Below, piece after piece: positions 1-36,525 of a stretch of DNA of 36,525 bases (positions are counted from its first letter, which is position 1; the number at the start of each line of letters is the position of its first letter). The notes below the pieces were generated by a model. The model was not told where the DNA came from. It saw nothing but the letters and a program-made list of their open reading frames with translations, and did not search any database. This DNA comes from a virus. The translations under genes were made by a program, and so were the position numbers. The stretch is from positions 1 to 36,525 of IMG/VR virus record IMGVR_UViG_3300035670_000692, one strand, 5' to 3'.

Positions 1-127
1 GTGTTCTTCTCCTTTAGTTTGGCTTCGATGGCACGGGCAACATCAAGCCAGCCGCCGCCCTCTAAAACGTCATCCATTACTAACATCACTTCCTCATCCG
101 TCAGCCCAACCCATTTATCACCCCACA
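1..127. repeat. Terminal direct repeat, left copy (assembly overlap)
   Basis: These 127 bases are identical to 36399-36525. The gene they lie in reads continuously across the junction to a stop codon at 36395-36397, so the contig closes into a circle. A length of exactly 127 matches a common largest assembly k-mer, which suggests a graph overlap rather than a biological terminal repeat. Confidence 0.95.
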
Positions 128-422
128 CCCCGACCTCACCAACCCTCGCCAAATCTGGCTGCTCAGCCCACTCATGTCGATATTTTGCAGTTTCATCGAC
201 ACATTCTTGCGATATGTCGATGGCGTGTACAGGTTCGGTAATAACCATCCCAGGCTTATGATCTAGTTGATCTTTAGGAAACCTGCTGGAGTCAACATAG
301 ATAGTCTTCTCTGCCGCTGCGATGGCTTGTTTTATAAAAAACTGAGCATTGTTAATTGCGTTTTCTTTGCATGGGTCTGTTTCCAAAGCCTCCAATGCTT
401 GCTTCATTGCTGAGATGCTCAT
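1..422 (-). CDS. Hypothetical protein, split by the contig ends
   Basis: The gene starts with ATG at 422 and leaves the window at base 1. On the closed circle it ends with TGA at 36397-36395, giving 141 residues. The stop overlaps the next ATG (ATGA). The first 50 residues are Ala-rich and helical and contain AEKTIYVDSSRFPKD, which resembles AEKTVLDSSYPDGDD in the gene just upstream, so the two may share a domain. The C-terminus (GGGWLDVARAIEAKLKEKNT) is of a kind I associate with small phage early proteins, and its last codons supply the Shine-Dalgarno of the following gene. Function unknown. Confidence 0.75.
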   Translation of the reverse strand, partial: MSISAMKQALEALETDPCKENAINNAQFFIKQAIAAAEKTIYVDSSRFPKDQLDHKPGMVITEPVHAIDISQECVDETAKYRHEWAEQPDLARVGEVGVWGDKWVGLTDEEVMLVMDDVLEGGGWLDVARAIEAKLKEKN

Positions 423-598
423 GCCACATTCTCCTTGGCTTCCTTCCAGTAGTCGTCACCATCAGGGTAGGATGAATCCAGTACAGTCTTCTCTGCTTCT
501 CGGATAGCAACCCGAAGGACAACCTCAGCAGTGGCGTAGCGTTCTTCTCTGACTGCCCTCAAGACAGTCTTCAGCGTAGCAAGATCATTACTGTTCAT
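419..598 (-). CDS. Small hypothetical early-type protein
   Basis: This 59-residue protein starts at the ATG at 598; an in-frame ATG at 628 lies inside the upstream gene and is less likely. An AAAGGA motif precedes the chosen start. The stop overlaps the next ATG as ATGA, implying translational coupling. The sequence is mostly helical and ends in AIREAEKTVLDSSYPDGDD plus an acidic/basic tail. This stretch resembles the N-terminal part of the next gene, suggesting a tandem duplication with divergence. No family recognised. Confidence 0.7.
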   Translation of the reverse strand: MNSNDLATLKTVLRAVREERYATAEVVLRVAIREAEKTVLDSSYPDGDDYWKEAKENVA

Positions 599-842
599 CT
601 TCTTGTCCTTTCCATTCTTGAAATACATTATACTTTTCCAGCTTGTATGTCTGAAGGAATGTATCCCATAAACTCTCGAAGCGAAGACGACAGATCCATT
701 CCAGTGCCATTAGATAATTAGCTATCTCATCCTGAGTCATTGGAGTATCACGCTCCAGTACCTGGGTATTGAGCATGGCAATCTCCTCAATGATGCCAGA
801 GAACTTGGTAATCTCTTGCTCTAAATCAAACCTATCTTTCAT
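588..842 (-). CDS. Conserved phage hypothetical protein (MKDRFDLEQ type)
   Basis: The protein has 84 residues from the ATG at 842, which follows a clear GGAG (CAGGAGACTAAC before ATG). It begins MKDRFDLEQEITKFSGII and continues with NTQVLERDTPMTQDEIANYL and a tryptophan-containing helix. I recognise this pattern from many small phage early-region proteins, but no biochemical role is known to me. It overlaps the following gene by 11 bases. Low-complexity acidic C-terminus. Confidence 0.8.
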   Translation of the reverse strand: MKDRFDLEQEITKFSGIIEEIAMLNTQVLERDTPMTQDEIANYLMALEWICRLRFESLWDTFLQTYKLEKYNVFQEWKGQEDEQ

Positions 843-843
843 G

Positions 844-1011
844 TTAGTCTCCTGATACGAAGCAGCGAAGCTGGTCAAGCTGCCTACTCATGTGGTCAAT
901 GTCAATCTCTAGACTCTCTACTACTTCTTTGAGTAGATGGATCTCTCTATCTTTCTCGTCTATGATTTCTTGGAATTGGTCTTGATGAATCCATTCTTCT
1001 TTAAAGAACAT
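844..1011 (-). CDS. Small coiled-coil hypothetical protein
   Basis: The start at 1011 is chosen because AAGGAG lies seven bases upstream; a further in-frame ATG at 1029 has no such site. The product has 55 residues. After MFFKEEWIHQDQFQ it is dominated by charged heptad-like helix (EIIDEKDREIHLLKEVVESL), so a short coiled coil is likely. The stop lies two bases before the next ATG. Function unknown. Confidence 0.65.
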   Translation of the reverse strand: MFFKEEWIHQDQFQEIIDEKDREIHLLKEVVESLEIDIDHMSRQLDQLRCFVSGD

Positions 1012-1021
1012 ACTATACTCC

Positions 1022-1264
1022 TTAACCAAACAGGTTAGTCAATTGCTCACGAAGTTTATCTTGTTCTTTCGTGTGCTCGATGGGGAACTTCTCACCTGCA
1101 ATAATAACATACTCGATGTCATGAGAGTAGACACTACCAATCTCAGTCTCGAAACCATACACACGAGCAAGTCGGGTATTGCCTTTCATGTTGTCCATGA
1201 TATCAGCTTCCCAACCATTTGTCAATACCACACGAGCACCACGCTTCAGATCATTTGTTTTCAT
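1022..1264 (-). CDS. Conserved phage hypothetical protein (MKTNDLKRG type)
   Basis: The ATG at 1264 follows TAAGGATTGAA. The 80-residue product is predicted to be mainly beta: basic N-terminus MKTNDLKRGARVVL, then NGWEADIMDNMKGNTRLARV and VYGFETEIGSVYSHDIEYV. The pattern KxGxRVxLxNGWEAxIxDNxKGNTRxAxVYG recurs in phage early regions as I know them, and it resembles a small SH3-like fold, which is inference. A possible internal leftward promoter lies at 1197-1225. Confidence 0.8.
   Translation of the reverse strand: MKTNDLKRGARVVLTNGWEADIMDNMKGNTRLARVYGFETEIGSVYSHDIEYVIIAGEKFPIEHTKEQDKLREQLTNLFG
1197..1225 (-). promoter_or_regulatory. Possible internal sigma70-like promoter
   Basis: On the minus strand TTGACA (1225-1220), a 17-base spacer ending TGA, and TATCAT (1202-1197) fit the extended -10 pattern used elsewhere in this genome. 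It lies inside a coding sequence whose codons may explain it by chance. Confidence 0.3.
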
Positions 1265-1272
1265 TTCAATCC

Positions 1273-1428
1273 TTACAGTTTAAATTCAATCATCAGACGA
1301 TCAATAAACTCCTCAACATAGCCCCAGTCTGTGAATACCACATGCCCGAAGTCATCTGTGTATGTACAATAGGCGATTAAGTTCTTGATCTTTTCTTTGA
1401 TTACTTCCTGCTCTTCACTCAGCTTCAT
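1273..1428 (-). CDS. Small acidic hypothetical protein (51 aa)
   Basis: An intact 52-codon frame runs from the ATG at 1428 to TAA at 1275-1273. The product begins MKLSEEQEVIKEKIKNLIAY, contains DWGYVEEFIDRL and ends in FKL. It overlaps the upstream gene by 14 bases and stops eight bases before the next gene's start. Tight packing between two confident genes on the same strand supports it. No family recognised. Confidence 0.6.
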   Translation of the reverse strand: MKLSEEQEVIKEKIKNLIAYCTYTDDFGHVVFTDWGYVEEFIDRLMIEFKL

Positions 1429-1546
1429 CTTCTTGCACCTCTTCTATATCAACTCTGAGTACACGAATACCCTCACCCACTTCTACTACTTCATACTCAA
1501 AACCTGCTTTGTCCAACAGAAAATACAATTCAAACGGAGTCTTCAT
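1415..1546 (-). CDS. Small acidic hypothetical protein (43 aa)
   Basis: The frame runs from ATG at 1546 (overlapping the upstream stop as ATGA) to TGA at 1417-1415. The product starts MKTPFELYFLLDKAGFEYEV and ends in a strongly acidic tail (EEVQEDEAE). It looks like a minimal alpha/beta protein. The coupling to the upstream gene and the exact tiling of this arm support it. Function unknown. Confidence 0.6.
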   Translation of the reverse strand: MKTPFELYFLLDKAGFEYEVVEVGEGIRVLRVDIEEVQEDEAE

Positions 1547-1785
1547 GCTACGCATTCCTCTAGATAGTTATCTATTACCACCTCTGCATCAGTCTCAATC
1601 CAGACATGAGCACCACAAGACAGTGGCTTATCTGGAGAATACACTACACGAGATGGACCCTTGATGTCAACAGTGTGTGCATAGATATTACTCTTGTAAG
1701 TCTTCACTGTCAAGACAGGATCATGCTTATTATGGGCACGATTAGACTTAATAACATGCTGGTTCACATGGATGATAGTCTTCAT
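1543..1785 (-). CDS. Conserved phage hypothetical protein (PLSCGAHVWIET type)
   Basis: The ATG at 1785 follows TAGGATAATC. The 80-residue protein carries KTIIHVNQHVIKSN, PVLTVKTYKSNIYAHTV, GPSRVVYSPDKPLSCGAHVW and a final DNYLEE. The pattern of a short beta-rich protein ending in a CGAxVWIET motif is one I have seen in phage early regions; role unknown. The codons for DNYL contain one exact copy of the dispersed 14-mer (1561-1574). Confidence 0.8.
   Translation of the reverse strand: MKTIIHVNQHVIKSNRAHNKHDPVLTVKTYKSNIYAHTVDIKGPSRVVYSPDKPLSCGAHVWIETDAEVVIDNYLEECVA
1561..1574. repeat. Dispersed 14-mer, exact copy
   Basis: The plus strand reads TAGATAGTTATCTA, the reverse complement of TAGATAACTATCTA. 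It lies in the 3' end of a leftward gene. Confidence 0.7.
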
Positions 1786-1787
1786 GA

Positions 1788-1865
1788 TTATCCTATAGAT
1801 GAGACAACGATTATAATATACACGATGGTTACAGGGATTACAATACCTAATGCAAATTTAATCAT
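1788..1865 (-). CDS. Putative 25-residue single-span membrane peptide
   Basis: This micro-gene starts with ATG at 1865, overlapping the TGA of the upstream Gp88-like gene (ATGA), with AAAGG just upstream. It ends with TAA at 1790-1788, immediately before the Shine-Dalgarno of the next gene. The peptide MIKFALGIVIPVTIVYIIIV plus VSSIG is almost wholly hydrophobic, as for one transmembrane helix. It fills a gap that would otherwise be non-coding. Too short for certainty. Confidence 0.45.
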   Translation of the reverse strand: MIKFALGIVIPVTIVYIIIVVSSIG

Positions 1866-2494
1866 GCTGCCTTTACAATCTTAATTACTTTAGCCAATGA
1901 CCTGCCATGGTAAGGGTATGCTATGGTCTTGATAGACTTATCCCAGCAAGCCCTACAATCGAGGCACTTACCGCCCTGCTTGTATGCGATGCACTCATAC
2001 CCTACCCCAGCCCCTGCCATGGGCACTATGGTGCTGTTAGGTACCTCCACGGGCAAGACTTCACCAGTGACACTATCAGATGACAGACGCACACAAACAT
2101 TATCTAATTGCATCATGTCAAACAAGACTGGCTTAAACTTCTCAAACTTGTGCATTCGAGTAGGTAACCAATGCTTAACATGTGGAGTGCCACGCATCAC
2201 TTCTAGAATCTTCTCAGCCAGTGACAATGAATACATGTCTCCACTATCAAACCATCTAAAGTGTGTCTGTTTAGATAGTTTATCTATCATGCGAGACACC
2301 CAATCATCTGCCTGCCAATCATCTTTGTTGCGAGCACGAAGAGACTTGACATCAGGCATATTGTACAGCCCAGTCCTGGCATAGCAGAACTTACAGGCAT
2401 CCACTACCACACCATCAGACACACTGCCTGGGCAGGTCTCGAATGCCTGCAATGACCATGACAGACATCCTAGTTTACTGGTTTTAGATAACAT
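1862..2494 (-). CDS. Gp88-like Cys-rich protein
   Basis: The start at 2494 (MLSKTSKLGCLSWSLQAF) follows AAGGAAACTTCTA. The product has 210 residues. It has the hallmarks I associate with the phage gene product 88 family: LSKTSKLG near the start, then TCPG with a downstream CKFCYARTG, a middle FRWFDSGD stretch, and a C-terminal cysteine cluster (CIAYKQGGKCLDCRACW). The spaced cysteines suggest a metal or Fe-S site, which is inference. Biochemical role unknown. It sits at the head of the early-type cluster, so a host-takeover role is possible. Confidence 0.75.
   Translation of the reverse strand: MLSKTSKLGCLSWSLQAFETCPGSVSDGVVVDACKFCYARTGLYNMPDVKSLRARNKDDWQADDWVSRMIDKLSKQTHFRWFDSGDMYSLSLAEKILEVMRGTPHVKHWLPTRMHKFEKFKPVLFDMMQLDNVCVRLSSDSVTGEVLPVEVPNSTIVPMAGAGVGYECIAYKQGGKCLDCRACWDKSIKTIAYPYHGRSLAKVIKIVKAA
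2272..2286. repeat. Dispersed 14-mer variant with one inserted base
   Basis: The plus strand reads TAGATAGTTTATCTA, the dispersed motif with one extra T in its centre. It lies inside the Gp88-like gene. Confidence 0.5.
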
Positions 2495-2663
2495 TAGAAG
2501 TTTCCTTGTATTGTTTTCTTTTGTTCCATATCTGGACAGCACAAGAATAACAATTACGACAACCACAAATTTTAGCCACTAAAAGATAATGATCTTTATC
2601 CCATCTATCATCTTTAGAATCTTTATTCTCTATTTGATCTAAAGCCATGTCTAAATAACTCAT
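2484..2663 (-). CDS. Small Cys-rich hypothetical protein
   Basis: The ATG at 2663 follows TTGGGGATTATC. The 59-residue product (MSYLDMALDQIENK...) carries CGCRNCYSC near its middle, suggesting a small zinc- or metal-binding site. The frame extends upstream to 2831, but that stretch crosses a terminator and a promoter, so the hydrophobic extension is not believed. It overlaps the Gp88-like gene by 11 bases and is the first gene after the leftward promoter. Confidence 0.65.
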   Translation of the reverse strand: MSYLDMALDQIENKDSKDDRWDKDHYLLVAKICGCRNCYSCAVQIWNKRKQYKETSNVI

Positions 2664-2718
2664 GATAATCCCCAATAGATAATTAACTAAAACAAACACA
2701 AACAAACACAATAACAAC

Positions 2719-2746
2719 ACTATAACACAAACAAACAATTTGTCAA
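2719..2746 (-). promoter_or_regulatory. Strong leftward sigma70-like promoter
   Basis: Minus strand TTGACA (2746-2741), a 16-base spacer ending TGT, and TATAGT (2724-2719). It lies between the terminator at 2761-2784 and the gene starting at 2663, leaving a leader of about 50 bases rich in TTGTTTG repeats. It likely drives the leftward early-type cluster. Confidence 0.75.
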
Positions 2747-2760
2747 GCATAATGACCCTA

Positions 2761-2784
2761 CAAAAGAAAGGGGATTTCTCCCCT
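2761..2784 (-). terminator. Rho-independent terminator with GAAA loop
   Basis: On the minus strand AGGGGA-GAAA-TCCCCT (2784-2769) is followed by TTCTTTTG. It lies seven bases beyond the TAA of the 169-residue gene and just before the next promoter. Confidence 0.8.
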
Positions 2785-2790
2785 CCCTTC

Positions 2791-3300
2791 TTAGATGGTA
2801 GCTGGCTCCATGGCTGGCTCGAGGATCTCATCAGAGATGACTAGGACTCTCTGCGCCTGCTCTGCCATGCCATGCGCCTGGAGGTGCTGGGCAAGTCTAT
2901 CCAATTCTGCAGAGATGTCGCCTAAGCTTAGAAGCTTTTCCTGCTTGGTCTCTGACTCTGATTCAGTCTCTGCCTCTGCCTTTGTCGCCTTATCGAACGA
3001 ACGAGCATGCTTGGCAAGTAATTGAACCGATTTAGTCTCATGCTCCAGTACTGACATTTTCTTGTCGTGATCTTTCCAAGTCTTTAGAATAGCCTTAACC
3101 CTTGACCTGTAATTCTTGGCTTCTTTCTCAGTTTCACCATATGACATTAAAGCCAGTAGGTAACTATCTAGAAACTCTTCTACTTGTCCATCTGAGGTTA
3201 CTGATCTAAGACAATCCTTGATAATTGCAACAGACTCTTTACCATTGTTAACTTCTAACTGGGCGAGATTGTCAGCCCTGAGTGCAAAATCGTATGACAT
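2791..3300 (-). CDS. Hypothetical protein, first gene of leftward unit
   Basis: The start at 3300 (MSYDFALRADNLAQLEVNNG) is chosen because AGGGGTTTATC lies directly upstream; an in-frame upstream extension lacks such a site. The product has 169 residues, mainly helical and charged, with a low-complexity run of EAETESESETKQE around residue 110 and a C-terminal helix (AELDRLAQHLQAHG). It has its own terminator, so it is transcribed separately from the rest of the arm. It faces the control region, as first-expressed phage genes often do. No family recognised. Confidence 0.75.
   Translation of the reverse strand: MSYDFALRADNLAQLEVNNGKESVAIIKDCLRSVTSDGQVEEFLDSYLLALMSYGETEKEAKNYRSRVKAILKTWKDHDKKMSVLEHETKSVQLLAKHARSFDKATKAEAETESESETKQEKLLSLGDISAELDRLAQHLQAHGMAEQAQRVLVISDEILEPAMEPATI
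3157..3170. repeat. Dispersed 14-mer, one mismatch
   Basis: The plus strand reads TAGGTAACTATCTA, identical to the copy at 3380-3393 and one base from TAGATAACTATCTA. It is inside the 169-residue gene. Confidence 0.6.
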
Positions 3301-3379
3301 GATAAACCCCTTAGTTAAGTTAATGAAACCACACCTACAGATTACCACACACTGCCTTGTTGTCTACTAGGGAAAACCC

Positions 3380-3393
3380 TAGGTAACTATCTA
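3380..3393. repeat. Dispersed 14-mer, one mismatch, in control region
   Basis: The plus strand reads TAGGTAACTATCTA. It overlaps the right arm of the CTAGGG-AAAA-CCCTAG hairpin (3367-3382) in the leader of the first leftward gene, a plausible operator position. Confidence 0.6.
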
Positions 3394-3432
3394 CTATTGT
3401 TTCGAGTGACTGTTGCGTCTCTCGATGACTGC

Positions 3433-3461
3433 AGTGTCTCAGACCCTTAAGGCATTGTCAA
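3433..3461 (-). promoter_or_regulatory. Possible leftward promoter for the first leftward gene
   Basis: Minus strand TTGACA (3461-3456), a 17-base spacer ending TGA, then GACACT (3438-3433). The -35 and the TGn are good but the -10 matches only three of six. A GTTATT/AATAAC inverted repeat flanks the -35. Confidence 0.3.
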
Positions 3462-3599
3462 CAGTTATTTTCAATAACCTACAAAGTTTGGGGTTATTGC
3501 TTGAGTCTCTATATATAAATAATAGATAGCACAGACCATGCGCACTGTAGTGGTGCACCTCAGCCTCATTCCCTAGTCTCTGTAGTGTCTTTACAGTCT

Positions 3600-3615
3600 T
3601 GGCATGATTCTTGCA
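3600..3615 (+). promoter_or_regulatory. Sigma54-type -24/-12 promoter-like site
   Basis: TGGCATGATTCTTGCA has GG and GC separated by exactly ten bases and one mismatch from TGGCACGnnnnTTGCA. An inverted repeat CTGTA/TACAG (3580-3596) lies just upstream. It points to the structural operon. Confidence 0.35.
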
Positions 3616-3846
3616 TGATCTAGATAGACGGGGGAGTACTATGCAGTCTGGTCAATAGTAATAAGGCACTTAACAGCTACAAAAAAGAGGTAAAATAGAC
3701 TAATTAGGGACAGAACAAAGACTGTATAATATATAAAAAAGTATAATGATATCAATGCAGAGGATATTGTGCACTGCACAGCAGGAATAAAGTAGAAACA
3801 GTAGAGTCTGTGCACTACGAAGTAGCAACTATTTATCACAAAGTAC

Positions 3847-3875
3847 TTGACTTTTCTTAAAAAATATGCTATAAT
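3847..3875 (+). promoter_or_regulatory. Strong rightward sigma70-like promoter for the structural operon
   Basis: TTGACT (3847-3852), a 17-base spacer ending TGC, and TATAAT (3870-3875). The transcript would start near 3882 and carry an AT-rich leader of about 108 bases containing CTATGCAG/CTGCATAG (3896-3903, 3947-3954) before the terminase genes. Confidence 0.8.
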
Positions 3876-3989
3876 AAAAGGCATGTTAAAGATAACTATG
3901 CAGATCTAAGTACCCTAATTATAATTATTAATTATCCGACTTTAAACTGCATAGATACTTAGAATACTAAGAAATGGAGAAACACTTAA

Positions 3990-4436
3990 GTGTCCATAGA
4001 TATAAAAACAGAAGTTATTCAGGATGTTTTGTCACCCCCTACAGAGAAGGCAGTCTCTGTAGTAAAGAGAAAGGGTGGTCGTCCGAAGAAGTCTGCCATC
4101 GAAGCCAAGAAGAAGAGGGATGGTCGTGGTCGTCCTCCTGGCGAGGCAGCAAGAATAAAAGAATTCCATGCTCGTCTGTTGGCAACAACAGGTGAAAAGG
4201 TTATTGAAACCATCATCAGAAAAGCTTTGAGTGATGATGACAAGGATCAAGTGGCTTGTCTTAAGATGTGTGTCGATAGATTATTACCTATCAGTTATTT
4301 TGAAAAGGAAAAGCAATCAGGTCGAAATGCAATCAATATAACCATCAGTGGTATCGGAGGTTCTACGGAGATAGAGTCCGTAGATACGAACGAAGAGTAT
4401 GAGGACATCGAAGATGCCCAGTTTAGAGAAGACTAA
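3990..4436 (+). CDS. Putative terminase small subunit
   Basis: The gene starts with GTG at 3990, preceded by GGAG 11 bases upstream, and overlaps the large terminase start by one base. The 148-residue product has two AT-hook-like basic patches, KGGRPKKS and GRGRPPG, at about residues 28-55, suited to DNA binding, followed by a helical segment (EKVIETIIRKALSDDDKDQ). The position immediately upstream of the large terminase and the DNA-binding character support recognition of the packaging substrate; the sequence alone does not prove the family. Confidence 0.6.
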   Translation: MSIDIKTEVIQDVLSPPTEKAVSVVKRKGGRPKKSAIEAKKKRDGRGRPPGEAARIKEFHARLLATTGEKVIETIIRKALSDDDKDQVACLKMCVDRLLPISYFEKEKQSGRNAINITISGIGGSTEIESVDTNEEYEDIEDAQFRED

Positions 4437-5689
4437 TGGACTTAGCGATTAAACTACTACCCTGGCAGCAAGAGGTCTGGAATGACCCCACAAGGTTTAA
4501 GGTGATTGCTGCAGGTCGTAGGACAGGTAAGTCTAGGATGGCAGCATGGGCTTTGATTGTGGAGGCACTACAAGCTGACAAGGGTCATGTCTGGTATGTG
4601 GCTCCCACCCAGCAGCAGGCTAGGGATATTATGTGGCAGCAGTTGCTTGAACTTGCTCACCCTATCATTGCTGGTAGTCATGTGAACAATATGCAGATCA
4701 AGTTGGTCAATGGTTCAACCATCTCTCTTAAGGGAGCAGATAGACCAGAGACCATGCGAGGGGTGGCACTAAAGTTTCTGGTGTTGGACGAGTATGCTGA
4801 CATCAAGCCACAGGTATTCGAGCAGATCCTGAGACCAGCACTAGCTGACTTAAAAGGTAAAGCAATATTTATTGGAACACCTAAAGGTCGTAATCATTTC
4901 TACGACTTGTACAAGATGGGTCTTAAGGAAGAGAAGGATTGGAAGGCTTGGCATTTTACCTCGCTGGACAATCCTCTCTTAGATCCAGAAGAGATTGAGA
5001 TTGCCAAGTCCTCGATGTCTACCTTTGCTTTCAGGCAAGAGTTCATGGCAAGCTTTGAGGCACCACAGTCCGATCTGTTCAAAGAAGAATGGATTGAGAT
5101 CAGGGACAAGGATGACGAACCTGATGATGGTTCCTACTTCATTGGTGTTGACTTGGCTGGCTTTGAGAATGTAGCTGCATCAGAAGAGAATAAGAAGAAG
5201 CACCTCGATAGAACCGCTATAGCAGTCGTAAGGGTACACCAGGGCGGTTGGTGGGTGGACAAGGTAGAGTATGGTCGGTGGGACATCAAGGAGACCGCTG
5301 AGAGGATTCTGAAGCTTTGTAAGGTATATGATGTCTCGATTGTTGGGATTGAGAAGGGAACACTGAAGAGAGCAATCCTACCATACATGCAGGAGATGAT
5401 GAGGACAAAGAACATCTTTCCTCGGATTGAAGAAGTGGTACTCGGTAACAAAAGTAAAGTAGATAAGATCATTGGTAGCTTGCAGGGTAGGTTCGAGCAC
5501 AAGCAGATTGTTCTAAGAGAAGCAGAGTGGAATAAAGACTTCAAGGACGAACTGCTTAACTTTCCTACCAGGGGCGTACACGATGACATGATTGACGCTG
5601 TAAGTCTGATTACTCATATATCCACCACTCCCTTCGAGATGGATTACGATGATGAGTATGAACCTATGGACGCTATCTCGGGATACTAA
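4436..5689 (+). CDS. terL: Terminase large subunit
   Basis: This 417-residue packaging motor combines an ATPase and a headful or end-generating nuclease. The ATPase shows Walker A GRRTGKS (residues 27-33), Walker B FLVLDEYAD (about 112-120) and motif III FIGTPKG (about 144). The nuclease domain shows FIGVDLAG (about 235) and HDDMIDA (about 382), the acidic residues of an RNase H-like fold. Length and domain order are normal for the family. It acts at the portal during DNA packaging. It is followed one base later by the next gene. Confidence 0.95.
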   Translation: MDLAIKLLPWQQEVWNDPTRFKVIAAGRRTGKSRMAAWALIVEALQADKGHVWYVAPTQQQARDIMWQQLLELAHPIIAGSHVNNMQIKLVNGSTISLKGADRPETMRGVALKFLVLDEYADIKPQVFEQILRPALADLKGKAIFIGTPKGRNHFYDLYKMGLKEEKDWKAWHFTSLDNPLLDPEEIEIAKSSMSTFAFRQEFMASFEAPQSDLFKEEWIEIRDKDDEPDDGSYFIGVDLAGFENVAASEENKKKHLDRTAIAVVRVHQGGWWVDKVEYGRWDIKETAERILKLCKVYDVSIVGIEKGTLKRAILPYMQEMMRTKNIFPRIEEVVLGNKSKVDKIIGSLQGRFEHKQIVLREAEWNKDFKDELLNFPTRGVHDDMIDAVSLITHISTTPFEMDYDDEYEPMDAISGY

Positions 5690-5690
5690 T

Positions 5691-6728
5691 ATGGAACCAA
5701 AGGGTTTATTCGAAGGCCTGCCTACCTCTGCTAACCTAGCTTTAGATTTGACTCCTGTTGTGGGAGACATCAAAGCTGGAGTTGAAGCTGTTGACTACGC
5801 TTCCAAGGGACGGTACACAGACTCAGTGCTTGCTGCTGCAGGTCTTCTTCCTTTTGTTCCTAGCCTTGCTAAGTACGCACCAGAAGTAAGTGGTATGTTT
5901 GGTAAGGCTGCTAAAGAAGCACCAAAGGAAAATGAAAACATTATGTTGATGGTTGCTGGCGATAAAGGTTTAAGAAACTTTATTGAAAAAGCCACTGACG
6001 AACAACTGGATAATATTCAAGTAAGCGTAACAGAAGCTAAGAAACTTCGTGATAGTGGTGCTAGTATTGAGAAGCAAGCCAAGCAAACTGGTTTCTGGTT
6101 TGGTAAAGATGGTAAGCTTCGTTTTGAGATTCCAGACACTGGTGCATTTCTTAAAGAAGATATCACAAAGCTTCCTGATAATACAGAGATGAAGGTAGGA
6201 GATTTACTTTCTCATCCTTTAATCTATGACTTCTACCCTGATCTAAAGGATGCTACTGTTCGTTTGGTTAACAAACCTAAGAGCACACACCGTGGTGCTT
6301 TCTATTATGACTCAGGTGTGATCGAACTTAATACCGCACACAAAGACTTTAAGAATCCTATCAATTCTATTTCTACTACTCTGCATGAAGCACAGCACAG
6401 TATTCAAGAAACAGAGAACTTTCTTAAAGGCGGTAACTGGAGAGAATATCTGAAAGATAAAAAGAACTTTACACAGGCTGAAGCTAAAGAAGCACAAGCA
6501 AAGTATTTAAAAGAGTATGGTGAAGCTGAGTCACGAAATGTACAGCTACGCTTTGAAGATCCTTTGTTTGAAAAGATGGCAGCAAAACAAGAGATACCAT
6601 TTACAAGTAAAGTAAAGGGTACAACCTTTCCAGAGACAATTGGACAAGATATCGAGACTGAAGCTTTCTTTGGACAGTCTTTAAGACCAGAAGACCTTTC
6701 ATACACTGATCCTTTCGGGAGACCCTGA
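5691..6728 (+). CDS. LPD23-like putative zinc metallopeptidase
   Basis: The start at 5691 is directly after the terminase stop; an earlier in-frame ATG lies inside the terminase gene. The product has 345 residues. The N-terminus has a Gly/Ala-rich hydrophobic stretch (LTPVVGDIKAGVEAVDYASK and AAAGLLPFVP) reminiscent of pre-toxin regions. The middle has GFWFGKDGKLRFEIPDTGA. A HEAQH motif (HExxH) lies at 232-236 and GEAESRNVQLRF near 277-288 could supply the third zinc ligand. This pattern matches large polyvalent protein domain 23 as I know it. Target unknown; it may be a virion-borne or maturation protease. It overlaps portal by one base. Confidence 0.65.
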   Translation: MEPKGLFEGLPTSANLALDLTPVVGDIKAGVEAVDYASKGRYTDSVLAAAGLLPFVPSLAKYAPEVSGMFGKAAKEAPKENENIMLMVAGDKGLRNFIEKATDEQLDNIQVSVTEAKKLRDSGASIEKQAKQTGFWFGKDGKLRFEIPDTGAFLKEDITKLPDNTEMKVGDLLSHPLIYDFYPDLKDATVRLVNKPKSTHRGAFYYDSGVIELNTAHKDFKNPINSISTTLHEAQHSIQETENFLKGGNWREYLKDKKNFTQAEAKEAQAKYLKEYGEAESRNVQLRFEDPLFEKMAAKQEIPFTSKVKGTTFPETIGQDIETEAFFGQSLRPEDLSYTDPFGRP

Positions 6729-8716
6729 TGGCTGAATTTAAAGAAGATAAAGTAACAGAGTCTGATAAAGACCTAGTTGCATTTGTTGTTGACCACTGTG
6801 ACCGCTGGCGTGAGTGGCGAGACACAAACTATATGCAGGACTGGGACGAGTACGAGCGTTTGTACTACGGGATCTGGGCAGACGAGGACAAACTTCGTGA
6901 ATCAGAGCGTTCTAAGATTGTTACTCCTGCAATTCGTCAAGCAGTAGACAACAAAGTTGCTGAGACTCTTGAGGGAATCTCTGCCAATGGTAAGTTCTTT
7001 GACATTGATGACGATTCTGCTGACGAGCAAACCAGTCTTGATGTGGAACTAACTAAGAATCAGATGCACGAAGATATGAAGAAGGACAAGTACGGTAAAG
7101 AAATCAATCGACTTGTTAAGATCGGTGAGATTTTTGGTACTGGAATGCTCGAGATTAAAGTCAAAAGCATGGTAGAAACTGTACCTGCTATGCGTCCGAT
7201 GCCTGGACAACCCATGATGGCTGTCGGTGTGGAGGAAAGAGACCGTACTGCAGTCACAATCAAGGCTATCCACCCCCGTAACTTCCTGATTGACCCCAAT
7301 GCTGAAGAGGTTGACGAGGCTATGGGTGTAGCAGTTGAGGAATATGTGTCACTTCACAAGATTGTTAAGGGTATTGAGGATGGAATCTACCGCAAAGTAG
7401 AGGTAGAAGCCTACTATGATGACACAGATCTAGAGCCAACCCAGCAAGATTCCATCTATCAAGACGATAAAGTACGAATTCTGCGGTATTATGGTCTGGT
7501 TCCTCGTGATCTTCTCAAGAATCTGGAGACCGAAGGCACTGAAGTAGTAGACTTGTTTGAAGAAGGTAGCGAGATGGGTAATGTCTCTGACCTTGTAGAG
7601 GCTATTGTCATCGTTGCTAACGGTTCTAAGCTGCTCAAAGCTGAAGAATCACCCTACATGATGAAGGATCGCCCTGTTGTCGCCTATCGTCCCGAGACTG
7701 TACCTGGAATCTTCTGGGGTGTGGGTACGATTCAGAAGGGTTACAACATGCAGAAGGCTATTGACGCACAGATTCGTAGCCATCTAGACTCTTTGGCTCT
7801 GACCACTGTACCAATGATGGGTGTTGACGCTACTCGCCTGCCTCGTGGTGTGAAGTTCGAGGTGCGCCCTGGTAAAACCATCCTGACTAACGGCAATCCC
7901 TCAGAGATCCTGCAGCCATTTAAGTTTGGTACGCTGGATTCTGCAAACTACGAGACTGCTCGTGGCTTTGAAGCGATGATGCTGCAGGCTACAGGGACCA
8001 TGGACTCAGCAGAGTTGACCCGTGCTGCAGCTTCTGCCCAAGGTTCTGGTGGTATGGGTATGTCACTGGCTATGTCTGCCATTGTTAAGAAGAACAAGCA
8101 GCAGCTTACCAATTTCCAAGACGATGTGATGATTCCCTTGGTCAAGAAAGTAGCTTATCGCTACATGCAGTTTGATCCAGAGCGTTACCCTTCCCGTGAC
8201 TTTAACTTTATCCCTATTACTTCTGTGGGTATGGTAGCACGAGAGTACGAACAGCAGCAGTTCATTGGACTACTGCAGACTCTTGGACCTGAGTCCCCTG
8301 TGGTTCCCTTGGTGTTGAAAGGTATCGTGGGTTCTTCCAGTCTGTCTAACCGTGAAGAGTTGGTGGCAGCATTGGATCAGATGTCTCAACCAAACCCAGA
8401 GCAGCAGCAAATGCAGGCAGCACAGATGCAGGCACAGATGCAGCTTATCCAAGCCCAGATTGCCCAGCTACAGGGTCAGGCTATCGAGTCCCAGGCAGAC
8501 GCTCAGGAAGCCCAGGCAAGGGCACAGAAGCTTATCGTGGAGGCACAGCTTCTCCCTGAAGAGATTCGTGCCAGGGTACTGTCCAGCATCGCTAAAGACC
8601 TACCTGACGAAGGTGAAAAAGAGTTTGAGCGTAGGACTAAAGTAGCAGACCTGATGCTGAAAGAAAAAGATATCCAGGTTCGTGAAAAAATAGTTGACAA
8701 ACAGATGACTAATTGA
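6728..8716 (+). CDS. Portal protein
   Basis: The 662-residue product is the expected size for a podovirus portal, the dodecameric ring through which DNA enters and leaves the head. It lies downstream of the large terminase and upstream of scaffold and capsid. The N-terminus is rich in Trp and acidic residues (RWREWRDTNYMQDWDEYERL), followed by SKIVTPAIRQAVDNKVAETL, a pattern seen in P22-like portals. The last 130 residues are a Gln-rich helical barrel-like segment (QMQAAQMQAQMQLIQAQIAQ). No signal peptide. Start ATGG overlaps the upstream stop. Confidence 0.85.
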   Translation: MAEFKEDKVTESDKDLVAFVVDHCDRWREWRDTNYMQDWDEYERLYYGIWADEDKLRESERSKIVTPAIRQAVDNKVAETLEGISANGKFFDIDDDSADEQTSLDVELTKNQMHEDMKKDKYGKEINRLVKIGEIFGTGMLEIKVKSMVETVPAMRPMPGQPMMAVGVEERDRTAVTIKAIHPRNFLIDPNAEEVDEAMGVAVEEYVSLHKIVKGIEDGIYRKVEVEAYYDDTDLEPTQQDSIYQDDKVRILRYYGLVPRDLLKNLETEGTEVVDLFEEGSEMGNVSDLVEAIVIVANGSKLLKAEESPYMMKDRPVVAYRPETVPGIFWGVGTIQKGYNMQKAIDAQIRSHLDSLALTTVPMMGVDATRLPRGVKFEVRPGKTILTNGNPSEILQPFKFGTLDSANYETARGFEAMMLQATGTMDSAELTRAAASAQGSGGMGMSLAMSAIVKKNKQQLTNFQDDVMIPLVKKVAYRYMQFDPERYPSRDFNFIPITSVGMVAREYEQQQFIGLLQTLGPESPVVPLVLKGIVGSSSLSNREELVAALDQMSQPNPEQQQMQAAQMQAQMQLIQAQIAQLQGQAIESQADAQEAQARAQKLIVEAQLLPEEIRARVLSSIAKDLPDEGEKEFERRTKVADLMLKEKDIQVREKIVDKQMTN

Positions 8717-8726
8717 TCTAAACCTC

Positions 8727-8755
8727 TTGACAAACATTATATTTTATGGTATAAT
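8727..8755 (+). promoter_or_regulatory. Strong rightward promoter before the capsid cluster
   Basis: TTGACA (8727-8732), 17-base spacer ending TGG, TATAAT (8750-8755). It shares 17 identical bases (8742-8758) with the promoter at 16827. It lies in the only real gap after portal and should raise scaffold and capsid expression. Confidence 0.85.
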
Positions 8756-8781
8756 ATAAGTATCTTAACAAAGGACTCCGA

Positions 8782-9015
8782 ATGGATAAAGCCCTACAAG
8801 AGTATTACGAAGCTAGATTTGACATGATGTCTACCCAGGGATGGAAAGACTTCATAGAAGATGTAGAAAAGATAGTTGAAGCTTATGACAGAATATCAGA
8901 GATCAAAGACACGGAAGATCTTTGGAAGCGTAAGGGTCAACTAGACATACTTAATTGGGTTCTTAATCTCAAGCGTGAGTCTGAAGTCGCATGGGAGGAA
9001 CTTAATGGGTCTTAG
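8782..9015 (+). CDS. Small hypothetical protein before scaffold
   Basis: The ATG at 8782 follows AAAGGACTCCGA and is about 20 bases from the predicted transcript start. The 77-residue product is helical and charged (MDKALQEYYEARFDMMSTQG, then WKDFIEDVEKIVEAYDRI). Small helical proteins of this type are common between portal and scaffold in phage genomes; no function can be assigned. It overlaps the next gene by 11 bases. Confidence 0.75.
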   Translation: MDKALQEYYEARFDMMSTQGWKDFIEDVEKIVEAYDRISEIKDTEDLWKRKGQLDILNWVLNLKRESEVAWEELNGS

Positions 9016-9241
9016 ATATTTTGATTTTCAGTGTGCCAAAGGGCATGTCACTGAACACTTAGTCGAGAGTGAGGTTACTGTAGTCGAGTGCCCTCACTGT
9101 CACAACGATGCTACTCGGTTGATTTCAACTCCACGCATCAGACTTGAGGGGATCACAGGATCGTTCCCTGATGCTGCTGATAGGTGGGCAAGGAAACACG
9201 AGGAAGCAACAAGGGTTGCCTACAAGAAACTTGAAGGATAG
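9005..9241 (+). CDS. Zinc-ribbon protein, FmdB-like
   Basis: The start at 9005 (MGLRYFDFQCAKGHVTEHLV) overlaps the upstream gene; a start at 8975 would give an unlikely extension. The 78-residue protein has C-A-K-G-H near residue 10 and CPHCHND near residue 31, a one-zinc ribbon like the N-terminal part of FmdB-type regulators. Small zinc ribbons are frequent before the scaffold gene. It may bind DNA or act in head assembly; this is inference. Confidence 0.7.
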   Translation: MGLRYFDFQCAKGHVTEHLVESEVTVVECPHCHNDATRLISTPRIRLEGITGSFPDAADRWARKHEEATRVAYKKLEG

Positions 9242-9294
9242 TTTCCAGGTGACATTTTTAATTTCCTAGAATCCATATTGGACAGGAGGATACT

Positions 9295-10110
9295 GTGGCT
9301 ACATTTACCGAAGCGCAAGATGATGACGAGCAAGTAGATCAGATTCAAGAATCTCATCAAGAGGAAGTTCTTGAAGAAGTAGAACAAGCACCAGAAGTAC
9401 AGCAGGAAGAACCTGAAGAGGAACTACCTAGCAAGTACAAGGGCAAGGATCTTAAAGAGATCATTAGGATGCACCAGGAGGCTGAGAAGCTTATTGGTCG
9501 TCAAGCCCAAGAGGTTGGTGAAGTTCGTAAGCTTGCAGACGAATTGATCAAGCGACAACTCGATAGTAAACCTAATCAACAGGAAGCCACAAAAGAAGAC
9601 GATGTAGACTTCTTTGCTGATCCAGACGCTGCTGTAACCAAGAAGATTGAGAAGCATCCTGCAATCCTAGAGGCACGAAAGCAAGCCCTAGAGTTAAAAA
9701 AGATGCAGACATTGAATCGGTTGCAACAAGAGTTTCCAGATTTCTATAGTACGCTGCAAGACCCAGACTTTGCTGAGTGGGTTAAGGCTTCACAAGTTCG
9801 TTTGCGTATGTACGCACAAGCAGATGCCGAAGGCGATTACGACTCTGCTGCTGAGTTACTGAGCAACTGGAAGTATGTGAAACCACAAGCTGCACCCAAG
9901 CAAGTTGTTCCTACTGCTGAAGTTAAGCAACAGCAAAAGGCAGCGGTCAAGCAAGCTACTGTAGATGTTGGAGGCGCAAGTCCTGGTGTTAGTTCAAGTA
10001 AGGTATATCGTAGAGCAGATCTTATCCGACTACAATTGGAAGACCCTGATCGGTATTACCAGCTACAAGATGAAATTATGTCTGCGTATGCTGAGGGTCG
10101 AGTTAAATAA
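9295..10110 (+). CDS. Scaffolding protein
   Basis: The gene starts with GTG at 9295 after an excellent AGGAGGA. The 271-residue product begins with a long Glu/Gln-rich disordered segment, continues with helices, and ends in a compact charged helical segment (RRADLIRLQLEDPDRYYQLQ) with a basic tail, as in scaffolds whose C-terminus contacts the coat protein. Its position directly before the major capsid gene is the strongest evidence. It would guide procapsid assembly and then leave the head. Confidence 0.8.
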   Translation: MATFTEAQDDDEQVDQIQESHQEEVLEEVEQAPEVQQEEPEEELPSKYKGKDLKEIIRMHQEAEKLIGRQAQEVGEVRKLADELIKRQLDSKPNQQEATKEDDVDFFADPDAAVTKKIEKHPAILEARKQALELKKMQTLNRLQQEFPDFYSTLQDPDFAEWVKASQVRLRMYAQADAEGDYDSAAELLSNWKYVKPQAAPKQVVPTAEVKQQQKAAVKQATVDVGGASPGVSSSKVYRRADLIRLQLEDPDRYYQLQDEIMSAYAEGRVK

Positions 10111-10132
10111 CTTTTAAACTAGGAGATTTAAA

Positions 10133-11050
10133 ATGGCACTTGGAACCAATCATGTAACGAAGACTACGGCGGATAAGTTTATCCCCGAGATTTGGAGTGA
10201 CGAGATTATCGCTGCATACAAGAAGAACCTTGTTGCGGCTAACCTGTTCTCCAAAATGTCCTTCAAAGGTAAGAAGGGCGACACGCTTCACATTCCTAAA
10301 CCCACTCGTGGCGATGCTTCGCTCAAGGCTGCTAGTTCTCAGGTTACCCTGATTGCTGCTACCGAGACTGAAGTGCAGGTGCTGATCAACAAGCACTATG
10401 AGTATAGCCGTCTGATCGAGGACATCGTTGAGGTGCAAGCCCTTGCCTCTTTGCGTAAGTTCTACACGGATGACGCTGGCTACGCTCTTGCTAAGCGTGT
10501 GGATACTGACCTTGTCGAACTGGGTCGTGCTGCTAACGGTGGTGATGGTACCGCCGATTACGACAAAGCATTCCTGGGTGGTGACGGTACGACTCTGTAC
10601 AATGACGGTACCAATGTCGGTACTGCTCTGGCTGATGCTGCTATTCGCCGTACCATTCAGCGTCTGGACGACAACGATGTTCCCATGACTGATCGCTTCC
10701 TGATCGTTCCTCCTTCTACCCGTAACAGCTTGATGGGTCTGAACCGCTTTACCGAGCAGGCTTTTGTTGGTGATGTTGGTTCTGCTAACACCATCCGTAA
10801 CGGTCAAATTGGTGATGTCTACGGTGTTAAAGTGTTTGTCACCACGAACGCTGACACGGCTACCACCAACACGACTCGTATCGCTCTGATGGCACACAAA
10901 GATGCATTCGTGCTTGCCGAGCAGATGGGTGTTCGTAGCCAGACTCAGTACAAGCAAGAGTACCTCGGAACGCTGTTTACTTCCGACATGCTCTACGGTG
11001 TTGCTGAACTGCGTGATAGTTCTGCCTTCGCCCTTGCTGTTCCTGCCTAA
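10133..11050 (+). CDS. Major capsid protein
   Basis: The ATG at 10133 follows TAGGAGATTTAAA. The 305-residue product has an N-terminal arm (MALGTNHVTKTTADKFIPEI) and a mixed alpha/beta body with an evident insertion rich in Gly/Asp (residues about 135-165). Length, position after scaffold and codon use biased to frequent GCT/GGT/CGT codons, as for the most abundant protein, support an HK97-fold coat. It is followed by a terminator-like hairpin and a second long hairpin. Confidence 0.9.
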   Translation: MALGTNHVTKTTADKFIPEIWSDEIIAAYKKNLVAANLFSKMSFKGKKGDTLHIPKPTRGDASLKAASSQVTLIAATETEVQVLINKHYEYSRLIEDIVEVQALASLRKFYTDDAGYALAKRVDTDLVELGRAANGGDGTADYDKAFLGGDGTTLYNDGTNVGTALADAAIRRTIQRLDDNDVPMTDRFLIVPPSTRNSLMGLNRFTEQAFVGDVGSANTIRNGQIGDVYGVKVFVTTNADTATTNTTRIALMAHKDAFVLAEQMGVRSQTQYKQEYLGTLFTSDMLYGVAELRDSSAFALAVPA

Positions 11051-11057
11051 TTAGGCT

Positions 11058-11088
11058 CTGCCCTGGCTCACAAGGCTGGGGCAGTTTA
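11058..11088 (+). terminator. Terminator-like hairpin after the capsid gene
   Basis: CTGCCC (11058-11063) pairs with GGGCAG (11079-11084) around a 15-base loop, followed by TTTACTT. It may partly terminate transcription after the capsid gene. Its right arm overlaps the base of the next hairpin, so the two structures could compete. Confidence 0.45.
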
Positions 11089-11132
11089 CTTAGTACATTG
11101 AGCAATTTCACTCAGTGTATTGAGTAAACTGT
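11081..11132 (+). promoter_or_regulatory. 22-bp stem-loop abutting the fibre ribosome binding site
   Basis: Bases 11081-11102 pair with 11111-11132 without interruption (18 Watson-Crick, 4 G-U pairs) around the 8-base loop CAATTTCA. The AAGGAG Shine-Dalgarno of the fibre gene begins at 11133. It looks like an RNase III-type processing site or a translational control element. Confidence 0.65.
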
Positions 11133-11144
11133 AAGGAGACACAA

Positions 11145-12896
11145 TTGGCTATCTATCGTGGTCCTGGTGGTCCAGGTGACGCTACTGCTGATTCAGCAAA
11201 CACTTCACAGGTAGTGCAAGACTTTGCAACACAGGCTGGTGTTAGTGCCGCTGCTGCTGCCGCTAGTGCTACCACTGCAAGCAATGCTGCTACTGCTGCT
11301 GGTGCTGCACAGACTGCTGCAGAGGCTGCACAATCTGCTGCAGAAACAGCAGAGACTAATGCTGAAACTGCTGAGACTAACGCAGAAACAGCGCAGACAG
11401 CAGCAGAGGCAGCACAAGCTGCAGCAGAAGCAGCGCAGACTGCTGCTGAACTAGCAGAGACTAACGCTGAGACAGCGGAGACCAATTCTGAATCAGCGCA
11501 AACTGCAGCAGAAGCAGCACAAGCCGCTGCTGAAGTTGCGCAGACTGCTGCTGAATTAGCAGAGACCAATGCTGAAACTGCTCAAACTGCTGCTGAAACA
11601 GCCCAACTAGCAGCAGAAACTGCTCAAACTGCTGCTGAACTAGCAGAGACTAACGCTGAAACATCAGAGACAAATGCGGCTGCTAGTGCATTAGCAGCTT
11701 CTACAAGTGAAAGTAATGCTTCAGCATCAGAAATTGCTGCTGGTGCTGCACAGTTAGCAGCAGAAACAGCAGAGACTGGTGCATTAGCAGCACAGGTTGC
11801 TGCAGAAGCAGCGCAGTTAGCGGCAGAGAATGCACAGACTGCTGCTGAGTTGGCTGAGACCAATGCTGAAACAGCAGAAACTGGTGCATTGGCTGCACAA
11901 GCAGCAGCGGAATCTGCAAGGGATTCTGCACTGGCAGCGTATGATAACTTTGATGATCGTTATCTTGGTGCTAAGACTTCTGACCCCACACTAGACAATG
12001 ATGGTGATGCTCTAGTTGCTGGTGCTTTGTATTTCAATTCTGTTGATGGAGAAATGCGTGTCTACACTGGTAGTGTCTGGGTAGATGCTTATGCTGCTGG
12101 TACATTATTTTTAGCTAAAGCAAATAATCTTTCTGATCTTCCTAATGTTGCTACCGCAAGGCAGAACCTTGACCTAGAGATTGGTGTAGATGTTCAGGCT
12201 TATGATGCCACTATTCTTAAATCAGCAGACATTGGTGTAACAGTACAAGGCTACGATGCTAATACTTTAAAGTCAGGAGACATCGGTGTTACGGTACAAG
12301 GTTACGATAGTGACACTGCAAAGTATGATGCTACTACTGCTAACTTCACAGGAACATTGCAGAATGGCGGCAACAATGTTTTAACTACTGCTTCTGATTA
12401 TCTTGACAGTGCTGACATCGGTGTTACGGTACAAGGTTACGATAGTGACACAGCTAAGTATGACGATGTTACGGCAAACTTTACTGGTACGCTTCAGAAC
12501 GGAGGCAGTAATGTTTTAGTGGACACTGACATCGGTAGCACTGTTCAAGCTTACGATGCTACTATTGTAGTTGACGCTGACATTGGTGTTACGGTGCAGG
12601 GCTATGATGCTGACACTGCAAAATATGATGATGTTACTGCTAACTTTACTGGTACTTTACAAAATGGTGGTAGCAATGTTTTAGTAGATACTGACATTGG
12701 TTCTACTATACAAGCTTATGATAGCAATTTAACTTCTTTTGTTTCTACTTTTACACTTCCTACTACAGATGGAACTGTTGATCAAGTTTTAAAAACAGAT
12801 GGTTCTGGTACATTATCTTTTACTACTGTAAGTGGAGGAGGCGGTGGCATTACAACTGGTAAAGCTATTGCAATGGCAATGATTTTCGGAGGATAG
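11145..12896 (+). CDS. Tail fibre protein with Ala-rich repeats
   Basis: The gene starts with TTG at 11145 after TAAGGAGACACAA. The 583-residue product has a short N-terminus (MAIYRGPGGPGDATADSANT), then about 230 residues of Ala/Glu/Thr/Gln repeats (units like AETAETNAETAQTAAEAAQ) expected to form a long trimeric coiled coil. Around residue 265 a fibre motif YDNFDDRYLGAK is followed by ALYFNSVDGEMRVYTGSVWV. The C-terminal half carries tandem repeats of IGVTVQGYD and NFTGTLQNGGSNVL. It should form a host-contacting fibre. The repeats in DNA could recombine. Confidence 0.8.
   Translation: MAIYRGPGGPGDATADSANTSQVVQDFATQAGVSAAAAAASATTASNAATAAGAAQTAAEAAQSAAETAETNAETAETNAETAQTAAEAAQAAAEAAQTAAELAETNAETAETNSESAQTAAEAAQAAAEVAQTAAELAETNAETAQTAAETAQLAAETAQTAAELAETNAETSETNAAASALAASTSESNASASEIAAGAAQLAAETAETGALAAQVAAEAAQLAAENAQTAAELAETNAETAETGALAAQAAAESARDSALAAYDNFDDRYLGAKTSDPTLDNDGDALVAGALYFNSVDGEMRVYTGSVWVDAYAAGTLFLAKANNLSDLPNVATARQNLDLEIGVDVQAYDATILKSADIGVTVQGYDANTLKSGDIGVTVQGYDSDTAKYDATTANFTGTLQNGGNNVLTTASDYLDSADIGVTVQGYDSDTAKYDDVTANFTGTLQNGGSNVLVDTDIGSTVQAYDATIVVDADIGVTVQGYDADTAKYDDVTANFTGTLQNGGSNVLVDTDIGSTIQAYDSNLTSFVSTFTLPTTDGTVDQVLKTDGSGTLSFTTVSGGGGGITTGKAIAMAMIFGG
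11290..11930 (+). repeat. Ala-rich coiled-coil coding repeats
   Basis: Imperfect 21-base units encoding AETAQTA, AEAAQAA and AELAETN variants are repeated throughout. The frequent GCA/GCT exchange and CAGCAG runs mark repeated duplication and drift. Confidence 0.8.
12230..12725 (+). repeat. Tandem repeats in the fibre C-terminal half
   Basis: Units coding IGVTVQGYD...YDDVTANFTGTLQNG recur several times. A 38-base block is identical at 12279-12316 and 12414-12451, 135 bases apart, so copy-number change by slippage is possible. Confidence 0.8.
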
Positions 12897-12897
12897 A

Positions 12898-13281
12898 ATG
12901 GCAAACCCTAATATTGTAAATGTTTCAGCAATTTACGGAAATACTTCATCAACGCTAATTTCCTCAACTGTTGATCCATTTGCTACAGCTTTAGTTAATA
13001 ATGCTGCTGCAAGCGGTAAAATTTATAAAATTAATTCGATTGTAATAGCTAATGTAGATGGAACTTCTGCAGCAGATATTACTATTAAAATTTTTTCTCA
13101 AGACGATTTGGGAGGAACAGGGACAGCTATTGCTTCTACTATTTCTGTACCTGCTGATTCTACTTTAATTTTAACAGACAAATCAAATAGTTTTTATTTA
13201 TTGGAAGATAAATCAATTGGTGCTACAGCAAGCGCAGCAAATGACTTGGTAGTAACTTGCTCTTGGGAAGAACTTAACTAA
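12898..13281 (+). CDS. Hypothetical virion protein, beta-rich
   Basis: The ATG at 12898 follows GGAGGATAGA, the end of the fibre gene. The 127-residue product is Ser/Thr/Ala-rich and beta-predicted (IYGNTSSTLISS, KIYKINSIVIANVDGTSAAD, DDLGGTGTAIASTISVPADS). It resembles small decoration or fibre-associated proteins, without a family call. The gene is clearly more AT-rich than the following adhesin gene, suggesting a separate origin. Confidence 0.7.
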   Translation: MANPNIVNVSAIYGNTSSTLISSTVDPFATALVNNAAASGKIYKINSIVIANVDGTSAADITIKIFSQDDLGGTGTAIASTISVPADSTLILTDKSNSFYLLEDKSIGATASAANDLVVTCSWEELN

Positions 13282-13290
13282 AGGCTTACC

Positions 13291-14829
13291 ATGTCTAAAA
13301 GATACATTGGTGGTATTATTAGCAAAACACCACCAACTACAACAGGTGGGAAAAACGGCATTGCAAGCGGTGTTTGGACACAAGAACAAGCCATGCAGAA
13401 AATTGCCGCTGGATTGTGGCCTTTGCCAAAGACTGTTCCTGACTCACCAACAAGCGTGTCTGGAACTGCTAATGCTGTTGGTGGGGTTCAGGTATCGTTT
13501 ACTGCTCCCGTTGATAATGGTGGTTCAACCATTACAAGTTACACCGCCACATCGTCTCCTGGAAGCATTACTGGTACGGGAGCAAGTTCACCAATCAATG
13601 TAACTGGTCTTTCAAACAATACTGCGTACACATTTACAGTAACAGCAACTAACGCTATCGGAACAAGCGCACCATCTGCGGCAAGCGGAAGCGTTACAAC
13701 CTGGGGTGTGCCTGGGGCTCCGACAATTGGAACGGCATCTGCGGCAGGCGCAACTTCTGCATCGGTGTCCTTTACACCTCCCGCCAGCACAGGCGGCACA
13801 ACGATTACGAGTTACACCGCCACATCAAATCCAGGAAGTATTACTGGAACGGGATCATCTTCTCCAATAACAGTTAGCGGATTGACCCCAGGAACTTCTT
13901 ACACATTCACGGTCACAGCCACAAACGCCGTTGGTACAGGTCCAGCCAGTGCTGCAAGTAATTCTCTAGTACTAAGCCCAAATGTTGACTTCTTGGTGAT
14001 TGCGGGTGGTGGATCAGGAGGTGCACGACATGCTGGTGGTGGTGGTGCTGGCGGCTATCGCACGAGTGCAGGAACTTCGGGTGGAGGCGCATCTGCCGAA
14101 TCGGCGATTACTATTACTCTCAGCACAAACTACACCGTAACAGTCGGTGCTGGTGGTGCTGCTCGTAGTACAGCATCTGGTAATGCGGTTGGTAATAACG
14201 GATCAAACTCGGTATTCTCAACCATTACCTCTACTGGTGGTGGAGGTGGAGGTTCCTACGCAATCAACGGTGCTACTGGAGGTTCAGGTGGTGGCGGGGG
14301 TGAGGGTTTGTCTCCACAAGGTGCTGGAAGCGGAACTGCAAACCAAGGTTATGCTGGTGGTGCTGGTTCGGTCAATGCTTACAACGGAGGTGGTGGCGGT
14401 GGCGGTGCTGGAGCAACTGGAACGGCAGGAAACTCTGGGTCACCACTTGGAAAGGGCGGGAATGGTGTTGCGTCATCGATTACAGGCTCCAGCGTAACTA
14501 GGGCAGGCGGCGGCGGCGGGTCTTCATACCTCAACACCAGTTACTCTGGTGGCAACGGCGGTTCGGGTGGTGGCGGTGCAGGCCAATATCGCACCACAGG
14601 CGTAGACGGAACAGCCAATACTGGCGGCGGTGGTGGCGGTGGTTCAACAAATGGAGCAGGAACAAACTGGGCTTCTGGGGCTGGCGGTTCAGGTGTTGTG
14701 ATTCTCAAATACCCAAGCGGCGTTACCATTTCCAACCCTGGTGGCGGTCTTACATATACTACTTCGACTTCTGGTGGATTTACTGTTGCAACATTTACTG
14801 CTGGTACTGGCAATGTTTCTTGGAGTTAA
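13291..14829 (+). CDS. Tail adhesin with two Fn3 domains and a Gly-rich domain
   Basis: The 512-residue product begins with a virion-anchor motif (MSKRYIGGIISKTPP, then SGVWTQEQAMQKIAAGLWP). Two fibronectin type III domains follow at about residues 50-135 and 137-225; both contain ITSYTATS and AYTFTVTATNA-type strands and are near copies at DNA level. The remaining 285 residues are glycine-rich (AGGGSGGARHAGGGGAGGYR) and end in GSGVVILKYPSG and a short cap. Gly-rich domains of this kind in phage adhesins can form polyglycine-II-like bundles that carry receptor loops. GC content is higher than in both neighbours, suggesting exchange. Confidence 0.8.
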   Translation: MSKRYIGGIISKTPPTTTGGKNGIASGVWTQEQAMQKIAAGLWPLPKTVPDSPTSVSGTANAVGGVQVSFTAPVDNGGSTITSYTATSSPGSITGTGASSPINVTGLSNNTAYTFTVTATNAIGTSAPSAASGSVTTWGVPGAPTIGTASAAGATSASVSFTPPASTGGTTITSYTATSNPGSITGTGSSSPITVSGLTPGTSYTFTVTATNAVGTGPASAASNSLVLSPNVDFLVIAGGGSGGARHAGGGGAGGYRTSAGTSGGGASAESAITITLSTNYTVTVGAGGAARSTASGNAVGNNGSNSVFSTITSTGGGGGGSYAINGATGGSGGGGGEGLSPQGAGSGTANQGYAGGAGSVNAYNGGGGGGGAGATGTAGNSGSPLGKGGNGVASSITGSSVTRAGGGGGSSYLNTSYSGGNGGSGGGGAGQYRTTGVDGTANTGGGGGGGSTNGAGTNWASGAGGSGVVILKYPSGVTISNPGGGLTYTTSTSGGFTVATFTAGTGNVSWS

Positions 14830-14831
14830 CG

Positions 14832-15203
14832 ATGGCACATTACGCATTTCTTGATGAGAATAATATTGTTACTGAAGTGATTGTAGGTAAAGAAGAGGGT
14901 GAAGACGGTGTAGATTGGGAAGCTCATTATAGTGCGTTCCGAGGTCAAACTTGTAAACGCACTTCCTACAACACAAGAGAAGGTATACACATTAAGGGTG
15001 GAACACCTTATCGAAAAAACTATGCTGGTATTGGTTACACATATGATTCACAACGAGATGCTTTTATACCTCCAAAACCTTATGCAAGTTGGGTTCTTAA
15101 CGAAGACACTTGTTTGTGGGAATCGTTAATTCCTTATCCTGTAAATAAATTTAATTATATATGGAACGAAGAAACTCAATCTTGGGTGGAAGGAACATCG
15201 TAA
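14832..15203 (+). CDS. Conserved phage structural-region protein (MAHYAFLDENN type)
   Basis: The start at 14832 gives MAHYAFLDENNIVTEVIVGK and 123 residues; the frame upstream overlaps the adhesin. Motifs FRGQTCKRTSYNTREGIHI, GGTPYRKNYAGIGYTYD and RDAFIPPKPYASWVLNEDT are characteristic of a protein I know from many marine and freshwater phages and cyanophages, encoded near tail genes. Its function is unknown; a tail-fibre accessory role fits the context. Confidence 0.85.
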   Translation: MAHYAFLDENNIVTEVIVGKEEGEDGVDWEAHYSAFRGQTCKRTSYNTREGIHIKGGTPYRKNYAGIGYTYDSQRDAFIPPKPYASWVLNEDTCLWESLIPYPVNKFNYIWNEETQSWVEGTS

Positions 15204-15395
15204 ATGTCAGTACACCATGAAACAGCAAAGACTGCTGGTGATGCAGTATCAATAGTAACTGTTGTTGGTACTTTAGCAGAGGTGCTACCTGCAGTGGCTG
15301 CTCTGTTCACTATTATCTGGACTGCTCTTAGGATCTACGAAACAGACACTATACAGAAACTATTAGGTAAGGGTAAAGATGTCAAGGAAGATTAG
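15204..15395 (+). CDS. Small membrane protein, holin candidate
   Basis: The ATG at 15204 directly follows the upstream stop. The 63-residue product has a hydrophobic stretch (VVGTLAEVLPAVAALFTIIW) followed by TALRIYETDTIQKLLGKGKD, i.e. one or two membrane spans with a charged C-terminus. The size and shape are those of small holins, and similar phage proteins are often so labelled, but it is far from the endolysin and a second holin candidate lies at 25378. Confidence 0.6.
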   Translation: MSVHHETAKTAGDAVSIVTVVGTLAEVLPAVAALFTIIWTALRIYETDTIQKLLGKGKDVKED

Positions 15396-15726
15396 TGTAG
15401 CGTCTACCAAGACCACCACAACTAAAGATACTCTATATACTATTCCAGTTAAGAATACTGGTTTATGGAATCTAATGTATATTGTATCTACTGCTGGTAC
15501 TAACACACCATCGGTGTACTGGTATGACGCATCTACTACTACTGAGTATTTAGTGTTCAGTGGTAAAAATCTTGGTGCTGGTGAATATCTTATCCTTAAC
15601 CAAGCAGAGGTAGTATTACAAGAAGGAGATCAAATTAGAATCTCTCAATCTGGGACAAGCAGTGTTACTTATATTTTCACTGTAGAGTTAGTACCTAACC
15701 AAGCAACTCAATTTCATGGAGCATAA
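15379..15726 (+). CDS. Small beta-rich virion protein
   Basis: The start at 15379 overlaps the upstream gene by 17 bases. The 115-residue product is Thr/Ser-rich and beta-predicted (TIPVKNTGLWNLMYIVSTAG, YLVFSGKNLGAGEYLILNQA, VVLQEGDQIRISQSG), a profile seen in trimeric capsid-decoration or tail proteins. No catalytic motif. Function by context only. Confidence 0.7.
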   Translation: MSRKISVASTKTTTTKDTLYTIPVKNTGLWNLMYIVSTAGTNTPSVYWYDASTTTEYLVFSGKNLGAGEYLILNQAEVVLQEGDQIRISQSGTSSVTYIFTVELVPNQATQFHGA

Positions 15727-15728
15727 TT

Positions 15729-15848
15729 ATGAAAACATTTAAACCCTGCCCTGGCTGTTCTACTCCTGCTAAGTGTAAGAAAGCAGGTAAGTGCATGAAG
15801 AAAGCTGGTGGTATGATGAAGGAAAAGAAAGTAAAGCGTGGCTACTAA
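15729..15848 (+). CDS. Tiny Cys/Lys-rich protein (39 aa)
   Basis: A complete frame from ATG at 15729 to TAA at 15848 encodes MKTFKPCPGCSTPAKCKKAG followed by KCMKKAGGMMKEKKVKRGY. Four cysteines (CPGC, C, C) could bind a metal ion and the rest is strongly basic. It overlaps the next gene by 11 bases. It is the first of six tightly packed small genes, mostly very basic. Function unknown; DNA binding in the head is plausible. Confidence 0.6.
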   Translation: MKTFKPCPGCSTPAKCKKAGKCMKKAGGMMKEKKVKRGY

Positions 15849-16017
15849 ATCTAAAGTAAATCAAGCTGGAGTGTATACTAAACCTAGTATGCGTAAACGC
15901 TTGTTTGAAAAGATTAAGGCTGGTAGCAAAGGTGGAGACCCAGGCGAGTGGTCTGCTCGTAAAGCGCAGATGCTTGCCAGGGAATACAAGAAAGCTGGTG
16001 GAGGTTACAAGTCTTGA
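15838..16017 (+). CDS. Small basic protein, DUF5872-like
   Basis: The gene starts with GTG at 15838 inside the previous gene and ends at TGA 16015-16017. The 59-residue product has KVNQAGVYTKPSMRKRLFEK, IKAGSKGGDPGEWSARKAQM and a GGGYKS end. This is the pattern I associate with DUF5872 domains found in phages and giant viruses. No known biochemical activity. Coupled by overlap to both neighbours. Confidence 0.75.
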   Translation: MATKSKVNQAGVYTKPSMRKRLFEKIKAGSKGGDPGEWSARKAQMLAREYKKAGGGYKS

Positions 16018-16247
16018 AGAAAGACCCACAGAAGTCTTTAAAGGATTGGACCGCACAGAAGTGGCGTACCTCTGATGGTTCTCCATCTAAGGGTAAGAAG
16101 CGTTACCTACCTGATGCTGCATGGAAGGCATTGAGTCCTGCTGAGAAAGCTGCTACCAACAAAGCTAAAGCACAAGGTAATAAGCAAGGCAAGCAGTTTG
16201 TTAAACAACCAAAGAAGATAGCTAAGAAGACAGCGGGGTACAGATAA
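16014..16247 (+). CDS. Small basic protein, DUF5872-related
   Basis: The gene starts with TTG at 16014, overlapping the preceding TGA. The 77-residue product contains SLKDWTAQKWRTSDGSPS, RYLPDAAWKALSPAEKAATN and a Lys-rich tail. The segment resembles the second half often found with DUF5872-type sequences, so this and the preceding gene may be two halves of a module that is fused elsewhere. Function unknown. Confidence 0.7.
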   Translation: MKKDPQKSLKDWTAQKWRTSDGSPSKGKKRYLPDAAWKALSPAEKAATNKAKAQGNKQGKQFVKQPKKIAKKTAGYR

Positions 16248-16372
16248 TGCCATTGGCTAAAGGTAAATCTGAGAAGACTGTATCTAAGAATATTCGTAAG
16301 CTAAAGAAAGAAGGCTATCCTCAGAAGCAAGCAGTAGCTATTGCACTGCAACAAAAGAGGAAGAAGAAATGA
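16247..16372 (+). CDS. Tiny basic protein, DUF6496-like (41 aa)
   Basis: A complete frame from ATG at 16247 to TGA at 16372 encodes MPLAKGKSEKTVSKNIRKLK, then KEGYPQKQAVAIALQQKRKKK. The pattern of a short protein with NIRKLKKEGYPQKQAVAIAL is one I recognise from phage and bacterial small proteins. It is coupled to both neighbours by overlap (TAATG and ATGA). Function unknown. Confidence 0.7.
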   Translation: MPLAKGKSEKTVSKNIRKLKKEGYPQKQAVAIALQQKRKKK

Positions 16373-16554
16373 ACTTTTATATTGCTGTGGCTTTCTTTTG
16401 TTTAAATGGTGAATGTGCTTTCTTTAAAGGTGACATCAACTATTATAAACTTGAGGACTGCGAAAAGAAAGTTATGTCAGTTCTTGAAGATTTGAATAGT
16501 AAAGGTGTAATGAGTGAAGGTGCTTGTCTTAAAGTTAAACTGGATCAGATATGA
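16369..16554 (+). CDS. Small hypothetical protein, possibly exported
   Basis: The start at 16369 overlaps the upstream stop as ATGA. The 61-residue product has a hydrophobic start (MNFYIAVAFFCLNGECAFFK) and an acidic/basic helical remainder with three cysteines (two near the start plus GACLKVK). The N-terminus resembles a short signal or membrane anchor but lacks a basic n-region. It is unlike its basic neighbours. Function unknown. Confidence 0.6.
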   Translation: MNFYIAVAFFCLNGECAFFKGDINYYKLEDCEKKVMSVLEDLNSKGVMSEGACLKVKLDQI

Positions 16555-16823
16555 TTAAAAAAGGTAAAGAGATTTTCTCTGGTTACAATAAACCTAAGCG
16601 TACTCCTAACCACCCTACCAAGTCACATGCTGTACTGGCTAAAGAGGGTGACAAGGAAAAGCTAATCAGGTTTGGGCAGCAAGGAGTCAAGGGTGCAGGT
16701 AAGAATCCTCAGACTGCCAAGGACAAAGCACGAAAGAAAAGCTACTATGCTCGTCACAATGCTCAGGATTCCAGCCCTGATAAGATGTCAGCTAGGTATT
16801 GGTCACATAAAGTTAAGTGGTAA
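16551..16823 (+). CDS. Small basic conserved phage protein
   Basis: The start at 16551 overlaps the upstream stop. The 90-residue, Lys/Arg-rich product includes HAVLAKEGDKEKLIRFGQQG, VKGAGKNPQTAKDKARKKSY and an end SARYWSHKVKW. I recognise the LIRFGQQGVKGAGKN...KARKKSYYARH pattern as a recurrent phage protein without a known role. It is the last of the small-gene run, and a promoter follows. Confidence 0.75.
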   Translation: MIKKGKEIFSGYNKPKRTPNHPTKSHAVLAKEGDKEKLIRFGQQGVKGAGKNPQTAKDKARKKSYYARHNAQDSSPDKMSARYWSHKVKW

Positions 16824-16826
16824 GTA

Positions 16827-16855
16827 TTGACTTTTAACTCTTTTTATGGTATAAT
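16827..16855 (+). promoter_or_regulatory. Strong rightward promoter at the tail-gene start
   Basis: TTGACT (16827-16832), 17-base spacer ending TGG, TATAAT (16850-16855). Only six bases separate the -10 from the ATG at 16862, so the predicted transcript start falls on or next to the start codon. Confidence 0.8.
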
Positions 16856-16861
16856 ATAGCT

Positions 16862-17509
16862 ATGACCTACTTACAATTAGTGAATGATGTACTAGTAAGA
16901 CTTCGAGAAGCTGAGGTAACTGCTGTTACTGACAACGCTTACTCTAAGCTTATTGGTAAATATATTAATGATGCTAAGCGTCAAGTAGAAGATGCTTATA
17001 ACTGGAATGCTCTGTCAGAAACCTTGACTGTAGTTACTTCAGCAGACTTGTTTAACTATGTACTAACTGGTATTGGTCAACGCTTTCGTGTCTTGGATGT
17101 TATTAACTCTGAGGCAGATACCTTTGTAGAGATGGAAACTACAAGGCGTATGAATGAACTGTTTCTTAATCTGTCACCCCAGAAGGGAGCACCTGATCGT
17201 TATAACTTTAACGGTGTCGATGCTAACGGTGACACACAGGTAGACTTGTACCCTATTCCTGATGGCGCATACAATATTTATTTCAATGTCATCAAACCAC
17301 AAGCATCATTAGAAGCTAACGCAGATGCACTAAAGATTCCTTCAGAGCCTGTCATCTTTCTTGCTTATGCAAAAGCATTGGCAGAGCGAGGAGAGGACCA
17401 GGGACTGGCAGCATCAGAAGCATACCAGCTTTTCCAAACTTCTTTAGCAGATCATATTAGTGCTGAAGCCAATCGTTATCCTGATGAAATTACCTGGGTA
17501 TCCTATTAA
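16862..17509 (+). CDS. Tail tube A / head-tail connector-like protein
   Basis: The 215-residue product begins MTYLQLVNDVLVRLREAEVT, and this start is typical of the gp11-like (tubular protein A) or P22 gp4-like adaptor group: two N-terminal helices, then DAKRQVEDAYNWNALSETLT and a mixed body. It would sit below the portal. No Shine-Dalgarno is seen; the promoter is so close that the message may be leaderless. It overlaps the next gene by one base. Confidence 0.75.
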   Translation: MTYLQLVNDVLVRLREAEVTAVTDNAYSKLIGKYINDAKRQVEDAYNWNALSETLTVVTSADLFNYVLTGIGQRFRVLDVINSEADTFVEMETTRRMNELFLNLSPQKGAPDRYNFNGVDANGDTQVDLYPIPDGAYNIYFNVIKPQASLEANADALKIPSEPVIFLAYAKALAERGEDQGLAASEAYQLFQTSLADHISAEANRYPDEITWVSY

Positions 17510-19128
17510 TGGCTAAACCTATAGCAACCACTTCGATTGCTGCACCTGGATTCTTAGGGCTTAACACCCAGGAGTCCAGTGTTCAATTATCATCTGGGTT
17601 TGCACTCAAAGCACAGAACTGTGTGATTGACAGGTATGGTCGAGTAGGCGCAAGGCGTGGCTGGTCTGCAGTTAATACTACAGTTAATACTGATCTTACT
17701 TCTAGCAATCCAGTAGAGTTTATCTTTGAGGTTATTAAAGGGGCAAACTCTGATCTGTTAAGCGCAGGTAATAATAAGTTGTTTGTTGGTACTACCACGA
17801 TGACAACTAAGACTGTGCGTAATGCTGACAACTCAGGTGACGCTACTTATACGATTACTGGTAACAACTGGCAAGCAGCTTCTCTGCCATTTGGTGATGG
17901 AGTAGATGCAGAGCCACATGCTTACTTGGTACAGACAGGACACCCACCACTGGTGTATCATGAGTTGCCTGTCTCTGGTGGTGCTGGTCACGATCACGAT
18001 AGCGGTGTGTTTGGTTTCCAACAACTGGGTGATGTAGGTACACTTCCACCTGGATACACCACAGCAGATTTCAAACCTAACTGCGTGCTTGCAGCTTATG
18101 GTCGTATGTGGATGGCAGACATTGTAGGTGACAGACAAACTCTGTACTTTAGTCGGTTGCTTGATGGCTCTGACTTTAGTGGTGGTGACTCTGGTTCATT
18201 GTCCTTGAATACAGTTTTTCCTAATAACGATCAGATCATTGGACTTGCTGCACATAATGGTTTCTTAATTATCTTTGGTCGTAACAACATCGCTATCTAC
18301 GGTAACCCAATTGATGTTACTGAGTTAGTTCTTTCTGATTATATTCCTAATGTAGGATGTATAGCCAGGGATAGCATCGTTAACATTGGTACTGATATTG
18401 TGTTCTTGTCTGACTCTGGTGTGCGTAGTTTGCTTCGTGTCATTCAAGAGAAGTCATTACCAATGCGTGACTTGTCTAAGAATGTGCGTGATGATCTTAT
18501 GCAGAATGTAGCATCAGAAACTGCTGCTAATATAAAGGCTGTGTATTATGACCGAGATGCTTTCTATCTTCTTAGTTTACCTACTACTAAGTTTGTATAC
18601 TGTTTTGATACTCGGTCTGCTTTGCAGGATGGAGCATCACGAGTAACCATCTGGGATAGCATGGAACCTAAAGCATTCTATGTTGACAATGCTAAGCAAC
18701 TACTAATTGGTAAACCAGGATACATTGGTAAATACTTTGGGCACACCGATAACGGTGCCTCTTATCGCTTTAAATACTTTACCAACTATTTTGACTTTGA
18801 TCAACCTACTACTATTAAGATTCTTAAGAAGGTAGGGTTTGTCGTTGTTGGTGGCTCTGCTGAGCAGCTTGCTATTAAGTATGGGTTTGACTATACTGAA
18901 AACTATTTAGCTGTTACTAAAGTATTAGATAGTGCTACTGTCTATGAGTATAACATTGGTGAGTATAACATTGCTGAATACTCTGGTGGTATTATCCTTG
19001 ATAAGTTTATTATGAATCTTGGTGGTAATGGTACTGTCATGCAACTAGGACTTGAAGCAGACATTGATGGTAATCCTTTGTCTATTCAGAAGATTGATGT
19101 TTATGTTAAAGGTGGGAAGACACTATGA
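17509..19128 (+). CDS. Tail tube B / tail stabilisation-like protein
   Basis: The 539-residue product starts with ATAACCACTTCG-type Ser/Thr-rich text (MAKPIATTSIAAPGFLGLNT) and ESSVQLSSGFALKAQNCVI, then is almost wholly beta-stranded (propeller-like), with LFVGTTTMTT, WMADIVGDRQTLYFS, RNNIAIYGNPIDV and TDIVFLSDSGVRSL. Such proteins form the tail nozzle or stabilisation ring (P22 gp10 or T7 gp12 role). Position after the connector supports this. The exact homologue is not certain. Confidence 0.7.
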   Translation: MAKPIATTSIAAPGFLGLNTQESSVQLSSGFALKAQNCVIDRYGRVGARRGWSAVNTTVNTDLTSSNPVEFIFEVIKGANSDLLSAGNNKLFVGTTTMTTKTVRNADNSGDATYTITGNNWQAASLPFGDGVDAEPHAYLVQTGHPPLVYHELPVSGGAGHDHDSGVFGFQQLGDVGTLPPGYTTADFKPNCVLAAYGRMWMADIVGDRQTLYFSRLLDGSDFSGGDSGSLSLNTVFPNNDQIIGLAAHNGFLIIFGRNNIAIYGNPIDVTELVLSDYIPNVGCIARDSIVNIGTDIVFLSDSGVRSLLRVIQEKSLPMRDLSKNVRDDLMQNVASETAANIKAVYYDRDAFYLLSLPTTKFVYCFDTRSALQDGASRVTIWDSMEPKAFYVDNAKQLLIGKPGYIGKYFGHTDNGASYRFKYFTNYFDFDQPTTIKILKKVGFVVVGGSAEQLAIKYGFDYTENYLAVTKVLDSATVYEYNIGEYNIAEYSGGIILDKFIMNLGGNGTVMQLGLEADIDGNPLSIQKIDVYVKGGKTL

Positions 19129-19841
19129 GTAACTATGTTAAGGCTACTAACTTTACCGCTAAGGATGCACTGCCTACAGGCGACAGTGGTAAGATTGTTA
19201 AAGGCACAGAGATTGATGTTGAGTTAAGTGCTATTGCTGCTGCGATTGCTAGTAAGTCTGATAGTAATAGCCCTACCTTTACTGGCACACCTTTAGCACC
19301 TACTGCTTCTGCAGGTACTAACAATACTCAACTTGCTACTACTGCTTTTGCTACTGCTGCTGCCGCTGCTGCTTTCCCTGCTGGTGGTATCATTATGTGG
19401 TCAGGCTCTGTGGCTTCTATCCCATCAGGATGGGCATTGTGTAATGGCTCTAACGGCACTCCAGACCTTCGCAATAGGTTTGTTGTAGGCGCTGGTAGTA
19501 CCTATGCTGTTGCTGCTACTGGCGGCTCTGCGGATTCGGTTGTGGTGTCGCATACACACACCACTTCTGGCTCTGGAACTTACAACAACTATTATTTGGA
19601 TCAGGTTCAATACAACGCCAGCGGAACGGCTAGCGGCCCAATTACGGTTCCGCAAAACGGCACATTTTCATCCTCTCTTTACACGGGTGGAACGGACGGC
19701 CCTAGTGCTGGAATTCAATTTAAGATGTCGGGCACCACGGCCACGGTTAACACCATCGGAAACACCGCATCGTCAGGGGTTTCTGGTACTAACGCTAACC
19801 TGCCTCCTTACTATGCCCTTTGTTTTATTCAGAAACTTTAA
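19125..19841 (+). CDS. Tail protein with collar domain
   Basis: The 238-residue product has an N-terminal anchor (MSNYVKATNFTAKDALPTGD), a TFTGTPLAPTASAGTNNTQL fibre motif, an Ala-rich hinge and then a collar-domain signature: GGIIMWSGSVASIPSGWALC followed by NGSNGTPDLRNRFVVGAGS. The C-terminal part ends NLPPYYALCFIQKL, the usual end of this domain. It is a short tail fibre tip or receptor-contact protein. Codon and base use shifts at about 19530-19790 (more GC), suggesting exchange of the variable segment. Confidence 0.85.
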   Translation: MSNYVKATNFTAKDALPTGDSGKIVKGTEIDVELSAIAAAIASKSDSNSPTFTGTPLAPTASAGTNNTQLATTAFATAAAAAAFPAGGIIMWSGSVASIPSGWALCNGSNGTPDLRNRFVVGAGSTYAVAATGGSADSVVVSHTHTTSGSGTYNNYYLDQVQYNASGTASGPITVPQNGTFSSSLYTGGTDGPSAGIQFKMSGTTATVNTIGNTASSGVSGTNANLPPYYALCFIQKL

Positions 19842-19843
19842 CT

Positions 19844-20356
19844 ATGGGTTTTGAAAAGAGATTTACATGTCATTGTCCGTCATGCGGAATAGAAAAATCA
19901 AGTCGTAAAAGAGATGTTGGAAAACTTTGTAAATCGTGCAACATGACAAAAATAGCAAAAGAGTTTAGTTACTTAAAAATAAAAGATGAAAAACTAACTA
20001 CTGCTGGACACTCTAAAAAGTATAGAGATAAAAATAAAGATGATGATGTTTTTAGATTAAAAAAACTATTACAACAAGCGGTTTCAAGAGCAGGTAAAAG
20101 AAATTTAGTTTGTGATTTAACTATTGAAGATCTAGTAGATTTGTTTCCAAAAGATAAAAAGTGTCCTGTACTTGGTATTGATCTTTTTTGGGGTACTGGT
20201 TCTGATAGATGGAACAGTCCTAGTATAGACAGGTTAGATGCAAAAGGAAATTACACAAAGGAAAATATTATGATCATCAGTTGGAGAGCAAATAAATTAA
20301 AAAGTGATGCTTCAGTTGACGAAATAGAAGCTGTTTTAAAATATATGAAACTGTAA
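19844..20356 (+). CDS. HNH-type endonuclease, free-standing
   Basis: The start at 19844 is two bases after the upstream stop; Shine-Dalgarno is weak. The 170-residue product has an N-terminal zinc-finger-like CHCPSCGIEKSS and KLCKSCNM, a basic linker, and a C-terminal endonuclease signature: CPVLGIDLFWG, then SPSIDRLDAKGNYTKENIMI and SWRANKLKSD, as in phage HNH / endonuclease VII-like proteins. It is much more AT-rich than the collar gene. It looks like a mobile homing-type gene inserted between tail genes. Confidence 0.8.
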   Translation: MGFEKRFTCHCPSCGIEKSSRKRDVGKLCKSCNMTKIAKEFSYLKIKDEKLTTAGHSKKYRDKNKDDDVFRLKKLLQQAVSRAGKRNLVCDLTIEDLVDLFPKDKKCPVLGIDLFWGTGSDRWNSPSIDRLDAKGNYTKENIMIISWRANKLKSDASVDEIEAVLKYMKL

Positions 20357-20640
20357 TGAAAGTACCAGTAGTTAATAGACAAGAGTATACTTTATACTTA
20401 GAGCATTGGGAAGATGAGTTCTGGTTTCATACTGATGTACATAGCTGGACTCCAGATGTTTACAGAAGTTACATTTATCATCTAGATTTAATGCAACATT
20501 TACTTGATAAAGATTTATATGCTGTAGTAGTTGATGATCCCAAGCTAGCTAAGTTTGGTAAAATTATCGGCTTTGAATTCCTTGAACATCGTAATACTGT
20601 TGATGGCAACATAGCCGATATTTATATTAGGAGCAAATAA
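20356..20640 (+). CDS. Hypothetical protein, possibly GNAT-like fragment
   Basis: The 94-residue product begins MKVPVVNRQEYTLYLEHWED and is rich in Trp/Tyr/His, ending GKIIGFEFLEHRNTVDGNIA and DIYIRSK. The last strand pattern recalls part of an acyltransferase core, but that is weak. It is coupled to both neighbours by TAATG overlaps. AT-rich like the HNH gene. It may be a tail chaperone or accessory protein; not recognised. Confidence 0.6.
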   Translation: MKVPVVNRQEYTLYLEHWEDEFWFHTDVHSWTPDVYRSYIYHLDLMQHLLDKDLYAVVVDDPKLAKFGKIIGFEFLEHRNTVDGNIADIYIRSK

Positions 20641-21629
20641 TGGGTAGCATAGTTAGTAGTGTTCTTGAACCTTTTACTGGTGCTAAAAAAACAGCAGCCG
20701 CTGCTAATGCTGCTGCAGCGCAACAGGCTGAAGCTGCTCGACAAGCAGGATACGCCGCTGCTTTTAGACCAGTAGGTGTATCTACACGCTTTGGTTCCTC
20801 TCAGTTTACCGAAGAGATTGATCCTGTCTCTGGGCTTCCTCGTGTCACTGCTGCTGGTTACACAGTAGACCCACAGCTACGAGCAATACAGGATAGAATC
20901 TTTGGGTTGACTGGTGGCGCACTTAGCCAAGCTGAGCAAGCACAGATGGCAGCAGAGCCTCTAGGAGGGGCTTCCAGGGGCTTGTTTAGTTTGGGTGAAC
21001 AGTACCTTGGGGAATCTCCAGAGGCTGTTAGACAGCGGTTTATGAGCCAGCAACAGGCATTGCTTGATCCTATTCGTCAACGAGAAGAGCAACGCCTAGC
21101 GTCCAGTGTGTTTGGTCGTGGTCGTGCTGGTCTAAATGTTGGTAATATTGGTCAACCAGAACTTTATAGTCTTGCTGCTGCAAGGCGTGAACAAGATTTA
21201 GCACTGGCTGCTGCAGCAGATCAAGCAGCACAGCAACAGATTCAGTTTGGTTCTGGTTTGTTTGGTATGGGTGCAGACATGCTTGGTGCACAGTATGCAA
21301 TACCAACACAAGCATTGGCTCCTCTGCAGACTTATCTGGGTACTGCTGGTACAATTGAAGAACTTGGACAACAACCATTTAATCTTGGTATGCAGGTGGG
21401 CGGTGCTGGTGCACAGGCTGGTAGTGCTGCTGGTAACCTTCTTGGTTCTGGTTTGTCACAAGCTGCACAGACTAGGTTCAAAGGACAACAAGCTGCATCA
21501 CAAGCCAACGCTGGCTTCTTGTCTGGATTGTTAGGAGCAGGTGCAAGCATCTACGGTATGAGTCGTATGGGTACTGGTAGTTTGTTTGGTCCTGGTCGTT
21601 CTACTATGACTCTTGGTGGAGGTATTTAA
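20640..21629 (+). CDS. Internal virion / DNA-ejection protein candidate
   Basis: The 329-residue product has an Ala-rich N-terminus (KKTAAAANAAAAQQAEAARQ), then an Arg/Gln-rich middle (RFMSQQQALLDPIRQREEQR) with FGRGRAGLNVGN, and an Ala/Gly-rich amphipathic C-terminus. Composition and place, between tail genes and a very large protein, are those of podovirus internal core or ejection proteins that cross the cell envelope with the DNA. No enzymatic motif is visible. Confidence 0.65.
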   Translation: MGSIVSSVLEPFTGAKKTAAAANAAAAQQAEAARQAGYAAAFRPVGVSTRFGSSQFTEEIDPVSGLPRVTAAGYTVDPQLRAIQDRIFGLTGGALSQAEQAQMAAEPLGGASRGLFSLGEQYLGESPEAVRQRFMSQQQALLDPIRQREEQRLASSVFGRGRAGLNVGNIGQPELYSLAAARREQDLALAAAADQAAQQQIQFGSGLFGMGADMLGAQYAIPTQALAPLQTYLGTAGTIEELGQQPFNLGMQVGGAGAQAGSAAGNLLGSGLSQAAQTRFKGQQAASQANAGFLSGLLGAGASIYGMSRMGTGSLFGPGRSTMTLGGGI

Positions 21630-22510
21630 TGGGAGCCTTAGCACAGAATAGTTTTAAAACTCCTCAGCAGGTTATGCAGGAGCGACTAAAACAACAACAA
21701 TCAATGTATGCTTCTGCTCAATCTCCTTACGAGAGAATGGGTATGGCTATTGGTAATATCTTGGGCGGTGCTTTAGGCGTTCAAGATCCTGAAATGGAAA
21801 GAGCATCTCTTACTCAGACTATTTACAACGACACATTAAGTAATGTTTCTGATATTACTTCTCCTGATTTTTATACTACTCTTTCTAAAAATTTAGCATC
21901 TGCTGGTCTTCTTCCAGAGGCAGCTTACTCGGCACAAGAAGCACGCAAATATAGATTAGAAGAACTTGACCTTAATATTAAACAAGCTAGGGCTGGTCGT
22001 GAAGGAAGAGAAGCTGCTCAAAAGAATGTAGACTATTATAAAAAGAATCCTGAGCAAGCAGAGTTTCGTATTGCTCAACTAGCAGAGACACTATCTGCTG
22101 ATCCTACTAATGCTGCTGCTCTTCAAGAGTATACTCAGATTACTCGTGCTGCATCTGAGGGTTCTATTGAAGCTACTCAGAAAGCACAGAAAGAAGAACT
22201 TGGTACAGACATTGACAAAGCACGCCTTGCTAAGTATCGTAAAGACTTAGAAGATGCACAGAAGTTTGGACCTGCTGAGCGTTGGCAGGCTGAGAAAACT
22301 GCTGCATTGACTCTTCTGAAGAACTACAATATTGATCCTACTAAACCACTCAACAAACAAGAGCCTCCTCTTCCTGCTTCTTTGTTGTATGGTCCTGTGG
22401 GTGGAGAAATTACCAAGGCATACGAGAGGGCTGTTCGTCCTGATGTTGGAACACCTATGGCTGCACCTGCGGCTGCTCCTCGAAGCAACGATCCTCTCGG
22501 TATTCGGTGA
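21629..22510 (+). CDS. Second internal virion protein candidate
   Basis: The 293-residue product is Gln/Ala-rich and strongly helical: MGALAQNSFKTPQQVMQERL, a GNILGGALGVQDPEMER motif, a central TPR-like helical stretch and a C-terminal Pro/Ala-rich tail (MAAPAAAPRSNDPLG). Such proteins typically lie in the ejected core of podoviruses. It is coupled by TAATG to the previous gene and separated by 12 bases from the giant gene. Function inferred from context. Confidence 0.6.
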   Translation: MGALAQNSFKTPQQVMQERLKQQQSMYASAQSPYERMGMAIGNILGGALGVQDPEMERASLTQTIYNDTLSNVSDITSPDFYTTLSKNLASAGLLPEAAYSAQEARKYRLEELDLNIKQARAGREGREAAQKNVDYYKKNPEQAEFRIAQLAETLSADPTNAAALQEYTQITRAASEGSIEATQKAQKEELGTDIDKARLAKYRKDLEDAQKFGPAERWQAEKTAALTLLKNYNIDPTKPLNKQEPPLPASLLYGPVGGEITKAYERAVRPDVGTPMAAPAAAPRSNDPLGIR

Positions 22511-22522
22511 TAAAGGAATTAC

Positions 22523-25381
22523 ATGCCAAGCATAGCAGAGATTAGACAACAATATCCTCAGTATAATGATTTAAAAGATACTGAGTTGGCTGATGCTTTC
22601 CATAAAAACTTTTATTCTGATCTTCCTAAAGATGAGTTCTATAAAACTTTAGGTGTTAAGACTCCAGCTATTGTAGACCCCTTGGTTGGAGAAACTAACA
22701 AAGCTGCTATGGAATCTATCAGTGCAGCTATCCCTGAGCCTGTTAAAGAAGCAGCAGGTGCTGTGGCAGATGTAGCTGTGCAAGGATTCCAAGCACTGCC
22801 TGCCCCTGTTCAGTCTGCTGCTAGGAGCACTGGTAACTTTATTCTTGATACGATTGATTATCTTCAGCGTCCTTTCCAAGCTGTTGCTGTTGGAGGTAAA
22901 GCTGTTGGTGGTGTCCTAGAGAAAGAAGGGATTTCTACTGAAGACACAGGTTTGTTTTCCTTGGAACTTCCTAAGCTTGCTCGTGCATTCAGTAAAGAAC
23001 AAAATAGAAAAGCTGTTGTTGAAGCAGCAGGCAGGGGTTTTAAAGGAGAAGAGAAAGCTTCTGCTCAAGAACTGTTAAGCGATGAGTTTAGAAAAGCTAA
23101 CCCAGTTAAAGCTGCTTTGTTTGGTTTTGCTGGTGATGTCTTGATTGATCCGCTTAAGGGTAGCGTAGTTGCTGCACCATTTAAGGTAGCCAAAGAAACC
23201 ATCAGTGCTATTCCTGGTGCTACTACTATTCCTTCTCGTCTAATGGACAACGAGTTGTTTCGTGCAATCAATGTTACCACAGGTGATGTAGACAAAGCAA
23301 GAGAACTTTATAACCAGTATCGTTATCTTAGGGACAAGGCTAGGAACGAAGGTGTTCGAGATGCTAAGGCTCTTAACAATCAATTCAAAGCATTGTCTAA
23401 ACAATCTGGTGTACCTGTCAATGAATTGAAAGCAAAGCTTTTGCACGACATCGAGACTGGTGATCTTGGTGACGATGCTCTTGGTCAACTAGAATCAAAG
23501 ATTGTTAGTCGTAATCGTGAGTTGCTAGATCAACAACGAGCAGCAGGTATTGATGTTGGTGACCTTGGTGAAACTTACATGCCTCACATGATCAGCAAAG
23601 AGGCTGATGAGGTATTGCAGTTAGCAGATAAAAAGAACTTCTTTACCACCAAACCATCGTCTAAGAATCCTCAAGCACTAAAGCGTGAGATTGAGGGTAC
23701 TATTAATGACATCAATGCAAAGAATATGTATGGTACTACCAAGTACTTTGAGGATGATCCTGCACTTATCATTGGTAGACAAGAGTTTCAAGTAGCAAAC
23801 GCACTGGCTGGTAAACGATTCCTTACTGATGTTAAAGAGTTGGGTGTCAAGGCTGATGATGCACCTAGAAGCTATGTATCTATTGATGGTGTCCAAGGTG
23901 TAAAGTTTGACCCTGCTGTGGCTAACCTTGTCAATCGTTCATACAAGTTGTTGACAGACGATCAGGCAATGAATAGCTTCCTTAAGGTTTATGACGGTGC
24001 TCAGAACTGGTGGAAGATGTGGTCACTTGGTGTTCGTCCTGCATACCATGCAAAGAATGTGGTAGGTAATGTCTGGAACGCATACCTTGGTGGACTGAGT
24101 AACCCTAAGACTTATGGCGATGCTGCTCTATTCCAAACTAAATTGGCTAGGAATAAACTAGACGGTAAGGTTGCTGGTAGACCTGCTGAAGAACTGTACG
24201 AAGAGATGGCTAAGCGTGGTGTCTTTGGTGAAGGACAGTATGGTGGTGGCGAGTTTGCTCGTGTGCTTGAAAGACAACTAGAGCCAATCAAGGCTACAGA
24301 CCTTATCACGCCAGCTACTAGCAATGTGTTCCTTCGTGCTGGTTTCAAAGTAGGTCAGACACTAGAAGACAACGCTCGTATCGCTCTGTTCCTAGATCAG
24401 GTTAAGAAGGGTAAGAGTTACGACCAAGCTGGTAAGCATGTACAAAAGTATATGTTTGACTATGGTGATGTCAGTCCTTTTGAGAGAAGCACTCTTAAGA
24501 GGATTATGCCCTTCTATACTTGGTCTCGTAAAAATATTCCTTTGCAGCTTGAAGCATTGGTTCGTCACCCAGATAAGATTAACAAACTGAACCTAGCCAT
24601 TAATAATATTCAGCAAGCCACTGGTGCACAGACTCCAGACCCATCTGAGGTCCCTGGTTATATTACTGCTGCTGCTCCTGTATATGTGGGTCAGAGCGAG
24701 AGTGGTGAAATTGCTCAGGCGATTACGCTTGAGAACTTATTACCTCTTATGGATCTTGGTCCATTCACTAGGTTCCTTAACACGAAGACTGCTCCTACAG
24801 GTCCATCAAAGGGCGAACTTGGTGAGACTGTTTCTTCTGCTATGGGACCAGTGTCTCCTTTTATCAAAGCACCAATCGAATACTTTGCTAACTACGACTT
24901 CTTCAGAAAGAAAAGTATTGAAGAGTATAAGGGTCAGAAGGTTGACATGCTTGGTGTCGAGATGCCAGCACACTTGGCAAAGACTTTGTCAAACATTGTC
25001 CTGCTCAGTGAGGTTGATCGTCTGAATCCTGGTGGTATCTTTGGTACTCGTAATGTAAACCCAGAGACTGGGGAGATAACATCAACTCCTAGTATCTTTG
25101 GTGTCGAGAGGGAAAGTAGGATAGATCTTCCCGAAGAGCAGCGTCAAGTACAGTCATTAACTGGTGTTCGTATCTTTGATATTAACAAAGGTCAAGCAGA
25201 AGTTGTACGCATGAACAAGATTAAGAGTGACATCAATGCTCTTAAGGGATTGCTTAACAAAGCTGCTGAGAAAGAAAAGACAAGGGAAGTCCTCCAAGCT
25301 GAAGCTGCTCTTGAGAAGTTCTTAGCTGAACTTGATCGAGTAGAAGAAGAGATTGAAGCTAGAAAGAAGATGAAGAAATGA
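22523..25381 (+). CDS. Large internal virion / ejection protein
   Basis: At 952 residues this is the largest protein in the window. The N-terminus IRQQYPQYNDLKDTELADAF and FHKNFYSDLPKDEFY is one I know from large phage virion proteins. A middle segment has MWSLGVRPAYHAKNVVGNVW, and near residue 660 FYTWSRKNIPLQLEALVRHP, both recurring in large polyvalent-type ejected proteins. The C-terminus is a charged coiled coil. No lysozyme or transglycosylase active site is evident to me. It probably forms the ejected core. It overlaps the holin by four bases. Confidence 0.75.
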   Translation: MPSIAEIRQQYPQYNDLKDTELADAFHKNFYSDLPKDEFYKTLGVKTPAIVDPLVGETNKAAMESISAAIPEPVKEAAGAVADVAVQGFQALPAPVQSAARSTGNFILDTIDYLQRPFQAVAVGGKAVGGVLEKEGISTEDTGLFSLELPKLARAFSKEQNRKAVVEAAGRGFKGEEKASAQELLSDEFRKANPVKAALFGFAGDVLIDPLKGSVVAAPFKVAKETISAIPGATTIPSRLMDNELFRAINVTTGDVDKARELYNQYRYLRDKARNEGVRDAKALNNQFKALSKQSGVPVNELKAKLLHDIETGDLGDDALGQLESKIVSRNRELLDQQRAAGIDVGDLGETYMPHMISKEADEVLQLADKKNFFTTKPSSKNPQALKREIEGTINDINAKNMYGTTKYFEDDPALIIGRQEFQVANALAGKRFLTDVKELGVKADDAPRSYVSIDGVQGVKFDPAVANLVNRSYKLLTDDQAMNSFLKVYDGAQNWWKMWSLGVRPAYHAKNVVGNVWNAYLGGLSNPKTYGDAALFQTKLARNKLDGKVAGRPAEELYEEMAKRGVFGEGQYGGGEFARVLERQLEPIKATDLITPATSNVFLRAGFKVGQTLEDNARIALFLDQVKKGKSYDQAGKHVQKYMFDYGDVSPFERSTLKRIMPFYTWSRKNIPLQLEALVRHPDKINKLNLAINNIQQATGAQTPDPSEVPGYITAAAPVYVGQSESGEIAQAITLENLLPLMDLGPFTRFLNTKTAPTGPSKGELGETVSSAMGPVSPFIKAPIEYFANYDFFRKKSIEEYKGQKVDMLGVEMPAHLAKTLSNIVLLSEVDRLNPGGIFGTRNVNPETGEITSTPSIFGVERESRIDLPEEQRQVQSLTGVRIFDINKGQAEVVRMNKIKSDINALKGLLNKAAEKEKTREVLQAEAALEKFLAELDRVEEEIEARKKMKK

Positions 25382-25767
25382 ATCCATTAGCACTGATTGA
25401 GATAGGTGGTAGGCTACTAGACAAGATCATCCCTGATAAGGATGCCAGGGAGAAGGCACAAGCTGAACTGATCAAAGCAGCCCAGGACCAGTCCTTCCAG
25501 AGGGACATGGCGCAGGTAGAGTTGAACAAAGAGGAAGCCCGTACAGACCCCTTTAGAGGCGGCTGGAGACCCTTCGTAGGGTGGACCTGTGGTGTGGCAT
25601 TCGCCATGCACTTCGTCCTGTTCCCTGTAGCTAACTTCTTTCTAGCTGGTGCAGGTCACGAACAGATCACGGTAGCCTTTGATATGGAGACACTGCTGAC
25701 TGTACTGCTTGGTATGTTAGGTCTTGGTGGTCTCAGAACAGTAGAGAAGTGGAAGGGACTTAAATGA
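25378..25767 (+). CDS. Holin, 3TM GTA-type
   Basis: The ATG overlaps the upstream TGA (ATGA), and the stop overlaps the endolysin start likewise. The 129-residue product begins with an amphipathic segment (MNPLALIEIGGRLLDKIIPD), has a helical charged stretch, then DPFRGGWRPFVGWTCGVAFA with a membrane span, a second span around ANFFLAG and a third (LLTVLLGMLGLGGLRTVEKW). The RPFVGWxCG pattern is typical of GTA-type holins. It permits endolysin release. Confidence 0.85.
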   Translation: MNPLALIEIGGRLLDKIIPDKDAREKAQAELIKAAQDQSFQRDMAQVELNKEEARTDPFRGGWRPFVGWTCGVAFAMHFVLFPVANFFLAGAGHEQITVAFDMETLLTVLLGMLGLGGLRTVEKWKGLK

Positions 25768-26123
25768 ACTTTGGTAAATACTTTACTCAAGCAGAGTTTA
25801 AATGCAAACACTGTGGTAAGTGCGAGATGGACCAGGAGTTCCTAGACAAGATCAACAAACTTAGGGAAGAGTATGGACAGTCTCTCGTGGTTACTTCTGG
25901 TTACCGTTGTCCTGAGCATCCTGCTGAGCGTATTAAAGTAGGTAGGTCTGGTATGCACACCACTGGCAAGGCAGCAGACTTTGCTGTGGATGGCGCCAAT
26001 GCACAGAGACTGCTGACGATTGCACTGCAGCATGGGTTCACTGGTATTGGTGTACAACAAAAAGGTGGTGGTAGGTTTATCCATCTTGATACTAGAGACA
26101 CACCTGCTCTCTGGTCATACTAA
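25764..26123 (+). CDS. M15-family peptidase endolysin
   Basis: This 119-residue enzyme has no signal peptide, so it would need the adjacent holin. The zinc-peptidase motifs are present: VTSGYRCPEH (residues about 44-53), MHTTGKAADF (HxxGxAxD, about 64-73) and FIHLDTRD (HxD, about 105-112). It should cut peptide cross-links in peptidoglycan (D-Ala-D-Ala carboxypeptidase-type family). It opens with a CKHCGKCEMD patch that may bind metal. It is the last gene of the rightward unit. Confidence 0.9.
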   Translation: MNFGKYFTQAEFKCKHCGKCEMDQEFLDKINKLREEYGQSLVVTSGYRCPEHPAERIKVGRSGMHTTGKAADFAVDGANAQRLLTIALQHGFTGIGVQQKGGGRFIHLDTRDTPALWSY

Positions 26124-26151
26124 AAAAAAGGCTAGACATCTCTGCCTAGCC
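26122..26151 (-). terminator. Terminator at the end of the leftward unit
   Basis: On the minus strand GGCTAG pairs with CTAGCC (26151-26146 and 26135-26130) around a 10-base loop and is followed by eight T residues. It lies 28 bases beyond the last leftward gene. The hairpin could also slow rightward transcription, though that side lacks a T run. Confidence 0.8.
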
Positions 26152-26158
26152 AAACCTT

Positions 26159-26183
26159 CTGAGTTACTGGGAAACTAACTCAG
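26159..26183 (+). terminator. Hairpin between convergent transcription units
   Basis: CTGAGTTA (26159-26166) and TAACTCAG (26176-26183) form an 8-bp stem with a 9-base loop. It overlaps the end of the last leftward gene and has no T run, so termination is possible but not certain. Confidence 0.4.
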
Positions 26184-26323
26184 TCGTCATACTCCTCTTC
26201 GTCTGTGTTCTTACAGATGAGAATCCTTACGATACCAAGATCAATAACAAGGTATCCTTTGTCTAGTTCCTGGTACTCAATACCAACTGAGACACCAGAG
26301 ATCAAGCAAATTTCAATATCCAT
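26180..26323 (-). CDS. Small conserved phage protein (47 aa)
   Basis: The ATG at 26323 follows an ideal TTTAAGGAGTTAGT, and the frame ends in TGA at 26182-26180. The product MDIEICLISGVSVGIEYQEL then YLVIDLGIVRIL and an acidic tail (NTDEEEYDD). This MDIEI...SVGIEY...YLVIDLGIxRIL pattern is one I have seen beside ribonucleotide reductase genes in phages; role unknown. It is the last leftward gene, eight bases after the reductase gene ends. Confidence 0.8.
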   Translation of the reverse strand: MDIEICLISGVSVGIEYQELDKGYLVIDLGIVRILICKNTDEEEYDD

Positions 26324-26332
26324 ACTAACTCC

Positions 26333-28225
26333 TTAAACTATTTCACAGGAGCCAGCAGAGCAGGCTAACTCTTGTGCACCCTTAACATTATCATCTACCT
26401 CAACTAGGGTATCCCAGTCAATTGCCTTGGGTACAACTGCTAGCAACTCTTCATACTGCTGCTTCGTGCACTCCTCGTATGGTGCCTGTCGATAGGTACC
26501 ACCATCATAGGGCAGGAACGACACACCAGATACCTCATCGAAGTGTCGCCACACCCAAGCCCCTACATCCATCCACTCCTCCTCCTTGACAGAGATAGTC
26601 ACAGAGGGCTTGTGCTCACACCAGTGACGCTGGTACATCAACCATACATCGAGGTGGTCAATGGCTGTCAGGTCATCACGCAGGGTTGCTCCCTCTGGTG
26701 CTTTCTGTGGGAATGAGAACACCACAGTAGACTCAGGACGCATGACACAATCCTCATAGGGTACACCCTGGTTGATCATGAACTGCGTGAGAGGATCTTT
26801 CTTATCGCCCCGGACCCTACGAATATAATATACACTATGTCGAGGATGAATACCACTGGCAGAGTCAACAAGCTGAGACACAGTGCCACTAGGTTTAACA
26901 CAAGTAATCGCAGCGCTGGGATTGATGCCAAGGGCATCTGCAGTTTCTTTGTTAGATTCGACAGCAACATGTTTGAGTATCTCCAGTTTCTTTTGAGTAT
27001 CCTCACAAACAGTAGACATCCACTTGTTGTCAAAGATACCAGTAAATGACACACCAAGCAGACGCTCTTCCTCTGTATTCTTCTGCCAGATCTTACGCAG
27101 ATACGGGAAGTGAGTCATGGTTGATTGATATGTCCCCAGGATTGTAGCCAACCGTACCTTACGAGCAAGGTCTTCTACAGTGTCTTCAGCACGAACCACT
27201 ACCTCTGTCAGGTTGCAGAACTGGTAGGGTCGTAGGATGATTTCGGAACAGGGATTAGTACCGAAGTCGTGATCAGAATCCCTTCGTCCGTTCTTAGCAG
27301 CCTGAGACTTACTGGCTGCTCTAGAGAAGATTCCTCGTTCCCCAGAGTGAGAGTGGTAAAGGCTAGTCCATTCTTGGAGAAATTGTCCAATGTCTGGTTT
27401 AGTTTCATAAGTTGCCGAGTTGTTAGCAAGGGCACGCTGCCCATTCTGTTCCCACCAATTCCCTGACTTTGCATGACGCATCCGATCATCTTCTAATTCT
27501 GACAACGAGATCATTGCTGACCTTCGAACTCCACCCACAACAACAACTTCCCCGATCTTGCACAGAATGTCATGACACTCAAGGGAAGTAAGCTTGCGAC
27601 CAGCAGCACATCGGAACTTCGCAATAGTGAACTTAAACAATTCTTCAAGCGGTCCAGGTCCAGATGCTCGTCCACCGAATGTCTTAAGCCTAGCCCCTGA
27701 AGGTCGAACCTTTGAGATGTCCCAGTGAGGAATCTCTCCAGAGTAGAGTAGAGCAATGAGTTGTCGAAGGCTCTTCGCCCATCCTTCCTTACTATCAGAT
27801 ACAACAATAGTAGTCTTACTATCGAACAACTGATCTGGTACTTCAGGAAGTTGATTAACATACTTCTGCTCCACACTGAACCCCACCCCTGTACCACACA
27901 GGAGGATGTACATAGCTTCATCGAATGCCTTGGGGTCATCAATAGGCATGTAGCTACAGTTATAACCAGCAGTGTTGTCACGCTCCAGTGCCTTGCCTGC
28001 GGTCATGATAGCACGCATAGAGGGCATGAGGTCCAGGTTGGTGACAGCGTTACGAAGTTCTGTGCTCAGTTCACGAGGCACAATATAGTTGTGATCAGTA
28101 GCCAACTTGTCTTCGATGAAGTTGAAGTAACGATCAACAGATTCAGCCCAGTTCTCTCGGCGATTGTCTCCCTGAAGGAAACGAGAGTAACGAGACTTGG
28201 CAATGAAGTTTTGATATAGATCCAT
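26333..28225 (-). CDS. nrdJ: Class II (B12-dependent) ribonucleotide reductase, monomeric type
   Basis: The start at 28225 (MDLYQNFIAKSRYSRFLQGD) is preferred to an in-frame TTG at 28243 inside the upstream gene; 630 residues. It reduces ribonucleotides using adenosylcobalamin. Seen: TAGYNCSYMPIDD and GTGVGFSVE near the N-terminal third, the thiyl-radical motif NPCSE in FGTNPCSEIIL, CVKPSGTVSQLVDSASG, and a C-terminal redox pair CSAGSC. The layout matches the monomeric ribonucleoside-triphosphate reductase. No partner subunit is needed. It would supply dNTPs during replication, with ThyX supplying dTMP. Confidence 0.9.
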   Translation of the reverse strand: MDLYQNFIAKSRYSRFLQGDNRRENWAESVDRYFNFIEDKLATDHNYIVPRELSTELRNAVTNLDLMPSMRAIMTAGKALERDNTAGYNCSYMPIDDPKAFDEAMYILLCGTGVGFSVEQKYVNQLPEVPDQLFDSKTTIVVSDSKEGWAKSLRQLIALLYSGEIPHWDISKVRPSGARLKTFGGRASGPGPLEELFKFTIAKFRCAAGRKLTSLECHDILCKIGEVVVVGGVRRSAMISLSELEDDRMRHAKSGNWWEQNGQRALANNSATYETKPDIGQFLQEWTSLYHSHSGERGIFSRAASKSQAAKNGRRDSDHDFGTNPCSEIILRPYQFCNLTEVVVRAEDTVEDLARKVRLATILGTYQSTMTHFPYLRKIWQKNTEEERLLGVSFTGIFDNKWMSTVCEDTQKKLEILKHVAVESNKETADALGINPSAAITCVKPSGTVSQLVDSASGIHPRHSVYYIRRVRGDKKDPLTQFMINQGVPYEDCVMRPESTVVFSFPQKAPEGATLRDDLTAIDHLDVWLMYQRHWCEHKPSVTISVKEEEWMDVGAWVWRHFDEVSGVSFLPYDGGTYRQAPYEECTKQQYEELLAVVPKAIDWDTLVEVDDNVKGAQELACSAGSCEIV

Positions 28226-28229
28226 GTAT

Positions 28230-28391
28230 TTATTCCCAGTCAATTTGTTTTAATAAGATCTCAGCTTTACACTCTATCACATCAGAGAACCTATCTACTA
28301 AGTCCTCTGATGTTACACCTAGTATTTCTAATAGAGTTACTTCGTCTAATTGCTTTAACCTTTCACTAATCTCAGGTAAAGTTAGAGTCAT
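28230..28391 (-). CDS. Small conserved phage protein (53 aa)
   Basis: The ATG at 28391 begins MTLTLPEISERLKQLDEVTL, then LEILGVTSEDLVDRFSDVI and an end LLKQIDWE; TAA at 28232-28230. The LPEIxxxLKxLDExTLLExLxxxSxDLVxxFxD pattern is one I recognise as a widespread small phage protein of unknown role. It overlaps nothing but sits tightly before the reductase start (28225). It is helical and acidic. Confidence 0.7.
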   Translation of the reverse strand: MTLTLPEISERLKQLDEVTLLEILGVTSEDLVDRFSDVIECKAEILLKQIDWE

Positions 28392-28397
28392 AACTAT

Positions 28398-28411
28398 TAG
28401 ATAACTATCTA
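28398..28411. repeat. Dispersed 14-mer, exact copy between two genes
   Basis: The plus strand reads TAGATAACTATCTA. It includes the stop codon of the 55-residue gene and lies seven bases upstream of the next start; a second TAACTAT is adjacent (28391-28397). Confidence 0.7.
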
Positions 28412-28576
28412 TGCTTTGGAGATTTTGTACCCGTGCATGGTGTACCCTTGGTTGACATCGTGTCCTTGCTTACGCAGCAGATGTCGAAGGGCTTGGCGTG
28501 CAGCTTCATAAGACTTGAAGCCACGAGCGAAAAACTTGAGGGAGAGTTTACGATTGTTAAGTTTAACGAAGTACAT
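28409..28576 (-). CDS. Small basic hypothetical protein (55 aa)
   Basis: The ATG at 28576 follows GAAAGGACAATAGT and lies about 22 bases from the predicted transcript start. The frame ends in TAG at 28411-28409. The basic product is MYFVKLNNRKLSLKFFARGF, KSYEAARQALRHLLRKQG and a tail YTMHGYKISKA. Its shape (short strand, helix, strand) suggests a nucleic-acid-binding role, but no family is recognised. It has its own promoter at 28606. Confidence 0.65.
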   Translation of the reverse strand: MYFVKLNNRKLSLKFFARGFKSYEAARQALRHLLRKQGHDVNQGYTMHGYKISKA

Positions 28577-28605
28577 ACTATTGTCCTTTCGGTAGTTGGT
28601 CTATT

Positions 28606-28634
28606 ATTATATCACTTCTTGTAGTATTTGTCAA
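28606..28634 (-). promoter_or_regulatory. Leftward sigma70-like promoter before the reductase cluster
   Basis: Minus strand TTGACA (28634-28629), 17-base spacer ending TGA, TATAAT (28611-28606). It drives the 55- and 53-residue genes and the reductase. The -35 lies in the 3' end of the DUF3310 gene. Confidence 0.85.
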
Positions 28635-28899
28635 CCACTAGATCATAATTTTGTAACACAAAGTCTAGGTAGTGCTTTGCCTTCTCTAGATCTTGCTTAC
28701 CATTCTTACGCTGGTGGCGTTGTAAGTACTTAATAACATTGCATAGCCATGGGTCTAGCTGCCAATCAAGGAACACATCCCATGGTTCGATGTTAGTCTT
28801 CTTGTAATGGTCACCTCCAACCTGCTTGTCTCTAACATCTATCGTCATAATCTTATCAAACATCCTATCTATATTCCAGAGGTTGATCGGGTCAGCCAT
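28612..28899 (-). CDS. DUF3310 protein (SaV-like)
   Basis: The 95-residue product has DKQVGGDHYKKTNIEPWDV then FLDWQLDPWLCNVIKYLQRH and KNGKQDLEKAKHYLDFVL, the full DUF3310 signature (GGDHY, then IEPWD, KYxxR, DLxKAxxYL). Such proteins are common in phage nucleotide-metabolism clusters; a nucleotide-binding or kinase-like role has been suggested, not shown. The start at 28899 overlaps the upstream gene by eight bases. A promoter lies in its 3' end. Confidence 0.85.
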   Translation of the reverse strand: MADPINLWNIDRMFDKIMTIDVRDKQVGGDHYKKTNIEPWDVFLDWQLDPWLCNVIKYLQRHQRKNGKQDLEKAKHYLDFVLQNYDLVVDKYYKK

Positions 28900-29656
28900 A
28901 CTTCTTCTTGAGGTAGTTCAGACTGACAGGCATCTCATCGAACTGTCCATCCTCCACCTCATGAAGCATCCAGACACCACGCCAGTAGTTGTTACCCTGT
29001 GCACCCAGGTAGTCCTCGTCATGCAGGTAACAGCAACCACAGAACAGACCAGTGATCTGCTTACCATCAGCACGATGGGCGTATGCAATCTGCCTACCCT
29101 GCACATGTCCCATGACAGCACTCATGTGTCGCTTGGTCAGCAGTGCAGCAGCAGAGGAGACTGGTCGTCCCATCACACCTGATGTAAAGAAATGACAATA
29201 TACCACGCCGTCAATAACAACAGGACTAAGGTAATCAAGCACCTCCCAACCAGCTTCTGCGTATCCGAGATCATCGATGCCAATAGTGCCGTGGAGTTTA
29301 GGGTCGCCTTCGACTGCTCTGACAATTCGCTCTTCGTGGTTGCCAAGCGTGAGTACCATTCGGGGTCTATATTGCTTTTCCTTCTTCTTTCGTTGGTGCT
29401 CATTTAGTTCCTTCATTGGGGCAAGCAAGCGGTCCATGGCTGCTCTGGTTACTTGGATGTCAGTCTTGTATCGTCTACCTTCAAACGACTTCTTACCCAC
29501 ATCGTAGGAGGACAGTGAAGGCATGTCAGCAAAGTCACCAATGTTAATGATTACATCTGGTTGCTTGTCTGCAATGTATTGTCCCACCCAATCAAGGTAA
29601 GACAAGTCAACACCATCCTTTACCTGCATGTCAGGCAGTACTAAATGCGTAGTCAT
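28892..29656 (-). CDS. Metallophosphoesterase
   Basis: The 254-residue product has the order of a calcineurin-like phosphoesterase: LVLPDMQVKDG (DxQ in place of DxH), INIGDFADMPSLSSYD (GDxxD), MVLTLGNHEERI (GNHE), CHFFTSGVMGRP, and GHVQ in place of GHxH. The Q substitutions are also seen in other phage members I know. It likely hydrolyses a phosphodiester or nucleotide substrate, two metal ions at the active site. The substrate is unknown. It sits in the DNA metabolism operon with ATGA coupling to the upstream gene. Confidence 0.85.
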   Translation of the reverse strand: MTTHLVLPDMQVKDGVDLSYLDWVGQYIADKQPDVIINIGDFADMPSLSSYDVGKKSFEGRRYKTDIQVTRAAMDRLLAPMKELNEHQRKKKEKQYRPRMVLTLGNHEERIVRAVEGDPKLHGTIGIDDLGYAEAGWEVLDYLSPVVIDGVVYCHFFTSGVMGRPVSSAAALLTKRHMSAVMGHVQGRQIAYAHRADGKQITGLFCGCCYLHDEDYLGAQGNNYWRGVWMLHEVEDGQFDEMPVSLNYLKKKYG

Positions 29657-29949
29657 TTCCAGTCTTCTTTACCATCTTCATTTTCAGGGTCGCCATCAGG
29701 ATCGTCAGTGTAGTAGCGAGTACGAGCACAACGCTCTTCGATGGTAGTCATGTGCACTTCATCAGAGATGTTGTATCCATAGATGCCTTCGAGGAAACCA
29801 ATGAAGTCTTTGAGAACTACATCCCATGACTCACAAGATTCAAACACAGAGGTCTTGTGAAGCTGTGTCTCTAGTGGGTATCCTGGCACATGTGGTGTGC
29901 TACGATCAGCGTAAGAAAAGTTATAGATCACTCGATCATCATGTTGCAT
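29653..29949 (-). CDS. Conserved phage hypothetical protein
   Basis: The 98-residue product has VIYNFSYADRSTPHVPGYPL, a central SWDVVLKDFIGFLEGIYGYN and a highly acidic C-terminus (DDPDGDPENEDGKEDW). The FLxFLEGIYGYxI pattern is one I have seen in phage replication clusters. Function unknown. It overlaps the upstream endonuclease gene by 11 bases and the phosphoesterase start by four. Confidence 0.7.
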   Translation of the reverse strand: MQHDDRVIYNFSYADRSTPHVPGYPLETQLHKTSVFESCESWDVVLKDFIGFLEGIYGYNISDEVHMTTIEERCARTRYYTDDPDGDPENEDGKEDWK

Positions 29950-30286
29950 TTGCTTTCTCCAAAGTCTTTAAAAAATATTCAGCATCTACTACTACCAGGG
30001 GCTTGGACCTATTTTGTTTAATAAACAAGACAGGTTCTCCCTTTCCTGTTGCATTCTCTTTCGCTTGGTCATAGTAACCGTATACGGCAATTCGATCCCT
30101 TGACTTGCACTCAACAGAAATGCCAGTTCTTCCTCTCGCAGTGGGGCTGAGGAGGATGTCTTCCCCGTTGGCACCCATGCTCGTTGACCGTACATCATCT
30201 GGCTCAAGACGAAACACTCCTATTATCTGGTCCCGTACCCACTGCTGGAAGGTTCTTCCTTTTGCTTTTGCGCTGCTTGGTTTCAA
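29939..30286 (-). CDS. PD-(D/E)XK-type endonuclease, Holliday resolvase-like
   Basis: A TTG start at 30286 is proposed, preceded by GAAGGAAGATATCTA; an ATG at 30349 would overlap the upstream gene by 146 bases. The 115-residue product has a KAKGRTFQQWVRDQIIGV helix, GEDILLSP (acidic residue) and GISVECKSRDRIAVYGYY, i.e. E-x-K after a catalytic D, as in small resolvase-like nucleases. It would cut branched DNA during replication and packaging. The ATG alternative cannot be excluded. Confidence 0.65.
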   Translation of the reverse strand: MKPSSAKAKGRTFQQWVRDQIIGVFRLEPDDVRSTSMGANGEDILLSPTARGRTGISVECKSRDRIAVYGYYDQAKENATGKGEPVLFIKQNRSKPLVVVDAEYFLKTLEKANAT

Positions 30287-30512
30287 TAGATATCTTCCTT
30301 CGGTTCTTAATCCATGCCTTGGGTATGTGCATCCTAGCATTGGTGTCACTCATGGATATAGTGGAGGCAATACACAGTGCGTGATCTGTTTCGTCAATCA
30401 AGAATCCAACAGTCTTACACTCGTGCACTTCAGCCTTGGTCCCACTAGCCCATCCATTGTCAGCGACAGCATCAACCCACTCGATATAGATTATAGGTTT
30501 GGTGGTGTCCAT
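30204..30512 (-). CDS. Conserved phage hypothetical protein
   Basis: The 102-residue product starts MDTTKPIIYIEWVDAVADNG, has WASGTKAEVHECKTVGFLID and CIASTISMSDTNARMHIPKAW, followed by a basic tail. The IPKAWIKxR end is a pattern I know from phage proteins next to exonuclease genes. It overlaps the upstream exonuclease by 22 bases and the downstream nuclease by 83. The basic tail may contact DNA. No family function known to me. Confidence 0.75.
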   Translation of the reverse strand: MDTTKPIIYIEWVDAVADNGWASGTKAEVHECKTVGFLIDETDHALCIASTISMSDTNARMHIPKAWIKNRRKISIETKQRKSKRKNLPAVGTGPDNRSVSS

Positions 30513-31168
30513 ATCTCACCCTCCTTCCTACGAATCCACAGTAGCTGTGCCATCTCAGTCATGCGGAGAATATCATTATCATACGCCGCTAATACTGCGG
30601 TGAATAAGTCTTTCTCGGTCTTAGCTTCCCCAAGTATTTTTTCTGCTTTCTTGTCACCCACACCCTTGAGACCTGGGATGTTGTCCACTCGATCTCCAGT
30701 GAGAACTTGCTTGTAGAAAGTACGCAGGGTATCTTCTTCGTCCACATAATACTTCTTCTCTTTAACAAAGTTATAATGCCATCCACGAATCATATCAAGA
30801 TCCTTGTCGATGGAATAGATAACATAATCATATGGGTCCATTGAGTAGGCAGCGATACCAATAGCATCATCAGCTTCTTGATCCTCTACCATCTCAAAAC
30901 CCCAGGACTTAACAAGATACTCACGAAGCAAGGCGTAGTGCACAGGCTTCTCAGCCTTACGGTTGCCCTTGTATGGTGCCTCCTTAGCTATCTCCATGCG
31001 GAAGTTGTTGGACCCAGTAAGATACCCTTGGTAGTCTCCTACACTAGGCATCATTACTAGATCTTCCAACATCACAGCCATGCGTGAGATAGCGATACTC
31101 TCAGTCTCTTCGTTGGCAGCAAAGCCAATACGATAGACAAAGATGTCACCATCTAACAAGGCTTTCAT
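30491..31168 (-). CDS. 5'-3' exonuclease, FEN-like
   Basis: The 225-residue product shows the acidic centres of a flap/5'-exonuclease: LLDGDIFVYR at the start, DQEADDAIGIAAY in the middle, YSIDKDLDMI, and TGDRVDNIPGLKGVG, a helix-3-turn-helix DNA-binding motif. It corresponds to the T7 gp6 role of primer removal and host DNA breakdown. It lies directly after the single-strand binding protein gene (TAATG). Length is close to a minimal FEN. Confidence 0.9.
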   Translation of the reverse strand: MKALLDGDIFVYRIGFAANEETESIAISRMAVMLEDLVMMPSVGDYQGYLTGSNNFRMEIAKEAPYKGNRKAEKPVHYALLREYLVKSWGFEMVEDQEADDAIGIAAYSMDPYDYVIYSIDKDLDMIRGWHYNFVKEKKYYVDEEDTLRTFYKQVLTGDRVDNIPGLKGVGDKKAEKILGEAKTEKDLFTAVLAAYDNDILRMTEMAQLLWIRRKEGEIWTPPNL

Positions 31169-31566
31169 TACAGGACATCAGCCGTGTCGAGAGGAGCAGA
31201 GCCAGCATACTCAACCAAGTCAGTCACGACCAGACGATTGATACCAACACCTACACCAGACTTGCCATTAACCTTGTAGTTAAAGGGCTGGACAAGGGCG
31301 ATGCCTCGTGAACCATTACCTACCTTCACAGTGATGGGGTTGCCCTGAGCATCCTCTGCTTTGATAGGATAGTTCTTAGACTTCGCAGTGATAAAGAAAC
31401 CTTTATCTTCTTTGTTACGAACATTGACACCGCAGTCTTCCAGAGCCTTGATAGCTGGCTTGGACAGATTGCAGAGGTCCACCTGATACTTACCTGACAT
31501 GGTGTTAGGTGTATCAAGGAAAGCCCACATGATGTCAGCTTCGATCTTAAGAGGTTTCAAATCCAT
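31168..31566 (-). CDS. Single-strand DNA-binding protein, gp2.5-like
   Basis: The ATG at 31566 follows TCAGGAGAACACT. The 132-residue product (MDLKPLKIEADIMWAFLDTP) has an OB-fold-like strand pattern with ANIDTP-like TPNTMSGKYQVDLCNLS and NVRNKEDKGFFITAKSKNYP, then GNGSRGIALVQPFNYKVNG. Short acidic C-terminus (DTADVL). The family is inferred from position between polymerase and exonuclease and similarity in style to phage gp2.5-type proteins. Own promoter at 31595. Confidence 0.75.
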   Translation of the reverse strand: MDLKPLKIEADIMWAFLDTPNTMSGKYQVDLCNLSKPAIKALEDCGVNVRNKEDKGFFITAKSKNYPIKAEDAQGNPITVKVGNGSRGIALVQPFNYKVNGKSGVGVGINRLVVTDLVEYAGSAPLDTADVL

Positions 31567-31594
31567 AGTGTTCTCCTGAACAAGTTAAAGTAAT

Positions 31595-31622
31595 ATTATA
31601 CCACAGTTTACAACAAAGTCAA
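31595..31622 (-). promoter_or_regulatory. Leftward sigma70-like promoter for SSB and exonuclease
   Basis: Minus strand TTGACT (31622-31617), 16-base spacer ending TGG, TATAAT (31600-31595). It lies in the 50-base gap between polymerase and SSB genes, so it raises expression of the abundant SSB. Confidence 0.85.
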
Positions 31623-33274
31623 TGGGTTTCTGCCCACGACTTACCTACTCGGTACTCCCCTGTCAACGGACAACGAAGCCCAAGTACCTTCCCCGCTTCC
31701 TCAATTGACGCAACCGCATAGCGACCAACTTTTTCAGCGTGATCTTTATGAACTTCAAGCTGCCATTCATCATGGACATTAGCAACGAAGTGAGCATTAA
31801 GTTTTTCTTTCTGTATCTTTGCGTTCAATATAATCAACGCTTGTTTCATGACCACTGCACCAGCACCTTGTAGTAGTGTGTTAAGTGCTGCGTGTGCGGA
31901 ACGAATTTGTAGTTGCCTACCATCGAGTCCAGGTACCCAGCCTTTCGAAGCCACCCTCTCAACTTTTGCCCTGAGTGCTTTGAGTGCTGGTGTGTTATCC
32001 AGAAAAGATGCAATGAGGTCTTGCCCTTCTTTCTTCCCACCACCCACAATTGCCCCGATCTTCGCTGGTCCCGCCCCGTATAGGAATGCGTAGATAAAGG
32101 TCTTGGCTTGCGGTCTAGTCTCAAGCCCTGCAGCAACTTGGTTTTTGGTGTGGATATCACCCTCACAGACTTCTCGAACATAATCATCATCCCTCATATA
32201 GTGTGCAAGCATTCTAAGTTCTAAGCTTGCTGCGTCTGCACCAACCAATAGATAGTTATCTAAATCTACTGTCCAACAATCCCTACACTCATGACCCCAA
32301 GGACTGCTACCACTAGGTACCTGAGCCATGTTGGGTGAGTGGTGTGTCATTCGTCCCGTGACTGCTCCGTTGGTGATGACCTTACCGTGAACCCTTCCGT
32401 CTTCAGATACAGCTTCAAGCCACGACTCAACCTGAGCCACCCGTTTCTGAACGAGTAGGTACTCGGCAATCTGTCGTGCTTCTGGAAGATCAACTCCTGC
32501 CAAGACTTTTTCATCAACGATCACCTGCCCTTTCTCAGTGTGCTTGTCTGGCACCCAGCCCAGTGACATCAGCCTAGCTGCAATCTGTTGCCTGCTACCA
32601 GGGTTGAACACCTCGACATTATCCTTAAGCTTCTTGCCTGTCTTCTCAGAGATACGCTCAGTGACAATGGGTGGGAACACTACTTGAAGTTCTTCTTCGA
32701 TTGACGAGAGCATCGTCTTCCAAGTTGCCACCAAGCTAGTAGCCTTCGCACGATCAAGTTTAAATCCATGTCTCTCCTGTCTTGATACGATGACAGCAAC
32801 ATCGTGTTCGAGATTGATACAGCGTTCATCCCAGTCCTTCAGTGAATTAAGTAAATGTTGGTACAGCTTGGCAGTGACCTCCACATCTTGGATGCAGTAG
32901 TCAATCATCTCCCGGGTTAAGCCGCCCTCGAAGTTCGTGAAGTTCCCTTTGTGATTCCCTAGCCGTTTTCCCCATGCGTCCAGGCTGTGACCTCCCTCGA
33001 GGCTTGGACTCAGTAGCCTCGACATCACCAGTGTATCTTTCACTTGGCTCGTACGAATCTTCAAGAGCCATTGCCGATTCAAGATCGGTGCATCGAACCC
33101 AATGATGTTGTGTCCAACGAATAGATCGTCCTGTCTTAGATACTCGCTCAAACTTTTTGCTTCCGTCCATACCTTCACTTCACCTGTAGTTATATCTTTT
33201 GTTACGCAACACCAGATGGTGTCGTGCTTTAGGTTTGTTTCAATGTCTATGATTAAAGTTCTAGAGTGGTTCAT
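31619..33274 (-). CDS. Family A DNA polymerase with 3'-5' exonuclease
   Basis: The 551-residue product is a replicative polymerase. Exonuclease motifs: LIIDIETN (residues 7-14), GHNIIGFDAPIL and YCIQDVEVTAKLY. Polymerase motifs: A, VGADAASLELRMLAHY (about 350); B, KTFIYAFLYGAG (about 395-406); C, NVHDEWQLEV (about 500). It is clearly shorter than T7 polymerase (704) and I see no thioredoxin-binding-type insertion. The Tyr in KTFIY corresponds to the T7 Tyr526 position. It starts 14 bases inside the helicase gene. Confidence 0.95.
   Translation of the reverse strand: MNHSRTLIIDIETNLKHDTIWCCVTKDITTGEVKVWTEAKSLSEYLRQDDLFVGHNIIGFDAPILNRQWLLKIRTSQVKDTLVMSRLLSPSLEGGHSLDAWGKRLGNHKGNFTNFEGGLTREMIDYCIQDVEVTAKLYQHLLNSLKDWDERCINLEHDVAVIVSRQERHGFKLDRAKATSLVATWKTMLSSIEEELQVVFPPIVTERISEKTGKKLKDNVEVFNPGSRQQIAARLMSLGWVPDKHTEKGQVIVDEKVLAGVDLPEARQIAEYLLVQKRVAQVESWLEAVSEDGRVHGKVITNGAVTGRMTHHSPNMAQVPSGSSPWGHECRDCWTVDLDNYLLVGADAASLELRMLAHYMRDDDYVREVCEGDIHTKNQVAAGLETRPQAKTFIYAFLYGAGPAKIGAIVGGGKKEGQDLIASFLDNTPALKALRAKVERVASKGWVPGLDGRQLQIRSAHAALNTLLQGAGAVVMKQALIILNAKIQKEKLNAHFVANVHDEWQLEVHKDHAEKVGRYAVASIEEAGKVLGLRCPLTGEYRVGKSWAETH
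32249..32262. repeat. Dispersed 14-mer, exact copy in the polymerase gene
   Basis: The plus strand reads TAGATAGTTATCTA; on the coding strand it spells codons for DNYL just before polymerase motif A. Confidence 0.7.
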
Positions 33275-34877
33275 CAGTACGCTCTGTCATCCTTCCTGTA
33301 GCCCTATCATAGTATAGCATACTGGCTGGTCCTGTCAAGCCACTGAAGCGATTCTTTAGCACTCGCACCCTGGTGGTGTGTCGCTCCATAGGATCTTCAT
33401 GCTGTCCGTTACGCTCCAATCCAAGCACGATGTCAGACAGTTGACCAATGGAACCAGAGCCTCGAAGCTGAGACAGGCTGGTAGCTGCACCTTCTTCGTG
33501 ACCCTTGGTATCAGGACGCTTCAAGTGTGACACTGCGAACAGTGCGATGTTGGTCTCCTGCACGATCATACGAAGACGAGTCATAATCTCATCAAGTGCT
33601 TTACGCTCATCGCCATTGTCTTGAGAGGATACCACAATGCTGACATGATCCAAGAAGATATACTTGCAAGACAAAGCTTTAGCCATAAACCGAACCCGAC
33701 TAATAATATTGTCGATAGCAGTGCTACCAAAATGGTCAAACAAATAAATGCGATCAGTCCCAAGGGTAGAATCAAAAGCCATTCGAAGTTCATCGTCAGT
33801 TACCTCAGCGTCTGGTAGGTGTAGTGGTTTGTTAACAGCAAGAGACATGATTGACTTGGCAGTCTTCTTGACTGACTCCTCAAGGAACAGTAGTCCAATG
33901 TTGTCGTTGGTATTGTTGAGTACATGGTAGACAATCTCTCGTAGGAACTGACTCTTGCCCAGCCCTGAGCCTGCTGTCACAGTGATCAACTCACCAGCAC
34001 GAATGCCATAGGTCAACTCGTTCATGCCCTGGTATGGGTACAAGCACTCAGCCTTCTCGATGGGTTGGTTGACCAGATCCCACAGCCCCTTACCTGCAAC
34101 GATACCATCAGGTACGAACTGCTCAGACTGCCACCACTTCTCTACGAATTGTTTCCCTTCTTGCTGGGATAGATAGTCACACGCATCTTTGAATCCACCC
34201 GTGTGCTTATAGACTCGGGTCTTGGTCCCAAACAACTCAGCAACCTGAGCAGCAGCAGTTGTCCCAGGTTCGTCACCATCAAAGCATACGACAATATTCT
34301 CGAACGAGTCGAGCCATTCATAATGTGTCTTACAATCCTGAAGTGCAGATCCTGCACCATTCCTAACGCTGACGACAGGATACCTTGAACCCAACATCTG
34401 ATAGGCAGCAAGCGCATCGAACTCTCCTTCTACAATCGTGACATACTTGCCACCCTTATTAAATAACTGCTGACCAAAGAGACCAGCATCCTTCCATGAA
34501 CCCTCGACTGAGAACTTCTTATCCTCGATGCCTCGCTTCTTGTACGCCACCACATCGCTACCATCCCCATAGTATGGGAATAGATAGTTATCTTTGTGAG
34601 TACCGACACCATAGGCAAGACAGGTGTCCCTGGTAATGCCCCTAGAAGACACGGAACGGTACTCTAGAGAGGCTGCTGGGGTGAGGGTAAGGGTGTGCAT
34701 AGTAAGCTTCTGTTTGAGGGTCTCTGAGAGGCTTCCAGAGCCTCCTGGTTTAGGGCTAACTGTATGGCTGGTTGTCTTCCCACATGAGTAGCACTTGGTT
34801 CCCCAGTCGTACTCAGTCAAAGCATCAGACGAACCACAGTCAGGACAAGGTTGATGGGTAGCAATTTGTTGTGCCAT
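33261..34877 (-). CDS. T7-gp4-like primase-helicase
   Basis: The 538-residue fused enzyme has a zinc-binding domain with C11, C14, C29 and C32 (CPDC...CYSC), a TOPRIM primase (TIVEGEFDALAAY at about 147; CFDGDEPG at about 198) and a RecA-like hexameric helicase (Walker A TAGSGLGKSQ at about 300; Walker B YIFLDHVSIV at about 408; SHLKRP downstream). It would unwind DNA and make primers at the fork with the polymerase that follows. Slightly shorter than T7 gp4 (566). It overlaps the preceding gene by one base. Confidence 0.95.
   Translation of the reverse strand: MAQQIATHQPCPDCGSSDALTEYDWGTKCYSCGKTTSHTVSPKPGGSGSLSETLKQKLTMHTLTLTPAASLEYRSVSSRGITRDTCLAYGVGTHKDNYLFPYYGDGSDVVAYKKRGIEDKKFSVEGSWKDAGLFGQQLFNKGGKYVTIVEGEFDALAAYQMLGSRYPVVSVRNGAGSALQDCKTHYEWLDSFENIVVCFDGDEPGTTAAAQVAELFGTKTRVYKHTGGFKDACDYLSQQEGKQFVEKWWQSEQFVPDGIVAGKGLWDLVNQPIEKAECLYPYQGMNELTYGIRAGELITVTAGSGLGKSQFLREIVYHVLNNTNDNIGLLFLEESVKKTAKSIMSLAVNKPLHLPDAEVTDDELRMAFDSTLGTDRIYLFDHFGSTAIDNIISRVRFMAKALSCKYIFLDHVSIVVSSQDNGDERKALDEIMTRLRMIVQETNIALFAVSHLKRPDTKGHEEGAATSLSQLRGSGSIGQLSDIVLGLERNGQHEDPMERHTTRVRVLKNRFSGLTGPASMLYYDRATGRMTERTDEPL
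33311..33338 (-). promoter_or_regulatory. Internal leftward promoter before the polymerase gene
   Basis: Minus strand TTGACA (33338-33333), 16-base spacer ending TGC, TATACT (33316-33311). It lies in the 3' end of the helicase gene and would start transcripts about 30 bases upstream of the polymerase ATG. Confidence 0.65.
34581..34594. repeat. Dispersed 14-mer, one mismatch, in the helicase gene
   Basis: The plus strand reads TAGATAGTTATCTT, one base from the exact copies. The coding strand again spells DNYL codons. Confidence 0.6.
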
Positions 34878-35074
34878 TAGAAGGGTACATCCTCAAAGAG
34901 ATGGGAATGATCAGACTTACGAACCAGATGATTACGCTCGATAGAGTCCAGCAATTCGAACAGATCAGCCATGACATGGGTGACACCATACATGTTGACA
35001 AGTGTAACCATATCTTGAAGTGTGTGGTAGTAAGCTGCTTCTTTACCTGCTGCTTCTACTTCTTCATAGTTCAT
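34877..35074 (-). CDS. Small hypothetical protein before the helicase
   Basis: The ATG at 35074 follows AAAGGATACTTAGA. The 65-residue product is helical: MNYEEVEAAGKEAAYYHTLQ, DMVTLVNMYGVTHVMADLFE, then SIERNHLVRKSDHSHLF. It overlaps the primase-helicase start by one base, so the two are probably coupled. It may assist the helicase, but no family is recognised. The leader carries TACTTAGTA repeats and a promoter at 35138. Confidence 0.75.
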   Translation of the reverse strand: MNYEEVEAAGKEAAYYHTLQDMVTLVNMYGVTHVMADLFELLDSIERNHLVRKSDHSHLFEDVPF

Positions 35075-35137
35075 TCTAAGTATCCTTTAAATAATTATTA
35101 ATAATATACTAAGTAATACTAAGTATACTATAGAGAT

Positions 35138-35166
35138 AGTATAACACTATTGATGATCGTTGTCAA
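35138..35166 (-). promoter_or_regulatory. Leftward sigma70-like promoter for the replication cluster
   Basis: Minus strand TTGACA (35166-35161), 17-base spacer ending TGT, TATACT (35143-35138). The AT-rich leader (35131-35075) holds two TACTTAGTA copies, the palindrome ATTATTAATAAT (35094-35105) and GATACTTAGAAT next to the start codon. Confidence 0.8.
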
Positions 35167-35371
35167 GCTCAAAATCCACATCATCAAGGCTATCGTGATC
35201 AGTAACCATGTCATCCTCTTCATGTGCTAGGTCTGTCCTATCTAAGCTTGCAACATCATCACTAATAGTATAGTAGCAATGGTTGCATAAGTCAAGAAAT
35301 TCATTGCTGCTTGCAGACTTTCGTGTTGCTTCGTAGTCAGACAGCAGGGCATTACAGGAGAGACACCTCAT
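35147..35371 (-). CDS. Small zinc-binding conserved phage protein
   Basis: The ATG at 35371 overlaps the upstream TGA (ATGA); a TTG at 35383 is less likely. The 74-residue product begins MRCLSCNALLSDYEATRKSA and has LDLCNHCYYTISDD: two CxxC pairs, i.e. a small zinc ribbon. The C-terminal third is very acidic (EEDDMVTDHDSLDDVDFELD). The MRCLxCNxxLSDYExTRK pattern is one I recognise from phage genomes; function unknown. A promoter overlaps its 3' end. Confidence 0.8.
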   Translation of the reverse strand: MRCLSCNALLSDYEATRKSASSNEFLDLCNHCYYTISDDVASLDRTDLAHEEDDMVTDHDSLDDVDFELDNDHQ

Positions 35372-35565
35372 TGCATCACCCAATCTGCATTGACATGGCT
35401 GTAGTAATAGATCTTACCATTGTTACCAAGCCCAATGATATTACCATTCTTGTCAGAAGTCAAGGCAATAATCTCTATCGGTTTTTTAGGGACAAGATTA
35501 TCAATCTCCGTTGATCCTGCGTCATCTTCGACCATCTTCTTATTTCGTCCAGTGTTCTTAGGCAT
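35368..35565 (-). CDS. Small hypothetical protein overlapping the DUF1289 gene
   Basis: The 65-residue product from ATG at 35565 (MPKNTGRNKKMVEDDAGSTE) ends in beta-like IIALTSDKNGNIIGLGNNGK and YYSHVNADW. A GGAAG lies upstream. An alternative ATG at 35535 would shorten it to 55 residues. The first 91 bases overlap the DUF1289 frame. The GNIIGLGNNGKIYYY stretch has the look of a real beta repeat. Function unknown. Confidence 0.6.
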   Translation of the reverse strand: MPKNTGRNKKMVEDDAGSTEIDNLVPKKPIEIIALTSDKNGNIIGLGNNGKIYYYSHVNADWVMQ

Positions 35566-35636
35566 GAGTCACATCTTCCTTTGTAGTGGTTAACTTTACA
35601 TTGTTTAATACATGGCGACAGAGGAACTTCATCCAT
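35475..35636 (-). CDS. DUF1289 family protein (53 aa)
   Basis: A complete 54-codon frame from ATG at 35636 to TAG at 35477-35475 encodes MDEVPLSPCIKQCKVNHYKG, then RCDSCLRTLDEIRRWSKMTQ and DQRRLIILSLKNR. This is the DUF1289 signature (SPCxxxC...CxxCxRTxxEIxxWxxM), with four cysteines presumed to hold a metal or Fe-S site. Bacterial members are small proteins of unknown role. The start overlaps the ThyX stop by eight bases. It overlaps the next gene by 91 bases in another frame. Confidence 0.8.
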   Translation of the reverse strand: MDEVPLSPCIKQCKVNHYKGRCDSCLRTLDEIRRWSKMTQDQRRLIILSLKNR

Positions 35637-36255
35637 CCATTGCTTCCATGACATTGGGTACTAGCATCTTCAGGTTCTCCCTGCATTGCTTGGCAATCTC
35701 TCGGTGCTCTAGCTGTGTCTCTTCTGAACAACGAATCTCACAGTAGTGAAGCCATGACCTGAGAGTACCATTAACATACATCCTACTGACTGTCAACCCT
35801 TCAGGTAGTACCTTACGAGTAACCTCCTTGGCGAGTCCCATCTTGTTACCCCAGTCATACACTGCACCAGCGAAGTCAATGACTGCTCTTTGTTTCTCAT
35901 TCCATACAGAGATCATACCATAGTCAGTACAAGGAATACTGTTCTGCCTGTTGGTCTTGTCCTGCATACGAGCATCAACATACTCAAACTCTGTAGGTAT
36001 AGCGTAACGCTGACTGAACTCTTGGAATGTAAAGCTACGATGACGAAGGATCTGTCGTGCGATATCCCTGGTGGTCTCGATACTCATACAGACATTGACC
36101 ATCTCAAATGGGGACCAGTGCTTGTGCTTGATCAGATATCGAATCAGCTTCTCATACTCAGTGCTGGTCTGGTTCTCAGGGTTAGAGACACGAGCCATCA
36201 TAGCAATCAGTCGTTCAGCATCTGGTGTAGCCCAGACTAGTGCAACATCACTCAT
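35629..36255 (-). CDS. thyX: FAD-dependent thymidylate synthase
   Basis: The start at 36255 (MSDVALVWATPDAERLIAMM) follows GGAGAAGAACAC; an upstream in-frame ATG is less likely. The 208-residue enzyme makes dTMP from dUMP with reduced flavin and methylene-tetrahydrofolate. The ThyX motif RHRSFTFQEFSQRY (RHRx7S) is intact, preceded by ILRHR-type helix text and HWSPFEMV. It lies in the leftward unit with the B12-dependent reductase. It overlaps the small membrane-protein gene by four bases. Confidence 0.95.
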   Translation of the reverse strand: MSDVALVWATPDAERLIAMMARVSNPENQTSTEYEKLIRYLIKHKHWSPFEMVNVCMSIETTRDIARQILRHRSFTFQEFSQRYAIPTEFEYVDARMQDKTNRQNSIPCTDYGMISVWNEKQRAVIDFAGAVYDWGNKMGLAKEVTRKVLPEGLTVSRMYVNGTLRSWLHYCEIRCSEETQLEHREIAKQCRENLKMLVPNVMEAMDG

Positions 36256-36398
36256 GTGTTCTTCTCCTTGTTTTCCATCTTCCACAATATGTCTTTGTAT
36301 AGTTCAACGAACCCAAAGTAACTATTCCTGAGAACGATGTATGGAATAATCCAGAAAAAGAAAGTGAGAGCAAGAAACGCTGCTAATGCTTTCTTCAT
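36252..36398 (-). CDS. Small membrane protein (48 aa)
   Basis: A complete frame runs from ATG at 36398 (after GGAGAAGAACAC) to TGA at 36254-36252, which overlaps the ThyX start. The product is MKKALAAFLALTFFFWIIPY followed by IVLRNSYFGFVELYKDILWK and a charged tail. A basic start and a long hydrophobic stretch suggest one membrane span with the charged end in the cytoplasm. Its ribosome binding site GGAGAAGAACAC is identical to that of thyX. Function unknown. Confidence 0.65.
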   Translation of the reverse strand: MKKALAAFLALTFFFWIIPYIVLRNSYFGFVELYKDILWKMENKEKNT

Positions 36399-36525
36399 GT
36401 GTTCTTCTCCTTTAGTTTGGCTTCGATGGCACGGGCAACATCAAGCCAGCCGCCGCCCTCTAAAACGTCATCCATTACTAACATCACTTCCTCATCCGTC
36501 AGCCCAACCCATTTATCACCCCACA
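36395..36525 (-). CDS. 3' end of the split hypothetical protein (duplicate copy)
   Basis: This is the C-terminal end of the gene that begins at 422, reached through the terminal overlap. Bases 36399-36525 repeat 127-1; only the last codons and the TGA at 36397-36395 are unique here. It should be merged with the left-end entry, not counted as a separate gene. Confidence 0.85.
   Translation of the reverse strand, partial: WGDKWVGLTDEEVMLVMDDVLEGGGWLDVARAIEAKLKEKNT
36399..36525. repeat. Terminal direct repeat, right copy (assembly overlap)
   Basis: This is the second copy of bases 1-127. Trimming one copy gives a circle of 36,398 bp. The real packaging ends of the virion DNA cannot be located from it. 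Confidence 0.95.

Follow-up and report, generated by a model that had tools for sequence, protein, structure and literature searches.

The question raised by this locus is why a long RNA hairpin should lie between the major capsid gene of a phage and the Shine-Dalgarno (SD) sequence of the fibre gene that follows it. The window, that is, the whole stretch of DNA analysed, is a virus record from IMG/VR with 36,525 bases, where the structural genes (terminase, portal, scaffold, capsid and fibre) are on the + strand and the replication and nucleotide genes (ribonucleotide reductase, exonuclease, DNA polymerase, primase-helicase and ThyX) on the - strand. A strong terminator-like hairpin with eight T is found at 26130-26151 (-), where the two gene blocks meet. 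The features of the junction, and of the unit leading up to it, are as follows:

8727-8755 (+), consensus sigma-70 promoter, TTGACA-17-TATAAT with TGG before the -10 (12/12 match), which would drive the scaffold-capsid unit
9295-10110 (+), probable head scaffolding protein gene (PHROG 19777 head scaffolding, E 1e-6)
10133-11050 (+), major capsid protein gene, 305 aa (PHROG 267 major head protein, E 1e-50)
11058-11084 (+), T, an intrinsic-terminator-like GC-rich hairpin of 11 pairs, 7 of them GC
11085-11094 (+), weak U-tract of T, TTTACTTAGT, which doubles as the opening part of the 5' arm of H2, a sharing that recurs in relatives
11081-11132 (+), H2, the long hairpin, with 22 gap-free pairs (20 in the minimum free energy (MFE) structure, with T folded) and an 8-nt loop
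11133-11138 (+), SD of the fibre gene, AAGGAG
11145-12896 (+), tail-fibre-like gene with a TTG start, 583-aa ORF (PHROG 38058 tail fiber, E 9e-23)

In a close relative, L002, an ATG stands in alignment with the TTG at 11145 and precedes the same start of the protein (MAIYRGPGGPGDAT); the N-terminus of the fibre gene is common to the ATG-started relatives.

Structure of the junction

The original prediction described a perfect 22-bp hairpin with four G-U pairs, ending exactly before the AAGGAG of the TTG-started fibre gene, and this description proved correct. On the + strand, 11081-11102 pairs with 11111-11132 without gaps (6 GC and 4 GU pairs) around the loop CAATTTCA, and AAGGAG begins at 11133, directly past the last pair. 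H2 is the longest gap-free stem of the window, the next independent one having 14 bp, whereas 30 dinucleotide-shuffled versions of the whole window had maxima of 11–17 bp. The long, near-perfect double-stranded stem that characterizes an RNase III site is thus present, with 20–22 bp predicted. Folding of 11040-11160 likewise gave a strongly stable structure (-49.8 kcal/mol, z = -6.6, with 0 of 200 shuffles equally low), both hairpins being present in the best fold. Another long hairpin, of 18 bp with one mismatch, is located at 28275-28317 (-), just upstream of the ribonucleotide reductase start at 28243.

T stands directly after the capsid stop codon (11050), with H2 as the second half of a doublet, and has the GC-rich hairpin followed by a U-rich tract of a rho-independent terminator, although the tract is weak. 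The predicted overlap of this terminator-like hairpin with the base of H2 exists and amounts to 4 nt. As only these four bases are shared, T and H2 are not alternative states, contrary to what had been suggested. In fact, competition is limited to two basal pairs, and the best fold holds both hairpins stacked end to end, with 9 bp at 11060-11068/11074-11082 and 20 bp at 11083-11102/11111-11130, separated by a 0-nt gap, which speaks against mutually exclusive hairpins in the window; the same 0-nt gap is found in 41 of the 43 H2-bearing regions described below. In the best fold, moreover, window positions 11040-11044 (UUCCU, at the end of the capsid gene) pair with 11134-11138, part of the fibre SD; this pairing spans T and H2, and a ribosome finishing the capsid could open it.

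Several other identities were considered for H2. It is not a second terminator, as the stem is followed by AAGGAG instead of a U-tract and the terminator scan shows none ending there on either strand. Neither is it a promoter, there being no sigma-70 match at this place and the sequences of the relatives being too divergent. An antiterminator of the HK022 put type is disfavoured by the location of H2 3' of T and by its non-conserved sequence. The search of Rfam 15 gave no matches above the gathering score in the window and 10 loci.

Recurrence in related phages

Relatives were collected by capsid searches of viral_contigs (best 80 of each list) and by a pattern search, yielding a set of at least 253 records, counting the window, and 200 loci where the capsid end is complete and at least 110 nt follow it. 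With the same contigs recurring, these loci were collapsed (ungapped identity under 90%) to 85 distinct regions, among which indel-shifted kin may count twice. A degenerate DNA pattern of the H2 arm, run over viral_contigs, returned 46 stretches, mostly chance, and added L093 and L108.

Among the matches listed, an H2 above the 99th percentile of shuffles was found in 43 of the 85 distinct regions, where about 0.7 would be expected. The boundary between T and H2 was set to maximise the summed score, which slightly favours real sequences over shuffles; the independent control for the two-stem scan comes from other windows of the same loci, where the score was reached in 47 of 5100 random windows and in 15 of 266 lying upstream of other SD-starts. 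A stem with a GC-weighted core score of at least 15 follows the capsid stop in 80 of the 85 regions, some of these picks being H2 itself. The two-stem scan gave no stem pair at all in 12 regions. Within the 43, the 5' arm of H2 opens with the terminator U-tract in 41, the stems have 14–22 bp (median 17) with loops of 3–10 nt, and 13 are perfect, 23 carry one mismatch and 7 carry two. The U-tracts of H2-bearing terminators were not clearly weaker (p = 0.15–0.30), in a comparison where the scan took H2 for T in several loci. In L021, L023, L031 and L050, an outer AT-rich stem encloses the terminator and replaces the second hairpin, the U-tract region being paired differently.

At the 99th-percentile threshold 42 of the 85 regions are without H2, which means that H2 is not essential. 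When the trait is mapped on a capsid tree of the 85 sequences, 18 gains or losses are required, 15 of them forced by well-supported branches, against a shuffled mean of 28.8; H2 is clustered on this tree, yet often gained, lost or exchanged. Judged by fold only, no 0-nt doublet is present in the capsid-nearest isolates (Pf-WMP3, Pf-WMP4, A-4L, CHP58, HTVC011P and HTVC025P) or in T7, and a literature search, with most subscription journals outside its coverage, found no report of such a doublet.

The dimensions of these stems bear on the possibility, which we hold to be rather unlikely, that H2 is an uncut structural cap. Such a cap would block 3' exonucleases on read-through or decaying mRNA, and would also shield the AU-rich junction from single-strand endonucleases, so that capsid mRNA or fibre leader would be stabilised with no part played by RNase III. 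Stems of 14–18 bp with mismatches would suffice for this purpose, no unpaired linker separates T from H2 in those 41 of 43 regions, and exonuclease-blocking hairpins have been proposed for ahpC and pflB (PMC5371410). Nevertheless, T alone is already a stable 3' hairpin, and the placement of H2, flush with or within the SD, goes beyond the needs of 3' protection.

Sequence turnover and pairing

The original prediction had looked to relatives for covariation of the stem, with unpaired substitutions as the contrary outcome. Three small alignments, of five (A4), four (A5) and seven (A6) sequences, bear on this point. In A4, which comprises the five nearest sequences, 96.2% of the cells are paired and two pairs have changed on both sides (GC to AU and CG to UA), but three of the 21 pairs are broken, each in one or two sequences; this comparison mostly favours the stem. 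The second family, A5, is 100% paired over 18 pairs, one mismatched pair being left out, and again has two pairs changed on both sides (UA to CG). In the third, A6 (family E), 16 of the 17 stem pairs are invariant, one mismatched pair being left out, while the loops around which the stem is kept are hypervariable in length and letters; with its 16 inner stem pairs unchanged, A6 attests conservation only and was rejected as covariation evidence. Covariation is thin overall, with few compensatory changes: on the main measures the stem is equalled by 9 to 80 of 500 shuffles, and on further pair types it has no advantage over them. The stronger argument is that stems of one type, identically oriented and placed, are formed by unrelated sequences at a frequency far exceeding that of the controls.

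In the family of the window (window 11083-11130; L002 6348-6397) each arm of H2 is nearly palindromic (ACTCAGTGTATTGAGT), and the arms are therefore also direct repeats, most clearly in L002. These arms, together with the varying identity of the gene after the junction among relatives, could speak for an inverted repeat acting as DNA, either as a protein-binding operator or as a recombination boundary, with the RNA stem as a by-product. This is, however, highly improbable: a second copy of the palindrome is absent from the window, which also eliminates a repeated operator, other families share stem, orientation and position with unrelated sequence, and the start of the 5' arm coincides with the terminator U-tract almost throughout (41/43).

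Position at the end of the capsid cassette

Different relatives carry different genes after the junction, and the doublet is not always directly behind the capsid gene. Ten loci were chosen for having no H2 directly after the capsid, and in four of them (L136, L144, L145 and L251) a gene of 107–109 aa follows the capsid, with the doublet after that gene. When the window and nine near-complete relatives, these as two-piece copies, were scanned, doublets turned up in four records, namely the window, L275, L276 and L263, and at no place other than this junction. That of L275 has the position of the L048 junction, and that of L276 lies a few hundred bases after the L139 capsid, thus past the extra gene. 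The stem in L263 resembles an insertion into the terminator at the L028 junction more than a true doublet; a 39-nt palindromic insertion within the terminator hairpin is seen at 5958-5996 (-) of L263 and also after the capsid of L028. From these positions we infer that the doublet marks the end of the capsid cassette.

Transcription of the structural genes

The layout from promoter to terminator seen in the window recurs in its relatives. A promoter match of at least 11/12 is present in 43 of 71 related regions (those of the 85 with enough upstream DNA), compared with 3 of 213 shuffles, and nearly all of these promoters precede the capsid stop by about 2.3 kb. No + strand promoter above 9/12 occurs from T to 16827 and, consequently, the genes from 11145 to about 16.8 kb seem dependent on transcription passing T. 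Other promoter-like sites, with 11–12 matches and TG before the -10, are located at 3847 and 16827 on the + strand and at 28634, 35166, 33338, 31622, 2746 and 1225 on the - strand.

A phage-encoded single-subunit RNA polymerase, the companion of a T7-like capsid unit, was found neither in the window nor in 11 relatives: the PF00940 search gave no match in the record of the window and 0/11 in the relative records, which may be incomplete, while phage T7 as a control gave a match in the same search. A phage-polymerase promoter is accordingly disfavoured as an identity of the element. The distribution of promoters suggests that the whole phage may be run by the sigma-70 polymerase of its host.

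Accessibility of the fibre Shine-Dalgarno sequence

The SD could be placed in 38 of the 43 H2-bearing regions: it starts 0–4 nt past H2 in 19 of them, falls within the 3' arm or overlaps it in 16, and is farther away in 3. These positions bear on a possible control of translation by H2, in which the U-tract of read-through RNA would pair with the SD or its flank and silence the gene as long as the stem is neither opened nor cut. In the 16 regions where the SD is inside or overlaps the stem its median predicted accessibility is 0.27, compared with 0.625 outside, and the relief by RNase III of an occluded ribosome-binding site is established for adhE and lambda cIII, where stems hide the ribosome site until they are cut (PMC5371410). 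The SD is outside the stem in the other 22 of 38, however, including the window (predicted accessibility 0.52), where neither SD nor start codon is paired inside the stem, and H2-less regions have a median accessibility of 0.445, which indicates that H2 does not uniformly hide the SD. Control of translation is thus an unlikely main role, and the switch by SD sequestration originally envisaged finds no support in the window itself, the 16 relatives differing in this respect.

A proposed partial terminator and processing stem

The explanation that we favour, holding it with about even confidence, is that the doublet is a boundary element in which a partial terminator is combined with a double-stranded stem processed by an RNase III-type enzyme, splitting the capsid message from a read-through fibre message. 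Among the roles originally proposed for H2, an RNase III site or a 3'-end protector is the most plausible class predicted, and fits the anatomy.

According to this scheme, host RNA polymerase would start at the consensus promoter at 8727 and produce an abundant scaffold-capsid mRNA. Most polymerases would stop at T, judging by its anatomy, leaving a capsid mRNA with a stable 3' hairpin, and the remaining ones would pass the weak U-tract and serve the fibre and the following genes, as the lack of a strong + strand promoter up to 16827 implies. The 3' arm of H2 would be present in read-through RNA only and, consequently, only this RNA could form H2, stacked on T. There, H2 would most likely be cut or trimmed by a host nuclease specific for double-stranded RNA (RNase III type), setting capsid and fibre mRNA apart. 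After the cut, T would remain as the 3' end of the capsid mRNA, and the fibre mRNA would have a short, SD-proximal 5' end.

Stems of 14–18 bp, the usual size in the relatives, where most have 15–18 bp, are short for an efficient RNase III substrate. This fact tells against the processing model, as do the 42 of 85 regions where H2 is missing, its 18 gains or losses and the thin covariation; an SD in or overlapping the stem in 16 of 38 relatives is also not predicted by a pure processing model. The H2-less regions and the cases with the SD in the stem suggest that, for some members of the group, the role may be structural or translational.

More tentatively, and as less likely than not, the doublet may be a recurrent cis-acting RNA element of a kind not described before, which could be called a 'captured U-tract' doublet and would belong to a large group of uncultured phages that rely on host sigma-70 promoters. 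Its U-tract would be free in terminated RNA and become an arm of H2 only in read-through RNA. If this were true, the same bases would mark a transcript as finished or read through, and would set both its processing and the translation downstream.

Comparison with known systems

In the rplJL-rpoBC operon of E. coli, a partial terminator (attenuator) is followed by an RNase III processing stem, which lowers and separates downstream expression. This attenuator-plus-processing layout would be shared with the window, although the intergenic region of rplJL-rpoBC is long in comparison with the compact 0-nt doublet. In lambda tI/sib, an RNase III hairpin is formed only upon read-through of the terminator, and sib processing destabilises the int mRNA. 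The read-through-only hairpin would be common to both systems, but in the window T stays intact upstream of H2 and remains as a 3' hairpin, an anatomy that would argue against retroregulation of the sib type.

In T7 (NC_001604) the order gene 10 - Tphi - gene 11 resembles that of the window, a terminator being placed directly after the capsid and before a tail gene. Nevertheless, Tphi is a single hairpin without H2, and T7 encodes its own RNA polymerase, of which no counterpart was found in the record of the window.

A likeness in anatomy is also offered by the pflB-pflA and ahpC-ahpF junctions of E. coli (PMC5371410). RNase III cuts between pflB and pflA, past a strong rho-independent terminator, and also between ahpC and ahpF, both cuts stabilising the upstream mRNAs. 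As at the phage junction, an abundant upstream gene is followed by an intergenic stem in the read-through mRNA, stabilisation of the upstream 3' end has been proposed, and a stem beyond the terminator, like that of the window doublet, is stated for pflB (PMC5371410). In contrast, cleavage at the E. coli sites is experimental, whereas here, in a phage, it is predicted, with T and H2 fused through a shared U-tract; furthermore, the pflA site overlaps a promoter, and none is seen at the window doublet.

Implications for the phage group

The doublet is likely a real, selected-looking RNA element with an ordinary function, and probably a conventional device for separating and balancing two messages. 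Phages need far more capsid than fibre protein, and a group in which no T7-type polymerase could be detected seems to meet this need by combining a host promoter with a leaky terminator and a second stem stacked on it, the architecture of the module persisting while its letters change. The doublet therefore offers a defined and testable case of terminated and read-through messages being handled differently, as well as a positional signature for locating the ends of capsid cassettes in uncultured phages.
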